Shown piece after piece: positions 1-64,000 of a DNA stretch of 64,000 nucleotides. Both the position numbers and the translations under genes were made by a program. Under the pieces are notes generated by a model that worked only from the letters and a program-made list of their open reading frames with translations, was not told where the DNA came from and made no database searches. Location of the stretch: positions 380,501 to 444,500 of the forward strand of contig JACEUQ010000002.1 of NCBI GenBank assembly GCA_024998815.1, in the 5' to 3' direction. Source of the DNA: Opitutus sp. (GTDB lineage Bacteria; Verrucomicrobiota; Verrucomicrobiia; Opitutales; Opitutaceae). Within the stretch, counting starts at the first letter, position 1; the number at the start of each line of letters is the position of its first letter.

Positions 1-51
1 CTGACATGAAGCCCGATACGGTTAAATAATGGCGATTTCCCATTGGCGATG

Positions 52-83
52 GAGGCGGCCCAGCCACCTTGGGCCGCCTCTTT
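52..83 (+). terminator. Hairpin, probable terminator of a gene upstream of the window
   Basis: Arms at 52-62 and 70-80 pair perfectly over 11 bp and are followed by only three T. It probably ends a plus-strand gene lying before position 1. A second inverted repeat (96-105 with 123-132, 10 bp, perfect) follows. I see no gene in 1-199. Confidence 0.45.
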
Positions 84-199
84 GAGTCGAGTAGCGAGTG
101 CAGCGAATTGGTATTCCCTAAACGCTGCACTCCCCATGTATCCCCGCCAGTCAACCGCTCAGCGGGGAGGCATTGGCCCACTTGTGAGCCCCGGCCTTT

Positions 200-1507
200 T
201 CAGCCCACCGCTTTGCGCAATACGAACGCCGCAGCGCCGTCGTGGCCGTCAGTCCACGGCTGGCTGATGCGTTTGCTTTCCAGAGTGAAACGCCCGCGCG
301 TTTTTTCTAGGAACGCCTTGAGGACCGAATCGTTCTCCTCGGAATCGAGACTGCAGGTGGAATACACCAGCCGCCCGCCCGGAGCCACCAAACGCGCGGC
401 CGCGCTGAGCATTTCGGCCTGTTGGCAGGCATGCTTGAAAAAGTCCGTGGCCTGCAGGCGCCACTTCACGTCGACGCGGTGGCGCATGACGCCGGTGTTG
501 GAACACGGTACGTCGAGCAGCACGGCGTCGTAGGCCTTGGGCAAGTTGTGCTCCTCGAACACGCCGAGGCGCTCGACCTGCATCACGTCGCCCTGGACCA
601 ACGCCACGTCGCCCTTGGCGCGCGAAAGGTTTTGTGTGAGCCGCTCGATACGCGGACCGGCTAAATCGAGAGCGACCACGCGGCCTGAACCCATCGCATC
701 GGATATCGCCAAACTCTTGCCGCCGGGAGCGGCGCAGGCGTCGAGCACGGTTTCACCAGCCTTAGGGGCAAGCAACTCCACCGCGTGACGGGTAGCGGGG
801 TCTTGCAGGAAAATCACGCCCTCGTTGATCAACGCTTCAACGCGCGACCAGGCCCCCGATTTCACCTCGTAAAAGCCGGCCCAAGGCGTCGCCACAAACA
901 GCGCCGCATCGGCCTCGGCTGGAGCGCCGCCGGCGATACGCCAGCGAGCGTAAACGGGAGCGGGCTTCTGATTCCACTCCAGTAGGGTGCGGGTGGCGGC
1001 GGCGCCGAACTGGGCCAGCCAGCGGCGCACCAGCCATTCGGGGTGAGAGAAATACGCAGCCAGTTCGATAGCTCCAGCGGAGGCAGCTGGCACGGTTTGC
1101 GCAGCCAGAGCGGCGGCGATCTTGCGCACGATGGCGTTGACCATCTTCGCCTCAGGCTGGCTGGCGATAGTCTTGGTTTGCTCAACCGCGTGGTGAACCA
1201 CCCGTGCGGTATGGCCGTCGCCACCGCCTTCAATCAGCTCGTAACCGGCCAGCAGCAGCACGGCTTTGACGATCGGGCGCGGCGGACGCGCCAGCAAGGG
1301 AGTGAAAATCGCCTCGATGCGGCCGAGGTTGCGCACCGCGCCGAAGAGCAAGTGCTGGCAACGCGCGCGTTCGGTGCGGCCAAGGGAGCGCGGCAAGCTA
1401 TCGAGAAGGGCGTCGACGCGCTCCTTGTTTTCGAGCCAGCGCACCAGCAATTCGGCGGAGATCGTCCAAGCATCAACCGGCCCGCTGGGTTTAAAAGGTT
1501 TTGTCAT
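200..1507 (-). CDS. rsmB: 16S rRNA (cytosine-5) methyltransferase, RsmB/Sun type
   Basis: This enzyme transfers a methyl group from SAM to C5 of a cytosine in 16S rRNA. Its 435 residues match the family length. Residues 1-140 look like the NusB-type RNA-binding domain. The Rossmann methyltransferase half has the SAM motif DACAAPGGKS at 257-266, the DVPCS motif (Cys335) and the STCS motif (Cys385). In the E. coli protein the later cysteine attacks the base and the earlier one helps release. The ATG at 1507 keeps the whole NusB-like domain. The gene is divergent from msrB, with 154 bp between the starts. Assignment to RsmB rather than another Nol1/Nop2/Sun member rests on the NusB-like N-terminus. 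Confidence 0.88.
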   Translation of the reverse strand: MTKPFKPSGPVDAWTISAELLVRWLENKERVDALLDSLPRSLGRTERARCQHLLFGAVRNLGRIEAIFTPLLARPPRPIVKAVLLLAGYELIEGGGDGHTARVVHHAVEQTKTIASQPEAKMVNAIVRKIAAALAAQTVPAASAGAIELAAYFSHPEWLVRRWLAQFGAAATRTLLEWNQKPAPVYARWRIAGGAPAEADAALFVATPWAGFYEVKSGAWSRVEALINEGVIFLQDPATRHAVELLAPKAGETVLDACAAPGGKSLAISDAMGSGRVVALDLAGPRIERLTQNLSRAKGDVALVQGDVMQVERLGVFEEHNLPKAYDAVLLDVPCSNTGVMRHRVDVKWRLQATDFFKHACQQAEMLSAAARLVAPGGRLVYSTCSLDSEENDSVLKAFLEKTRGRFTLESKRISQPWTDGHDGAAAFVLRKAVG

Positions 1508-1661
1508 GTGGGAACCAAGCTCGGGGTGCGCGCCTCGCTTGCAAGCTCGAAGCCAAGCGGCGGGTTTGCCTTATGGCATTGCCCACCCAGCTTGGCTCGG
1601 TCTGGGACGACCGCACCCGATTGCGGGAACAAAACATCGCCCCATTACTCTCACCCAAACC

Positions 1662-2294
1662 ATGAAATCGTCCCTGCTTCTGCTTTGCGCCCCGCTGTTA
1701 GCCGCGCATTTTTTCGCCCAAACCACCATGACCAACCTCCACTCAACCGGCGCCGCCACCGATTCATCCACCTGCGTTTCCGCCTGCGGCCTGCCCTCCA
1801 AGGTCATCATCGACATGTCCAAAACCACCGTGCAACGCACCGACGAGGAGTGGAAACAGTTGCTCACGCCGATTCAGTTTAAAGTCGCCCGCCAGCAGGG
1901 CACCGAGCCGCCTTTCTCCAACACCTATTGGAATCACCACGAAGACGGCGTCTATTTCTCGGTTTGCAGCGACACCCCGCTGTTCGACAGTCGCGACAAA
2001 TTCGACAGCGGCACCGGTTGGCCCAGTTTCACCCGGCCCATCGAGCCGCTCTTTATTAAAGAGCAGACCGACGTGAGCTACGGCATGAGCCGCACGGAAG
2101 TGCATGTGGCCAACGACGGCGCCCACCTAGGCCACGTTTTCCCCGACGGCCCCAAGCCCACCGGAAAACGCTACTGCATCAACTCGGCCTCGCTCCGCTT
2201 CATGCCGCGCAAGGAGTACGACACGTGGGTGGCCCAGCATAAAACCACCGCCGCCACCCCCGCACCCGTCAAACCGACCACGGAAAAACCCTAA
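1662..2294 (+). CDS. msrB: Peptide-methionine (R)-S-oxide reductase MsrB, exported
   Basis: It reduces methionine-R-sulfoxide in proteins. The ATG at 1662 gives 210 aa starting with a short hydrophobic signal (KSSLLLLCAPLLAAHFFAQ), so it probably acts outside the cytoplasm. The frame is open further upstream but without MsrB similarity. The core has GTGWPSF, EVHVANDGAHLGHVF and the catalytic-cysteine block RYCINSAS. The CxxC zinc pairs seen in many MsrB are absent: only one Cys (SVCSDTPLF) lies in the first region. The usual GCGWPSF cysteine is Thr here. It is followed 12 bp later by msrA, giving an R-plus-S repair pair. Confidence 0.9.
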   Translation: MKSSLLLLCAPLLAAHFFAQTTMTNLHSTGAATDSSTCVSACGLPSKVIIDMSKTTVQRTDEEWKQLLTPIQFKVARQQGTEPPFSNTYWNHHEDGVYFSVCSDTPLFDSRDKFDSGTGWPSFTRPIEPLFIKEQTDVSYGMSRTEVHVANDGAHLGHVFPDGPKPTGKRYCINSASLRFMPRKEYDTWVAQHKTTAATPAPVKPTTEKP

Positions 2295-2306
2295 CCCACC
2301 ACCGTT

Positions 2307-2888
2307 ATGCGCCTGCCCCTACTTCTTGCTGCCTTCAGCCTCGCCCAACTCGCCGCGCCCACGGGCCGGGCCGACTCTCTGGTTCTGGGCGGCGGCTGTT
2401 TTTGGTGCCTCGATGCCACCTACAAACTCAAGGGGGGCGTGACGACGGTGACCTGCGGTTATGCCGGCGGCACTTTGGAGAACCCGACCTATGCCCAAAT
2501 CGGTCGTGGTGACACCGGTCACGCCGAGGTGGTCAAAATCGACTACGACCCGGCTCAAATCACGCTTGCGGAGCTGCTCGGATTTTTCTGGAAAGTCCAC
2601 AACCCCACGCAGGTGGGCGGCCAGGGCAACGACCACGGCAGCCAGTACCGCTCGATTATCCTCTACGCGGACGCCGCGCAAAAAGCCGCCGCCGAACAAG
2701 CCCGCGCGCAAGCCGCCGCCACCTTCACCCAACCCATCACCACGGAGATCGTGCCGCTCGTGCGCTTCTGGCCGGCCGAGGATTACCACCAGGACTACTT
2801 CGCCAAAAACCCGAATGCGGGCTATTGCACCTACGTGATCAAGCCCAAGGTGGATAAACTCAAAAAAGGCCTCGCACCCCGACCCTGA
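2307..2888 (+). CDS. msrA: Peptide-methionine (S)-S-oxide reductase MsrA, exported
   Basis: It reduces methionine-S-sulfoxide. The 193 aa begin with a signal-like segment (RLPLLLAAFSLAQLAAPTGRA). The catalytic motif GGGCFWC follows at about residue 30, then GYAGG, GHAEVV and DHGSQYRS typical of MsrA. It lies 12 bp after msrB and very likely shares its transcript. A strong terminator follows at 2919. The signal peptides on both proteins suggest periplasmic repair of oxidised proteins. Confidence 0.92.
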   Translation: MRLPLLLAAFSLAQLAAPTGRADSLVLGGGCFWCLDATYKLKGGVTTVTCGYAGGTLENPTYAQIGRGDTGHAEVVKIDYDPAQITLAELLGFFWKVHNPTQVGGQGNDHGSQYRSIILYADAAQKAAAEQARAQAAATFTQPITTEIVPLVRFWPAEDYHQDYFAKNPNAGYCTYVIKPKVDKLKKGLAPRP

Positions 2889-2918
2889 AGCAAAGCGATA
2901 CTGGATTTTCATGCAAAG

Positions 2919-2948
2919 GGCCCGCTCCACCGAGCGGGCCTTTTTTTT
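2919..2948 (+). terminator. Rho-independent terminator after msrBA
   Basis: Arms 2919-2927 and 2932-2940 pair perfectly over 9 bp with a 4-nt loop, followed by eight T (2941-2948). Confidence 0.92.
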
Positions 2949-2981
2949 ACCCCTTATGGAGCCCCCGCAAAAACCCACTGA

Positions 2982-3011
2982 TTGACAGAACCGCATCGCA
3001 TGCGTTCTACT
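2982..3011 (+). promoter_or_regulatory. Predicted sigma-70 type promoter of the greA-like gene
   Basis: A perfect TTGACA (2982-2987) is followed after 18 bp by TCTACT (3006-3011), which matches 4 of 6 bases of TATAAT. The start codon is at 3041, so the leader would be about 25 nt. Inferred from sequence only. Confidence 0.55.
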
Positions 3012-3040
3012 CACCAATTCACGACTCGAATAACCTATTT

Positions 3041-4888
3041 ATGAACTCGGAAGCCGTCTCTGCGCTCATCGCCAAAAATCCCCTGCTCAAGGCCTCCAAA
3101 GCCCAACTCGAAGCCATGGAACCCGGTTCCTACGGCATCCATCGCAGTTGGGGTTTCGGCCAGATCAAGTCCTATGACGAGTCTTCACAAAAGCTCATCA
3201 TCGACTTCAACAACAAGAAGGGCCACCCGATGGACCCTGCGTTCTGCATTGGCACGCTCCAGATCCTCCCCGCCAACCACCTTCTGGTTCGCAAGCAGAC
3301 TGAGCCCTCCGCCATCACCAAGCTGATCGCCGAGGATCCCGCACAGTTGCTGGTGGACGGTCTTCAGGCCTACCCCAATAACGCCGCCACCGCCATCGAG
3401 ATTGAAATCACCCTCGCCCAAGTCGTCGGCGAAGAAAAATTCAAAAAATGGTGGTCCGCCGCCAAGAAGGCCATCGCCAAGGACCCTCGTATTGCCGTTC
3501 CCGCCAAGAAGACCGAGTGCTACGTGCTGCGCGAAGTCCCCGTTTCCGCCGAAGACGAAATCATTGAGCAGTTCAACGCCACCCGTTCGGCCCGTCGCCG
3601 TATCGCCTTGGCCGAAGATCTGGTCGCCGCCTCCGGTTCCAAAGAGGTCAAGGGCGACCTCAATGTCATCCTCGCCGGTCTCACCGAGTCGGTTAAAGAG
3701 TCCAACCAGCTCGACACAGCCGAGCGTCTGTATGGCGCCTTCGTGCGCGATGCCCTCGCCAAACAGGTCGGCGTCGATCCCGCCACCCTCGTTCCGTCGC
3801 AGGCCGAACTGATCGGCAACACCCGCGACTTGGTTTCCATTGCTGAGAAGATCCCGGTTCAGTTCCAAGGCCGCTTCCTCGATCTCGTCAAGGACACCCA
3901 CCCGATCGAATATCGCGACGCCGCCTTTACGCTCCTCAAGACTTCGCAAGGCAAGTTCACCACCGAATGCATCAACTTCCTCGTTGAGCACGGCCACTCC
4001 GACGAGCTCGCCGCCTCACTCAAGCGTTGGCAGATCGAGCAGAATCTGCGCGCGCCCGTCCTCCTGTGGATCGTCAAGAACCGCCACTCGAAGAAGTTCG
4101 CCAAACTGCTCAACGACCTGATCACCCCGCGCTTGCTCAGCGCCGTGTTCTTCGCAATCGACTACGAGGCGCTGCAAGCCGCTAGCGCCCGTCGTATCCC
4201 GCTCGGTGATATCCTCTCCGAGGATACCGATCTGATCGCCGACCTGCTTTCCACCGCCGATCCTGAGACAGCCCGCGATCTGGCCAACGCGCTCATGCTC
4301 AATCAGGGCTTCGAGGAGCTGACCAAGAAGTCCCTGCTCGCCCGCTTCATCAAGATATTCCCCGGCATTCAGTCCATCGTGGCTAAGGACGCGGAGTCCA
4401 CCGAGGAGCAGATCCTCGTTTCCCGCGAGAGCTACGAGATCAAGCGCGTCGAGTACGAGACCATCGTCTCCAAGAAGATCCCGGAAAACTCCAAGGCCAT
4501 CGCCACCGCCCGCGAGCACGGCGACTTGAAGGAAAACTCCGAATACAAGATGGCCAAACAGGACCAAACGATCCTCATGGCGCAGAAGTCCCAGCTGGAG
4601 CGCGAACTCAGCCGCGCCCGCATCACCGACTTCAAGGAAGCCACCGTTGAGCAGGTCAGCGTGGGCAGCGTGATCGAGGTCTCGGTGACCTCCACGGGCA
4701 AGACCGCCAAGTACACGCTACTCGGCGCCTGGGACAGCGTTCCAGAGAAGAACATCCTCGCCTACAAGACCCCGCTCGGCCTCGGCTTGCTGGGCAAAAA
4801 AGTCGGCGACAGCGTCAAGGTAAAGATCGGTACCTCCGAGGAAACCTACACCCTCAAGTCCATCGGTCGCTACATCGACAGCCGCTAA
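3041..4888 (+). CDS. greA: GreA/GreB-type transcript cleavage factor with a long N-terminal domain
   Basis: The last ~160 of 615 residues are a complete GreA: an N-terminal coiled coil with the tip region AREHGDLKENSEY, whose acidic residues reach the RNA polymerase active site to stimulate cleavage of backtracked RNA, and a C-terminal FKBP-like domain (TPLGLGLLGKKVGD). Ordinary GreA has ~158 residues. The ~450-residue N-terminal part has no motif I can name. It begins with a small beta-rich segment (SYGIHRSWGFGQI, residues 28-40), then long helical stretches. Chlamydiae also have a GreA fused to a large unknown domain, so this supports a PVC lineage. It is a monocistronic unit with its own promoter and terminator. 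Confidence 0.85.
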   Translation: MNSEAVSALIAKNPLLKASKAQLEAMEPGSYGIHRSWGFGQIKSYDESSQKLIIDFNNKKGHPMDPAFCIGTLQILPANHLLVRKQTEPSAITKLIAEDPAQLLVDGLQAYPNNAATAIEIEITLAQVVGEEKFKKWWSAAKKAIAKDPRIAVPAKKTECYVLREVPVSAEDEIIEQFNATRSARRRIALAEDLVAASGSKEVKGDLNVILAGLTESVKESNQLDTAERLYGAFVRDALAKQVGVDPATLVPSQAELIGNTRDLVSIAEKIPVQFQGRFLDLVKDTHPIEYRDAAFTLLKTSQGKFTTECINFLVEHGHSDELAASLKRWQIEQNLRAPVLLWIVKNRHSKKFAKLLNDLITPRLLSAVFFAIDYEALQAASARRIPLGDILSEDTDLIADLLSTADPETARDLANALMLNQGFEELTKKSLLARFIKIFPGIQSIVAKDAESTEEQILVSRESYEIKRVEYETIVSKKIPENSKAIATAREHGDLKENSEYKMAKQDQTILMAQKSQLERELSRARITDFKEATVEQVSVGSVIEVSVTSTGKTAKYTLLGAWDSVPEKNILAYKTPLGLGLLGKKVGDSVKVKIGTSEETYTLKSIGRYIDSR

Positions 4889-4912
4889 TCCGGCCATCGT
4901 TTCGCACGCGCT

Positions 4913-4946
4913 AAAAAAAAGGCCGTCTTCACAGGCGGCCTTTTTT
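4913..4946. terminator. Bidirectional terminator between greA and tsaD
   Basis: Arms 4921-4927 and 4934-4940 pair over 7 bp (one G-T), with T6 on the plus side and A8 (4913-4920) on the other. It can therefore stop both greA and the convergent tsaD transcript. Confidence 0.85.
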
Positions 4947-4982
4947 GCGTCCATTCGGCCCAATCCGATATAGCTCCGTTGC

Positions 4983-5063
4983 CGAAAAGTAGCGCAGACT
5001 TCCAGTCTGCCCCGAGCCATTACCGCCGAATCAAAGCAGACTGGAAGTCTGCGCTACTTTTCG
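4983..5063. repeat. Long perfect intergenic inverted repeat
   Basis: Arms 4983-5010 and 5036-5063 are perfect reverse complements over 28 bp with a 25-bp spacer. Each arm contains its own small palindrome (GCAGACT-TCC-AGTCTGC), so it can form a cruciform or cloverleaf. It lies between the greA terminator and the tsaD stop. Confidence 0.92.
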
Positions 5064-5078
5064 AACCGCTCACCGCAT

Positions 5079-6110
5079 TCAACCCAACGCCAATCCGGGC
5101 TCAATGCACAGCAAGCCCAGAGGCTCAACCGGCTGCACCGTCGGATCAACCCAAGCCGCAAAGGCGATCATACCCGCGTTGTCGCCGGTGTGCTTGGGCT
5201 GCGCCGCCAGCAGCGGAATCCCGTCGGCTTTCGCCACTCGGCCCAGCGCGGCGCGCAACGTCTGGTTGTTGGCCACTCCGCCGGACAAACCTAGGCTGCG
5301 GAAGGACTCACGCGCCAACGCCAGCGTCGTCTTACGTACCAACGCATCCACCACCGCCTGCTGGTAACTCGCGCACAAGTCGTCCATGCGCGACTCAACC
5401 TCAGCCGGCGTCATCTTTTCCAACTGGTAACGCAGGCTCGTTTTGAGCCCTGAAAAGCTAAAGTCGAGGTCGCTGCGTGGGCCGATTCCACGCGGAAAAT
5501 CAAACGCCGCCGGGTTGCCGCGCAGCGCGCGTTGTTCAATCAGCGGACCGCCCGGGTAGCCGAGCCCGAGCAGCTTGGCGCCCTTGTCGAGCGCCTCGCC
5601 CGCCGCGTCATCCTTGGTCGAGGAAACCACTTGGATACGCCTCGCCCGATCCAAGGTGAACAACAGCGTATTACCCCCGGAAACCACCAGCCCGAGGTGC
5701 GGCAACAACGCCTCCATGCGGGCGGAAAATTCCGCCGGTGCCTCCGCGTGCACGCCGATGAACGGCGAAAAAACGTGGCCGCGCAAATGGTTCACCGCGA
5801 GCAGCGGCACACGGCACGCCAACGCAAGGGACTTCGCCGCCGCCACGCCAATCGCCAGACATCCCGCCAAGCCCGGACCCTGGGTAACGGCCACCTGCGT
5901 GATGCGGTCAAAGCCGGCCGACTCCCGCACGCGCTCAAGCAGCGGGCCGAGGTTGCGCAGGTGTTCGCGGGTCGCCAGGTCGGGCACCACGCCACCGTAA
6001 CGGCCGTGAAGCGCGATCTGACTGTGAATCCACTCGCCCATCAAACCGGTGGTGGGGTCAAACAAGGCGACGGCGGTTTCGTCGCAGGAACTTTCTATGG
6101 CGAGGATCAT
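5079..6110 (-). CDS. tsaD: tRNA N6-adenosine threonylcarbamoyltransferase TsaD
   Basis: TsaD transfers the threonylcarbamoyl group to A37 of tRNAs that read ANN codons, together with TsaB, TsaE and TsaC, which are not in this window. The 343 aa are of normal length. The ASKHA-fold signature IESSCDETA is at the N-terminus. The metal-binding HxxxH is seen as NHLRGH, and VSGGNT and SGGVANN follow. The start ATG overlaps the stop of ctpA by 4 bp, so the two are translationally coupled although functionally unrelated. Confidence 0.93.
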   Translation of the reverse strand: MILAIESSCDETAVALFDPTTGLMGEWIHSQIALHGRYGGVVPDLATREHLRNLGPLLERVRESAGFDRITQVAVTQGPGLAGCLAIGVAAAKSLALACRVPLLAVNHLRGHVFSPFIGVHAEAPAEFSARMEALLPHLGLVVSGGNTLLFTLDRARRIQVVSSTKDDAAGEALDKGAKLLGLGYPGGPLIEQRALRGNPAAFDFPRGIGPRSDLDFSFSGLKTSLRYQLEKMTPAEVESRMDDLCASYQQAVVDALVRKTTLALARESFRSLGLSGGVANNQTLRAALGRVAKADGIPLLAAQPKHTGDNAGMIAFAAWVDPTVQPVEPLGLLCIEPGLALG

Positions 6111-7411
6111 GGTTTTTTGGCTGCAAGCGGCGCGGCGGCGGGCCGGTCACCGCGGATTTCTAAAAGGATGGAGGCCTGGAGCACGGCAACTGCGGCGTCC
6201 AACTGGCGATCGGGCGTGCGTTCGATACTGAAACGCTCCTTGAACTCCACAGGATCCACCACGTCGTCGCGCGAACGCTGGATGCGTGCGCTGTCATCCT
6301 CGACGCTCGACATGACCACTTCCACGTCGGGAACGACGCCCTTTTCGTGGAGCGTTACCCCGCTCGGTGTGTAGTAACGTGCAGTGGTGAGCCGCAGTCC
6401 CTCGCCTTGGCGCAGCGGCAGGATGGTTTGCACGGAGCCCTTGCCGAAGGAACGCTCGCCAACGACCACGGCGCGGCGCGTGTCCTTGAGTGCACCGGAG
6501 ACGATTTCGGCAGCACTGGCGCTACCGCCGTTGATCAACACGGCCAGCGGCAGCGTCAAAGGGGCCTCGGGCGCGGTGGCACGGTACTCGTCGCGGTCCT
6601 GTGTTTTGCGCCCCTGCGTGTAGACGATCAATTCGCCCTTGGTAAAAAACGGCTCGGCCACCTCGACCGCCGCCGTGAGCAGCCCGCCCGGGTTATCGCG
6701 CAGATCGATGATGAGCGCACGCATGCCCTGGGCGTTCAGCGTATTCAAAGCCCCGATAAATTCCTCACTGGTGCGCTCGCCAAATTGGGTGATCTCCAAA
6801 TACCCGATACCGTCGGGGCGCAGGTGCACCTCGCGCACGCTCTCCACCTTGATGCGCTCGCGCTTCAGCGTTACCTCGAAGTCCTTGGACGTCGACGGGC
6901 GCGTGAACCCAACCCGCACCTGCGTTCCGGGTTTGCCGCGCAACCGGCCGATCACCTCGTCGAGAGCCGGCTTTTCCAGCTTCACCCCGTCGACACTTAA
7001 AAAAACGTCGCCGCGCAGGATGCCCGCCTTGGCCCCCGGAGTGCCGGCGATGGGCGCGATGACCACGACCTTGCCGTTGCGCATCTCAACCTGAACGCCG
7101 ATGCCGCCGAACTCGCTGCTGATGTCCTCCTCCAGCTTTTTGTAGTCACGCGCGTTCATGTACTCGGAATGCGGATCCAGCGAATCGAGCATCCCGCGCA
7201 GCGCCGCCTCGGTTAACTTGGGAAAGGCCACCTTGTCGGCGTCCACGTAGTTATCGTTGACCGCGCTGAGCACCTCGCGGACGTAGCGGGATGATTGATC
7301 GAGCTCGCGATTGGGCCAAAAACCCCAGGCCGCAGCCACCCGCGCCGAGCCCACGGAGAGCAAGGCGCCGAGCAACACGCCGGCGGCGATCACGAGAATG
7401 CGTTTGAGCAT
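6107..7411 (-). CDS. ctpA: Carboxy-terminal processing protease, S41 family (CtpA type)
   Basis: This is a serine protease of the cell envelope that trims or degrades proteins from their C-termini. With the ATG at 7411 it has 434 aa and starts with a membrane anchor/signal (LKRILVIAAGVLLGALL). The PDZ domain spans about residues 100-145 (GGIGVQV to GDVFLSVDG). The catalytic Ser lies in GGSASAAE (about 296-302) and the Lys in FGKGS (Lys324). An in-frame ATG at 7537 would add 42 mostly charged residues but overlaps the divergent gene at 7446, so I prefer 7411. Its stop overlaps the tsaD start. Confidence 0.88.
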   Translation of the reverse strand: MLKRILVIAAGVLLGALLSVGSARVAAAWGFWPNRELDQSSRYVREVLSAVNDNYVDADKVAFPKLTEAALRGMLDSLDPHSEYMNARDYKKLEEDISSEFGGIGVQVEMRNGKVVVIAPIAGTPGAKAGILRGDVFLSVDGVKLEKPALDEVIGRLRGKPGTQVRVGFTRPSTSKDFEVTLKRERIKVESVREVHLRPDGIGYLEITQFGERTSEEFIGALNTLNAQGMRALIIDLRDNPGGLLTAAVEVAEPFFTKGELIVYTQGRKTQDRDEYRATAPEAPLTLPLAVLINGGSASAAEIVSGALKDTRRAVVVGERSFGKGSVQTILPLRQGEGLRLTTARYYTPSGVTLHEKGVVPDVEVVMSSVEDDSARIQRSRDDVVDPVEFKERFSIERTPDRQLDAAVAVLQASILLEIRGDRPAAAPLAAKKP

Positions 7412-7445
7412 CTTCGGGACTGTGGCCAACTCATCGACTTTGTAA

Positions 7446-8426
7446 ATGGGATCATCCGCCACGACTTCACCTGCCTTCGCCGCCGCCTTTCTTGCCCGCT
7501 CCGGGCCCGACGGAGTCCTGTCGTTCGCCGATTTCATGGAGCTGGCGCTCTACCACCCGCAGCTCGGCTATTACCGGCAGGATCGCACGCGTGTCGGTTA
7601 TGCACCCGGCACGGACTTCTACACGGCCAGCTCCTCGGGGCCGGTCTTTGGCGAGATGGTCGCGGCGGCGTGCGTTGCGCTCCTTGGCGGAGAAGCTCGG
7701 GCCCGTGAGCACGCGTTCGTGGAAATCGGCGCGGAAGCCGGTGCCGGAGTGCTGGCGGGAGTCGCCCACCCCTTCGCCTCGGCGCGAACCGTGCGCGTGG
7801 GAGAGGCGCAACAACTCGCCGGGCCCTGCGTGGTGTTCTCCAACGAACTCTTCGATGCCCAGCCCCTACGCCGTTTTATACGTCGCGGTGAAACCTGGCG
7901 TGAACTCGGCGTGCAGTTGCGCGGCGACCAGTTGCACGAAATCGAGCTGGCCGAGACCAACGCGTCTTGGCTCCCGCCCGATGCCAGCGAGGGCAACGTC
8001 TTTGACGCGCCCCGTGCCGCGGCCGAACTCGCCACCGCTATCGCCGCGCAACCGTGGACGGGCCTCTTCGTGGCCTTCGACTACGGCAAATCCTTCGCCG
8101 AGCTGGCCACCGCCACGCCGGCGGGGACGGCGCGCGCGTATTTCCAGCACACTCAATCCAACGAACTGCTTGCACGAGCCGGGGAGCAGGATCTCACCGG
8201 ACACGTCTGCTGGGATTGGTTGCAGGCCGCGCTGGACACGGCGGGCTGCACCGGCAGTCGAGTGGAGTCCCAAGAGGCGTTTTTCATTCATCACGCTGGA
8301 GCGTTTCTCGCTCACGCGATGGCGGCGGAAGCCACGCGCGTGAGCCCGCGCAAACTCGCGCTGCTGCAGCTGCTGCATCCCTCGCATTTAGGCCAAAAAT
8401 TCCAGGTGCTGCACGCTAGACGATAG
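7446..8426 (+). CDS. SAM-dependent methyltransferase, MidA/NDUFAF7 family (DUF185)
   Basis: The family includes mitochondrial NDUFAF7, which methylates an arginine of a complex I subunit. The bacterial substrate is not established. The 326 aa contain the family opening (MELALYHPQLGYY, PGTDFYTAS), the SAM region VEIGAEAGAGVL at about 98-109 and the conserved NELFDAQPLRRF at 134-145. The start is uncertain: ATG 7446 is only 34 bp from the divergent ctpA start, so the promoters must overlap the coding starts. Confidence 0.8.
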   Translation: MGSSATTSPAFAAAFLARSGPDGVLSFADFMELALYHPQLGYYRQDRTRVGYAPGTDFYTASSSGPVFGEMVAAACVALLGGEARAREHAFVEIGAEAGAGVLAGVAHPFASARTVRVGEAQQLAGPCVVFSNELFDAQPLRRFIRRGETWRELGVQLRGDQLHEIELAETNASWLPPDASEGNVFDAPRAAAELATAIAAQPWTGLFVAFDYGKSFAELATATPAGTARAYFQHTQSNELLARAGEQDLTGHVCWDWLQAALDTAGCTGSRVESQEAFFIHHAGAFLAHAMAAEATRVSPRKLALLQLLHPSHLGQKFQVLHARR

Positions 8427-8607
8427 GCAGGAACCACTACGCCAGTTAGCGATCCAGCCAGAGGGACTGCCGACTGATACGTGGACTACTTCTGGCTATG
8501 CGGTCGGCTTCTTTACGCCCTCCCGGAAGTTTCGAAAAAGGACTGAACTTTGCCCTTGCTTCGGACTGGCTCCGACTTTTACCTGTGACCCTTTAACAAC
8601 CTTTTAT

Positions 8608-8838
8608 ATGGCTAGAATCTGCGCAATCACCGGCAAACGTCCCACCGTGGGATCCATCATTCACCGCAAGGGTCAGTCGAAGAAAAGCGGCGGCATCGGC
8701 ACGCACATCACCTCGATCACCTCCCGTAAGTTCCGTCCGAACTTGCAAAAGATCCGCATCCGGACCGCCAATGGCGGCACCAAGCGCGTTCTCGTTTCGG
8801 TCAAGGCCATCAAGGCCGGCCTCGTCGAGAAGGTCTAA
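8608..8838 (+). CDS. rpmB: 50S ribosomal protein L28
   Basis: A small basic ribosomal protein of 76 aa. It begins ARICAITGKRP, the typical L28 opening, and carries NLQKIRI and ANGGTKRVLVS. The CxxC zinc pairs found in some L28 are absent: only Cys5 is present. It is a single-gene unit with a 180-bp leader in which I see no clear regulatory element, and a strong terminator. No Shine-Dalgarno sequence precedes the ATG. Confidence 0.95.
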   Translation: MARICAITGKRPTVGSIIHRKGQSKKSGGIGTHITSITSRKFRPNLQKIRIRTANGGTKRVLVSVKAIKAGLVEKV

Positions 8839-8866
8839 GCCCACCGGCTAAAACCTCCTTGCTTAA

Positions 8867-8897
8867 AACCCGCGACCTTCCGGTCGCGGGTTTTTTT
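8867..8897 (+). terminator. Rho-independent terminator of rpmB
   Basis: Arms 8867-8877 and 8882-8892 form an 11-bp perfect stem with a 4-nt loop ending in a run of T to 8897. Confidence 0.95.
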
Positions 8898-8963
8898 GCG
8901 TCACAGAAAGCGAGTAGCGGGCGGCGGCGCCTTAAGGCGGAGAGGATACCTCTGGGAAAAACA

Positions 8964-9032
8964 CCTTGAGCTCACGCTCAAGGCCACGGGAGTGTATTCA
9001 CGTCTCGTGTGGCCTTGAGCGTGAGCTCAAGG
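8964..9032. repeat. Dispersed palindrome, family A copy 1
   Basis: Arms 8964-8987 and 9009-9032 are perfect inverted repeats of 24 bp with a 21-bp spacer. The sequence closely matches the element at 35380-35449, including spacer motifs (GTGTATTCACG versus GTGTGTTCGCG, and CGTGTGGCC in both). Confidence 0.92.
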
Positions 9033-9212
9033 ATTTCGTAAATCTAAAAATGAACGTGAATTAGTATTCCCGAGCCAGCCGACTGGATGAATTTCGCTCC
9101 CCGGCGTTGCCAGTACGGCAAGCTGCCCGCGCACCCGCGGAAACCCTATTGCAGAAGCCGCTGTGCGGGGCTTGCCCCTTCCCAGCGGATTCCCATCGTC
9201 CGCACCACGACC

Positions 9213-9281
9213 ATGCCCGCCGACTCACTTTCCGCATCCACCGCCCAAGCCGCCAGCCCGACCGTGCAGCCCCCATTTCCG
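9213..9281 (+). other. Displaced 23-codon N-terminal extension of the U32 gene
   Basis: From the ATG at 9213, 23 codons run to the left target duplication. If the ISL3 element and one target copy are removed, these codons continue in frame into the ATG of the U32 gene (10603). The encoded segment (PADSLSASTAQAASPTVQP and so on) is low-complexity and would not be needed for the U32 fold. 9035-9212 holds no recognisable gene. Confidence 0.65.
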
Positions 9282-10594
9282 GGTTCTTCACGGAATACTG
9301 TGGGTTAGGGCTGGGGGGAAATTAGGCTCGAGGTCGAGTTTACCACAAAAGAAAAGAATACGGGTGCGATAGTTTTCGAACTTACGGAAGCCACGAGCAT
9401 CGGCTTTAATTGCTTGGATTTTTGAATTAAAACCCTCGGTGAGTGCATTCGAAATACGGTGCTTAAAGTAAGTCAGTAATCCGGCCAGATGGGCTTTTAG
9501 TGACTTTGCTACTTTTTTGACTCTGGGCAGGCGGCTACTCATAACCGAGCGATACCACAGCTGGAAGAAAGTATTACCCGCATCGGCGTTGGGTTGTCCC
9601 CAAAACTCGACCAGCTGCTCTTTATAAGCCCATGCCTTGGCCGTACGAAGATTGGACTCCAGCAGCGCCTCGAAGTGCTCTTTGCGGTCATCAGGAACGA
9701 TGCCATGCAGCCAAAGAAAGCGAGTGCGTTTTAAGATGTCATCGCCTTTGGCAGCGAGTTCAGCGGCCTCATCCCGGCGGGTATGATCGACCGCCTCGTT
9801 CATAGGCTTTGAAACATGAAAGCGGTCGTGAACGATGTCAGCGTTGGGCGCGGCCTGGTGGGTGGCGGCGATGAAGGATGCACCCATGTCCATCGCGACG
9901 GCTTCAATCCCGTCAATTTGCTCCTTTGATAATGATGCCCAAAGCTTTAACCCACTCCCTGTATCCCGGCCTGGAACCACGTCCAGTACCCGCCGACCGG
10001 TGAGATCGGTCATCAATGAAACGTAGCTTTGACCGCGCAAAAAACTCTTTTCGTCTAAGCCAACTCGGGTGATGCCGTCGAGGTTTCGCCGCGCCAAGCC
10101 TCGCTCAACAGCCTGATCGATTATACGTTGTACACTATCCCAATGAAGTCCCAGCAACTCGGCGGCTTGGCTTAGCGATCGGCTAGAGGCGATCACGGCC
10201 ACGGCAAAGCTTTCAAAAAGCGAGGTGAACCGCGAGCCTGGTTCGGCCCACGGCACGTGCATCGTTTTAACACCATGCTCCTCGCAATCGCAGCGGGGCA
10301 CCGCGCACCGCAGTTCGAGTCGATATTGCATCACATCACGGTGACGCCAACTCCGCTCCTTCATTCGGTCGTAAATAGGCATCAACTGACCGCACACTGG
10401 GCACGGCACCTTGGCCCCGTCTGGCCATCGTAACCAGACCGTCACGTTTAGTCCGAGAATGTCTTCCTCCACTTTGGTTACTTCCCACGGTTCCGGCAGC
10501 AACAGCAACCGCCGGTAATGTTCATGTGCGCTTATGCTCATCTTTACTTTTTAGCTGCTTTTATGCCCGAACCCACAACAAAACGGGAAGAACC
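9282..10594 (-). mobile_element. Complete ISL3-family insertion sequence
   Basis: The element is 1313 bp with imperfect terminal repeats of ~30 bp beginning GGTTCTTC at both ends; inner shared blocks are TGTGGGTT and GGGC. It is flanked by an exact 8-bp target duplication, CATTTCCG, at 9274-9281 and 10595-10602, the size known for ISL3. It holds one transposase gene on the minus strand. The intact ends and duplication imply a recent insertion. Confidence 0.95.
9288..10541 (-). CDS. ISL3-family transposase
   Basis: The 417-aa DDE transposase is intact. A zinc-binding N-terminal region has CPVC at 47-50 and further cysteines at 79, 84 and 86. A helix-turn-helix follows (SLSQAAELLGLHWDSVQRI, about 122-140). 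The catalytic acids are Asp163 (GLDEKSF), Asp218 (VAMDMG) and Glu369 (TEGFN). The stop codon lies inside the left terminal repeat. It may still be active. Confidence 0.93.
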   Translation of the reverse strand: MSISAHEHYRRLLLLPEPWEVTKVEEDILGLNVTVWLRWPDGAKVPCPVCGQLMPIYDRMKERSWRHRDVMQYRLELRCAVPRCDCEEHGVKTMHVPWAEPGSRFTSLFESFAVAVIASSRSLSQAAELLGLHWDSVQRIIDQAVERGLARRNLDGITRVGLDEKSFLRGQSYVSLMTDLTGRRVLDVVPGRDTGSGLKLWASLSKEQIDGIEAVAMDMGASFIAATHQAAPNADIVHDRFHVSKPMNEAVDHTRRDEAAELAAKGDDILKRTRFLWLHGIVPDDRKEHFEALLESNLRTAKAWAYKEQLVEFWGQPNADAGNTFFQLWYRSVMSSRLPRVKKVAKSLKAHLAGLLTYFKHRISNALTEGFNSKIQAIKADARGFRKFENYRTRILFFCGKLDLEPNFPPALTHSIP

Positions 10595-10602
10595 CATTTC
10601 CG

Positions 10603-13209
10603 ATGCGCCCCGAGCTACTTGCACCCGCCGGCGACTGGGAATGCGTGCGCGCCGCCGTCGAGAACGGTGCCGACGCGGTATACTTCGGCCTCGAACGGTT
10701 CAACGCCCGCATGCGGGCCAAAAACTTCACCCAGGCCGACCTGCCCGCCATCATGGAATTTCTCCATAAGCGCGGCGTGCGCGGCTACGTTACCTTTAAC
10801 GTCCTCGTCTTCACCGCCGAACTGCCCGACGCCGAGGACTACCTGCGCACCATCATCGCTTCTGGAGTCGATGCAGCCATCGTCCAGGACATCGGCATCT
10901 GCCGACTCATCCGTAAAATTTCCCCCGATTTCCCCATCCACGGCTCGACGCAGATGACCGTGACCGGCGACGCCGGCGTGGCCTTCGCCCGTGATCTTGG
11001 CGCCGAACTCGTCGTGCTCGCGCGCGAAAACTCGATCAAGGAAATCGAGGCTATTCAGGCGGCCCAACGCGCCTCCGCCCTGACTCCGCTGCCCCTTGAA
11101 GTCTTCGTCCACGGGGCGCTCTGTGTCGCCTATTCCGGCCAATGCCTGACCAGTGAATCGCTCGGCGGGCGTTCCGCCAACCGCGGTGAATGCGCCCAGG
11201 CCTGCCGCCTGCCCTACGATCTCATTTCCGACGGCCAAGTCGTCCCACTCGGCGACCGCAAATACCTGCTCAGCCCACAGGACCTCGCCGGCCTAGACGT
11301 GCTGCCCGAGTTGGTTAAGGCGGGCGTGGCCTCGCTTAAAATCGAAGGCCGCCTCAAGTCCCCCGAGTACGTTGCCAGCATCACCCGCGTTTACCGCCAG
11401 GCGCTCGACAAAATCTTTGCCGAGCTGGCGGCTGCCGGCAACGTGCCGTTCGACTCCGCGCGCGCCCGCTACGAACTCTCGATGACGTTCTCGCGCGGCC
11501 TCTACACCGGCTGGTTTAACGGTATCCAAAATCAGGAGCTCGCCCACGGCCGCTTCGGAACCAAGCGCGGCGTTCTTCTTGGGACCATTTCACGCGTCGG
11601 CGACGACCATGTCGCCATCCGCCTTGAGAGCGCCCTCAAGCCCGGCGACGGGGTCGTGTTCGATGCCGGCAACCACGCCGCAGGCGAGGAGGGCGGCCGC
11701 GTTTACCAAGTCGAGCCCCAGCGCGCGCGCGACGGCCAAGCGGCGGAAACCGTCCTGCGCTTCGGTCATGGCGACATTAACTTCCGCAAGATCCGCCCTG
11801 GGAATTTGCTATGGAAAAACAACGATCCCGCGCTCGACCGCGAGTTGCGCACCACCTTTGAAGGCGAAAAAATCCGCTTCACCCGCCCCGTTGATATCGC
11901 GGTCCACGGCCACGCCGGCACCCCGCTCACCCTGATTTTAAACGACCGCGAGGGCCACGTGGTGCAGCTCGACAGCCAGGTCCTGCTCGCTCCCGCCCAG
12001 AACCAGCCGCTCACCCAGCAACGCCTCGAAGACCAGCTCGGGCGCCTCGGCGGCACGCCCTTTCAACTCGGCGTGCTCACCGCGCACCTCGAAGGCGCAG
12101 TGATGTTGCCCATGAGCGAACTCAACCGCTTACGCCGCGACGCCTCCACCGAACTCGATCGCCTGCGCGGCCAGCCCAAGCGCTGGACGCTCAATGCCGT
12201 GGCGAAAACGGAGGCGGACGCCGGTCGAATCTCCACCGAACCCACCAGCAGCCCCGCCGTGCTCGCGCCGATCGCCAAGGCCGTAAACGCACCCGACCGC
12301 GCAGGCCTGATCATCGTCGTGCGCAGCTTGGAACAACTCGACGCCACCCTCGTCGCCGGCGGTTTCGCCGACATCTACTGCGAGTTCGAAAACCCCAAGC
12401 ACTACCGCGATGCGGTCCAGCGCTTCCGCCTTTGGCAGGCCGGTCCGGGCGCGCCACTCGCCACGTCCGGCGCGCCGCTTCAGGCGCCCGCGATCTGGGT
12501 CGCCCCACCGCGCATCTTCAAACCGGGTGAAGAATGGATCCTCAACCAGGTGCGCTCGTCGGAGGCGGACGGCTACTTGGTGCGCAACCACGAGCACCTG
12601 CGCTTCTTCAAAGCCGACCGTAAACGCGGCGACTTTTCCCTCAACGTCGCCAACCCGCTCACCGCCGAGTATTTCATTAAAAACTACGGCTTGGAGCGCG
12701 TGACCGCCAGCTACGACCTCAACGTCTTCCAGCTGGAGTCGCTCCTGCAGGCGGCGCCGGGCGCCTGGTTCGATTTGACGATCCACCAGCACATGCCGAT
12801 GTTTCACATGGAGCACTGCGTCTTCTGCGCCTTCCTATCGAAAGGCAAAGACTACCATGATTGCGGCCGGCCCTGCGAAAAACACGCGGTTGCCCTGCGC
12901 GACCGCGTCGGCGCCGAGTTGCCGCTCAAGGCCGACGCCGGCTGCCGCAATACCGTTTACAACAACCGCGCCCAAACCGGTGCGGAGTACTTCCAGCGCT
13001 TCTTCGACCTGGGTGCACGCCACTTCCGCGTGGAATTCGTGAACGAAGGCGGCGCCGAGGTGACTCGCACCCTCGCCCACTACAAAAAACTCCTGAACGC
13101 CGAAATCAACGGGGCCGACCTGTGGCGGGAGCTGAAACTGCTCAACCAGCTAGGTGTAACCCGCGGCCAGATGGAAACGGCCCCCCAGTTGATTTTCAAA
13201 AAAAGATAG
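10603..13209 (+). CDS. U32-family protein (RlhA/TrhP-like), long form
   Basis: The N-terminal ~280 residues are a U32 TIM-barrel domain (RPELLAPAGDWE, GADAVYFGL, EVFVHGALC). The conserved cysteine cluster CVAYSGQC...GECAQAC, about residues 173-205, binds an iron-sulfur cluster in characterised members. Those members (RlhA, TrhP) hydroxylate 23S rRNA or tRNA rather than cleave proteins. Next come a DUF3656-like beta-rich middle and a C-terminal part with a second cysteine group (HCVFCAF, CGRPCEKH, about 745-770). At 868 aa it is longer than RlhA. The ATG at 10603 is the first base after the ISL3 target duplication. The longer original start lay at 9213. Confidence 0.82.
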   Translation: MRPELLAPAGDWECVRAAVENGADAVYFGLERFNARMRAKNFTQADLPAIMEFLHKRGVRGYVTFNVLVFTAELPDAEDYLRTIIASGVDAAIVQDIGICRLIRKISPDFPIHGSTQMTVTGDAGVAFARDLGAELVVLARENSIKEIEAIQAAQRASALTPLPLEVFVHGALCVAYSGQCLTSESLGGRSANRGECAQACRLPYDLISDGQVVPLGDRKYLLSPQDLAGLDVLPELVKAGVASLKIEGRLKSPEYVASITRVYRQALDKIFAELAAAGNVPFDSARARYELSMTFSRGLYTGWFNGIQNQELAHGRFGTKRGVLLGTISRVGDDHVAIRLESALKPGDGVVFDAGNHAAGEEGGRVYQVEPQRARDGQAAETVLRFGHGDINFRKIRPGNLLWKNNDPALDRELRTTFEGEKIRFTRPVDIAVHGHAGTPLTLILNDREGHVVQLDSQVLLAPAQNQPLTQQRLEDQLGRLGGTPFQLGVLTAHLEGAVMLPMSELNRLRRDASTELDRLRGQPKRWTLNAVAKTEADAGRISTEPTSSPAVLAPIAKAVNAPDRAGLIIVVRSLEQLDATLVAGGFADIYCEFENPKHYRDAVQRFRLWQAGPGAPLATSGAPLQAPAIWVAPPRIFKPGEEWILNQVRSSEADGYLVRNHEHLRFFKADRKRGDFSLNVANPLTAEYFIKNYGLERVTASYDLNVFQLESLLQAAPGAWFDLTIHQHMPMFHMEHCVFCAFLSKGKDYHDCGRPCEKHAVALRDRVGAELPLKADAGCRNTVYNNRAQTGAEYFQRFFDLGARHFRVEFVNEGGAEVTRTLAHYKKLLNAEINGADLWRELKLLNQLGVTRGQMETAPQLIFKKR

Positions 13210-13268
13210 CCCGCCCAGTACGCCGTCTGGCCACTCCAGCCGCCTGCGAGATGGAGGGGACTGGCCAA

Positions 13269-13297
13269 GGCGGGATCGCACCACAAGCGATCCCGCC
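13269..13297. terminator. Strong hairpin after the U32 gene
   Basis: Arms 13269-13279 and 13287-13297 form a perfect 11-bp stem with a 7-nt loop. There is no T-run, so termination is uncertain. Confidence 0.4.
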
Positions 13298-13481
13298 AGG
13301 TCCAGTTACCACTTAACCCGGGTGTCGCACGTCCGGGTATTCACATCCATCCAGCACGCTTAGAACCCCAATCGAACCCGTGGTTCCATTTTTTCTAATA
13401 CCCCGTGCCGAGCCCGAGGCTAAGCGGTGTGGCGACTGAAAAGTTGGCAGCCGATTCTCCCCCCACACCCACGCGCCCCAT

Positions 13482-13525
13482 AATAACGCAACTGGGGGGC
13501 ATTAACAGACGTGATGCCCGTTATT
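13482..13525. repeat. Nested inverted repeats ahead of the kinase gene
   Basis: Outer arms AATAACG (13482-13488) and CGTTATT (13519-13525) enclose inner arms GGGCAT (13497-13502) and ATGCCC (13514-13519). They lie 62 bp before the start at 13587 and could be an operator or a leader hairpin. The rest of 13298-13586 shows nothing recognisable. Confidence 0.5.
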
Positions 13526-13586
13526 CATTTCCACTCTAATCTGGAGTTGCCCCCACGAATGAGTCTTAACCTCAGCGACACTTTCC

Positions 13587-14822
13587 ATGGAAATCCCCCC
13601 CGCCGAAAAATCGGAGCCCCTCATCGCCGCCGCCGCAGCCAACGCTGCCGCTCAAGCCCACGACCTTGAGATCAAGGACGCCCAGCTGATTTTCAACTCA
13701 GCTTGGCATGCGCTGGAGGCTTCAATTCGTCGCCCCAACCTGCGTTTCCCGAAGGAGATCATTCTGCTCGGCGGCGCCCCCGGTTCTGGCAAAGGCACCA
13801 ACACCGATTTCATCCTCAAGGCCCGCGGCCTCACCTGCCAGCCGATCGTCATCAGCACCTTGCTCGACAGCCCTGAGGCCAAACGCATCAAGGATTCCGG
13901 CGGCATGGTTGGCGACCGCGAGGTCATCGGCCTGATGCTGCGCGCGTTGCTGCAACCCCAGTATCGCGACGGCGTCATCCTCGACGGATTTCCGCGCACC
14001 AAGGTCCAAGTCGAGTGCCTCAAGCTGCTCGTTCAGCACATCCAAGCGCTGCGAACCGAGTTCTACAACACGCCGCTTGGGATGCACTTCCGCCAAACCA
14101 CGATCCACATCATGGTGCTGTTCGTTGATGAAAAAACCTCGGTCGATCGCCAGCTCAAGCGCGGCCGCGAGATTGTGGCGCATAACGCCGAGGTGCGCCG
14201 CACCGGCGTGGGCGAGCTCCAAGAAGAACGCCCCACCGACTACGACACCGCCCTGGCCCAGCGCCGTTACCGGGTTTTTAAGGAGCAGACTTGGGACGCC
14301 CTCCAGTCGCTCAAGGAGAGCTTCCATTACCACTTCATCAACGCCCAGGGCAGCGTGAGCGAGGTCGAGCAAAACATCCTCGAGGAACTCCAATACCAGA
14401 GCACCCTTGAGCTCGACCCGCGCACCCATGACATCCTGCGCGTCATTCCCGTGGCCAGTGAGATCATTATCCACGCCCGTCAGGAAATGGTGAAACGCCT
14501 CGACGCCTACGCCGTGGAGCACGCCGAATTGTTTGCCCGCGTGGTGACCTTCATCGACAAAAAGATCGTCCCCATCGTGATCCGACACGCGATTTCCGGC
14601 TTCGCTCAAGTCAACACCGAGGATCCGCTGCTCGATGATCCGCTCTCATTGGCGATGCTCATCGACATTTTCTCCGAGCGCGGTTTCCACGCCGTTGTTG
14701 ATCTGCACCGCATCGAGATCCCAGAAAAATTCGACCTGACGACCGGCCTCATCAAGAGCCGCATCAAAAAGGTTTACCGCATCCAAATCCGTTTCCAGGG
14801 CTCCGAAATCCGTCACGGTTAA
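13587..14822 (+). CDS. Adenylate-kinase-like nucleoside monophosphate kinase with a long C-terminal extension
   Basis: Residues ~55-260 are an adenylate kinase fold: Walker A GGAPGSGKGT at 62-71, the NMP-binding part around 88-125 and DGFPRT at 133-138. A lid-like region has two arginines in RRTGVGELQEERPTDYD. Adenylate kinase itself has ~215 residues. Here a ~55-residue N-terminal helix and a ~150-residue C-terminal domain of unknown role are added (from about ELDPRTHDILRVIP). The phosphate acceptor is likely AMP but cannot be told from sequence. Insertion of IS4 8 bp after the stop has separated the gene from its terminator, now at 19667. Confidence 0.78.
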   Translation: MEIPPAEKSEPLIAAAAANAAAQAHDLEIKDAQLIFNSAWHALEASIRRPNLRFPKEIILLGGAPGSGKGTNTDFILKARGLTCQPIVISTLLDSPEAKRIKDSGGMVGDREVIGLMLRALLQPQYRDGVILDGFPRTKVQVECLKLLVQHIQALRTEFYNTPLGMHFRQTTIHIMVLFVDEKTSVDRQLKRGREIVAHNAEVRRTGVGELQEERPTDYDTALAQRRYRVFKEQTWDALQSLKESFHYHFINAQGSVSEVEQNILEELQYQSTLELDPRTHDILRVIPVASEIIIHARQEMVKRLDAYAVEHAELFARVVTFIDKKIVPIVIRHAISGFAQVNTEDPLLDDPLSLAMLIDIFSERGFHAVVDLHRIEIPEKFDLTTGLIKSRIKKVYRIQIRFQGSEIRHG

Positions 14823-14842
14823 CCCCCCCCAATGGCCCTCGG

Positions 14843-16127
14843 TTAAGCATTCCACCTCCCATAGCATGCTTTCCTGCTTCGGGGATGGGAGCGATCAGGG
14901 CGTCGTCTTCGAGCTGTCGAGTCGAGCCATCGCAAGTCGATCTCTGACTCGGCCAAGGCGGCGGCGATGTGCTTGGTGCGCAACAGGCGGGCGAAGAGGT
15001 GCTCGGCAACTCGGTAGAGATTGGAGTGGTTGATTTGAAAGCGGTGAGGATCCGAGGGGTTCTGCCGACCGCGCGAACACTCGACACGGCGGTAGGCGTC
15101 GCGTTCGACGATGGCGCATACGGTTATCCAAGCAAAAAGGGAATAGATCTCCTGCTCGATGAGGGCGTCGCTGCGGCAGTGGAAGGACTCTAATCCGAAA
15201 CAGACCTTTATATCGCGGAACCAGTCCTCGATCACCCAGCGGCGCTCGTACATGGCGATGAGCTTGTCGGCAGGCCAAGCCGTGGCATCGAGCAGGGTGG
15301 TCATCAGCACCAGCACCTCGCGTTTTTGGCCCTTTTTGGGCCGTCCTTGGCTGAAGACGCGGCGCATGAGTCGGACGTGGATGAGGGTGGGTAGGCCGTC
15401 CGAACCCTTCGCTCCAAGAGGTAAAAACACTATGGCCTCCAACGGCTTGGCGCGATCGTGAAGGAACCGGTGGACGCAGTCCCAAGAATTGCATTCGGCC
15501 GTACCCATGCGCCAGAGAACGTCTGCACCCCGGGAAACGAGACTGACTGGCCAGCAGGTCCTTGGCAGGGAAGCCGCGATCAACCAACAGCACCATGCCG
15601 GTCTTGAACTCGTCAATGGAGGCCCGCAGTCCAGCCCGCTCACTGCCGTCGTGGGGAAGCACGGTGGCCGCCAGCGGCACCCGAGTGAGCACATCCAGGG
15701 CCGTCACCAGGAGCATCTGAGGGAAGTGCAGCTTCTTTGCCTCACCGGCTTTGGGTTGCCCCCAGCGAGCGACGTTACCGGCTTCGTGAGGTGCCCAAAC
15801 CCACGTGCCGTCGACCGCCACCCATTGCAGTCCGCCGACGGTCCGGCGGGACTTGGCAATCAACTTTACCGCATGTTCGACCAGACGCTGCCACAGATCC
15901 CGCATGGCCGTCGGGAACTGTTTGGCAAACTTCTGCCGCGCCTCGACGAAGGTCGAGTCAGACGGAATGCACGGCAGCAGAAACGGTTCCACAAGCTCCG
16001 ACATGAGCTTCTCCACCGAGGACATGCAAGGCTGTGATATCAGCGTGAGCATCCCCACCACCACCCTTTCAGGCGTCCATATCCTCCTGCGCTTAAAACG
16101 GATGTCGAGGGTCCGAAAGTGCTCCAT
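14843..16127 (-). pseudogene. IS4-family transposase, frameshifted
   Basis: Two overlapping frames together encode a full DDE transposase. The first runs from the ATG at 16127 (EHFRTLDIRFKRRRIW) and contains the first Asp (VAVDGTW) and the second Asp (LLVDRGFPAKDLL). The second frame continues at LVSRGADVLWRMG and has the IS4 YREK signature YERRWVIEDWFRDIK with exact spacing. The switch lies at about 15541 and is explained by one extra base. A (GT)8 run lies at 16146-16161, just upstream of the start. Confidence 0.88.
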
Positions 16128-16301
16128 CAAAACGGTAAGCAGGGCGTGTGTGTGTGTGTGTAGGAGACATACAATCGCCGACCGCCTCCCATGCATAAGG
16201 TGTGAGCGGCGGCGCGAACACCGTCTATTTCTGGCGGTTACAAAATCACCTGTCGTAAAAGCCGATGACCGGCCCCGCCAGGGGCCGATCATCAGGCCCG
16301 G

Positions 16302-17069
16302 TCAGCTTGCAGGTTCGTCGGCTAGGCGGTCTTTCATGCGGTAGGATTTGCCCTCGATGACGACGGTCTGGGCCCGGTGCAGCAGGCGGTCCAGGATCGC
16401 CGCGGTGATGCCAGCGTCGTTGTTAAAGATCCCTGCCCAGTGTTTGTAGGCCTTGTTGGTGGTGACGATCAGCGAGCCGCGTTCGTAGCGTTGGCTGACG
16501 ATCTGGAAGAGCAGGTCGGCCCCCGACTTGTCGAGCGGCAGGTAGCCGACCTCATCGAGCACGAGCACCGCAGGGGTCATGTAACGCTTCAACTCGGCTT
16601 GCAACCGGTGCAGGGACTGGGCGGTGACCAGGGCGTTGATCGCGTCCACCGCCGTCGTAAACAGCACCGTGTAGCCCGCCTGGCACGCCGCGTAGCCCAA
16701 CGCGCTCGCGAGATGTGTCTTCCCAAGCCCCACACCACCGCAAAACACCGCGTTGGTGCGCTCCTTGACAAAGCCCAGTTCGAAGAGGTGCCGCACCTGC
16801 GCTTCGTTCAACTCCTTGGGCCAGTCCCACTGGAACTGGTCGACGGTTTTCTTGACCGGGAAGCGCGCCGCCTGGATACGCCGCTCCAGCGCCCGGATCT
16901 GGCGGTCCTGGGTCTCGGCCTGCACCAGTCGGCGTAAAAATTCGGCGTGCGAACAGCGCGCCTTGGCCGCCTCGGCGGTCAGTTCGCCGTGGTGACGCAA
17001 CAGGTAACCGAGTTTCAGATACTTAAGCTGGTCTTTTAATAAATCGGGTTTTTCGGGTTCTGTTTTCAT
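16302..17069 (-). CDS. istB: IS21 helper ATPase IstB
   Basis: IstB is an AAA+ DnaA-like ATPase that selects and remodels target DNA for IstA. Walker A GGVGLGKT is at 111-118 and Walker B VLVLDE at 168-173. The start at 17069 overlaps the istA stop as ATGA, the usual IS21 arrangement. A start 30 bases further upstream is possible but unlikely. 255 aa, the normal length, and intact. Confidence 0.95.
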   Translation of the reverse strand: MKTEPEKPDLLKDQLKYLKLGYLLRHHGELTAEAAKARCSHAEFLRRLVQAETQDRQIRALERRIQAARFPVKKTVDQFQWDWPKELNEAQVRHLFELGFVKERTNAVFCGGVGLGKTHLASALGYAACQAGYTVLFTTAVDAINALVTAQSLHRLQAELKRYMTPAVLVLDEVGYLPLDKSGADLLFQIVSQRYERGSLIVTTNKAYKHWAGIFNNDAGITAAILDRLLHRAQTVVIEGKSYRMKDRLADEPAS

Positions 17070-18532
17070 AGAGTGTAGGGGCTTAAATCCGGGGGACACA
17101 GTTCGAGTTCCAACGCGGCCACCGCGTCGGCGCGGGTGAGGTGGATCGGCCCGGCTTGCGGCAAGGCCCGCGCGCGTTGTTCGAGCAAGTTGAGGATGTA
17201 ATCGCTGGAGTAGGCGCCGAGTTCATGGGCGCTTTCGATCGCCCGGCCGACTGCCTCCGTTCCATACAGGGCCACCAAACCCACGATAGTCGCCAGGTGG
17301 TGTCCCGCGTTGAGCCGGCGCTCCTCCAGCCCCCGTTGGTAGGCGGGTGCCGCCGGGCTCAGTTCCAAAAACCGTAGCCGCAGGCGCTGCCGCGCCCCCT
17401 GCCGTTTGCGCTCCTCGAGTTCGCGCACATGCTCGGGGTTTTCCACATCGGCGCGGCGGGCAAAACTGCGGGCATGCTCGGCCACCAGGGTGCGGTCCGC
17501 ATAAAACCTCACCTGCGCCCCCTCGATCTGCGCGGTGAGTAGCGCCCCGGCAAACTTCGTGGGCACCGAGTAGCGGTTCGTTTCGATACTCACCCGGCAC
17601 CGCCGCGACGCCCGCACGCTTAAGGTGCGCACCGCCGGACTGGCCACCGGGTTAAGCGGCAGGAGCGCAGCGCGCTCCTCGGGCAGCCGGTCCACCGGCC
17701 GGCCCTGGGTTTCAGCGTGAACGCGCACGTTGGCCACCGTTTCCAGCCACAAGCTGGCGGCCGGCCCCAGCTCGGTAAACCCGTTCATCTGCCGCCCGCC
17801 AAGGAAGCTTTTTTTCACGTAACCCACCGCGTTTTCCACCATGCCCTTGGACTGCGGATGCCCCGGCCCGCACGCTTTTATCGTAAACCCGTAGTGCCGG
17901 GCAAAGTCCAGGTACTGGGCGTTGTACACCGGGTCGGTCCCGGGCACATGCGAGAGGACGGCCGTCTTGCAGTTGTCCACCATCACCTCGCGCGGCACCC
18001 CGCCGAGTTTTTCAAAGGCGCGCCGGTGACAGCCCAGCCACCACTCCTGGCCCTGCCCGAGGGTAAATTCCACATGCAGGAACCGGCTGTACCCCAAAAC
18101 CATGACGAAAAAACTTAAAGCCCGCCGGGTGCCGTCCACCTCCACCGCGCCAAAACTGCCCCAGTCCACCTGCGCGGTCTGGCCGGGGGCAAACTTGAGG
18201 GTAAGAAACGCCTCCAGGTTCCTCGGCCGCACCCGCCGCACGTAGTCTTTCAAAATTGAATACCCGCCCGTGTACCCCCGCTCGCGCACCTTTTGCCAGA
18301 GCTGCATGGCGGTGAACGGATGGGCCTCCAGCCACCGCGCGATCGCCGGCTTGTGCACGTCGAGCTTGCTTGGCCTAGGCACCTGCGCGGCCTGGCTGCG
18401 CGCGTACTTTTCCTGCGCCTGCCAGCGCCTCACCGTCTGCACGTGCAACTGGAGCGAGCGGGTGATTTGCGGCGCACTGTGACCGGCAGCCTCCGCCTGT
18501 TTTATCCGGCAATACAGTTCGTAATTGATCAC
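17066..18532 (-). CDS. istA: IS21 transposase IstA
   Basis: This DDE transposase has 488 aa. A helix-turn-helix at 19-40 (SAPQITRSLQLHVQTVRRW) precedes the catalytic core with Asp123 (QVDWG), Asp186 (MVDNCKT) and Glu233 (SKGMVENAV). A C-terminal domain with VSIETNRYSVP follows. Its start overlaps the stop of the upstream 119-aa ORF as ATGA, so it is translationally coupled to the passenger genes. Confidence 0.95.
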   Translation of the reverse strand: MINYELYCRIKQAEAAGHSAPQITRSLQLHVQTVRRWQAQEKYARSQAAQVPRPSKLDVHKPAIARWLEAHPFTAMQLWQKVRERGYTGGYSILKDYVRRVRPRNLEAFLTLKFAPGQTAQVDWGSFGAVEVDGTRRALSFFVMVLGYSRFLHVEFTLGQGQEWWLGCHRRAFEKLGGVPREVMVDNCKTAVLSHVPGTDPVYNAQYLDFARHYGFTIKACGPGHPQSKGMVENAVGYVKKSFLGGRQMNGFTELGPAASLWLETVANVRVHAETQGRPVDRLPEERAALLPLNPVASPAVRTLSVRASRRCRVSIETNRYSVPTKFAGALLTAQIEGAQVRFYADRTLVAEHARSFARRADVENPEHVRELEERKRQGARQRLRLRFLELSPAAPAYQRGLEERRLNAGHHLATIVGLVALYGTEAVGRAIESAHELGAYSSDYILNLLEQRARALPQAGPIHLTRADAVAALELELCPPDLSPYTL

Positions 18533-18888
18533 GCCCCCACCTCCCGGCTCGGCGACGGCGTTACCGCCAGCGTGTGCGATGGCCTGCCCCGGTCCAAGGA
18601 AAGCACCTGGTAAAGTGGCGCGGCGTAGGCGATCACCCCGGCCTCGATTAACTGCCGACGCGCCTCGACCAGGCCGTCCTCGCTGAGCGTGAGCAGCCGG
18701 GCCAGGGTGCGCGTGGCGTAGTAACTCAGCCCGTCGGCGTCACCCACGGTTACCAGGACCAGATAAAGTCCCCAGGCGGGGGCACTGGCCCGCCCCAGGT
18801 AATTGCCCCGCACCAGCCGGTGGTCCAGCCAGCTAAACTGGGCCGGCGTGCGCCGGAGTTGTTCGCGATCGATCGGTTGTTTTTGCAT
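18529..18888 (-). CDS. IS21 passenger ORF, winged-helix-like protein
   Basis: A 119-aa protein of unknown function inside the IS21 element. The middle (WGLYLVLVTVGDADGLSYYA, then TRTLARLLTLSEDGLVEARRQLIEAGVIAY) reads like a winged helix-turn-helix in which short helices precede a strand, so DNA binding is plausible. It overlaps the 185-aa ORF by 56 bp and istA by 4 bp, so all four genes form one operon. It may help transposition or control its expression. I know no characterised relative. Confidence 0.7.
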   Translation of the reverse strand: MQKQPIDREQLRRTPAQFSWLDHRLVRGNYLGRASAPAWGLYLVLVTVGDADGLSYYATRTLARLLTLSEDGLVEARRQLIEAGVIAYAAPLYQVLSLDRGRPSHTLAVTPSPSREVGA

Positions 18889-19390
18889 AATCGGGCGGCT
18901 GGACGTCGATGCCCAGGATCACCCGCCCCCGGGATTGCAGGTGTCGCAGCATGGGTTCGAGGTCCTCTTGTAACGTCACTCCGGCGAACTGCGCGATAAG
19001 CCCCACGAGCACAGGGTTTTGCGACTCCCATCTGTCTTGTAACGGCACGCAGGGATTCGGTAACGCCACCTCGGCGACCGGCTCGGCTTTAGGCTGGTGC
19101 ACAACGGATTGCGTAGTTGGGATGTCTTGTAACGCCACCCGCCGTCGCGGCCCCCTCCGCCTTGAGTACCCCGGATTGGCCTTCCGCCACTCCTGCACCC
19201 GTTGGACATTTTCTGGGCCTTTCCAGTGGTCGAGGTTCTCCGGCTTCGCCAACCATTTGGCCTGACTGGCCGCCCGGCTCGCCCGTCGGCATCCCGGCTT
19301 CCCGCAGTAGCGCTGACGCTCGCGGTTATGCGCGTCGGGCAGAAAGAAATCGGCACAGTGCAAACACTTGCGTGAACCGGTTGGATGCAT
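18833..19390 (-). CDS. IS21 passenger ORF, small zinc-finger-like protein
   Basis: A 185-aa protein of unknown function, first gene of the IS21 operon. The N-terminus has two cysteine pairs (KCLHC at 8-12 and YCGKPGC at 28-34) and basic residues, consistent with a zinc-binding DNA contact domain. The later half repeats a short motif, VALQD, VPLQD and VTLQE, encoded by a repeated 10-mer (18966, 19035 and 19125) at spacings of 23 and 30 codons. The start at 19390 lies ~150 bp inside the right terminal repeat. The reading frame is intact. Confidence 0.65.
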   Translation of the reverse strand: MHPTGSRKCLHCADFFLPDAHNRERQRYCGKPGCRRASRAASQAKWLAKPENLDHWKGPENVQRVQEWRKANPGYSRRRGPRRRVALQDIPTTQSVVHQPKAEPVAEVALPNPCVPLQDRWESQNPVLVGLIAQFAGVTLQEDLEPMLRHLQSRGRVILGIDVQPPDYAKTTDRSRTTPAHAGPV

Positions 19391-19666
19391 CGCTGTGCAT
19401 CCGCCAAGCGTCCCGCCGGTTCAATCTCCACCCATTCGCACCCCTCATATCCCCAGCCGGACAGGGAAGAAAACCCACCCACGGAAGAAGAGTATTACTC
19501 TTTTTAAGGGGAAGAAGATCCACCGAAGAAGAAGTGCATTCCTAACCGCCAGAAATAGACGCTTTCCCGCTCGCCGCTCACAGCATAAGGTTCACGACCA
19601 TTGCATTGGCCATAAAAATCAGGTCTTACGATGTGTTGCGGGGTTAACTGAGGGCCATTGCCCCCG

Positions 19667-19712
19667 GCCCGCCGCCCCCGCAAAAAATACAGGGGCGGCG
19701 GGCTTTTTTTTG
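19667..19712 (+). terminator. Terminator of the adenylate-kinase-like gene, displaced by the IS4/IS21 insertion
   Basis: Arms 19667-19678 and 19692-19703 pair perfectly over 12 bp with a 13-nt loop, followed by nine T. It lies 6 bp beyond the IS4 right end, while the kinase stop lies 8 bp before the left end. It was therefore very likely directly after that gene before the insertion. Confidence 0.85.
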
Positions 19713-19719
19713 GCGAAGG

Positions 19720-20163
19720 CTTGGCCCGGTCAAACGCGATCGCTGACTGCGAACTTGGAAGCGGCGCTATAATCAGTCCACCAATCCCGCGTGGGCGCAG
19801 GATGCGGCTAAACTGGGGCAAGGCGATCCCTTCGTGTAAGGGCCGGAACGCCTCCAGCTTCCACCCCAGTTTGTGCGGATAATCAAAGGTTCCCTGCCAA
19901 AGCGCTCCCGGGCGCCTCCAAGAGTAGTCCAGACATCCACCCAAGCCAACACAGAACGCCCCGTTTGACCATGAGACGATTATAGGTCCGGAGGCGACCA
20001 AGGCGGAAAGCAACGATCGCGGGTGTAACCCATTGCCTATGCGAGTGCTTTGATGCGATTACGAGTGGTTGCGGGCCGGCTCGGGTGATCTTTGAGCGTG
20101 AGCGAAACGGTGGTAATGTGCACTCCCGCTTTGAAGGCGATCCATTTTAAGGTAACGCGGGTA
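19720..20163 (-). pseudogene. Decayed LacI-family regulator
   Basis: Read from about 20163, the frame encodes a LacI helix-turn-helix and hinge: VTLKWIAFKAGVHITTVSLT, then LKDHPSRPATTRNRIKALA. A stop codon follows in the middle of the hinge helix, then AMGYTRD. After a frame change, a second block (LGWKLEAF, SRILRPRGIGGLIIAPLPSS) matches the early effector-binding domain. The rest of the protein is missing. The adjacent terminator and IS4 may have contributed to the loss. 20164-20413 holds no recognisable gene. Confidence 0.85.
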
Positions 20164-20413
20164 GCACTAGAAAGCGTGCCCGCCCCCGGCCAACGCAATA
20201 ATTAGCGCAAGACCATATAAACTCAAAGCCTGTGGGCTTGGACCGGATAATGGGCCAAAAGATTTGCCCAAGTCGGCACCAGTGCGGCCTGGCGGAGGTC
20301 AATGATTGGGCCAACGGCGTGGCCCGAGCAACTGCGGCATCAAGCGGGCCTGGCGCTCATTCGCCAGTCCCCAGCCGAAGGCCTTGAACGCCCCCCGCCC
20401 GCCCCAAAAACTC

Positions 20414-20800
20414 ATGATCCCTCTCTTTCCCCTGCTCGCGCACACCACCAGCACTCCGCCTCCGGAGGATTCGCAGTCCGCTCGCAAGCCGGTCTACCGA
20501 CTGGTCGAAAACGGGGACGGCTACAGCCTGATCGTTCAACTCCCTGGCGTCGACAAGGCCGGCATGGACGTGGTCGCCAAAAACGGCGTGCTCTCCATCC
20601 GGGGGCGCCGGGAATGGCACAAGCCGGCAGCATGGAAGCTCATTCACCGCGAAAGCTCGGACGCTAATTTCGCCCTCGAATTCAGCTATGACGCCCGAAT
20701 CGAGGCCGACCGCATCCAAGCGGTCATTGCCAACGGCGTACTCACCGTAACGCTGCCCAAATCGACCGACGGCAAGCCCCGTCAAATCCCGGTAACCTGA
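20414..20800 (+). CDS. Small heat-shock protein, Hsp20/alpha-crystallin family
   Basis: An ATP-independent holdase chaperone of 128 aa. The alpha-crystallin domain covers about residues 32-120 (YRLVENGDGYSLIVQLPGV, NGVLSIRGRR, ANGVLTVTLPK). The start at 20414 is chosen because upstream codons have no similarity to the family. The N-terminal arm is short and the C-terminal IPVT provides an IxV-like tail (QIPV). I see no CIRCE element upstream. Confidence 0.88.
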   Translation: MIPLFPLLAHTTSTPPPEDSQSARKPVYRLVENGDGYSLIVQLPGVDKAGMDVVAKNGVLSIRGRREWHKPAAWKLIHRESSDANFALEFSYDARIEADRIQAVIANGVLTVTLPKSTDGKPRQIPVT

Positions 20801-20904
20801 GACGCCGTTTCCCGAAAAAACCGGAACGAATAACGCCGCCCCTGCTCTTCCACCACCACCGCGGATCAACCGCACCGTTAACGGGTGCGGTATCCGCAGG
20901 CGGG

Positions 20905-22299
20905 TTACATGCTTGAATAGAAAGCGTTGATCTTGTCCGCAACGTCACGGAAACCGATGTCCTCACTGTAAATGATCTTATATTCAGTGATCGCTTCGGT
21001 TTTCTTACCCATGCCCTCGTAACACACCGCCAGCTCGTAGATGACGTCCTTCTTCAGGTCGTCCATAACCGGCAGTTCGCTTTTTGCGGTCTGGAATTGG
21101 GCAACCGCCAGATCGAACATCTTTCGCGCTTTGAGCGACTTGCCCATGCCGGAGATCGCCTGGATACGGACCTTCGGGTTTTTCTGCGCCTGCTGGTAGT
21201 TGGCAATGGCGTTCTGGAAGTCGCCGGCCTCGAAATAGAGATTGGCGAGGGTGAAACGCGCGCCGTAGTCGTTCGGGTAGCGTTCGGCGTAGTCCTTGGC
21301 CTCGAGCAAGAGGGTTTCGGCAAAATCACGCTTCGCCTTGGCCAGTGACTCCACCAAGGCGGCATCGCCGGGCGCCAGCGCCACTTGCGTCTCAATATCC
21401 TTGATACGATTGGCCAGAAGCGCGTGCCGCAGTTCAGACTCTTGTTTTGCAAGAGTGGTATCGGCAGCACCCGCCGGCAGAGCGCGGGCCTTGCTGATGT
21501 ACACAATGGCCTCCTCAAGCTTGTTGAGCTTCTTGTAGCCCTCCACGACGCTGCGGTAGTGGTTAAGATTTTCCGGCTGCGCCTGCAGGCGGACCAAGGC
21601 CTCGTCGATGAGCTTCTGCGTCATCTCATCGGAGGTCACGATCTTCGCCGCTTGCTCAAGCATGGTCGACTGCGCCTCGTCCTTGAGCTTGTCGCGGAAC
21701 GAGCCCTTCTCCTCCCAGTTGCCCTTCTCGGTGGTCTGGGCGATTGCGGCCTTACGCATAAGCGAGAGCGCATCACCATCCTGGGGCTTGAGCTTGAGCA
21801 GTTCGTCGGCGGCACGTAGCGCATCTTTGGGCCGTTTAGCCTTCAAACAGGCCTCGCCGAATTCCAACAGCGCCTCGCGATCAGTCGGGTTGAGCTCGTG
21901 AATCGACTCCCAGGCAAACACGACGGTCTCGGGCCAATCAAAAGCCTGCGCGGCCTCGGCGAGCAACTTGAGTCCCGGAACGCTGGTGGGATCGGCCGCG
22001 AGCATCTTCTCGGCATTTTCCAGCAGCTTCTCGGGGGATTTAGCCCCGCCGCCAAACAGGAAGCCGGCGTTGGTAACCGAGCCAAACGCCTTGGCGAACA
22101 GCTTCGTTTTACCACCGTGCTGACGCAGTTGCGCGACGCGCTGAAGGCGTCTTACAGCCAGGCAGTTTGGGACAGTTTTTAAAACTTGAGCGGTTACGTC
22201 CAAAACGTAATCGAGATTGCCTCGCTGGAGGGCGATTTGTGAATTCTCGATCTGCTTTTGAACGCGGGGGTCGAGCGATAAAACGGTAACTTCAGGCAT
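20905..22299 (-). CDS. Tetratricopeptide-repeat protein
   Basis: A 464-aa cytoplasmic protein without signal peptide, built of helical TPR-like repeats. Clear units lie at about 90-180 (SVPGLKLLAEAAQAFDWPET, EALLEFGEACLKAKRPKDAL) and 330-440 (YGARFTLANLYFEAGDFQNA, KKDVIYELAVCYEGMGKKTE). The N-terminus (DPRVQKQIENSQIALQRGN) and a glycine-rich stretch (NAGFLFGGGAK) are unusual. TPR proteins act as scaffolds; no partner is suggested by the neighbours. A 7-bp hairpin (20870-20890) lies just beyond its stop between the convergent genes. Confidence 0.8.
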   Translation of the reverse strand: MPEVTVLSLDPRVQKQIENSQIALQRGNLDYVLDVTAQVLKTVPNCLAVRRLQRVAQLRQHGGKTKLFAKAFGSVTNAGFLFGGGAKSPEKLLENAEKMLAADPTSVPGLKLLAEAAQAFDWPETVVFAWESIHELNPTDREALLEFGEACLKAKRPKDALRAADELLKLKPQDGDALSLMRKAAIAQTTEKGNWEEKGSFRDKLKDEAQSTMLEQAAKIVTSDEMTQKLIDEALVRLQAQPENLNHYRSVVEGYKKLNKLEEAIVYISKARALPAGAADTTLAKQESELRHALLANRIKDIETQVALAPGDAALVESLAKAKRDFAETLLLEAKDYAERYPNDYGARFTLANLYFEAGDFQNAIANYQQAQKNPKVRIQAISGMGKSLKARKMFDLAVAQFQTAKSELPVMDDLKKDVIYELAVCYEGMGKKTEAITEYKIIYSEDIGFRDVADKINAFYSSM

Positions 22300-22368
22300 A
22301 GGGGATAGCGCAAAAACAACGCCCCCCCGCGGCAGGGGTCAACGCTAGATTGGCAGGTTAAACCCAAT

Positions 22369-22633
22369 CCTGTAAGGTATGGTTTGACGCAGGGAATCGG
22401 CAGCGGAAGGAGAACGAGTAAGATTAAGAGAACGAGAACGATACGGAATTCAGCGGTGCCTCTGAAGTGCCGATCGCTGGACCGGGATTGAATCGTTCTC
22501 GTTCTCTTACTCGTTCTCGTTCGTCAGGGACTCGGCTACGTTTCGGTTCGGTGGACTCGATTCCTTCGTTCGTATATCAATATTATAGCACAACTTACTT
22601 ATCCCGAGATCTATCCGGGTCATGCCTTACAGG
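22369..22633. repeat. Composite inverted-repeat element between TPR gene and glmM
   Basis: Outer arms CCTGTAAGGTAT (22369-22380) and ATGCCTTACAGG (22622-22633) pair with one mismatch. Inner arms at 22411-22442 and 22492-22517 are built from the unit GAACGAGAACGA. They match over 26 bp except that the left arm has six extra bases (ATTAAG). The element fills most of the 342-bp gap between the TPR start and the glmM stop. Confidence 0.85.
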
Positions 22634-22641
22634 CGTTAAGC

Positions 22642-23964
22642 TTAAACCACATCCATATCCAAACCCGCCGCCTTGGCCAAGCGCTCCAGCCCCGCCGCCA
22701 CAACGGCGTCCGAGGGTCCTTCGACCAAAAGGCGCAACTTGGCCTCGGTCCCGGAAAAACGCACCAACACCCGCCCCTGAGCACCGAGCTCCGCCTCCAC
22801 CGCAGCAATTGCCCCGAGCAAAGCCCCGCAGTCCGCCATGTCGCGTTTTTCACGCACCTTGAGGTTGCGCGTGCCTTGCGGGAACTTCTTCAGCACGCGG
22901 CGCAACTCCGAGAGCGGGCGCCCCGTGGCGAGCATCACCTCGATGACTTTAAGCGCCGCAACCAACCCGTCGCCCGTAGGGGAAATATCCGCACAGATAA
23001 TGTGACCACTCGACTCGCCGCCCAACCGAGCGCCCTCCGCCAGCATGCTTTCGCTCACGTAACGATCGCCCACGGAGGTGCGAACCACCCGGCCGCCCGC
23101 AGCGGAGATCGCCGCATCGACGCCAAGGTTGCTCTGCACAGTGACCACCAGCGTGGACGCGGCCAAACGGCCTTGGGCGAGCGCATGCAAGGCAAGCAAG
23201 GTGAGCACCTCGTCGCCCCCGACCACGGCGCCGGTTTCATCGCACAACAGGCAGCGATCACCATCGCCATCATGAGCGATACCCAGACGCGCCCCGGTGG
23301 CGCGCACTTTATTCGCCAAGGGTTCAGGGTGTTCGCTGCCGACACCCAGGTTGATGTTCACTCCATCGGGCGCGTCGCCCAGGCCAATCACCTCGGCCCC
23401 CAGCGCACGCAGTACAACCGGGCTGGTCGCGGCCGTCGCACCATTAGCCGTATCGAGAACGATGCGCCAGCCCGCCAGCGCCTGGGCGGGGAGCAGCGCT
23501 TGGGCCGCGCCGATATAATCCGCGCGCGCATCCTGCGCCGGGAAAACCGCCTCAACCAAGCTGGGCGTCGCCGGGAGCAGCGACTCGATACTCACCTCGT
23601 CCTCGTCGGTGAGCTTGATGCCCGTACCGAGGAAAAACTTAATACCATTATCTGACGCCGGATTGTGCGAGGCCGTGATCACGACACCGAGCACGGCGTC
23701 ACTCAGGCGCACCGCACGGCAGACCGCCGGAGTCGGCACCACACCCAGCGAAACCGGCTCGAGCCCGGCGGCGGCAAGACCGGCGGCCAAGGCCCGTGCC
23801 AGCGACTCGCCCGAGGCGCGCGTATCCCGTCCGATGAGCACTCGGCCCTTGCCGCCCACCCAACGCCCGGCGGCCTCGCCCAAGCGGGCGGCGAACGCTT
23901 CGTTCACCACCGGACCACCATAAGGACCGCGGACGCCGTCTGTGCCGAAATAGCTACGTTTCAT
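22642..23964 (-). CDS. glmM: Phosphoglucosamine mutase
   Basis: It converts glucosamine-6-phosphate to glucosamine-1-phosphate for UDP-GlcNAc, the entry to peptidoglycan and LPS. All four motifs are present in 440 aa: the phosphoserine loop TASHNPASDNG (Ser99), the metal loop DGDGDR (232-237), the sugar loop GESSGH (316-321) and the phosphate loop RFSGTEAK near 404. The N-terminus FGTDGVRG is typical of GlmM. The start overlaps the trpD stop as ATGA, so the two are coupled. Confidence 0.94.
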   Translation of the reverse strand: MKRSYFGTDGVRGPYGGPVVNEAFAARLGEAAGRWVGGKGRVLIGRDTRASGESLARALAAGLAAAGLEPVSLGVVPTPAVCRAVRLSDAVLGVVITASHNPASDNGIKFFLGTGIKLTDEDEVSIESLLPATPSLVEAVFPAQDARADYIGAAQALLPAQALAGWRIVLDTANGATAATSPVVLRALGAEVIGLGDAPDGVNINLGVGSEHPEPLANKVRATGARLGIAHDGDGDRCLLCDETGAVVGGDEVLTLLALHALAQGRLAASTLVVTVQSNLGVDAAISAAGGRVVRTSVGDRYVSESMLAEGARLGGESSGHIICADISPTGDGLVAALKVIEVMLATGRPLSELRRVLKKFPQGTRNLKVREKRDMADCGALLGAIAAVEAELGAQGRVLVRFSGTEAKLRLLVEGPSDAVVAAGLERLAKAAGLDMDVV

Positions 23965-25007
23965 TTTTTGAAAAATTCCCGCGTGGCGGTGATCTTGGCC
24001 CGCACGGCGCCTCCGAGTAGTAACTCACGCGCCTGCCCCGTTCCCGCCGCCACCGATGCGGTGCGCCCCGTTATCCACAGTGCCGTGGCCGTGTTGAGCA
24101 CGATGGTATCCACCAAGCCGGCCGGCGCGCGCCCCGCCAGCAGCGCCTCAACAATCGCAAGATTGGTCGTGAGGTCACCTCCCGCCAGATCCGAAAACGG
24201 TGAAGCCGCAAAGCCGTAATCGGCCGCGTTCCAGACGCCGTCCACCTGCCGCAACCGGCCGATGCCCCGCACCCGGTTCGACGTCGCCGTGGTGAGTTCA
24301 TCAATACCGCATCCCGGCCCGATGACCCCATGGGCGGCCAGCCCGGCCTGCGAGCCCAGCAGATCGAGGACATCCGCCAGTTTGCTCACCCACGGCTCGG
24401 CAAACACGCCCAGCAGGATGTTCGCGGGACGCCCCGGATTAATGAGAGGCCCCAGAATATTGAAAACCGTGCGCCGGCCCTGAGCGGCGAGTAATTTCCG
24501 TGTCGGTGCGATATGGCGGAACGCGGGGTGGTAGGCGGGCGCAAAGAAAAACGCGTAGCCGAGCTCGTCCAACCCGGCGCACACCTGCTCGGGCGACGCC
24601 TCGAGATTCACGCCCAGGGCAGCAAGCAGGTCTGCGCTGCCACACTTGGACGTAATGCCGCGATTGCCGTGCTTCATCACGGTCACACCCGCACACGCCA
24701 GCGTGAGCACCACCATACTCGAAATATTAAAGCCCCCCGCCATGTCGCCGCCCGTGCCCACGATATCGATCGCCCCTGCCGACCAACGCTCCACCCCGGG
24801 ATCGATCGCGCGGACGCGGAACGCACGAGCAAACGCGGCGATCTCCGCCACGCTCTCGCCCTTGTCGGCCAACGCCGACAAAAACGCCGCCTTGGGCTCA
24901 TCGGCCTGCGCAGGCGACGCCAGCTCGACGACCGCAGCCTCCACCTCGGTGGCGGTGAGATCATGGAGCGCCTGCAGCCGGGCGGTGAGTTCGATGAGTG
25001 CGGACAT
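23961..25007 (-). CDS. trpD: Anthranilate phosphoribosyltransferase
   Basis: It joins anthranilate and PRPP in tryptophan synthesis. The start at 25007 gives 348 aa, the family length. An upstream in-frame start (25082) would overlap the divergent uppP. Motifs: GTGGD at 84-88 for PRPP binding, NISSM, KHGNRG at 112-117 and GIDELT. Other trp genes are not in the window, and pairing with glmM is unusual. Confidence 0.93.
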   Translation of the reverse strand: MSALIELTARLQALHDLTATEVEAAVVELASPAQADEPKAAFLSALADKGESVAEIAAFARAFRVRAIDPGVERWSAGAIDIVGTGGDMAGGFNISSMVVLTLACAGVTVMKHGNRGITSKCGSADLLAALGVNLEASPEQVCAGLDELGYAFFFAPAYHPAFRHIAPTRKLLAAQGRRTVFNILGPLINPGRPANILLGVFAEPWVSKLADVLDLLGSQAGLAAHGVIGPGCGIDELTTATSNRVRGIGRLRQVDGVWNAADYGFAASPFSDLAGGDLTTNLAIVEALLAGRAPAGLVDTIVLNTATALWITGRTASVAAGTGQARELLLGGAVRAKITATREFFKK

Positions 25008-25088
25008 AGTGCAACAGGGGAACGAAAAACCCCAATGGTAGGGAAGCATAAACTCGACAGCCACGGTGTGTTCTGGGAGCAAACGCGG

Positions 25089-26093
25089 GTGCGTCGTATT
25101 TTATTTCTCCTCGCAGTAAGCTGGGTTTCCGCCCTGCCCGCCTTCTCCCAACCCGTGGTGCCGGCTGCTGATGCGCCGGTAGCAGAGCTCAGTTCACGCG
25201 ATGCGGTCATACTCGGCCTCGTCGAGGGCATCACCGAGTTTCTCCCCGTATCGTCGACCGGCCACCTCATTATTGCCAGTCATGCGCTGGGACTGGAAAA
25301 AGAGGAGCCGCTGCTGGATGCCGAGGGCGAACCACTGTGGTACAAAAAGCCCTCCGTCAAAAACCCTGAGGGCGAACCGCTTACCCTTAAACTCGCGGCC
25401 GACACCTACACGGTGGTTATTCAAGCCGGTGCCATCGTCGCCGTCGTGCTAATTTACTGGGGACAACTGATGGGGATTCTGCGCGGCCTAATGGGCAAAA
25501 ACAGCGCCGGACTACGCCTGCTGCGCAACATCATCGTCGCGTGCATTCCGGCGGTTACGCTGGGGCTGAGCTGCGGCAAGCTGATCGACAAACACCTATT
25601 TTCCATCGAAGCGGTCGTGGCCGCACTCGTCAGCGGTGCGGTGCTCATGTTTGCGGCGGAGCGCTGGCGCAAACAGCAGCCGAGCGCGAGTGTTGGTCGA
25701 TTGGAGCCCTCAGATTTGAGCGTGGGCCAATCTCTGGGCATTGGCCTCATGCAATGTCTTGCGCTCTGGCCCGGCATGAGCCGCTCCATGGTCACGATGG
25801 TGGGCGGTTATTTTTGCGGACTGTCGCCCTCCCGGTCGGCGGAATTCAGCTTTCTGGTCGGGCTACCAATTTTGACCGGGGCCGCCGCGCTCAAGTCGTA
25901 CAAAGCCGGTCCGGCCATGATCGAAGTCTTTGGGGCTCCCTCGGTGATATTGGGAAGCCTGGTCGCCGCCTGCGCGGCCGCCCTCGCCGTGAAGTTCCTC
26001 GTCAGCTACCTCAGCCGACACGGCCTGATTGTATTCGCCATTTACCGACTCGCCCTTGCCGCCGTCCTCGGTGCCTGGTTTTTGATGACCTAA
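25089..26093 (+). CDS. uppP: Undecaprenyl-diphosphatase UppP/BacA
   Basis: This membrane phosphatase recycles undecaprenyl-diphosphate, the lipid carrier of wall synthesis. The catalytic motif EGITEFLPVSSTGH (46-59) and the second motif WPGMSRSM with GLSPSRSAEFSFL are intact. I chose the GTG at 25089, which starts directly before a signal-like helix (RRILFLLAVSWVSALPAFS); an ATG at 25035 is possible. Between the first motif and VVIQAGAIVAV there is an extra loop of ~30 residues rich in Glu, Pro and Lys that most UppP lack. Divergent from trpD. Confidence 0.9.
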   Translation: MRRILFLLAVSWVSALPAFSQPVVPAADAPVAELSSRDAVILGLVEGITEFLPVSSTGHLIIASHALGLEKEEPLLDAEGEPLWYKKPSVKNPEGEPLTLKLAADTYTVVIQAGAIVAVVLIYWGQLMGILRGLMGKNSAGLRLLRNIIVACIPAVTLGLSCGKLIDKHLFSIEAVVAALVSGAVLMFAAERWRKQQPSASVGRLEPSDLSVGQSLGIGLMQCLALWPGMSRSMVTMVGGYFCGLSPSRSAEFSFLVGLPILTGAAALKSYKAGPAMIEVFGAPSVILGSLVAACAAALAVKFLVSYLSRHGLIVFAIYRLALAAVLGAWFLMT

Positions 26094-26108
26094 AGTTCCT
26101 CCAGCCTA

Positions 26109-27262
26109 GTATAGTGGACGATAAATAACATTACTTATTATTGATCGATGAGCGGGCGCGCTGAACCTTGGCGAGGATGTCGGAGGCCTTGGCAGTCCAG
26201 ATGAAGGGTTTGGGCGAGCGGTTATGATCGGCCAAGTAGGTTTCGATGGCAGCGAGCAGTTCGTCGAGGCTCCTGAAGATGCTGCGGCGGAGGCGATTGA
26301 CGGTAAGATCACGGAAAAAGCGTTCGACCATGTTCAGCCAGGAAGCCGACGTTGGGGTAAAGTGGATCGTGAAACGAGGGTGCTTGGCCAGCCAGCGGCG
26401 GACCTTCTCGTGCTTGTGGGTGGCATAGTTGTCGACGATGAGGTGCAGGGGCTTGTCGGGCGGGGTGCTCGCGTCGATCAGGCGCAGGAACTTCAACCAT
26501 TCCTGATGGCGGTGGCGTTTTTGGCAGGTACCGATGACCTTTCCGTCGGCCATATTGAGGGCGGCGAAGAGTGTTGTGGTGCCGTGACGCTTATAGTCGT
26601 GGGTTTGGGTTGCCACCTTGCCTTGTCGCAAAGGCAGGCCGGGTTGGCTGCGGTCCAGAGCTTGGATCTGGCTTTTTTCATCGCAGCACAAAACCAAGGC
26701 GTGCTCGGGGGCGTTGAGATAGAGCCCGACGATCTCCTCGAGCTTCTCCACAAAGCGCTTGTCCTTCGATAATTTGAAGCCCCGCACCAAGTGCGGTTTC
26801 ACTCCGTGGTTGCGCCAGATCAGGCCTACGCTGCTGGCGGCCAGTCCGCTGACTGCCGCCATGCGCCGCGTGCTCCACTGTGTCGCCATGGGAGGTGTTT
26901 CCTCCAGTGTGCGCCGTATCAGTTCGGCCTTGTCCTCCGGCTTGATCTTGGCGCGACGACCTCGCCCGGCACGGTCCCGTAGCAGTCCCGGCAACCCCGA
27001 CTCCAAATAACGCCCCCGCCAGCGCGCCACCTTCTGCCGACTCATTCCCAACTTATTGCCGATCCATTCGTTGCCGTTGCCTTCAGCGGCAAGCAGCACG
27101 ATCCGGCACCGCTGGGCATGCTTCTGCGGTGTGCCGCCTCGTTTCGCCCATGCGCTCAATTCGGCCTTCTGCTCCTCCTTCAAATTAACTGGGGCTGCTT
27201 TTCTCATTCAGCTACAGACGCTCGGCCGTTAATTTAGTTACACTATTTCTCGCACACTACAC
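26109..27262 (-). mobile_element. Complete IS630-family insertion sequence
   Basis: The element is 1154 bp. Its ends (GTATAGTGGACG at 26109 and, inverted, GTGTAGTGTGCG at 27262) are imperfect repeats of ~30 bp, flanked by TA on both sides (26107-26108 and 27263-27264), the IS630 target duplication. It lies between the convergent uppP and lacI and the right TA is part of the lacI stop codon. Confidence 0.92.
26131..27207 (-). CDS. IS630-family transposase
   Basis: An intact 358-aa protein. An N-terminal helix-turn-helix (EWIGNKLGMSRQKVARWRGR, 47-66) and a second Winged-helix-like part are followed by the DDE core: Asp176 (CCDEKSQ), Asp259 (IVDNYATHK) and Glu295 (NMVERFF). One frame encodes the whole protein, unlike IS630 members that use frameshifting. 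Confidence 0.94.
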   Translation of the reverse strand: MRKAAPVNLKEEQKAELSAWAKRGGTPQKHAQRCRIVLLAAEGNGNEWIGNKLGMSRQKVARWRGRYLESGLPGLLRDRAGRGRRAKIKPEDKAELIRRTLEETPPMATQWSTRRMAAVSGLAASSVGLIWRNHGVKPHLVRGFKLSKDKRFVEKLEEIVGLYLNAPEHALVLCCDEKSQIQALDRSQPGLPLRQGKVATQTHDYKRHGTTTLFAALNMADGKVIGTCQKRHRHQEWLKFLRLIDASTPPDKPLHLIVDNYATHKHEKVRRWLAKHPRFTIHFTPTSASWLNMVERFFRDLTVNRLRRSIFRSLDELLAAIETYLADHNRSPKPFIWTAKASDILAKVQRARSSINNK

Positions 27263-28350
27263 TAGCTAGGCAACATTGCCTCAGCCTGAGCACCGCAAGC
27301 TCCCGCCCGGCTCGGCGCGCTCTCACCGGCCCGCCACACTCCGCGCAACTCCGTTGTCTGCGGCAAGTCGGGCAAGCCGTATTGGTTGGCCCACAATTTC
27401 CGCGCCACCAGTTCCGCCGCCGCCTCGCCCAGTCGCCCCATGCACTGGTCCATCCCGGCAACCCGCCCGCCGAAATAATGAGGACTCCAGTCGAGCACCG
27501 CCCACGCCACCTCCTCGGGAACCTTTAACCCGGCCTTCGTGAACAACCGCTCGACCTCCTCGTCCACCGTCAAAATCACCTCCGGCCGATTCGCGATGTA
27601 CCACGCCCGAAAGGCCTCCAGCGAATACCCCCGGTCCACCGAGGTCTCCAGCAGGGGCAACACCGGCATCGCCTGCGACCACACAAATTGCAGGTACCGC
27701 GCGTGCCACAAATAGTTCGAGCGCCGCTGCATTGTCGCGGGCAACACCAGCCCCACTCTCCGGTAGCCCGCCGCATACAACTCCGCCAACGCCCCACCGC
27801 AGTTGTTATAATGGTCAGGCGACACCCGCGTCAGATTCAGCGGATCGGTCACCGAGTAACCGCACGCCACCACCGCTAATTTCGCGTAATCCAACGCCAG
27901 CCTGGATCGGCCGCCCTGCCGGAACGGCGCGATCACCACGCCGCTGATGCTCCGCGCCAGCAACGCGCGCGCCAGTACCGTCTCAGTCCAGTATCGCGCC
28001 TCGCCCAAATCAAACTCGTCGCAGCCAAACCCCAACTCCTCCGCCTTGCGCCGCACACCCGCGATCAAATCCGCATCCGTGCGCCACAACGCCCCATTCT
28101 CCCTGGATTCGTAAACCAACCCAATCGTTGCCCCCGCCCCCTTCATCCAGCGACTGCGCCGCACCCGCTCCATATTGGCCGAAACCAGCGGATTGGCCCG
28201 ATAGCCCAAAACCTCGGCAGCCGCCTTCACCCGCGCCTGAGTCTCCGCCGGCACCCGCCGGTCTCCACGCAGCGCCAACGACACCGTGTAAGTCGATAAG
28301 CCCACTTTGGCCGCCACACCCCGTATCGTCACCGGACCGCGTTTATTCAT
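27262..28350 (-). CDS. LacI-family regulator, probable repressor of the KDG genes
   Basis: The 362-aa protein has a LacI helix-turn-helix at about 7-30 (VTIRGVAAKVGLSTYTVSLA), a hinge helix (ARVKAAAEVLGYR) and a periplasmic-binding-protein-like effector domain (GVVIAPFRQGG, GYRRVGLVLP). It is divergent from kdgK with a palindromic operator between them, so it likely senses a sugar acid or KDG and represses both units. Its stop TAG is formed by the TA target site of the IS630 element plus the first G of that element, so its C-terminus is unchanged by the insertion. Confidence 0.87.
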   Translation of the reverse strand: MNKRGPVTIRGVAAKVGLSTYTVSLALRGDRRVPAETQARVKAAAEVLGYRANPLVSANMERVRRSRWMKGAGATIGLVYESRENGALWRTDADLIAGVRRKAEELGFGCDEFDLGEARYWTETVLARALLARSISGVVIAPFRQGGRSRLALDYAKLAVVACGYSVTDPLNLTRVSPDHYNNCGGALAELYAAGYRRVGLVLPATMQRRSNYLWHARYLQFVWSQAMPVLPLLETSVDRGYSLEAFRAWYIANRPEVILTVDEEVERLFTKAGLKVPEEVAWAVLDWSPHYFGGRVAGMDQCMGRLGEAAAELVARKLWANQYGLPDLPQTTELRGVWRAGESAPSRAGACGAQAEAMLPS

Positions 28351-28368
28351 TGGCCCACGCCAGCAAAA

Positions 28369-28382
28369 CCTAACACGTTAGG
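28369..28382. promoter_or_regulatory. Predicted LacI-type operator
   Basis: The palindrome CCTAAC-AC-GTTAGG has perfect 6-bp arms. It lies 18 bp upstream of the lacI ATG and 74 bp upstream of kdgK, a good place for repression of both. Assigned by position and symmetry only. Confidence 0.6.
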
Positions 28383-28456
28383 CAACCCGCCAATTGCCCC
28401 TTGCCCAAGGTCTCGGCCAGGGTCCGCCAGTTCGTTTTCAACCCTTCCTCTTACCC

Positions 28457-29551
28457 ATGTCACTCCCGATCAAACCCGCCGGCTCCACTGTTTTTGACCA
28501 AATTTCCCTGGGCGAAGTCATGCTTCGCCTCGACCCAGGCGAGGGCCGCGTCCGCACCGCGCGCTCCTTCAAGGCCTGGGAAGGCGGCGGCGAGTACAAC
28601 ACCTCGCGCGGCCTGCGCAAATGCTTCGGCCTTAAAACCGCCGTCTGCACCGCCTTCGTCGACAACGAGGTCGGCCACCTGGTCGAAGATTTCATCATGC
28701 AGGGTGGCGTCGCCACCGACTTCATCAAATGGCGCGAGGATGACGGCATCGGTCGCACCGTGCGCAACGGCCTGAACTTCACCGAGCGCGGCTTCGGCAT
28801 TCGCGGTGCCGTTGGCGTGCCCGACCGTGGCAACACCGCCGCCTCGCAAATCAAGCCCGGCGACTTCGACTGGGACCACATTTTCGGCAAGCTCGGCGCC
28901 CGCTGGTTCCACACCGGTGGCATCTTTGCAGCGCTCTCCGAATCCACCGCCGCCGTCACGATTGAAGCGGTCAAAGCCGCCAAAAAACACGGCGTCATCG
29001 TGTCCTACGATCTCAACTACCGCCCGTCGCTTTGGAAGACCATCGGCGGCCTCAAAAAAGCCCAGGCCGTTAACCGCGAGATCGCCCAATACGTCGACGT
29101 GATGATCGGCAACGAGGAAGACTTCACCGCTTCCCTCGGCTTCGCGGTCAAGGGCGCCGAGGACCTCAAGCACATCGAGACCGACGCCTTCAAGGCCATG
29201 ATCGAGACCGCAGTGAAGGAGTTCCCCAACTTCAAGGTGGCCGCCACCACCCTGCGCCACGTCATCACCGCCACCAAAAACGACTGGTCCGCCATCCTCT
29301 GGCACGACGGCAAATTCCACGAGAGCCGCAAGTATCCCGAGCTGGAAATCATGGACCGTGTTGGCGGCGGCGACAGCTTCGCCAGCGGCCTGCAATTCGG
29401 CTTCCTCGAATTCAACGACGCCCAAAAGGCCGTCGAATACGGCGCCGCCCACGGCGCCCTCGCCTCGACCACCCCGGGTGACACCTCCATGGCCACCCGC
29501 AAGGAGGTCGAAAAAACCTTCGCTGGCGGCGGCGCCCGCGTCGTTCGTTAA
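28457..29551 (+). CDS. kdgK: Sugar kinase of the PfkB family, probable 2-keto-3-deoxygluconate kinase
   Basis: It phosphorylates KDG to KDPG with ATP, judged by the aldolase that follows. 364 aa from the ATG at 28457. The PfkB features are WEGGGEYNTSRGL at 41-53 (substrate side), VSYDLNYRPSLW at 182-193, GNEEDF and the catalytic GGGDSFASG with Asp306. Related kinases act on fructose or other sugars, so substrate assignment depends on context. The operon continues with kdgA and an SDR enzyme, with a terminator-like hairpin after this gene. Confidence 0.83.
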   Translation: MSLPIKPAGSTVFDQISLGEVMLRLDPGEGRVRTARSFKAWEGGGEYNTSRGLRKCFGLKTAVCTAFVDNEVGHLVEDFIMQGGVATDFIKWREDDGIGRTVRNGLNFTERGFGIRGAVGVPDRGNTAASQIKPGDFDWDHIFGKLGARWFHTGGIFAALSESTAAVTIEAVKAAKKHGVIVSYDLNYRPSLWKTIGGLKKAQAVNREIAQYVDVMIGNEEDFTASLGFAVKGAEDLKHIETDAFKAMIETAVKEFPNFKVAATTLRHVITATKNDWSAILWHDGKFHESRKYPELEIMDRVGGGDSFASGLQFGFLEFNDAQKAVEYGAAHGALASTTPGDTSMATRKEVEKTFAGGGARVVR

Positions 29552-29566
29552 AAAAAATTCCGCTCA

Positions 29567-29599
29567 GGAGCGACGGCCTTACCGCCGTCGCTCCTTTTT
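29567..29599 (+). terminator. Hairpin between kdgK and kdgA, possible attenuating terminator
   Basis: Arms 29567-29577 and 29584-29594 form a perfect 11-bp stem with a 6-nt loop followed by five T. It lies inside a probable operon and may reduce expression of the downstream genes. Confidence 0.75.
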
Positions 29600-29642
29600 A
29601 TTTCGACCCATTTAGCCCTCTTCGTTTTCAGTTCCTTTTCCC

Positions 29643-30272
29643 ATGTCACTCCGCGCCCTCATCCCCCAGCCCATTCTCCCCGTCATCGTCATCGACGATG
29701 CCCGCCAAGCCGTTCCCCTCGCCGAGGCCTTCCTCGCCGGCGGCCTGCGCCAACTCGAAGTCACCTTCCGCACCGCCGCCGCCGCTGACGCGATCCGCGC
29801 CATCCGCACTGCCCTTCCCGAGATGCTCATCGGTGCCGGCACCTTGCTGACCCCCGACCAAGCCCGCGCCGCCATCGACGCCGGTGCCCAGTACGGCCTC
29901 GCCCCGGGCCTCGACGAGGCAATCGTTAAACTTTTTGCCGAAGCCGGCGTCCCTTATATGCCCGGCGTCATGACGCCCACGGAGATTGGCCGTGCCGCCC
30001 AACTCGGCTGCCGTTCGCTCAAGTTTTTCCCCGCTGAAAACGCCGGTGGCGCGCCCGCCCTCAAATCCATGCTCGCCCCGTTCAAGGCCTATAACCTCGA
30101 GATCTGCCCCACCGGCGGCATCAGCCTGCAAAACATGCGCACCTACCTCGCGATCCCCGAGGTCATCACCGTGGGCGGCAGTTGGCTGGCCACGCAAAAA
30201 ATGATCGCCGAGTCCAACTGGGCGCTCATCACTCGCACCACGCAGGAAGCCCTCGCCGCTGCCGCCGCCTAA
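29643..30272 (+). CDS. eda: KDPG/KHG aldolase
   Basis: It splits 2-keto-3-deoxy-6-phosphogluconate into pyruvate and glyceraldehyde-3-phosphate. The 209-aa class I aldolase has LEVTFRT at 38-44 (Glu39 and Arg43), GAGT at 64-67, the Schiff-base Lys127 in LKFFPAE, and PTGGIS at the phosphate-binding site. It lies 92 bp after kdgK and 26 bp before the SDR gene, which supports one pathway. Confidence 0.93.
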   Translation: MSLRALIPQPILPVIVIDDARQAVPLAEAFLAGGLRQLEVTFRTAAAADAIRAIRTALPEMLIGAGTLLTPDQARAAIDAGAQYGLAPGLDEAIVKLFAEAGVPYMPGVMTPTEIGRAAQLGCRSLKFFPAENAGGAPALKSMLAPFKAYNLEICPTGGISLQNMRTYLAIPEVITVGGSWLATQKMIAESNWALITRTTQEALAAAAA

Positions 30273-30298
30273 AAACCAACATCGCCCCCTCCCGCTCC

Positions 30299-31117
30299 AT
30301 GGCCCTCTTCGACCTAAAAGACCGCGTTATTATCGTCACCGGTGCGACCGGTTCACTCACCGGCTCGGCCGCTGATTACCTGGCGGGCCAGGGGGCGCGT
30401 GTCGCCTACCTCGGCCGCACCCGCGACAAACTCGATGCCGCACTGGCTCGCGTGCGCGCCGCTCATCCCCAGGCCCAGGTCATCGCCCTGGTTGCCGACG
30501 TCACGGACCGTCCCGCCCTTGAGCAAGCGCGCGCCGATGTCCTCGCCAAATGGGGGCGCATCGACGCCCTTATCAATGGTGCGGGCGGCAACCAACCCGG
30601 TGCCACGATCACCCCCGACAAATCCTTCTTCGACCTCAACTTCGAGGCGTTTGAACAAGTCGTGGACCTCAACCTCCACGGCACCGTGCTGCCCACCTTG
30701 GTGTTCGGCCAGCCCCTGCTCGCTCAAGGCAAAGGCATTGTCCTCAACTTCTCTTCGGTATCCGCCGACCGGGCACTGACGCGCGTCGTCGGTTACGGCG
30801 CAGCCAAAGCCGCAGTGGAAAACTTCACGCGCTGGCTCGCCGTTGACCTCGCTCAACGCTCCAAGGGCGGCATCCGCGTCAACGCCGTCATGCCCGGCTT
30901 CTTCCTCGGCGAACAAAACCGCCGCCTGCTGACGCAAGAAGACGGCAGTCTCACCCCCCGGGGTGAAACCATCTGCCGCAACACGCCCTTTGGCCGCTTC
31001 GGGCAAGCCGACGAACTGCACGGCGCCCTGCACTTCCTGCTCTCCGACGCCTCCGCCTTTGTCACCGGCACCACGGTTGTCGTGGACGGCGGCTTCACTG
31101 CCTTCTCCGGGGTCTAA
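30299..31117 (+). CDS. Short-chain dehydrogenase/reductase, probable sugar-acid oxidoreductase
   Basis: A 272-aa classical SDR. The NAD(P) motif is TGATGSLTG at 14-22 (variant of TGxxxGxG), NGAGG at 93-97 and the catalytic triad is Ser153, Tyr166 and Lys170 (GYGAAK). In this setting it probably reduces fructuronate to mannonate, or the alginate product DEH to KDG. These cannot be told apart from sequence alone. The start at 30299 excludes an upstream open stretch overlapping eda. Confidence 0.78.
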   Translation: MALFDLKDRVIIVTGATGSLTGSAADYLAGQGARVAYLGRTRDKLDAALARVRAAHPQAQVIALVADVTDRPALEQARADVLAKWGRIDALINGAGGNQPGATITPDKSFFDLNFEAFEQVVDLNLHGTVLPTLVFGQPLLAQGKGIVLNFSSVSADRALTRVVGYGAAKAAVENFTRWLAVDLAQRSKGGIRVNAVMPGFFLGEQNRRLLTQEDGSLTPRGETICRNTPFGRFGQADELHGALHFLLSDASAFVTGTTVVVDGGFTAFSGV

Positions 31118-31185
31118 GTCGCGCCTGGCGGCATGGCCCGCCAAACAAACTGCCGCCGGAACCTCACCCACAGCTCCAAATAGGC

Positions 31186-31213
31186 TGTGGCCCTGCGCGT
31201 GAGCGCACGGATG
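31186..31213 (+). repeat. Diverged half copy of family A palindrome
   Basis: The 28 bases match the right arm and tail of the element at 35380-35449 at 25 positions (TGTGGCC, GCGTGAGCGCA, GGATG). The left arm is not recognisable. Confidence 0.5.
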
Positions 31214-31303
31214 TTCGGGCGCTTAAAACCGGGAGGCGCAACCAGCCCGGCAACGCCAATTCCACGCTTGCGCAGCGCTCCCTCGAATCCGTTGAGTAAA
31301 GGG

Positions 31304-33079
31304 ATGCACGTTTCGTTTAACCTAGCCGCCGCTTTTGACGCGGTCCTGAAGACTGCCGCGACCGCCGCCGGCTTCGATGCCGCCGAGTTTTCCCCCGAGG
31401 TGCGCACCGCTGATCCCAAACACGGCGACTTCCAAGCCAACGGCGTTCTTCCTTACGCCAAGCGCACGAAACAGAATCCCCGCGCCCTCGCCGAAAAGCT
31501 CGTCGCCGCCCTCCCCGCCGACGCGCGCGAGGCCGCAGAGGTGGTCATTGCCGGCCCCGGATTCATCAACTTCACCCTCAAGCCCGGCGCGCTCCAGGCG
31601 TGGCTGCGGGCCTTCCCCACCCGCGCCGAACTCGCCGCCGGTGCCGCCGCGACCTACGCCGGCCAAACCTGGGTCGTCGACTACAGCTCGCCCAACACCG
31701 CCAAACAGATGCACGTCGGCCACCTGCGCTCGGCAGTGATCGGCGAATCGGTGTGCCGCCTACTCGCCTTCAGCGGCGCGAAGGTCATTCGCGACAACCA
31801 CATCGGCGACTGGGGCACCCAGTTCGGCAAACTCATCTGGGCCTACAAAAAAGTACTCGCCTCCGATCCGGCCGCCCTTGAAGCCGCCCTCGCGGCCGAT
31901 CCGCTGGCCGAATTCGAGCGCCTCTACAAAGTGGGCAACAATGCCTCCGACGCCGACCCAGCCGTGCTCAAGGAGGCCCAGCAGGAGCTGGTCAAACTTC
32001 AGGCCGGCGACCCCGAGGACACCGCCATTTGGAACAAGATCGGCGAAGTCAGCTTCACCGCGTTCCAGCAAATCTACGACCTGCTCGGTATCCGTTTCGA
32101 CCTGACGCTCGGCGAGAGTTTTTACAACGACAAGGTCGAGCGCGTTTACCGTGAACTCACCGAGTGCGGCCTCGCCACCGAGAGCCAAGGCGCGCTGGTG
32201 GTGTTCCACCCCGAGCACCCGCGCTTCAAGGAACAGCCCTTTCTCGTGCGCAAATCCGATGGCGCGGCGAACTACGCCTCCACCGACCTCGCCACCATCC
32301 TCTACCGCAAAGAAGTGCTCAAGGCCGACGCCGCCGCCTACGTGATCGACTCGCGCCAAGGCGACCATTGCCAACAACTCTTTCTCACCGCCCAAAAGTG
32401 GTTCGATAAAACCGGCCGCACCTGCCCGCACCTCGAACACGTCGCGTTCGGCACCGTGCTCGGCGAGGACGGCAAGCCGCTCAAAACCCGCAGCGGCGAA
32501 AACATCAAATTGAAGGACCTGCTGCGCGAGGCGATCGAACGCGCCCGCCGTCTGGTCGATGAACGCAGCAGCGATTTGCCCGAGGCCGAGCGCGCCCAGA
32601 TCGCCGAAATCGTCGGCATCGGCTCGGTCCAGTACGCCGACCTCTCCCAAAACCGCTCCAGCGATTACCTCTTTTCATGGGACAAGATGATTTCGTTGGA
32701 GGGTAACACCGCCGCGTACCTGCTCTACGCAGTCGCGCGCATCCGCTCCATTTTCCGCAAACTCGAAGCCACGCCCGGTGATGTGACCACCGAGACTGCG
32801 GCCAACGCCATCGAGACTCCCGCCGAGCTGGCACTGGCCCGTAAACTGGTGAAATTAGCCGACGCGACCTCACTCGCTACCTCCGGCCTGCGCCCGCACT
32901 TCCTTGGGCTTTACCTCTACGAGCTCGCCGGCGAGTTCAGCGCGTTCTATGCCGCCGACAAAGTCGCCGTCGAAGACCCCGCAATCCGCGCCCGCCGTCT
33001 GCTGCTCTGCGCGCGCACTTTGCTCGTTTTGGAAACCGGCCTCGAACTCCTTGGCTTGCGCACGGTCAATCGCATGTGA
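31304..33079 (+). CDS. argS: Arginyl-tRNA synthetase
   Basis: A class I synthetase of 591 aa. An Add-1 type N-terminal domain covers ~1-110 (FINFTL). HVGH is at 137-140, followed by GDWGTQFGKL. The KMSKS equivalent is degenerate (KTRSGENIKL), which is common in ArgRS. A C-terminal anticodon-binding helical domain ends with LRTVNRM. The ATG at 31304 fits the family start; an upstream in-frame ATG (31187) would add 39 residues without similarity. Confidence 0.94.
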   Translation: MHVSFNLAAAFDAVLKTAATAAGFDAAEFSPEVRTADPKHGDFQANGVLPYAKRTKQNPRALAEKLVAALPADAREAAEVVIAGPGFINFTLKPGALQAWLRAFPTRAELAAGAAATYAGQTWVVDYSSPNTAKQMHVGHLRSAVIGESVCRLLAFSGAKVIRDNHIGDWGTQFGKLIWAYKKVLASDPAALEAALAADPLAEFERLYKVGNNASDADPAVLKEAQQELVKLQAGDPEDTAIWNKIGEVSFTAFQQIYDLLGIRFDLTLGESFYNDKVERVYRELTECGLATESQGALVVFHPEHPRFKEQPFLVRKSDGAANYASTDLATILYRKEVLKADAAAYVIDSRQGDHCQQLFLTAQKWFDKTGRTCPHLEHVAFGTVLGEDGKPLKTRSGENIKLKDLLREAIERARRLVDERSSDLPEAERAQIAEIVGIGSVQYADLSQNRSSDYLFSWDKMISLEGNTAAYLLYAVARIRSIFRKLEATPGDVTTETAANAIETPAELALARKLVKLADATSLATSGLRPHFLGLYLYELAGEFSAFYAADKVAVEDPAIRARRLLLCARTLLVLETGLELLGLRTVNRM

Positions 33080-33157
33080 CCGAACGTCCCCGGCTGCCAA
33101 AACAACGCTTGCGGGCCATCCCGCACCGAAGCACGTTCAACCCAACACTTACCCCCT

Positions 33158-33910
33158 ATGGCCACGCAGGAATTCTACATTCGTAACGCGTCTGAAACCG
33201 AAGCCCGCGGTCCGTTTAACCACGAGCACATGGTGTCCCTGGCCGAAAACGGCCAGATCACCAAGGAGACGCTCTACTATGACGCCGGCACCGAACAGTG
33301 GGTTGCACTCGAGACCAACCCAGAAGTTTGCGCGGTTGTTTTCCCGCAAAAAGTGGCGCTCAAGCTGAAGGCCAAAACGACGTTTAAAACCCTTAACGTT
33401 GCCGACGCCAACGCCGCCCCGATTTCCGTCGATCAACTGCTCGCCGCCGCCGATGGTCGCACTGCGGAAACCGCCGACAAGCTTGACCCGACCATCGCCC
33501 GTGAGCGCGCCGCTGGTATTGGCCGCTGGTCCGCCCTGATCATCCTGTGCATCAGCGCGGCCGCCCTGTGCCTGCCCTCCATCGACGTTCTGACCAAGCT
33601 GGATATGGAAGCCCTGCTGCTCCACCCTATGGCCATTCTCGGGGTTGGCCAGGCCTTACTCGCACTCCTACTGCTCCTCCAAGTCACGCAGGCGTACCCC
33701 CTTGTTCGTTTGAGCGCCACCCTCGGCATGGGCATGGTCGGCGTCATTCTCTGGTCGCGCGGCCAGACCACACCCATGGCGAGCTTTGCACTGGGCTCGC
33801 TGGGACTTTATTTTTGCACGGTGTTCATCAACTTCGTCGGCGTCGGCCTGGCGGCCGGGCTTGGCTTGGCCGGCATGGCTGGCTACGCCATGTTTGCGCT
33901 GACGACTTAA
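33158..33910 (+). CDS. GYF_2-domain membrane protein
   Basis: A 250-aa protein of unknown role. The N-terminal ~50 residues form a GYF_2-like domain (EFYIRNASETEARGPFNHEH, then TLYYDAGTEQWVAL), a small peptide-binding fold often attached to membrane proteins. A charged linker leads to about four transmembrane helices (from residue ~120). It lies 10 bp before the BrkB/YihY gene, so they probably share a transcript. Confidence 0.7.
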   Translation: MATQEFYIRNASETEARGPFNHEHMVSLAENGQITKETLYYDAGTEQWVALETNPEVCAVVFPQKVALKLKAKTTFKTLNVADANAAPISVDQLLAAADGRTAETADKLDPTIARERAAGIGRWSALIILCISAAALCLPSIDVLTKLDMEALLLHPMAILGVGQALLALLLLLQVTQAYPLVRLSATLGMGMVGVILWSRGQTTPMASFALGSLGLYFCTVFINFVGVGLAAGLGLAGMAGYAMFALTT

Positions 33911-33920
33911 AACGCCAGGT

Positions 33921-35354
33921 ATGTCCGCCCCGTTCTGGCAGCGACTTCTCGCCACCTACCGAACGGAAATCTGGCGGCCCCGCCATCTCGGGGACAAGTC
34001 ACTGCGCGGCCGTTTTTATGCCGGGGTGCGGATTATTTCCCTCACGCTAGCGGTACTGACTGAAACCCAAGCGGCCAGCCGAGCCGCCGCCCTCAGCTTT
34101 AGCTCGTTACTGGGTCTGGGGCCGCTGGTGGCCCTCACGGTGATGGTCGCTGGGTTTATGCTCGATAAGCAGGACCCCGCCATCGCCGCCCAAACCCTCA
34201 GCGGCCTCATCGAGAAAATCGCTCCGCAGCTCCAACACCTCGTGCCCGCCGCCGAGCTGCAATCTGCCAACGGCACGACGACCACGGCCAACCCCGATCT
34301 GATGCACATGATCGAGGGGTTCATCAGCGGTTCGCGCAACGGAGCGGTGGGGGCCATGGGCGCGCTCAGTCTGATCGTCATTGTGCTGCAGCTGTTCACC
34401 TCGGTGGAATCCTCGTTCAACGATATCTGGGGCGTTCGCCAAGGCCGCGCCTGGCTGCTGCGTATCGTCTACTACTGGACGGTGCTGACTTTGGGCGCGG
34501 TCCTGTTCTTCGCCGCGATTACCGGCCTGTCCGCCGGCGCGGTATTCAACGCCTTCGAAACCTTCCTTCCCTACGGCGCCTCCGTGGTCGCGGCTCTCAA
34601 ATTCCTCGTACCCGCCGGATCGCTACTGGTGCTGGTGGCGCTGCTGACCCTCTTTTACCGCACCATTCCCAACACCCACGTGTGGTGGCGCGCCGCCCTC
34701 GTCGGCGCGCTGGTGGTGGCCACGCTGCTCGTGCTCAACAACTACCTCGCATTCCTCTACCTCAAGCGCGTGGTCCTGCAAAAAAGCCTCTACGGCTCGC
34801 TCGGCCTTTTACCGGTTTTGATGTTCGGCCTGTACGTGTTTTGGTTCTTCGTCCTGCTCGGCGGCCAGGTGAGCTACGCGGTCCAAAACGTGAACGTCCG
34901 CAACAGCCAAGCCGCCTGGAGCACGCTTCCCGAGTCCCTGCGCGAACGCCTTTGCCTATCCGTCCTGCTGCAAATCGCGCGCCGCTTCCACGGCTGCCGC
35001 CCACCCTACTCCGCCCTGCAACTGGGTAACCACCTTAAGGTCTCGACCCAGGTCATCAACGAGTGCCTCAACCGCCTGGTCAAAATGAACCTGATCAGCC
35101 CGGTTGCCCTGGCCGAAGACGCCGACTCGACCGACCACCGCTTCCAACCCGCCCGCCCGCTCAGCCACATCACCCTGGGCGACTTCAAACGGCTCGACGA
35201 CGACTTCGGCGGCTCCCCCGGCGCCATGCACCTCTCCGAGCAAGATCCCTTGGTGAGCCGCTATCAGGAAGCGGTCACCGAGCTCAACCGCACTGCGTTT
35301 TTCCAACAAAGCCTGGAGGAGCTTCTCACTGCGCACCCGCTGCCGGTGAGTTAG
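33921..35354 (+). CDS. YihY/BrkB-family inner membrane protein
   Basis: A 477-aa protein of the UPF0761/YihY family with about six transmembrane helices (SFSSLLGLGPLVALTVMVAG, the GALSLIVIVLQLF helix, ILRIVYYWTVLTLGAVLFF-like helix and others). The conserved AASRAAALSFSSLLGL entry is present. A C-terminal ~130-residue soluble tail has a winged-helix-like part (NHLKVSTQVINECLNRLVKM). The name BrkB is historical and the biochemical role is unknown; proposed roles range from transport to envelope assembly. Confidence 0.8.
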   Translation: MSAPFWQRLLATYRTEIWRPRHLGDKSLRGRFYAGVRIISLTLAVLTETQAASRAAALSFSSLLGLGPLVALTVMVAGFMLDKQDPAIAAQTLSGLIEKIAPQLQHLVPAAELQSANGTTTTANPDLMHMIEGFISGSRNGAVGAMGALSLIVIVLQLFTSVESSFNDIWGVRQGRAWLLRIVYYWTVLTLGAVLFFAAITGLSAGAVFNAFETFLPYGASVVAALKFLVPAGSLLVLVALLTLFYRTIPNTHVWWRAALVGALVVATLLVLNNYLAFLYLKRVVLQKSLYGSLGLLPVLMFGLYVFWFFVLLGGQVSYAVQNVNVRNSQAAWSTLPESLRERLCLSVLLQIARRFHGCRPPYSALQLGNHLKVSTQVINECLNRLVKMNLISPVALAEDADSTDHRFQPARPLSHITLGDFKRLDDDFGGSPGAMHLSEQDPLVSRYQEAVTELNRTAFFQQSLEELLTAHPLPVS

Positions 35355-35379
35355 GCCAGCCTGCCATTGTCAGAAGGAA

Positions 35380-35449
35380 CCCTGAGCTCACGCTCAAGGC
35401 CTTGGGGCGTGTGTTCGCGAAGCGTGTGGCCTTGAGCGTGAGCGCAAGG
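35380..35449. repeat. Dispersed palindrome, family A copy 2
   Basis: Arms 35380-35401 and 35428-35449 are inverted repeats of 22 bp with two mismatches. They are the same family as 8964-9032. This copy follows the YihY gene by 25 bp. Confidence 0.9.
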
Positions 35450-35593
35450 ATGCCGCAACCCTCAACTTGAATGCTAATGAGCATGAAGACCTCCCCCGAG
35501 CGCAGAAACCACGCGACCTCAACCCCGTAAAAAGCCGCGTATTCGGCTCTTGAATCGTCCCGTACTCCACTCACCATCGCCCCTTTTACCTCT

Positions 35594-37246
35594 ATGATTT
35601 CCTGGATCCAACGTACCTTCCAGCAGCACTTCAAGTGGCTGTTTCTCGCCCTGCTCATTCTGGTCATAATCTCCTTCGTGTTCATCACCAACGCCTCTTC
35701 CGGCTTTGGGCATGTCGCCAAGCAGACCCCGGCCCGCCCCTACTTTGGGATTAACCTGGCCTCGGCCGAGGACACCAAAGAGCTGGTCCGCGACGCCTCG
35801 CTGAGCGTGCAACTTCACGGCATGCAGATGCGCAGCGAAGGCCAGTTCCAGCAGTACGCACTTCAGCGCCTGGCCGCCCTCCACCTAGCAGGCGAACTCA
35901 ACCTGCCCACCCCGTCCAACGACGACCTCACCCGCCACATTCAGACGCTGCGCGCCTTCGCCGGCCCCGACGGCAAATTCGACGCCAAGGTTTACGCCAA
36001 GTTCCGCGACGACCTCAAAACCAACCCGCAGCTGCGCGAAAGCGACGTCACCCGCGTGATCGCCGACGACGTGACTTACCAGCAGGTTCTCAAGCTGCTC
36101 TCCGGCCCCGGCTATGTCTTGCCCGCCGATGTCCAGCAGCAGCTCAACCGCGGCAACACCACCTGGACGCTCGAAGCCGTCACCATTGACATCCCGAGCT
36201 TCAGCCCCGCCATCGCCGCGCCCCCCGAGGCCCTGGCTAAATTCATGGAATTTAACGGTGCCCGCTACGAGATCAGCCCCAAGGCCGGCGTGAGCTACAT
36301 CGACTTCCCCGCCGCCGCCTTCGTCGGCAAGGTGACGATAACCGAGGAAAAGTTGCGCGCCTATTACGACGCCAACAGCGCCCGCTTCCTCAAGCCCCTC
36401 AGCGACAAACCCGCCGCCGTCTCCACCCCCGATGCCGACTTCGCCGCCGCCCGCAAGCAGGTCGAAGAGGCTTACACGTTGGAGCGCGCGCAGGCCCTGG
36501 CCAACGCCGCCGCCGGAGACTTCGCCGTGGCGCTCTACGATGGCAAGGTCACCGCCGCCACCCTCGACGCCTTCCTCGCCGCCCGCCAGCTCAGCCGCAA
36601 AACCCTGGCCGCCTTCAACGCCGATTCCATTCCCGCCGAGCTTGGCACCAACCGCCGCATCGCCGACGAAGCGCTCAAAACCGGCCCGCAGCGCCTCTTC
36701 TCCGACCCGGTCGAAACCGGCCGCGGTGCCGCCATCCTCGTCTGGAACGAGACCGTGCCGGCCCGCCAGCCCGCTCTCGCCGAGGTCAAAGAGCGCGTCA
36801 CGGCCGATTACCTGGAGTCCGAGAAGCGCAAGCGCTTTTCTGAGGCCGGCGCCACCTTGCGCACCGCGTTGGAGGCCCGCTTGAAGGCCGGCGACACCCT
36901 CGCCAAGGCCGTGGCAGCCTGCGCGTCCACCATCCCCGCCAAACTCGACGTCAAGACCTGGCCCGCCTTCACCTTGGCCAAGCCCCCGCAGGACCTCGAC
37001 TACAGCATTTACAACGCGATCGAGAACCTGCCCAAGGGAGCGCTTTCCCCGATGGTCACCACGGTCGAGCAGGGTTTGATTGTCTACGCAGCCGACAAAA
37101 AGCTGCCCTCGGCCGATCCCGCATCCGCCCAATTTGCCGAGACCCGCACGCGCTTGGCGGCCTACACCGCCTCACGTAACGGCAGCGACGTCCTCTCCGG
37201 CCTAGTGACCGCCGAGTTGGCCAAATCAGCCCCGGCCACCCCGTAA
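35594..37246 (+). CDS. Membrane-anchored PpiD/SurA-like protein
   Basis: A 550-aa protein with an N-terminal anchor (FKWLFLALLILVIISFVF, 13-30) and a long periplasmic part. The architecture resembles PpiD: N-terminal anchor, SurA-N-like helical region (~50-200) and a C-terminal part (PALAEVKERVTADYLESEKR) like that preceding the end of PpiD. I do not see the parvulin signature in the middle, so it may be a chaperone without isomerase activity. It lies upstream of an independent terminator. Confidence 0.65.
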   Translation: MISWIQRTFQQHFKWLFLALLILVIISFVFITNASSGFGHVAKQTPARPYFGINLASAEDTKELVRDASLSVQLHGMQMRSEGQFQQYALQRLAALHLAGELNLPTPSNDDLTRHIQTLRAFAGPDGKFDAKVYAKFRDDLKTNPQLRESDVTRVIADDVTYQQVLKLLSGPGYVLPADVQQQLNRGNTTWTLEAVTIDIPSFSPAIAAPPEALAKFMEFNGARYEISPKAGVSYIDFPAAAFVGKVTITEEKLRAYYDANSARFLKPLSDKPAAVSTPDADFAAARKQVEEAYTLERAQALANAAAGDFAVALYDGKVTAATLDAFLAARQLSRKTLAAFNADSIPAELGTNRRIADEALKTGPQRLFSDPVETGRGAAILVWNETVPARQPALAEVKERVTADYLESEKRKRFSEAGATLRTALEARLKAGDTLAKAVAACASTIPAKLDVKTWPAFTLAKPPQDLDYSIYNAIENLPKGALSPMVTTVEQGLIVYAADKKLPSADPASAQFAETRTRLAAYTASRNGSDVLSGLVTAELAKSAPATP

Positions 37247-37271
37247 GTAAAAAACCACTGGCTGATGTTTA

Positions 37272-37300
37272 GGCGGGCCCAAAACGGGCCCGCCTTTTTT
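37272..37300 (+). terminator. Rho-independent terminator after the PpiD-like gene
   Basis: Arms 37272-37280 and 37286-37294 (9 bp, perfect) with a 5-nt loop, followed by six T. Confidence 0.93.
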
Positions 37301-37367
37301 GTGTCGCGATGCGCGCACAAACCAAGCTGGCCAAATTCACGCAACCCCGTTTCGTTCCCCGTTAGCT

Positions 37368-37616
37368 ATGCCCGTTTACCGCTACGCCCCCGTCAAATGC
37401 CCCTGCAAGCTCTGCGGCGACGGCTTTGATCACCGGCACGATACCGACGAGGCGGCGCTCACCGCCTGCCCCACCTGCGGCCAAGCGGTCAATCGCGTCA
37501 TCGTGCAACCGGTTAACACGCCAAAATTGCTCGCTCCACTGTCGATCGCCAAAGCCAAACAGGCCGGTTTCACCGTTTTCAAACGCATCTCCGACACCGA
37601 GCTAGAACGCCAATAA
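37368..37616 (+). CDS. FmdB-type zinc-ribbon protein
   Basis: An 82-aa protein starting PVYRYAPVKCPCKLCG as in the FmdB family. Zinc ligands are likely C13-x2-C16 and C34-x2-C37. The ATG at 37368 sits directly before this motif. The function is unknown, and related proteins are annotated as putative regulators. It lies 22 bp before the TolC-type gene. Confidence 0.75.
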   Translation: MPVYRYAPVKCPCKLCGDGFDHRHDTDEAALTACPTCGQAVNRVIVQPVNTPKLLAPLSIAKAKQAGFTVFKRISDTELERQ

Positions 37617-37638
37617 GCCCGCACATTTTTTCACCCCG

Positions 37639-39159
37639 ATGTTTCGCCCCCTCCGACTCCCTCCCGCTGCTTTTTTCACCCTCGCTCTGGCCGCCCTCGT
37701 AACGAGTCCCGCCCACGCCCAGCTGGCTGCGCCAGCGCCAACACCCGCGCCATCGCCCGCTTCCGCCCCCGCCCCGCTCACGCTGGAGGAATGCGTTGCC
37801 CGCGCGCTCAACCAGAATTTCGACCTGCAGCTCCAGCAGTTCGCCACCCAGAACGCCCGCGAATCGGTCATCACCGCCGATGCCAGCTTCGACCCGACGC
37901 TCTTTTCATCGGTGTCTGCCGCCGGTGCTCAAGATTCTACCGTCAGCCCCACTCGAAACACCCGCGACCAAGCCGCCTCGCTTGGCGTGACCCAACTCCT
38001 GGCCTCCGGCGCTACGGCTAGGGTCAGCACCGCGCTAGAACGCAGCAAGGAATCGCCCTTCGTCGCACCGCCGTTGTTTAACCCCGTTTACAACAGCGAC
38101 CTCGCGCTCTCGGTTAACCAACCGCTGATGCAAGGCTTCGGGGTGACCATCACGCGTTCCGCGATCGAACGCGCCCGCCTCGCCGTGTCCCGCGCCCAGT
38201 ATGATTTCAAGGACGCCGTGCTCACCGTGATTCGCAACGTCGAGTCCGCCTACTACATCCTCGCCTTCGCCCGCGAACAACTCGTCGTGCGCAAACTCAG
38301 CCTCGCGGTCGCTCAGACCCTGTTTGACGAAAACACGATCCGCCAGCGCACCGGCGTCGCCACCAGCCTCGACGTCCTGCAAGCCGAAGTCGGCGTGGCC
38401 AACGCCCGCCGCGACCTCCTGCTCGCCGAACAAGCGGTAAGCGACCGCGAAGACGCTTTGCTCAACCTGATCGGTCGCTTTGCCAACGCCCAACGCCCCG
38501 GCCCCGTCCGTCTCTCGGATGAACCCGCACCGGCGGTGTCCTTCGACCTGTCCTATGCGCTGGCCTTGGCCAACGCGCCCGAATTGGCCTCCAACCAACT
38601 TTTAGCCGAGCAACTCAAACTCGACCTCGCAGTCGCCAAAAACAACCGCCTGCCCACCCTCGATTTGGGTGCTGCAGTGGGCCTCAACGGCGCCGACCGC
38701 CGCAACGCCACCAGCGCGCTGAATAGCTCCGCTTCCGGTGATTCCTACGACTGGCAAGTCGACCTGACGCTCTCGATCCCGTGGGGGCTGCGCGCCGAAC
38801 GCGCCAAATACCGCCAGGCCCGCACCAACCTCACCCGCCAGGAAACCGCCATCGCCCAACTCGATCAGAATTTGCTGGTCGACGTGCGCGCCGCTGTTCG
38901 AGCGGTCGATACCAACCGCGAAACCGTTACCGTTTCTATTTTGGCCACGGAGCTCAGCCGTAAACAATTCGAAGCAGAAAAGGCCCGCTACGAAGCGGGC
39001 CGCTCGACCTACCGCTTCGTGGAAGACGCCCGCCGCGACTACGACACCGCGCGGGTGAACGAACTGCTCGCCCGGGTAAACCTTCGTATTGCCGTAGCCG
39101 AACTGAGCCGCCTCGAAGGCAGTTCACTCACGCGTTATCAGGTCAAATTGGAGAAGTGA
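37639..39159 (+). CDS. TolC-family outer-membrane efflux protein
   Basis: A 506-aa protein with signal peptide (LPPAAFFTLALAALVTSPAHA) and two OEP repeats. These contain the long helices of the periplasmic tunnel (RARLAVSRAQYDFKDAVLTV, LDVLQAEVGVANARRDLLLA, YRQARTNLTRQETAIAQLDQ). A Pro-Ala-rich linker (APTPAPSPASAPAP) follows the signal. No inner-membrane pump or membrane-fusion gene is adjacent, so the partner must be encoded elsewhere. Confidence 0.88.
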   Translation: MFRPLRLPPAAFFTLALAALVTSPAHAQLAAPAPTPAPSPASAPAPLTLEECVARALNQNFDLQLQQFATQNARESVITADASFDPTLFSSVSAAGAQDSTVSPTRNTRDQAASLGVTQLLASGATARVSTALERSKESPFVAPPLFNPVYNSDLALSVNQPLMQGFGVTITRSAIERARLAVSRAQYDFKDAVLTVIRNVESAYYILAFAREQLVVRKLSLAVAQTLFDENTIRQRTGVATSLDVLQAEVGVANARRDLLLAEQAVSDREDALLNLIGRFANAQRPGPVRLSDEPAPAVSFDLSYALALANAPELASNQLLAEQLKLDLAVAKNNRLPTLDLGAAVGLNGADRRNATSALNSSASGDSYDWQVDLTLSIPWGLRAERAKYRQARTNLTRQETAIAQLDQNLLVDVRAAVRAVDTNRETVTVSILATELSRKQFEAEKARYEAGRSTYRFVEDARRDYDTARVNELLARVNLRIAVAELSRLEGSSLTRYQVKLEK

Positions 39160-39228
39160 GCCCATTTCCGCCTGTATAGGCTTAGAAACGAGCCATTTTT
39201 TAGGCCAATCACCCCCGTCGGCCAGACC

Positions 39229-39915
39229 TCAGCGCAGGCCGACCGGCGTGCCCAACACTTCGCGCATCACGATCGCCTTGCGCAGCGAGCGGGCGTTGCG
39301 CAATTCGCTCAGTAAACTGGCGTCGTCCGACATGCGCGCCTGCCCTGCAGCCGAGGCGGCAGCTGTCGCCAACTCCACGTTTTCCCGCATCGCCCGCGCC
39401 GTGCGACCGGTCTCCGCACGGCGTTGATTCAGCACCGCGAGTTGTTCGGCCAACGCCCGCTGGCTTTCCAGCACAGCGGCGGCCTCGCGCTCCACCGTGG
39501 CGCGGCGGGTTTCATCCATAGCATACGGCGACGCCACCTCACGCCGACGCACCACAGGCGGTGGGGCCGGCTGCTGCCGCGCAACCGGTGCCTGGGCCGG
39601 AGCCCCGCCTCGCGAGACGGGCAGCGACGGCGGAAGCGACTGAGTCTCCGCTATAGGCCGAAGCCCTCCGCCGCTTTGGCGTTCCGCGATCTTACGGCGA
39701 ATCTCCTCCTGAATGCGCCGCGTGTTCTCATCGTGCAGCGACGTTTCGTCCTGCTCGTGTAGACTGCGACCCGATTGCGGACGGGTGTCCGGCTCGCCAT
39801 CGCCATCGTAGTCGGCAGGCTCGCCGGCTTGCTCTTTCTTGCGCGCGTTTAGCCAGTAGGCGATCGCACCGGCAATCGCCAGAATGAGCTGCACGTTATC
39901 GAGTATCCAATCCAT
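39229..39915 (-). CDS. Small membrane-anchored protein downstream of floA
   Basis: A 228-aa protein I do not recognise. One N-terminal helix (ILDNVQLILAIAGAIAYWL, 4-22) is followed by a charged region rich in Asp, Glu, Arg and Gln. The middle is Pro-Ala rich (SLPVSRGGAPAQAP), and the C-terminal half is helical (ALAEQLAVLNQRRAETGRTA). It follows floA by 57 bp on the same strand and may belong to the NfeD/flotillin operon. Its size and topology would fit an envelope scaffold, but no function can be given. Confidence 0.65.
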   Translation of the reverse strand: MDWILDNVQLILAIAGAIAYWLNARKKEQAGEPADYDGDGEPDTRPQSGRSLHEQDETSLHDENTRRIQEEIRRKIAERQSGGGLRPIAETQSLPPSLPVSRGGAPAQAPVARQQPAPPPVVRRREVASPYAMDETRRATVEREAAAVLESQRALAEQLAVLNQRRAETGRTARAMRENVELATAAASAAGQARMSDDASLLSELRNARSLRKAIVMREVLGTPVGLR

Positions 39916-39972
39916 AGGTCCGTTACGGGTTAAGGGTGGGGTTTTAGCCGTGCAGGATTTTCAGGCTAACGC

Positions 39973-40983
39973 TCAGGATTTCTGGCCTTCGCCGGGCTGC
40001 GCGATCGATTTCCGCATGGCGGTGTCGGCCTGCACGTTTTCCATTTTGTAGTAGTCCATCACGCCCAGACGACCGGAGCGGAACGCCTCGGCGAGAGCGC
40101 GCGGCACTTCAGCCTGCGCGCGGACCACCTCGGCCTGCATCTCCTGCACGCGGGCCTTCATCTCCTGCTCGACGGCCACGGCGGCTGCACGGCGGATTTC
40201 CGCCTCGGCCTGAGCGATGCTCTTGTTGGCCTCGGCCTGGGCTTGCTGCAGTTTGGCGCCTACGTTCTCGCCCACGTCGACGTCGGCGATGTCGATAGAG
40301 AGGATCTCGAATGCGGAGCCCACATCGAGGCCGCGCGCCAAAACCGTCTTGGAAATGCTATCGGGAGACTCCAGCACGATTTTGTAACTTTCCGACGAGC
40401 CGATGGTCGAAACGATACCCTCGCCGACGCGCGCGATGATGGTCTCCTCCTTGGCACCGCCCACGAAACGGTCGAGGTGGGTGCGCACCGTCACGCGGGC
40501 CTTCACCTTCACCTGGATGCCGTCCTTGGCCACGCCGTCGATGGTGGTGCGGCCGGACTCGGGGTTGGGGCAGTCGATCACCTTCGGATCGACCGAGGTG
40601 CGCACGGCCTCGACCACGGATTTACCGGAGCCCTTGGTCGCCAAATCGATCGCGCAGGCGCGGTCCCAGTCGAGCACGATGCCGGCCTTTTGCGCGGCAA
40701 CCAACGCCTGCACCGTCGGCACCACATTGCCGCCGGCCAGGAAGTGCGCGGAGATTTTGTCGGTGGTGACCTCGATGCCGGCTTTCACCGCGGTGATGCG
40801 CGCATCGACCACCAGGCTGTAAGGCACGCCACCGAGGCGCATGCCCAGCAAGGTAAGGATGCCGACGGGCGCACCGTTGAGGCGGGCTTTAAGCCAAACG
40901 CCGATGAAGGAAATGAAAACGCCAGCCGCAATGAGGATGGCGATGACGAGCGGGATGAGGATGAGTAACGGTAGGTTGTTCAT
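39973..40983 (-). CDS. floA: Flotillin-like protein FloA
   Basis: A 336-aa SPFH-type protein that organises membrane microdomains in bacteria. An N-terminal hydrophobic segment ([20 protein letters not shown]) precedes the conserved FloA body ([37 protein letters not shown]). The C-terminal coiled coil is rich in Ala and Glu ([17 protein letters not shown]), as in flotillins. It overlaps the short nfeD by ATGA. Confidence 0.93.
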
Positions 40984-41462
40984 GAGGAAATTGGGTTGGA
41001 AACGATAACGATGAGACGAAAATTATCTACGCCGACGACACGTAAGTCGGCACCTTTTGCGGCGTAGCCCGAGCAGCAAAACGCCTCGAACCGCCGCCCC
41101 GCCACTTGGACAAATCCGCTGGGCGCCAAAGTGGTCAGCGCCACCGCCGGTTGGTCCACCACGTCTTCGGGTCGAGCGATGGGCGGCTGACTCGTGCCAT
41201 CCACGCTCGCATCCACCACAAGCGCGCGTCCGAGTTTGGTTTTCGGCAGCAGCACCAGTTCGACGTAAAGCATCAGGCCGAGCAGCCCCAACGCGCCAAC
41301 ACTGGCCCAAACCCCGCCCGCCAGCCCGTACTGGTTAAAAGCCAGTACGCTGCCCACCAGAAGGACCATCGCCCCAGCGGCACCGGCTATGCCTCCCGGC
41401 AAAAAAACTTCCGCCGTGAGCAACAGCGTTCCGATCAAAAACAAGAGCACGAGGGTGGTCAT
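40980..41462 (-). CDS. Short NfeD-type protein (membrane plus OB fold)
   Basis: A 160-aa protein of the NfeD family without protease domain: three or four transmembrane helices at the N-terminus ([20 protein letters not shown]) and a C-terminal OB fold ([20 protein letters not shown]). It is coupled to both neighbours by ATGA overlaps. Short NfeD proteins next to FloA are known to work with flotillins. Confidence 0.88.
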
Positions 41463-42946
41463 ACGCCGACCCTTTCTACAAGCAGGGCAAACGCCGTGCG
41501 GCCGCGCACAATCACCGGGTCGCCGGCATCCACAGCCCCGACTTCCACGGTCGCCTCGTAGCGTCGACCGGCGATTTCCACCTGCCCACTCGGCCGCAGC
41601 ACGGTCACCGCCACTCCGCGCTGGCCGATCAGCGAATCGACATGCGCGGCGCCCCCGGGACCGACGCCCGCCACCTGGGCCACTCCGCCGATGGACTCCT
41701 GCACCACCATTTTATCCCAAACCCAGCCCTTAGGCAGAAACCGCGCCAGCGCGGCGCCGAACGCCACCGCCAGCACCAGGCCTAGGCCCAGGGTTTGCAG
41801 CGGCTGAACAAAGGCATCGGCGGACCACGCAACCGTGATCGGCTCATTGGGCCACAAGTCGGCCATCGACCAGACCAGTGCGCCCAGCATCAGCAAAACG
41901 CCGAGGAGCGCCGTCACAATCAGCCCAGGGAAAAACAGGATTTCAGCAGCCAGCAGGCCGGCGCCGAGGGCAAACACCAACGCTGGCTCGTGGCCGGAAA
42001 GTCCCGCCACAAAGTGCCCGAAAAAAACCACGCCCAACAGCACCCCACCGGTGATTCCAAAGAGCCCAAATCCGGGCGTTTTAAACTCGATGAACACCGC
42101 AAGCAGCCCCAGCCCGAGCAGGATCGGCGACAAGGCGTTGAGGTACTGCGCCAACTCCTCCGACCAGGTGACTTCCAAGCGCTGAACGGAAAAGTTACCC
42201 GCCCCGAATTTTTGCGTGAGCAGGTCGTCGACGGTTTTGGCGATGCCCGCCGCCAGCAGCGGCTGCGGGGGCTGGCCGTAGAGCTTGCTCGCCTCACTGG
42301 CGGTCAGTGACAACAGCTCGCCTTTTTCCTTCAACACCTGCCCGTCGATCTTCAGCTCGGTGTCGGCGTCGATCATCGCCGAGATCACGACGCCCCGGTG
42401 GCCCTTCCCCTCAGAAAGAGCACGCACCCGAGCCTTCAGGTAGCTGACGATTTTCTGTTTCATGGTCACGTCGACGTCCTTGCCGCCCGAGCTCACGGGA
42501 GCGGCGGCACCGATCACGGCTTCGGGGGCAAACCAGATTTCGCTGGTGGTCGCGGAGATGAACGCGCCGGCCGAAATGGCCTCTTTATTGACGAAGGTCA
42601 CGGTCGTGCCGGGGAATTTACCCAACGCTTCCATGATCTCGAAGGTCACGTCCAGGCGGCCGCCGGGCGTCTCCATGTCGAGCACGACCACATCGGCTTT
42701 TTGCTCGATGGCCTCCTTCAATCCCCGGCGCAGCACATAGAGAATGGGCTTATCGATACCATCCCGAACGGGGATAACCCACACGCTCTTCACGCCCGAG
42801 CGCACCGCCGCAACCTCAGGGACAGCCACCACTGGGTCCTCCGCCAGCGCCACCGCCGGAGCCGCCACCACCGGAGCCTCGGCTTGCGCCCGCAGACAGA
42901 GCGGGAGCACCAGGGAAACGAGGAGGCAGTAGAGGGCGCGCGTCAT
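41459..42946 (-). CDS. nfeD: Long NfeD protein, ClpP-class membrane serine protease
   Basis: A 495-aa protein with a signal peptide (ALYCLLVSLVLPLCLRAQA), a ClpP-class protease domain (ADVVVLDMETPGGRLD, probable serine in ISAGAFIS, a Lys in MKQKIVSYLK), four or five transmembrane helices (about 265-410) and a C-terminal OB fold. It is first gene of the nfeD-nfeD-floA operon, divergent from the epimerase. The known archaeal homologue cleaves a flotillin-type stomatin partner, so it may process FloA or its partners. Confidence 0.9.
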   Translation of the reverse strand: MTRALYCLLVSLVLPLCLRAQAEAPVVAAPAVALAEDPVVAVPEVAAVRSGVKSVWVIPVRDGIDKPILYVLRRGLKEAIEQKADVVVLDMETPGGRLDVTFEIMEALGKFPGTTVTFVNKEAISAGAFISATTSEIWFAPEAVIGAAAPVSSGGKDVDVTMKQKIVSYLKARVRALSEGKGHRGVVISAMIDADTELKIDGQVLKEKGELLSLTASEASKLYGQPPQPLLAAGIAKTVDDLLTQKFGAGNFSVQRLEVTWSEELAQYLNALSPILLGLGLLAVFIEFKTPGFGLFGITGGVLLGVVFFGHFVAGLSGHEPALVFALGAGLLAAEILFFPGLIVTALLGVLLMLGALVWSMADLWPNEPITVAWSADAFVQPLQTLGLGLVLAVAFGAALARFLPKGWVWDKMVVQESIGGVAQVAGVGPGGAAHVDSLIGQRGVAVTVLRPSGQVEIAGRRYEATVEVGAVDAGDPVIVRGRTAFALLVERVGV

Positions 42947-43079
42947 AAAAGCGGGGAATAAAGCGCGCCCCTTTCACTTGCGCAAGCGCTGCGAGTTATC
43001 AGCAAGTTACAAACTGGCGCGTTTGTTTCCACGGAATCCTTTTGCCTAGCCGCGGGTTGCGCGCAAAAACAGCCGCCTC

Positions 43080-44000
43080 ATGGAAAAGGTGTCTTATCAC
43101 GGAAAAACTCTCACCCGCTGGCAGGTCGGCAATTCGACGTTCCTGGCCCTGCCCGAACACGGCGCGCGCCTGATGAACTGGCACCTCTCGCTCGGGGACA
43201 GCTCGGTGCGCGACATCCTTTACTGGCCTGAGGACGCCAATTTCAACGACTTCCCCAAGGTGCGCGGCGGCAACCCGATCCTGTTTCCCTTCAACGCGCG
43301 CAGCTTCGACGCCGGTGAAATCCACTTCTGGCGCGACCCCACCGGCCTGCGCCGCCCGATGCCCATGCACGGCTTCGCCCGCACCGGTGAGTTCAAAGTC
43401 ACGCGCATGGACGCCCGCGGTTTCACCGCCGTTCTCGTGCCCGATGATGCCGCCCGCCAGGCGTACCCGTTCAACTACGAGTTCACCGTCGCCTACCGCT
43501 TCTCCGAGCTCGGCCTGGCCTGCGAACTGACCCTGCGCAACCTCGACAAACAGCCCATCCCCTGGAGCGCCGGCCACCACTTTTATTTCACCGCGCCCTG
43601 GACTGAAGGCCAGACCCGCGCCGACTACATCATCCGCATTCCCGCTACGCGCAGCCACCGCCAGGACGCCGCCGGTAAACTCACACCCGGCCCCACATTC
43701 AAGGGCGAGGAGCGCCTCGACAACCCGGCGTTGGTCGACGCCATCCACCTCGGCCTCAAATCCAACAGCGTCTCATTTGGCCCGAGTGCCGGACCGGGTA
43801 AAGTGACCATCAGCCACGGCACCGCACCCGTGCCGCCGGCCGAGGCGGCATTTGTCACCTGGACGGCCTCGCCCGAGGCGCCGTTTTACTGCGTCGAACC
43901 CTGGATGGGGCCGCCCAACGCCCCTGAAAACAAAATCGGCCTGCACTGGGTCCAGCCCGGCCAGTCGCAAAGCTTCGTCGTTGAAATCGCGGTAAAATAA
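43080..44000 (+). CDS. Aldose 1-epimerase family protein
   Basis: A 306-aa galactose-mutarotase-like beta-sandwich. Family features include NPILFPFNAR, the MPMHGFAR block with a catalytic-type His (residue ~99), SAGHHFYF, and the late Glu in YCVEPWMGPPN. The substrate is not evident: the family interconverts alpha and beta anomers or acts on hexose-6-phosphates. It is divergent from the nfeD operon. Confidence 0.85.
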   Translation: MEKVSYHGKTLTRWQVGNSTFLALPEHGARLMNWHLSLGDSSVRDILYWPEDANFNDFPKVRGGNPILFPFNARSFDAGEIHFWRDPTGLRRPMPMHGFARTGEFKVTRMDARGFTAVLVPDDAARQAYPFNYEFTVAYRFSELGLACELTLRNLDKQPIPWSAGHHFYFTAPWTEGQTRADYIIRIPATRSHRQDAAGKLTPGPTFKGEERLDNPALVDAIHLGLKSNSVSFGPSAGPGKVTISHGTAPVPPAEAAFVTWTASPEAPFYCVEPWMGPPNAPENKIGLHWVQPGQSQSFVVEIAVK

Positions 44001-44042
44001 CCGCCACCGCAGAAGTTTTACCACATAACGAAACCGATCCCC

Positions 44043-44420
44043 ATGCCCTCTTCATTGTCCACGCTCGCCTTTATCGGAGACATCGGCGGCGGCGAAATCA
44101 TACTGGTGTTTCTGGTCGTGCTGATGCTCTTCGGCGGCGAAAAGATGCCCGAACTGGCGCGCAGCTTGGGCAAGGCCCTCCGCGAAATCAAAAAGGCGAC
44201 CTCTGGGGTTGAGGAGCAACTCAAACAAGCGATGGCGGAAGCCCCGCCCAAACCCCGCCCAGCCCCCACGGCTAGCCTCCCTGCGGCCAGTTTACCGCCG
44301 GTTTATACCCCGCCGCCCGCCGCCGCTATCACACCGGTCGAAGCCCCTCCGCCCGCCTCCCCGACTGCGCCCCTCACCTCCGGCGACCGCCATCCTGCAC
44401 CCGGCGGCGACAAAGCGTAA
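44043..44420 (+). CDS. tatA: Sec-independent translocase component TatA/TatE
   Basis: A 125-aa protein with one N-terminal transmembrane helix (GGEIILVFLVVLMLFGGEKM) and the amphipathic helix of TatA (PELARSLGKALREIKKATSG). It forms the pore-like part of the twin-arginine system. The C-terminal ~70 residues are Pro-Ala rich and probably disordered. TatC is not in the window. Only 42 bp separate it from the epimerase. Confidence 0.9.
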   Translation: MPSSLSTLAFIGDIGGGEIILVFLVVLMLFGGEKMPELARSLGKALREIKKATSGVEEQLKQAMAEAPPKPRPAPTASLPAASLPPVYTPPPAAAITPVEAPPPASPTAPLTSGDRHPAPGGDKA

Positions 44421-44496
44421 CAACCGGGTCGGAAGGCCCGAACGTTTTCGCCTTTGCGGTTGCCCGTAACCGCGACCCGCGCAAGTTAACCGCACC

Positions 44497-44817
44497 ATGT
44501 TCGACCTCATCAAAAAAACTCTCCTCGCCGGCGTCGGTGCCGCCGTCATCACCAAGGAAAAAGTCGAGGACTCGCTCGATGACTACGTTCGCCAGGGCAA
44601 ACTGAAGGCCGACGATGCCAAAATCATCGCCTCCAAAATCGCGGAACAGGGTCGCAAGGAATTCGAGGAAATGAGCCAGACGCTCGCCGCCAAGATCCAA
44701 GATCTGGCCGCCAACAGCCCCACCAAAACCGATCCTCGCATCGCCGCCCTCGAAGAACGCATCCGCTCGCTCGAAGCCAAACTAGCCAACCCTCCCACCC
44801 GCGCCGGCGAACCGTGA
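44497..44817 (+). CDS. Phasin-like coiled-coil protein preceding the UbiB-type kinase
   Basis: A 106-aa helical protein similar in form to small phasin or PHA-granule-associated proteins (LIKKTLLAGVGAAVITKEKV, LDDYVRQGKLKADDAKIIAS). The C-terminus is a heptad-rich coiled coil (IAALEERIRSLEAKLAN). Its stop overlaps the start of ubiB as GTGA. This fixed pairing suggests that it acts with the kinase, but its role is unknown. Confidence 0.7.
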   Translation: MFDLIKKTLLAGVGAAVITKEKVEDSLDDYVRQGKLKADDAKIIASKIAEQGRKEFEEMSQTLAAKIQDLAANSPTKTDPRIAALEERIRSLEAKLANPPTRAGEP

Positions 44818-46466
44818 AACCGCTGACGTTCCTCAGCAACGCCGCCCGCGCAAAGGACATCTTCGCGGTTCTGGCCAAGCACGGTTTCGCCAACCTGCTC
44901 ACCCAGCTCGATCCGCAGGAGGGACTCTGGACGCGCATCATCCCCCAGCCGGCTGAACGCCGCACCCTGTGGGAACGCGTGCGCTTGGCGCTAGAAGAGC
45001 TCGGGCCCACCTTCGTCAAAGCCGGCCAGTTAATGAGCATGCGGCCCGACGCTCTGCCGCACGCCCTGATCTTCGAACTGCGTAAACTGCAAAACGCCGT
45101 CAGTCCCCTACCCTTCGCCGAGATGTGCCCGGTGCTGGAGGACGACCTCGGCATGACCTGTGCCCAGGCGTTCGCCATCTTCGAGGAAAAACCCGTGGCC
45201 AGCGCCTCGCTCGCCCAAGTTTACTTCGCCACCCTCCACGACGGCCGCGAGGTGGCGGTAAAGGTTCAGCGCCCCAATCTCGACAAAACGGTGCAGGCCG
45301 ACCTCGACCTGCTCACGTGGTTCGCCGGCCAGTTGCACCAACGCATCGCCGCCATTTCCCCCTATGACCTGCCCTCGGTCGTAGCCGAGGTGAAGGACAA
45401 CCTGCTGCGCGAACTCGATTTTCGCCACGAGGCCCGCAACCAGCGCTATTTTAACGCCCTCAACCCGCACCCCGACCGCGTCTTCGCGCCCGAGGTGATC
45501 GACGAGTTTTGCGGCGAACATGTCATCGTGATGCAGCGCATCATCGGAGTCTCGGTGGACAACGCCGCGCTCGCTCCCGCCGAGGCCAAACGCATCGCTT
45601 CCAACGGCGCATCCTCGCTGATCCACCAGGTGCTCATCGCCGGGTTTTTCCACGCCGACCCGCATGGTGGCAACGTACTGGTCACGCCCGACGGGCGACT
45701 GTGTTTTCTCGACTGGGGCATGGCGGGTAACCTCACCCGCCGCCTGCGCCTCGGCCTGGCCGATTTGTTCATGGCCGCCGTCCAGCAAGACGCCGAGCGC
45801 ATCGTGCAAATCGCCGCCGACCTCGGCAGCCCCTCCGGTCGCGCCGACCTGCGCGCCATGGAGCGCGATGTCACCCTGACTTTGCGCGAAGATTTCAACA
45901 GTGCGATCGGCCGTATCCAACTCGGACGCGCCATGCTCAAGCTGTTGTTCATCTTCGGCCAAAACGGGATCAACATCACCCGCGACTATTCGCTCATGGC
46001 CAAGGCCGTGCTCTCGATCGAAGAGGTCGCGCGCACGCTCGACCCGCAGTTCGACCTACGCACCGAGTCCCGCCCGATCCTTGCGCAACTCCAAAAAGAC
46101 CGCACCGGCCCCCGGGCGATCGCCCGCGACGGTCGCACGCTGCTGCGTTCACTGCTCACCGGCGCACGCGAACTGCCGGCGGATATTTTCCGAATCATCC
46201 GCCGCATCGAACACGACGACCTGACCATCAAGTTTCAGCATCAAGGTCTGGAGAGCCTGGATAAGGCAATCAGCTCGGCGAGCAACCGCCTGACGCTCGG
46301 GGTGATCATTGGGGCGCTGGTGATCGGATCCTCGTTGATCGTGACGACCGGTATTCGCCCCTACCTGTTTGGCTTCCCGGCCTTCGGCATCGTCGGCTAC
46401 CTCATTTCCGCAATGCTGGGCCTTTACGTCGTCTGGGACATCGTCCGCTACAACCGCCACCGGTAG
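44814..46466 (+). CDS. ubiB: UbiB/ABC1-family atypical kinase
   Basis: A 550-aa ABC1-type kinase/ATPase needed for isoprenoid quinone biosynthesis in characterised members. Conserved elements: KAGQLMSMRPDALP (the KxGQ motif), ASLAQVYFATL (Ala-rich loop), VAVKVQRP (Lys for ATP), ELDFRHEARN, HADPHGGNVLV and DWGM. Two C-terminal transmembrane helices (VIIGALVIGSSLIV and after). It starts with GTG overlapping the preceding stop. Confidence 0.92.
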   Translation: MKPLTFLSNAARAKDIFAVLAKHGFANLLTQLDPQEGLWTRIIPQPAERRTLWERVRLALEELGPTFVKAGQLMSMRPDALPHALIFELRKLQNAVSPLPFAEMCPVLEDDLGMTCAQAFAIFEEKPVASASLAQVYFATLHDGREVAVKVQRPNLDKTVQADLDLLTWFAGQLHQRIAAISPYDLPSVVAEVKDNLLRELDFRHEARNQRYFNALNPHPDRVFAPEVIDEFCGEHVIVMQRIIGVSVDNAALAPAEAKRIASNGASSLIHQVLIAGFFHADPHGGNVLVTPDGRLCFLDWGMAGNLTRRLRLGLADLFMAAVQQDAERIVQIAADLGSPSGRADLRAMERDVTLTLREDFNSAIGRIQLGRAMLKLLFIFGQNGINITRDYSLMAKAVLSIEEVARTLDPQFDLRTESRPILAQLQKDRTGPRAIARDGRTLLRSLLTGARELPADIFRIIRRIEHDDLTIKFQHQGLESLDKAISSASNRLTLGVIIGALVIGSSLIVTTGIRPYLFGFPAFGIVGYLISAMLGLYVVWDIVRYNRHR

Positions 46467-46499
46467 ACCGGGGCGAGTTGAGCAGGAGTGAGAGCGGTC

Positions 46500-47693
46500 T
46501 CAGGCCGGACGTGCGCCAGCGCCCTTGAGTTGGGCCAGTTCGGCACGCAGCGCCACCGTCTCGGCGCGCAACTCGGCGGTTGCGGCCACCTCAGCCCGCA
46601 GTTTTACAATCTCTTCGTGCGCCAGCTTCATCTGTTCATCGAAGCCCTTACGCAGAGTGATATTGCGCCCCATGCCGATGATCCCGATCACCTCGCCCGC
46701 CGCATTCCGATAAGGCAGCTTGGTCGTCAAAATATGAATCTCACGACCATCAGCACCGAGAATCATCTCCTCCCGGTTAATCAACGGCATTCCCGTGGCC
46801 ATGATCGCCTCCTCGTCCTTACGGAATCCCGCCGCCAACTCAGGCGGATAAAGATCCACGTCGCGTTTACCGCGTAAGAACGCCTGCGTAACCCCCATGC
46901 GATTGGCGATCACTTGATTGGCCAAAAGGAACCGTCCCTCGCGGTCTTTGATATAAACCGAGTCAGGTAAGCGTGTGAGCAAAACCTCCAACAAATGCCG
47001 CTCGGTCTCCAGAGCCATCTCCGTGGTTTTAAATGCGGTCTCATCGCGCGAAAAACCAAAAGTACCGATCACCCGCCCGCTGCGGTCACGCAACGGGCAT
47101 TTCCAAGTCAGCCACCACTTGACCCGATTCCCGTCATAGGTCGCTCGCTCTGACAGGGCTATCACCGGCTGCCCCGTGCGCATGATCGCTTGTTCATCGG
47201 CCAATGTTTTCTGCGCATAATCAGCGCTCAAAAAGTCAGCGTCACTGCGGCCAATCAGCAGTGCCGGATCATCCAGTTGGACGCTGCGAGCGAGCTCGTG
47301 ATTTGCGGCCAAAAAACGCCCGTACCTGTCCTTAAAATAAACGAGATCCGGCAACAGCGGCAGCAGTTGGCTTAAGAAAATGGATTCAAACTGGTTCGTG
47401 CGTTCGGCAAGTGCGGCGACAATCGCGGGCTCCAGCCACACGGGGTCGAGTTCGGTAGCCACCACGCAGGCGACTGCGTGATCGAGTAGCATCTCCTGAG
47501 CGGCAACCAAGTCCTCGCGAGGCCAATCCGGACCGATCACAGCCACACTCAGGGCGCAGGCCTTGATCGCCTCGGCCAAGCCGGCGAGATCATCCACCCC
47601 CGGCAAAACCCGTGCGTCGGCCGCCACCGGCAGATTCTTAAGCACTTGTGAGCTAAAGCTGAGAGGCAGCAGGTGACGGGGTAGCGGATCCAT
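46500..47693 (-). CDS. PAS-only sensor protein, paralogue 1
   Basis: A 397-aa cytoplasmic protein from the ATG at 47693. A ~110-residue N-terminal region resembles a degenerate receiver-like fold (ACALSVAVIGPDWPREDL). Two PAS domains follow: ~120-245 (YFKDRYGRFLAANHELAR) and ~255-370 (YIKDREGRFLLANQVIANRM), each with a PAC-like tail (GTFGFSRDETA, GIIGMGRNITL). The end is a coiled coil. No kinase, cyclase or methyl-accepting output domain is present, so it needs a partner. It is closely related to the protein at 49843-50988. An upstream frame to 47765 exists but lacks similarity. Confidence 0.8.
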   Translation of the reverse strand: MDPLPRHLLPLSFSSQVLKNLPVAADARVLPGVDDLAGLAEAIKACALSVAVIGPDWPREDLVAAQEMLLDHAVACVVATELDPVWLEPAIVAALAERTNQFESIFLSQLLPLLPDLVYFKDRYGRFLAANHELARSVQLDDPALLIGRSDADFLSADYAQKTLADEQAIMRTGQPVIALSERATYDGNRVKWWLTWKCPLRDRSGRVIGTFGFSRDETAFKTTEMALETERHLLEVLLTRLPDSVYIKDREGRFLLANQVIANRMGVTQAFLRGKRDVDLYPPELAAGFRKDEEAIMATGMPLINREEMILGADGREIHILTTKLPYRNAAGEVIGIIGMGRNITLRKGFDEQMKLAHEEIVKLRAEVAATAELRAETVALRAELAQLKGAGARPA

Positions 47694-47762
47694 ATTAAAA
47701 AAAAGAGGCTTCAATGGTCTAACCGACGAGCAGGTTGCGGATAAGAAAAGAACCGATCGCCG

Positions 47763-47782
47763 CATGCAATTATAAACCCGGT
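47763..47782 (-). promoter_or_regulatory. Conserved leader block 1 with TATAAT, upstream of PAS paralogue 1
   Basis: On the minus strand this 20-mer holds TATAAT (plus 47769-47774). It matches 19 of 20 positions at 51057-51076 upstream of paralogue 2. No good -35 element is seen. It lies ~70 nt before the start. Confidence 0.5.
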
Positions 47783-47905
47783 TTGAACGTGCTGAATGGA
47801 ACCAGCCTAGCTGCTGAAAGGATGCCGCGGTGGATTGGCTTCAATCTCGCCCGTGTCGGCAGCATTTCCGACACGAGCATACACCGCGTCCCCGCACCTT
47901 TGGGC

Positions 47906-49708
47906 TCAGCCGTTTTTGGCTGCTTCCAATTCCTCCCAGCGAGCAAAGGCAATGGCGTGTTCGGCCTCAATTTCGTCAAGGCGCGCTTTGGCTGCAGAGG
48001 CCGCAGTCGGGTCTTTGCGATAAATAGCCACGTCACCGAGCTTAAGCGTGAGCTGCGCCTGCTCCGTCTCCAGTTTCTCGATGCGCGCGGGCAACTCGGC
48101 CAATTCGCGCTGCTCTTTATTGTTAAGCTTACGCGCCGAGGCCGCGTTGGCGCTGGCGCGGACCGGGCCGCTCTTGAGCAGGGGCGCGGCGGCGGCCACC
48201 GCACGCTTGGCCAACTCGGCCTTCCAGTCGGTATAACCACCGTCGAAGTCGCCGATCTGGCCGTCGCCTTCGAACACCAGCGAACTGGTGACCACTTCGT
48301 CCAAAAAGGCGCGGTCGTGGCTCACCACCAACAGCGTGCCGTCGTACTCGACGAGTAAGTTTTCCAAGAGGTCGAGGGTCTCGGCGTCGAGGTCGTTGGT
48401 GGGCTCGTCCATCACCAAGACGTTGGCCGGCTTGGTGAAGAGCCGGGCGAGCAGCAGGCGGTTGCGTTCGCCGCCGGAGAGCACGCGGGCGGGCGTGCGG
48501 GCGCGGTCGGGCGTGAACAGGAAATCCTGCAGATAACTGATCACGTGGCGCGTGCGGCCATCGATGGTGATGCAGTCACTGCCGAGGTTAAGGTTTTCCG
48601 CCACCGTCTTGTTGTCGTCGATGAGCGAGCGCAGTTGGTCGAAGTAGGTGACCTCCATGCGGGTGCCGTGTTTGATCGTGCCACTGGTGGGCTCGATCTG
48701 GCCCAGGAGCAGTTTGATCAACGTGGTCTTACCGGCGCCGTTGGGGCCGATCAGGCCGATCTTGTCGCCACGCATGATCGTGGTGCTGAAATCCTTCACC
48801 AGCACGCGACCGTCTGGATAGGAGAAGCTCATGTTCTCCACATCGACGACCTTGGCTCCGGAGCGTTCGGCTTCGACCAACTTGAGGTTGGCGTTGCCGG
48901 TCTTGCTGCGGCGGGCGGCACGCTCGGCGCGCATGGCAATGAGCTGGTGCACACGGCCCTGGGCGCGTGAACGCTGGGCGCGCACTCCGCGGCGAATCCA
49001 TTCCTCCTCTTGCGCGAGCTTTTTGTCGAAGGCGGCCTGCTGACGCTCCTCGGCTTCGAGGCGGTCGGCGCGGCGCTGCAGGTAACTGTCGTAATCGCAG
49101 TCCCAATTGGTGAGCACGCCGCGGTCGAGTTCGACGATGCGGGTGGCCAGTTTCCTTAAAAACGCACGATCGTGAGTCACGAAAAACAGGCTGGGTTTTT
49201 CGGTCAGCAAAAAGTCTTCGAGCCAGAGGATGCTCTCGATGTCGAGGTGGTTGGTCGGCTCGTCAAGGAGCAGTAAATCAGGCTGGCCGGCGAGAGCTCG
49301 GGCCAGCAGCACGCGGCGCTTAAGCCCGCCGGAGAGTTTTTCGAACTGGGCGGACGGCGCGAGCTGGAGCTTCTCGATGAGGTTGTCGACGCGCACGTCA
49401 CGCTCCCAGTCCTCCTCGTGTTCGCCCTGGGCACGCAGGCCGGAGGTAACGATATCGGTCACCGAGCCGAAAATATCGGAAGGGATCTCTTGGTTGAGGC
49501 GCGTGAAAACGGCGCCGGGTTGGCGGAAAACCGCACCGGTGTCGGACTTGATCTCGCCGCCGATGACCTTCATCAGCGTGGATTTGCCCGCGCCATTGCG
49601 GCCTACCAGACACAGGCGTTCACCCGGATCGACTTGAAAGTTGACCTTATCAAGGACCGCCGGACCACCGAAACAGAGATTAACATCAAGAAGACTAAAC
49701 AAAGCCAT
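47906..49708 (-). CDS. uup: ABC-F family ATPase, Uup type
   Basis: A soluble 600-aa protein with two ATPase domains: Walker A GRNGAGKST (36-44) and GPNGAGKTT, signatures LSGGLKRR and LSGGERNR, and Walker B LLLLDEPTNHLD and VLVMDEPTNDLD. The inter-domain linker contains the many Arg and Gln residues of the PtIM region. The C-terminal ~80 residues are a coiled coil as in Uup. These proteins act on ribosomes or branched DNA rather than transport. It sits between the two PAS paralogues on the same strand. Confidence 0.88.
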   Translation of the reverse strand: MALFSLLDVNLCFGGPAVLDKVNFQVDPGERLCLVGRNGAGKSTLMKVIGGEIKSDTGAVFRQPGAVFTRLNQEIPSDIFGSVTDIVTSGLRAQGEHEEDWERDVRVDNLIEKLQLAPSAQFEKLSGGLKRRVLLARALAGQPDLLLLDEPTNHLDIESILWLEDFLLTEKPSLFFVTHDRAFLRKLATRIVELDRGVLTNWDCDYDSYLQRRADRLEAEERQQAAFDKKLAQEEEWIRRGVRAQRSRAQGRVHQLIAMRAERAARRSKTGNANLKLVEAERSGAKVVDVENMSFSYPDGRVLVKDFSTTIMRGDKIGLIGPNGAGKTTLIKLLLGQIEPTSGTIKHGTRMEVTYFDQLRSLIDDNKTVAENLNLGSDCITIDGRTRHVISYLQDFLFTPDRARTPARVLSGGERNRLLLARLFTKPANVLVMDEPTNDLDAETLDLLENLLVEYDGTLLVVSHDRAFLDEVVTSSLVFEGDGQIGDFDGGYTDWKAELAKRAVAAAAPLLKSGPVRASANAASARKLNNKEQRELAELPARIEKLETEQAQLTLKLGDVAIYRKDPTAASAAKARLDEIEAEHAIAFARWEELEAAKNG

Positions 49709-49796
49709 AAGCGGGCCAACTTGTCAGCCGCATGGCTGGCATTGCAACCCTGCGCTCAGTAAACCTGCGGCCTCTGCCAAACGCTCAGTCCCAGCG

Positions 49797-49837
49797 CCCC
49801 CCCCCCCCATGGCCGTGGCGAAACAACCACGGCCGTG
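49797..49837 (-). terminator. C12 run and hairpin after PAS paralogue 2
   Basis: Arms 49808-49818 and 49827-49837 pair over 11 bp with one wobble. On the plus side they follow twelve C (49797-49808), which on the minus strand become a G-tract after the hairpin. No T-run, so termination is uncertain. Confidence 0.4.
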
Positions 49838-49842
49838 CCGAA

Positions 49843-50988
49843 TCAGGATAAACGCGACGTCACCTCGGTGGTCAGTCGAGCCACCTCGGAGCGCAAAGTG
49901 GCGATCTCGGTCTGCGCCGCCCTCATTTCCGCATCAAACCCCTTACGCAGGGTAATGTTCCTCGACATGCCGATGACGCCGATGATCTCACCGGCGGGAT
50001 TACGATAAGGCAGTTTGGTCGTCAGTACGTAAAGTTCACGGCCATCCTTGGTGTTAATCACCTCTTCGCGGTTAATCACCGGCATACCCGAGGCCATGAC
50101 GTCCTCTTCGTCTTTACGGAAAACCGCCGCTAACTCCGGCGGATAAATATCCGTATCGCTCTTCCCCCTCAGAGAAGCCGGAGTTTCGCCCATCCATTGG
50201 GCGACCACTTGATTGGCCAAGAGGAAACGCCCTTCGCGGTCCTTGATGAAAACCGAGTCAGGCAAACCGGTGAGTAGCACTTCCAAAAGATGCCGTTCCG
50301 TGGCCAGCGCGATTTCCGTGTTCTTGAGATTGGTCTGGTCGCGTGAGAAACCATAAGTGCCGATCACTCGGCCGCTCTGGTCAAGAAGCGGTGCCTTCCA
50401 GGTCACGCACCAGGTAACGCGATCGCCGTCATGCGTTTCCTTCTCTAATAAAGCGGTGATCGGCTGGCCGGTGCGCATGACCTCCTGCTCGTCCGTAAAC
50501 GCCTGTTGCGCGTGTTCGGAGGAAAAGAAATCGAAGTCGCTGCGACCAATCAAAACCGCCGGATCATCCACCCTTAAGTGCTTAGCAATAAAGGGATTTG
50601 CGGCCAGAAAACGGCCATAACGGTCTTTAAAGTAAACCGGGTCCGGCAGCAGGTGCACCAGTTGGGTGAAAAACCCGGATTCCACCCGCCGATCGCGCTC
50701 CTCAATCGCGGCACTGATCGCGGACTGAAGTGCAGCGGGATCCAGATTGGTTGCCACCACGCAAGCGGCGGCATGATCGAGAATCAACTCACGTGCGGCA
50801 GCCAGATCCTGCGGCGGCCAATCAGGGCCGATCACCACCACGCAGATCGGGCAGGCCTTCAGTGCCTCGGCCAAAGTGACGAGATCGTCAACTGCGGGTA
50901 AAACACGCGCGTCCTCCGCGACAGGGAGGTCTTTGATCACTTGCGAAACTAAACCGAGGGGAAGCAGGTGACGAGGGAGCGGTTCCAT
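49843..50988 (-). CDS. PAS-only sensor protein, paralogue 2
   Basis: A 381-aa close relative of the protein at 46500-47693, with the same order: degenerate receiver-like region (CPICVVVIGPDWPPQDL), PAS (YFKDRYGRFLAANPFIAK), PAS (FIKDREGRFLLANQVVAQ), PAC-like tails and a short coiled coil. It begins with EPLPRHLLPL, where the other has DPLPRHLLPL. The tail after the second PAS is shorter. Residues of possible haem or flavin binding could not be identified. Confidence 0.8.
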   Translation of the reverse strand: MEPLPRHLLPLGLVSQVIKDLPVAEDARVLPAVDDLVTLAEALKACPICVVVIGPDWPPQDLAAARELILDHAAACVVATNLDPAALQSAISAAIEERDRRVESGFFTQLVHLLPDPVYFKDRYGRFLAANPFIAKHLRVDDPAVLIGRSDFDFFSSEHAQQAFTDEQEVMRTGQPITALLEKETHDGDRVTWCVTWKAPLLDQSGRVIGTYGFSRDQTNLKNTEIALATERHLLEVLLTGLPDSVFIKDREGRFLLANQVVAQWMGETPASLRGKSDTDIYPPELAAVFRKDEEDVMASGMPVINREEVINTKDGRELYVLTTKLPYRNPAGEIIGVIGMSRNITLRKGFDAEMRAAQTEIATLRSEVARLTTEVTSRLS

Positions 50989-51056
50989 GAAAAAAAAGAG
51001 GGGTTAACAGCTAAACCAGACAGCGGGTTGCCGAAGAAGAAAACAACAACCGGGAT

Positions 51057-51076
51057 CATGCAAATATAAACCCGGT
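51057..51076 (-). promoter_or_regulatory. Conserved leader block 2 with TATATT, upstream of PAS paralogue 2
   Basis: The minus strand holds TATATT (plus 51063-51068) in a 20-mer matching 19 of 20 positions of 47763-47782. The leader between this block and the start also keeps the pattern CTAA-ACC, GGGTTGC and AAGAAAA. Confidence 0.5.
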
Positions 51077-51098
51077 GGTCGCACCGGAGCCGATTTTC

Positions 51099-51761
51099 TC
51101 ACCGCCGCCAATGCTTGAAACAAAAGTAGCCCACCCCCGCCAACCCCGACAGCGTGGCCGGAATCAACAGCGTGGCGAAGCCGATGTGGGTATAACACAG
51201 GCTCCCGAGTATCCCTCCGGTGAAAAAACCTGCCAGCAACACCAACAGAAGGCGGATGCGGCGAGCATCGATCGCCACGCCCCGCAGCCTTAAACCGACG
51301 GCGATGCCCACATCCGTGATGATGCCCGTCATGTGGGTGGTGCGGATCACCGCACCGCTATAATGAGTCGCCATCGCGTTTTGCAGGCCGCAGGCCATCG
51401 CCGCCAAACAGTCGCCGGCATAGTTCCCGGTCATCAGCATTTGGCAGGCCGCGAAAAGTAGCGCCGATTCAATGGCCAACACCACCCCGTAACGCCTCCC
51501 GAGCTTGAGCGCACTTTCACGAATGATCGCACCGCTGAGAACGCTGCCGATAAAAAACGAAACCACCACGGCGACCGCGTACACCGCCAACGAAAACCGA
51601 CCCGTCGCAAGCTCATTGCTCAACACCGTCACGGTGCCAGACATGTGCGAGATCGCCTGATGATGCATACCCAGAAATCCCACCGCATTGATCCCCCCCG
51701 CCATGCAAGCGAGGCCGAAGCCACCTAACACAATCCAAAGCGGAGTCGGTTTTGAAAACAT
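51099..51761 (-). CDS. DUF1275/YoaK-family membrane protein
   Basis: A 220-aa protein with about six transmembrane helices. The family signature HMSGTVTVLS near residue 40 is present, along with GLQNAMATHYSGAVIRTTHM, which repeats the pattern and is characteristic of the family. Function unknown. It is read in the same direction as rnpB, which lies upstream. Confidence 0.85.
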   Translation of the reverse strand: MFSKPTPLWIVLGGFGLACMAGGINAVGFLGMHHQAISHMSGTVTVLSNELATGRFSLAVYAVAVVVSFFIGSVLSGAIIRESALKLGRRYGVVLAIESALLFAACQMLMTGNYAGDCLAAMACGLQNAMATHYSGAVIRTTHMTGIITDVGIAVGLRLRGVAIDARRIRLLLVLLAGFFTGGILGSLCYTHIGFATLLIPATLSGLAGVGYFCFKHWRR

Positions 51762-51990
51762 TGTGGTACCTGCTTAAAGCCCGCCCACGCCGCTTCGGCA
51801 AGCTCGCGACCACCCACCCTTCGATCCGCCCGTTTCTCCACCGGCCAAGCAAGGCTTTGGCATACCTACACGCAACCCTGGCAGGCCGGGGGCCATAACG
51901 TCGCGCACTGCGCCGACCACCAGCGGCGGGGCACCCTGCCAAGCCCAGCCGAGCGCGAAGGGCCACCCTTCAGCGGCCCATGTAAAAAAT

Positions 51991-52425
51991 TTGGTTTTGG
52001 AGCCTGTAAGCCGGATTATGTGCGCGGCCTTGCGGCCGGTGTTCGCCATTTCTCTAGCGGGCTTGCGCCCACTGCGGACCGAAGTCCGCTGCAGCATACC
52101 CGTGGCTATAGGACGAGCAGCCCAGCCACCTATTTTGCCTTGCACCGGAAGGGGTTTGTCGTGCCGCCGTCATTGCTGACGACGCGGTGGGCTCTTACCC
52201 CACCTTTTCACCCTGACCTCGCGGTTGCCCGCGCGGCGGTTTGTTTTCTGTGACACTTTCCGTCAACGCGCCTTAAAACGCGCTGCCCGCACTTGCCGTG
52301 AAGCTCGTGCGGCATCCTGCCCTACGGTGTCCGGACTTTCCTCTCCAAGCATTAACTACAGTCGGCAGTTTTACCCGCCAACAGGGATCAAAGAACCTGG
52401 AGCGGCGAACCGGCCCCAAAACCAA
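51991..52425 (-). ncRNA. rnpB: RNase P RNA, bacterial type A
   Basis: Read on the minus strand, the 5' conserved block GAGGAAAGTCCGG (about 52330-52343 on plus) and the 3' block CATAATCCGGCTTACAGGC (about 52003-52021) are diagnostic of RNase P RNA, the catalytic RNA that makes tRNA 5' ends. The P1 helix is formed by 51991-52004 with 52412-52425, which fixes both ends. Length is about 435 nt. Confidence 0.95.
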
Positions 52426-52431
52426 GCGGAC

Positions 52432-52461
52432 ACCTTACGATCAGGGAATGACCAATGTCCA
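52432..52461 (-). promoter_or_regulatory. Predicted promoter of rnpB
   Basis: On the minus strand TGGACA (plus 52456-52461) is followed after 18 bp by TAAGGT (plus 52432-52437), about 7 bp before the P1 5' strand. The -35 lies inside the left arm of the adjacent repeat. The -10 is weak. Confidence 0.4.
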
Positions 52462-52623
52462 GTGACCAATGCCCAATTCCAAAAACTCCAGCCCTGCCTC
52501 CATCGACTCAGGTCATTGGGCCTGAACATTAGTCCTGAGTCCTAGAGCCTTAGGCCCTCGGTCATTGACCATTGAACCTTGGGCATTGGGCATTGGTCAT
52601 TGGTCATTGGGCATTGGGCATTC
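52446..52623. repeat. Inverted array of CAATG/CATTG units
   Basis: The left arm at 52446-52480 is made of GACCAATG-like units. The right arm at 52560-52623 is made of their complement (GGGCATTGGGCATTGGTCAT and so on). Units of 7 bases alternate between CATTGGG and CATTGGT. Together they can form a long imperfect hairpin upstream of rnpB. Confidence 0.85.
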
Positions 52624-52664
52624 TCCGCCCCTCCCCTCCCCGCCCCTGCCCGTGCCCCCCCCCC

Positions 52665-53384
52665 TCAAGCGACATCCCACCAAACGATCCGACCGCACTG
52701 GTCGCAGGTCGGCAATTGCGCCGCCGCGTCACCCTTGCCACGCACGGCCGACTCGACCTCGGAGGACACCTTCAAATGGCACCCGCCACACTTGTTACCC
52801 CGCAGCGCTACGCACACCGGCTGCTGTCGCGCGGCGATCCGGTCGTAAAGGCGTAATGCCGCGGCCTCGATGGGCGTGCGGACAACGGCCACCTCGGCCT
52901 GCGCCAGCTTGAGCTCGGCGGCCAGGTTGGTTTCGCGTTCGCGCAACATGCCGATGCGCCCTTGGTAGCCCGCGATATTCTCCTTCAAAACAGCCTCCGC
53001 TACGGCGAACTTTTTCTTCGCTTCGTCGATCTGGTACATCACTTCGAGCTCCTGCCCCTCAAGCGCCGCGATGGCCTCGGAGGTGTGCTCGATCTCCAGA
53101 CCCAGCGCCTTAAATTCGTCGTTTTTGCGCACCTGAACCTGCTGCGTCTTGTATTTAGCCAATTTGGACTCCGCCGAACCAATCTCGGTTTCCAGCAGTT
53201 TCTTTTTGGTCTCCAGCGCCATCAGCTCGGCGCGGGCGGTGTCGATCGCGGCCTTCTCAGCGGCGATTTTTTTCTCCACCGCAGCGATTTCGACGGGCAC
53301 GGCTTTCAGCTGTGCGTCCCAGCCAAGCCGTTTGCTATCGCGATCTTGGAGAACCAAAATTTTTTCCAGCGTGGGAGTCAGCAT
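52665..53384 (-). CDS. Coiled-coil protein with C-terminal C4 zinc ribbon (CT398-like)
   Basis: A 239-aa cytoplasmic protein. The first ~190 residues form long coiled-coil helices (AAVEKKIAAEKAAIDTARAE). The end carries a zinc ribbon with two pairs, NKCGGC and PTCDQC. Chlamydia CT398 has the same design and binds RpoN and other proteins. Such an interaction here is inference. Starts at 53384. Confidence 0.8.
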   Translation of the reverse strand: MLTPTLEKILVLQDRDSKRLGWDAQLKAVPVEIAAVEKKIAAEKAAIDTARAELMALETKKKLLETEIGSAESKLAKYKTQQVQVRKNDEFKALGLEIEHTSEAIAALEGQELEVMYQIDEAKKKFAVAEAVLKENIAGYQGRIGMLRERETNLAAELKLAQAEVAVVRTPIEAAALRLYDRIAARQQPVCVALRGNKCGGCHLKVSSEVESAVRGKGDAAAQLPTCDQCGRIVWWDVA

Positions 53385-53422
53385 TCCCCGACGCTCGCAG
53401 CTCTTAGCTCAGGGCTACGAGC

Positions 53423-53836
53423 TTAAATGTAATACATCTCCTGATCGGTTTTAACGGTAAACATATCCAACGTGTAGCCTCGGCACTTAGCCTCCAACGA
53501 GGACCTGACCTCACGCCAGATCTGGTTTACACGACGTCCCGAGTGCCCTTCGCCGGTTCCGTTGAGCTCCAGCAAATCCCCCTCGATCAGCTTCACAATG
53601 TCGTAGAGCGTAATCTCGGCCGGCGGTCGGGCCAGGGCATAACCGCCCTGCTTGCCGCGCCTGCTGATAATCAGCCCCCCGTTGCGCAGTTCACTGAGAA
53701 TCTGCACCAGATAATTGGCCGGCACCGACTCGATTTCAGCAAGCTGCTCGATGTGCGCCAACTCAGTGGTTCCATAACTTTTCGCCATCTGGGCCAAGAC
53801 CCTGCACGCGTAATCAACTTTGACGGAGAGTTTCAA
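53423..53836 (-). CDS. Rrf2-family transcription regulator, without the Fe-S cysteines
   Basis: A 137-aa protein with a winged helix (KLSVKVDYACRVLAQMAKSY, SVPANYLVQILSELRNGGLI, RRGKQGGYAL). IscR and NsrR need three cysteines between about residues 90 and 105, which are absent here. Only two scattered cysteines exist (residues 11 and about 118). It therefore probably senses something other than a cluster, as CymR does. The start is a TTG at 53836. It is divergent from gyrB. Confidence 0.83.
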   Translation of the reverse strand: MKLSVKVDYACRVLAQMAKSYGTTELAHIEQLAEIESVPANYLVQILSELRNGGLIISRRGKQGGYALARPPAEITLYDIVKLIEGDLLELNGTGEGHSGRRVNQIWREVRSSLEAKCRGYTLDMFTVKTDQEMYYI

Positions 53837-53994
53837 TATGGCGGCACGCTACTTCCGAATCTTTGGTCCGCAACCTAAAATACTTTTAGCGCCCGTTTTT
53901 AGCGGCAGAAACCAGGCATAAAAAAGGGTTGTGGCGGCCCCTGAATTGCGATGCTCTCTGCCCTTTAGTTTTCATCACGATTCCCCCCCTTTAA

Positions 53995-56517
<2,523 letters not shown>

Positions 56518-56521
56518 CCAC

Positions 56522-56589
56522 TTCGGAGAGAAGTCTGAGATCAGAAGCCAGATGTCTGCCCATAGCTTCCGATTCTACCGCTCTCCGAA
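56522..56589. repeat. Inverted repeat between gyrB and gyrA
   Basis: Arms 56522-56530 and 56581-56589 (TTCGGAGAG / CTCTCCGAA) are perfect. The loop and flanks contain degenerate TCTGA/TCAGA units. It can form a hairpin in the operon mRNA. Confidence 0.65.
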
Positions 56590-56627
56590 ATCTGATTTCT
56601 AACAGCTGATTTCTGACATCTTCCGAC

Positions 56628-59132
<2,505 letters not shown>

Positions 59133-59175
59133 GCGACTGTCCTAAAGCCCCGGATTCACTCCGGGTCTTCCACCC

Positions 59176-59206
59176 AAGGCGCGCCCTCACCGGCGCGCCT
59201 TTTTTT
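59176..59206 (+). terminator. Rho-independent terminator of gyrBA
   Basis: Arms 59176-59185 and 59192-59201 form a 10-bp perfect stem with a 6-nt loop and a T-run to 59206. Confidence 0.93.
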
Positions 59207-59378
59207 GGCACTACGACGATCGAACCCGGCCGAGCTGGAGCTCGGCGTTCGGTGCAAAGCCCCCGATTGTTTGCGAAATCGAGTGACGCCGAGCGCGGTC
59301 CCTGCGTTTTCTCAGATCCGCGTGCCACTGCCCGCGGATCCACGCCACGCGCGCCCCGTCTCCCGTCCACTCCTCTTC

Positions 59379-60419
59379 ATGCCCATTAAAACCCTTGGTC
59401 GCCTCCTCGCTCCTGCAGTGGCGACCCTGCGCCGGCTCTTTCAAGGTGCTCCCTCGGCCGAAGACGACCACCGCGACAACAACCGGCGTTATTTTTCCGG
59501 CATGCACCAACAAGAGCGCATGCTCGCTGACCGCCCGCGCATGGATTTTTACCACGCGGCCATTGAGCGCCACATTCACCCTGGCGACCACGTCATCGAC
59601 CTCGGCACCGGCACTGGCATCCTCGCCGCCTTCGCCTCGCGCCGTGGCGCGGCCCGCGTGCACGCCCTCGACCACTCCGACATCCTCAACCACGCCCGCA
59701 CCCTGGCCGCCGCCAACCAAATCGAGCGCGTCGATTTCATCTCCTGCCACAGCACCACGTTCACCCTGCCCGCGCCGGTCGATGTGCTGCTCCACGAGCA
59801 GATGGGCGACTTCCTCTTCGACGAGGCGATGATCCCCAACATCTGCGATTTGCGCGACCGCTTGCTCAAACCCGGCGGGCGGATTCTGCCCTCGTGCTTC
59901 GAGTTTTATTGCGAGCCGGTGCAACTCAACACGGCGCGCCACGTGCCCTTCATCTGGAATCTCAAGGTGAAAGGCTACGACTTTTCCTCGCTCGAACACG
60001 CGCGCCCGCAGGAAACCGGCTACTATCACCTCTGTGGCAACGACGGGGCGCTCGTTGAGCATTTTCTCGCCGACCCGAAACCGGCCCTCACCTTCGATCT
60101 GCACACACTCAACGCGGCCGAATTCTCCCGCGACCTGTGCTTTCAACGAGAAGTGCGCCGCGCCGGCCGCATCGACGGCTTTGCGGTGTATTTCCGCACC
60201 ACCGTCGACGCCGACCTGCAACTCAGCTCGGCCCCGCACGATCCGGGCCGCGCCCCACATTGGGGATTCCGTATCCTGCGCACCGAACCGGCCGACTACG
60301 CCTTGGGCGACGTGATCGACGTGCAACTGTCGGCTCATCGCTGGCACGACCTCGATACCTGGCGCTGGTGCCACTCCCTCGTCCCACAAGCGGCAGTGCC
60401 GGCTCCGAACCCGGCCTAA
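59379..60419 (+). CDS. PRMT-like SAM-dependent methyltransferase (probable protein arginine methyltransferase)
   Basis: A 346-aa protein. SAM motif I is DLGTGTGILAAF (about 70). The key class I PRMT feature is the double-E hairpin, read as HEQMGDFLFDE (about 132-142), where two Glu hold the arginine guanidino group. A later PHWGF may be the THW loop equivalent. The C-terminal half is beta-rich like the PRMT barrel. PRMTs are rare in bacteria. The ATG at 59379 is chosen because upstream codons have no similarity. Substrate unknown. Confidence 0.75.
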   Translation: MPIKTLGRLLAPAVATLRRLFQGAPSAEDDHRDNNRRYFSGMHQQERMLADRPRMDFYHAAIERHIHPGDHVIDLGTGTGILAAFASRRGAARVHALDHSDILNHARTLAAANQIERVDFISCHSTTFTLPAPVDVLLHEQMGDFLFDEAMIPNICDLRDRLLKPGGRILPSCFEFYCEPVQLNTARHVPFIWNLKVKGYDFSSLEHARPQETGYYHLCGNDGALVEHFLADPKPALTFDLHTLNAAEFSRDLCFQREVRRAGRIDGFAVYFRTTVDADLQLSSAPHDPGRAPHWGFRILRTEPADYALGDVIDVQLSAHRWHDLDTWRWCHSLVPQAAVPAPNPA

Positions 60420-60480
60420 AACCGCTTTAAATCGCGCGAGTTCCAGTCGAATTATCGGCTTAAAATCGGGGATGGAAACG

Positions 60481-60557
60481 TCCGCCTAAAATTAGGCGGA
60501 TCTGACCCCAATCGGCACTTGCCAATGAATTTTTCGAGTCGTCTCTTTGACGACTCG
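60481..60557. repeat. Two hairpins in the leader of the PtsN-like gene
   Basis: First hairpin 60481-60489 with 60492-60500 (TCCGCCTAA / TTAGGCGGA, perfect). Second hairpin 60535-60543 with 60549-60557 (CGAGTCGTC / GACGACTCG, perfect, 5-nt loop). They favour a translation start downstream, at 60582. Confidence 0.7.
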
Positions 60558-60581
60558 ATAACGCTAAAACATGTAGCTCGC

Positions 60582-61058
60582 ATGGCCGGCCGCCTCTCCA
60601 CTCTTCTCGACCCTTCTCGCATCCTTCTCGGGGTGCAAAGCACCAAGCGCACCGTGGCGCTCAACGAGGTCGCACGCCTGCTGGACGGCCACCCGGATGT
60701 CACCAATTTCCACGGCTTTTACACCGAGTTACTCGCCCGGGAGCGTCTCGACACCACCTGCCTGGGCAACGAGATCGCCCTGCCCCACGCTCGCACTGAA
60801 CACGTGCAAAAAATCGTCATGGCGGTGGGCCGCAGCGATGCTGGCGTGCACTTCGAAAACGGTAACCAGACGGTCAAACTCATGTTCGTTCTCGGTACGC
60901 CCAAATCCAATCCCACCGATTACCTGCTGGTCGTGAGCGCGCTGTGCAAGGTGTTCAAGGATGCGGCTAATCGTGATGCGTTGCTGGCCGCCCCCACCGC
61001 CGAGGCCTTTATTGAGGCAATGGTCAGCGCCGAAGCCCGTCTCAACAAAGCGCCTTGA
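60582..61058 (+). CDS. PTS EIIA-type protein, PtsN-like
   Basis: A 158-aa EIIA domain of the nitrogen/fructose type. The phosphorylatable His lies in LGNEIALPHART. The family pattern continues with VMAVGRSDAGVHF and KLMFVLGTPKS. The start at 60582 is preferred because in-frame starts at 60519 (TTG) and 60525 would include the leader hairpin as codons. No other PTS gene is adjacent, so it may be a regulatory EIIA. Confidence 0.82.
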   Translation: MAGRLSTLLDPSRILLGVQSTKRTVALNEVARLLDGHPDVTNFHGFYTELLARERLDTTCLGNEIALPHARTEHVQKIVMAVGRSDAGVHFENGNQTVKLMFVLGTPKSNPTDYLLVVSALCKVFKDAANRDALLAAPTAEAFIEAMVSAEARLNKAP

Positions 61059-61143
61059 GCCGCCCGCCGGCGGGCCGGGTTAACTCCGGTTCTTCGTCGA
61101 AACCCGCGCTCCTCGGCTCAGTTGCCCTCCCCGCACCGACGCG

Positions 61144-61512
61144 CTACTTCGCGGGTTGCACAGCTTCGAGCCACCACCCGTCCGCGTGTTTGACCAGCAG
61201 TCCGGTTATCCGGCTGCCCTTCTGCACTGCGGTCAGGGCGGCTGTGTCGACCTTCAGCAACATGGTCATGGCCTTCATCACCCCGGGAATATCCTCATGT
61301 TTGACCAGCAGCGCGGACTTGTCGGCCAAAACCTCAATCACCACACCGCGCAGCGGATGACGAGCCGGCGCCGTTTCGTTGGCGGCGGCAACCAGCTTGG
61401 TCGAGAGAACCGGCTTGGCCGCAGCGCACTCGCAGGGGCAATCCGGTTCGGCGCGCCCCACGGCAACAGGCAAAAACGTAATCAAAACCAAAAGTAAGCG
61501 GGATGATTTCAT
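61144..61512 (-). CDS. CusF-like periplasmic copper-binding protein
   Basis: A 122-aa exported protein: signal peptide (KSSRLLLVLITFLPVAVGRA), then a Cys-rich CPCEC and a small beta-barrel domain. The HEDIPGVMKAMTM block matches the metal region of CusF-like proteins, in which Met residues bind Cu(I)/Ag(I). Downstream of the PepSY and TonB genes on the same strand, so probably one cluster for copper handling. Confidence 0.8.
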   Translation of the reverse strand: MKSSRLLLVLITFLPVAVGRAEPDCPCECAAAKPVLSTKLVAAANETAPARHPLRGVVIEVLADKSALLVKHEDIPGVMKAMTMLLKVDTAALTAVQKGSRITGLLVKHADGWWLEAVQPAK

Positions 61513-61530
61513 GGATAATAAGCAGAAGGG

Positions 61531-62223
61531 TTAAGCACGACGACGGGTCGCAAAAAAGAGAATCACTCCGGTCAGGGCGGCTAGGAAGGCGATCGCCGTA
61601 GCCGTGACCAGCACGCCGTCGCGCAGGCCTTTATTGGGAATGAAGGCATATTTATGAAACATGCTAAAAACATTAGCCTCGAACTGACGGCGGTCATCGG
61701 TGTGGCGGGCGACCGAACCGGTGAGCGTACTCACATATAGGCGCGTGCCCCGGCCATCGGCCACCTCGATGCGGTGCACAGGCAGCAGGCGGAAAATACT
61801 CAGGTATTCCCGGTCGTAGGCGTCGAGCCTCCGGGTGTACGCGAACGCGTCGCCAGCCACGCCGATGCCGAGGTGACGGCGGGCGATTGCTAGCGCCAGG
61901 CGCGTCTCTACCGCGGGGTCTTCGCGGCCGTCGGTGGTGCTGAAATAACGCAGCCCCTGCGGCGTGGACACTTGGTACCACGTTGTCTGATCGAAGGTGT
62001 GGATTTGCAGGCTGCGGATCGGCCCCAGGCTGGCGGGCAGTGCGGAAACCGGGAATGCGATGTTGGCCGGTGAAAACGGTGTGGCCGGCTCGGGACGGGG
62101 CGGCGGCGGCTGCGTCCAAGTCATGACGGTGTGTAAAATGCCACTACCGGCGGCGAGGAGTACGGTCAGGGCGCAGGCCAGTCCGATCCAGCGGTGCAGA
62201 CGGCGAAGAGTGAGAGGATTCAT
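61531..62223 (-). CDS. PepSY-domain membrane protein
   Basis: A 230-aa protein. An N-terminal TM helix (LHRWIGLACALTVLLAAGSG) follows the RLHRW start common to PepSY-TM proteins. The periplasmic part has a PepSY-like region (REYLSIFRLLPVHRIEVADG, then LYVSTLTG). A C-terminal TM helix (VTATAIAFLAALTGVILFFA) is present. Such proteins often accompany TonB receptors and serve in metal reduction or uptake. Starts at 62223, 22 bp after the TonB receptor stop. Confidence 0.82.
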   Translation of the reverse strand: MNPLTLRRLHRWIGLACALTVLLAAGSGILHTVMTWTQPPPPRPEPATPFSPANIAFPVSALPASLGPIRSLQIHTFDQTTWYQVSTPQGLRYFSTTDGREDPAVETRLALAIARRHLGIGVAGDAFAYTRRLDAYDREYLSIFRLLPVHRIEVADGRGTRLYVSTLTGSVARHTDDRRQFEANVFSMFHKYAFIPNKGLRDGVLVTATAIAFLAALTGVILFFATRRRA

Positions 62224-62245
62224 GGTTGAGGAGGATTGGGCCGGA

Positions 62246-64000
62246 TCAGAAGCGGTATTCGACGCCGGCGTAGACGGAGCGGCTGTCACCGGGCAGGAAT
62301 TGCGCACCATTACCGCCAGTAAACCTCTCGATGACTCCGGTCGTCGCGGCGTAAGTTTCGTCGGTGAGGTTTTTGAACTCCACAAACCACGACAACCCGC
62401 GCTCAAGCCGGCGGCCGAACTTAAAGCCGACCAGTGAGTAGGGATCAGCCGCCAGGGTGTTGGCGTGATCAACGAAGGCTTTCACCGGCACCCACTCGAA
62501 GGTCGGGCCGGCGTAATAACCGGCGGCATTCTGCCAGACGAACTCTCCGCGGAACAAATGCTCGGGGAGGCCGGCAAGGGTGTTGTCGCCAAAGGTCCTG
62601 TCGTTCTCGAAATTAAAACGGCCGTAGGTCCACGCTCCGCGGGCCACCAGACGGTTGTCGGTTTTTCCGCTCCAGGGCTGGCCGAGCACGTCAGCTTCAA
62701 AGCCCAACTCGACGCCCTGATGGGTGGTGCGATCGGCGTTAAAGGTGCCAGAAACCGGCCCTGGAAGGGAGATCGCCAAGAGTTCGTCCTCCACTTGAGC
62801 GTAATACACGGACGCATCCCAGCGGACAAAACCGTGGGTACCGCGGGTGCCCAACTCGTAGGTCAGGGCCTGCTGGGCTTCGTTCGCGACGGTGGCATTA
62901 CCGCCTTCGCTGAAGGAGGGCGGCTCGTAGCTGCCGCTAACGTTGGCGTAAACCTGCTTGGTTTTGGCTGCATTATCCCAACGCGCGCCCAGTTTGGGGG
63001 CGAGATTTTCGTAGCTGCGATCGTAGGTGTTGGCTGCTGTGACTGCACCCAACGTGCGGGCCGTATCACGACGATTGTGGGCAGCAGCGAAACCGAGCAC
63101 ACTAGTGAATCCAGCGCCGAGTGAGAGCTGGCTCTCGGCGAAGGCCTCTAGGTTTGTCGCGATCTGGTCGTCTTGCGAAACGAGCGCACCGCGGGAGCCA
63201 CCGACGTTAACAAAGTTGGCAGCAGAGGTCTGTCCTTGGTTGGCTAATAAGCCCGCACGGTTCTGATGCGCACGTTCAAACAGGTCAGTCTTGTTCGTTA
63301 GCGTGAGCCCGATCAGCGCGTCATTGGTGACCTGGTCGATCACCTGAAAAATGGGGTGATCGAGGTTTTTGTAAGTCCACGCGGCGATAAAATCCACCGA
63401 GCTGTCACCGGCACTCACCGTGGTTTTATTCGCCACCCGCACGAGCTGATAGTCGCGCTTCTGATTGCCCGTGATGTTCGATGCGTTGGCTTGCTCGGGG
63501 TTCGCCTCCATCTGGGCCTTGGTCAAACTACCGGGCAATTCGGAGTCGGTTTTCACCGCCGTCAGGTAAAGGCGCGTCTCGATTTCATCGCTCAAGCGCC
63601 AGCCGACGTTGGTGAACAGTCGCTGGTTATTTTGCTCCGCGTGGTCACGGAAACCCTCCTGCTGCGACTGGGTGAAACTCGCGTAGCCATCGGCGTTACC
63701 CTGCGCAACCCCGTCCGCCACGGTGGCGCGCAGGTAGTCAAAACAACCCACTTCCAGGCGAGCAAAACCACCGGGGGCGGTACGGCCGGTGCGAGAAACA
63801 TAGTCGATGGCCCCGCCCAGTGTGGAGGAGCCGTAGGCCAGGGCATTGGACCCGCGCCAGATGACGATGTGGTCGGCGGCAGTCGGCTCCAGCGACTGCA
63901 TGTCGAAGCCGCCGTCAGCCAAGTTAATCGGAACTCCGTCTTGCAACACGCGGAGACCGCGACCGTGGAAGGTGCGCTGGATGCCCGAGCCCCTAATGGA
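62246..64000 (-). CDS. TonB-dependent outer-membrane receptor, 5' part outside the window
   Basis: The frame runs beyond position 64000; 584 codons are seen. The visible part starts in the plug domain (GSGIQRTFHGRGLRVLQDG, then DHIVIWRGSNALAYGSSTL) and continues into a 22-strand barrel that ends with the typical aromatic terminus VYAGVEYRF. The ligand is unknown. Together with the PepSY and CusF-like genes that follow it, copper or a metal complex is likely. Confidence 0.9.
   Translation of the reverse strand, partial: SIRGSGIQRTFHGRGLRVLQDGVPINLADGGFDMQSLEPTAADHIVIWRGSNALAYGSSTLGGAIDYVSRTGRTAPGGFARLEVGCFDYLRATVADGVAQGNADGYASFTQSQQEGFRDHAEQNNQRLFTNVGWRLSDEIETRLYLTAVKTDSELPGSLTKAQMEANPEQANASNITGNQKRDYQLVRVANKTTVSAGDSSVDFIAAWTYKNLDHPIFQVIDQVTNDALIGLTLTNKTDLFERAHQNRAGLLANQGQTSAANFVNVGGSRGALVSQDDQIATNLEAFAESQLSLGAGFTSVLGFAAAHNRRDTARTLGAVTAANTYDRSYENLAPKLGARWDNAAKTKQVYANVSGSYEPPSFSEGGNATVANEAQQALTYELGTRGTHGFVRWDASVYYAQVEDELLAISLPGPVSGTFNADRTTHQGVELGFEADVLGQPWSGKTDNRLVARGAWTYGRFNFENDRTFGDNTLAGLPEHLFRGEFVWQNAAGYYAGPTFEWVPVKAFVDHANTLAADPYSLVGFKFGRRLERGLSWFVEFKNLTDETYAATTGVIERFTGGNGAQFLPGDSRSVYAGVEYRF

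Follow-up and report, generated by a model that had tools for sequence, protein, structure and literature searches.

The window, a 64,000-nucleotide stretch of an Opitutus sp. genome, contains a gene for a Uup-like ABC-F ATPase between the genes for two PAS proteins, PAS_A and PAS_B, all three on the minus strand. The two PAS proteins are 67% identical, confirming the claim of an earlier note that PAS paralogues flank an ABC-F gene. Below, G000 is the genome of the window, other G-numbers are genomes compared with it, and the congener set (n = 13) includes G000. The features of the locus are:

51099 to 51761, minus strand: DUF1275 gene adjoining PAS_A (Pfam and comparison with congeners)
51057 to 51076, minus strand: PAS_A leader 20-mer ACCGGGTTTATATTTGCATG, with the candidate −10 hexamer TATATT
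49843 to 50988, minus strand: PAS_A, 381 aa, with a predicted receiver-like domain (residues 1–105), two PAS_4 domains and a C-terminal helix (346–380)
50674 to 50988, minus strand: coding part of the predicted receiver-like N-terminal domain of PAS_A (AlphaFold2 pLDDT 89; VIA-align Z 11.1 to 3hv2)
49709 to 49747, minus strand: uup upstream sequence, alignable in 13/13 congeners
47906 to 49708, minus strand: Uup-like ABC-F ATPase, 600 aa
47849 to 47878, minus strand: 11-bp hairpin 3' of uup and ahead of the PAS_B leader, terminator-like without a T run
47763 to 47782, minus strand: PAS_B leader 20-mer ACCGGGTTTATAATTGCATG, with the candidate −10 hexamer TATAAT
46500 to 47693, minus strand: PAS_B, 397 aa, with the layout of PAS_A and a longer C-terminal region
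44814 to 46466, plus strand: ABC1/UbiB-like kinase gene, convergent with PAS_B and also adjoining PAS_B in G012

PAS_B is counted from a conserved ATG at 47693; its start in the ORF list is 47765. Between PAS_A and uup, at 49797–49808, stand 12 consecutive C (12 G on the uup strand), a homopolymer longer than any other in the window. This tract is absent in G007 and G012 and may be either variable or an artefact of assembly.

Both PAS proteins contain two stretches matching PAS_4, with scores of 138.9 and 132.5 bits as compared to a Pfam gathering score of 23.1. Output domains were searched for in PAS_A and PAS_B. Pfam (E 0.01) revealed no kinase, GGDEF, EAL or DNA-binding domain in either protein, and the NCBIfam matches were confined to the PAS part, with sensor-kinase models far under their cut-offs and no output domain. 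The same conclusion in the earlier note is thus upheld by both databases. The 12 full-length copies of the family were compared by length, and 11 of them fall between 379 and 397 aa. The exception is the copy in G333 (L116:9573-11225), whose frame of 550 aa runs about 170 residues beyond the usual end; by eye, the extra stretch appears non-coding on that strand, and the copy in the close relative G471 ends at 380 aa. The model of PAS_A ends in the helix at 346–380, which suggests dimerisation. Short PAS frames of 178–179 aa were seen at G000:C2:82671-83054 and G000:C1:164216-164581, with similar lengths in several congeners, and small PAS-only proteins may be common in the genus.

The best Foldseek matches of the whole PAS_A model were the NifL-NifA complex 9qq6, DosP and the MmoS sensor domain 3ewk. 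Proteins of the NifL, DosP and MmoS type carry kinase-like or EAL output, whereas the PAS_A model ends after its helix with no output. The LOV cysteine motif was not seen in the PAS-family sequences examined. Short LOV proteins are described as PAS-superfamily sensor domains without obvious signal-transduction domains (PMC4416707). The likeness to short LOV proteins lies in sensor domains without output; the difference lies in the two PAS_4 domains and the receiver-like N-terminal domain of the present proteins.

Since a structure search with the whole PAS_A model was filled by PAS domains, residues 1–105 were predicted and searched alone. This region has no Pfam match in PAS_A, and among nine copies the best E value was 0.013, with no match to Response_reg. 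AlphaFold2 predicted it with a pLDDT of 89 and four strands. Its best structural match was the receiver 3hv2 (VIA-align Z 11.1, rmsd 2.7, 104 aligned residues), followed by 6swl (Z 10.6) and 3cfy (Z 10.4), and most of the best matches were receivers. KaiA 1r8j, whose domain is a pseudo-receiver, matched with Z 8.4, rmsd 3.5 and 101 aligned residues. In Foldseek the E values were weak, the lowest being 0.016 for a B12-binding domain, and the matches also included other Rossmann-like folds. In hhalign, the family profile aligned with three receivers over 70 columns at a probability of 37% (P 3.6e-4), a partly circular comparison because two of the three had been preselected by the same profile; Uup, used as the one control, gave a probability of 0.04%.

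Carrying the receiver alignment two residues past its start places the acceptor aspartate at residue 27. At this extrapolated position none of the 12 copies has D (A in nine; M, L and W in one each), and a shift of one residue would put an acid there, as residue 26 is D or E in five copies each and G in the other two. On this alignment residue 27 is preferred to the end of strand 3 (residue 54) as the acceptor site. Canonical receivers have five strands and match Pfam; residues 1–105 have four strands in the model and no Pfam match. The region is a predicted receiver-like fold that probably lacks the acceptor aspartate, and its most economical reading is a receiver minus one strand-helix unit and, probably, the phosphorylation site. 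The term PAS-only, used in the earlier note, does not cover residues 1–105 with their predicted receiver-like fold.

REC1 of ShkA is reported to be a pseudoreceiver that binds c-di-GMP (PMC8534201). A receiver-like fold that is probably unphosphorylated would be common to KaiA, ShkA REC1 and the present domain, which differs in its four modelled strands and in having no Pfam Response_reg match. A search with the N-terminal domain matched 15 of 114 relatives (G000 included) at E ≤ 0.1, and five of these are known carriers of the family. No such PAS protein was seen by eye among the three longest frames at each of the other ten weak loci. The strongest of them (L101, E 2e-4) resembles an oxidoreductase, and at two others (L105 and L107) apparent receiver domains were matched in register.

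Full-length copies of the PAS family occur in 5/13 congeners, the window's own genome included, and three of the eight genomes without one are <90% complete. In another genus of the same family, 3/15 genomes carry the PAS family (E 1e-60). The class-level sample has at least 2 carriers among 384 genomes (own included; 12 candidates scored per genome shown), the new one belonging to that other genus, and a single peptide pattern run over named genome contigs found 6 loci. Distant relatives could escape all of these family searches. The full-length copies total 12, in addition to a remnant in G007 (G007:C4:22267-22464, L034), a 75-aa frame that matches only the first 65–66 family residues at 50% identity and is apparently truncated. 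Literature searches found no report linking Opitutaceae with a PAS domain and none joining a PAS domain, ABC-F and Verrucomicrobia, and a search on output-less PAS proteins by combined terms gave no match. On this sampling, the receiver-PAS-PAS combination is lineage-restricted and of the already known kind of output-less sensors.

In a tree of the 12 copies, the A clade has support of 96/96 and the clade of B with G007_C, a third copy in G007, 100/99; the two clades are sisters, jointly supported at 100/99, in a tree that is midpoint-rooted and in which G006, G007_C and G011 are long branches. The sister relationship of the A and B clades supports an origin of the pair by duplication in the lineage ancestral to G000, G007 and G012, with a further copy arising in G007.

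The PAS_A-uup-PAS_B trio is intact in 2 of the 13 congeners (G000 and G007), partial in one and absent in 10, so that its order is not conserved across relatives as that of an operon would be. G007 keeps the trio despite different outer neighbours. In G012, PAS_A and uup are on one contig and PAS_B is beside the ABC1 kinase on another; neither break falls at a contig end, although, with most of the relatives being draft assemblies, a mis-join might in principle account for the split. The single copies of G011 and G006 are on a different contig from uup, and G007_C lies away from uup. In the other genus, G333, G471 and G465 have one copy each, and the stretches fetched around these copies contain no uup. 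Altogether, 5/12 PAS copies touch uup, all within one clade, and 7/12 have no uup in the stretches fetched. The earlier note had proposed that the arrangement is accidental if relatives carry the paralogues far apart and without uup. This is largely what we found, PAS_B standing apart in G012 and the copies of G011, G006, G007_C, G333, G471 and G465 having no uup beside them; the intact trios of G000 and G007 and the PAS_A-uup pair of G012 are the contrary part.

The uup gene occurs as one match per genome in 13/13 congeners (E 1e-150). In all 10 congeners outside G000, G007 and G012 it adjoins at least one old neighbour, either a lactonase-like gene or a sigma-factor block, and a sigma-factor gene (Pfam Sigma70_r2, r4) lies within 4 kb of uup in 7/13 congeners (G002, G003, G004, G005, G006, G010 and G011). 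The sigma-factor block of G000 (sigma, o2, o3) is at ∼152 kb and uup is at 428–430 kb of the same contig, ∼275 kb apart, and the 18 kb fetched around the block contain neither uup nor the lactonase gene. The gap is less well shown in G007 and G012, where the contigs carrying the block are not those of uup and break off inside it or a short way past it. From the old neighbours kept in 10/10 other congeners and the remnant block without uup in G000, we infer that the relocated gene is uup and that its move took place in one small branch of the genus. DUF1275 adjoins PAS_A in G000, in G012 and, without uup, in G011; in G007 it is on another contig. Because the DUF1275-PAS_A pair of G011 stands without uup, the PAS_A site appears to predate the arrival of uup. 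The earlier idea of a local duplication around a fixed gene is therefore half right: the sister clades support the duplication, and it was the supposedly fixed gene that moved.

The order of these two events is evenly poised in our estimate. A PAS_A-PAS_B tandem may have formed first, with uup landing between its members later, or the duplication may have followed the arrival of uup; the former is compatible with the explanation preferred below. A and B are further apart (65–67% identical) than are the uup genes of G000, G007 and G012 (97–99% identical), as a tandem-first order would have it; against this, no genome was found with an adjacent A-B pair lacking uup, and depth is a weak guide where rates vary between genes.

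The regions upstream of the two PAS genes also match, as the earlier note reported. Their 20-mers, 68 and 69 nt ahead of the ATG, are identical at 19/20 positions and contain TATATT and TATAAT, and a second common block, CCTCTTTTTTTT, directly precedes each ATG. When the two 100-nt upstream regions were shuffled, the best 20-mer match averaged 13.1 with a maximum of 16 (n = 1000), below the real value of 19 in 1000/1000 pairs. Between PAS_A and PAS_B, 69/130 four-fold sites are identical as compared to 19/20 leader positions (Fisher p 1.6e-4); in the four best-kept leaders (G000 A and B, G007_B and G012_A) 17/20 columns are invariant versus 29/113 four-fold sites (Fisher p 7e-7), and the excess is weaker over all six A/B leaders (10/20 versus 17/102, p 0.002), these p-values being optimistic because the 20-mer was picked for its match. 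The 20-mer ends 67–70 nt before the ATG in four copies, and 72 and 59 nt before it in the two degenerate ones. Since the match exceeds all 1000 shuffles and the leader is better kept than four-fold sites, the leader is probably a promoter element under selection, with a −10-like hexamer, that was passed on when the genes duplicated. Within 46300–51300 no classic sigma-70 promoter with both hexamers was found (shuffles give 1.2), so only the −10-like half is claimed.

That the leader is a mere duplication remnant without a function of its own is unlikely. It was seen in A and B copies only, being absent from G007_C, G011, G006 and the three copies of the other genus and degenerate in G007_A and G012_B, a distribution that a remnant would also have; conservation above that of the four-fold sites of the same genes and the near-fixed distance of the −10-like hexamer from the ATG argue against it. 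It is improbable that the match is instead the terminator of the upstream gene: the terminator scan does list a stem at PAS_A (51088-51071) ending in ACCGGG and then TTTATATTTG, but it lists no such stem for PAS_B, and the conservation runs on into TTGCATG and then in patches up to the ATG.

Other roles considered for the leader were rejected. As for a regulon, a 17-mer core of the leader (≤2 mismatches) was found twice in the 4.24-Mb genome, at these leaders and without a mismatch in either (backwards control, 1), and has 5 matches in the 12 other congeners as compared to 7 for the backwards control, a count not above chance; two of the five are PAS leaders (G007 and G012) and three lie elsewhere in G001, G002 and G006. 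As for a structured RNA, none of four Rfam matches in 46000–52000 reached its gathering score, and neither leader folds more stably than its shuffled versions (z −0.04 and +1.4). TTGCATG occurs seven times in the window, always on the minus strand and twice in the PAS leaders, and no enrichment was shown that would make it a genome-wide promoter part.

The Uup-like protein has the ABC-F domain layout in Pfam (ABC_tran twice, ABC_tran_Xtn and ABC_tran_CTD). Its best NCBIfam model is Uup, at 737.6 bits under a curated cut-off of 900, and it passed the general model NF000355 for ribosomal protection-like ABC-F proteins (415.1 versus 380). It is thus like the Uup subfamily in its two ABC domains, linker and C-terminal domain, with a score below that subfamily's cut-off. 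In E. coli, Uup has a reported genetic link to 50S assembly (PMC6723617).

The 40 nt upstream of uup are well kept up to the ATG in 13/13 congeners, with a palindrome, TTGCATGCAA, in nine of them and no obvious Shine-Dalgarno sequence. TTGCATG occurs there in 12/13 congeners; G000 has TTGCAATG, with one extra base inside. The hairpin after uup at 47849..47878 has a z of −4.8 in G000 and is absent from the list of the terminator scan, which requires a T run. In G007 (z −2.5) and G012 (z −3.4), uup is likewise followed directly by a hairpin, of differing sequence, so that all three trio-type species have one. With this hairpin and the kept upstream sequence of its own, uup is probably an independent transcription unit, and on the same grounds PAS_B is probably its own unit.

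We favor, with a probability of about 0.72, an explanation in which PAS_A and PAS_B are paralogous soluble sensors without output, each with its own promoter, and the trio stands together by chance in one branch and is not a working unit. The pair would go back to a gene duplication in an ancestor shared by a few congeners. Each protein would consist of a shortened receiver-like domain, probably unphosphorylated, two PAS_4 domains and a C-terminal helix, with no recognised catalytic or DNA-binding output, and would most likely form dimers through the helix and the PAS domains. The PAS domains would bind a small ligand, with the signal passed on by binding a partner protein. Given the kept leader, each gene is probably transcribed from its own promoter of a shared type, and uup, which would have brought its own upstream sequence along from a different neighbourhood, is probably transcribed separately.

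The earlier note had also raised a sensor pair that works with a ribosome-acting ATPase. No functional link between the PAS proteins and Uup was found in this comparative analysis, and control of Uup activity or expression by the pair, coupling a cellular signal to translation, is very improbable. An intact trio in G000 and G007 and a PAS_A-uup pair in G012 would fit such control, and the persistence of the trio in G007 with changed outer neighbours could hint at selection for the block. TTGCATG is common to the PAS leaders and the region upstream of uup, although by our estimate two such regions would share some 7-mer by chance in about half of cases. Against such control, uup is present in every congener and full-length PAS copies in only five, with three of the eight others <90% complete; seven of the 12 PAS copies have no uup in the stretches fetched; the upstream sequence of uup is older than the PAS neighbourhood; and a hairpin lies between uup and PAS_B. 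Very improbable, too, is that the two PAS proteins form a ligand-gated heterodimer that serves as an adaptor, in which a receiver domain that has lost one strand-helix unit and its phosphorylation site contacts a partner, with one promoter element private to the two genes, and that the pair came to regulate uup after its arrival.

Under the favored explanation of output-less sensors beside a relocated gene, this inviting gene neighbourhood is one from which function would be wrongly predicted: the move of uup can be followed, and comparison with relatives breaks the trio apart. What is left is a small family, so far in few genomes of one bacterial family, that combines a predicted shortened receiver with two PAS domains and no output.
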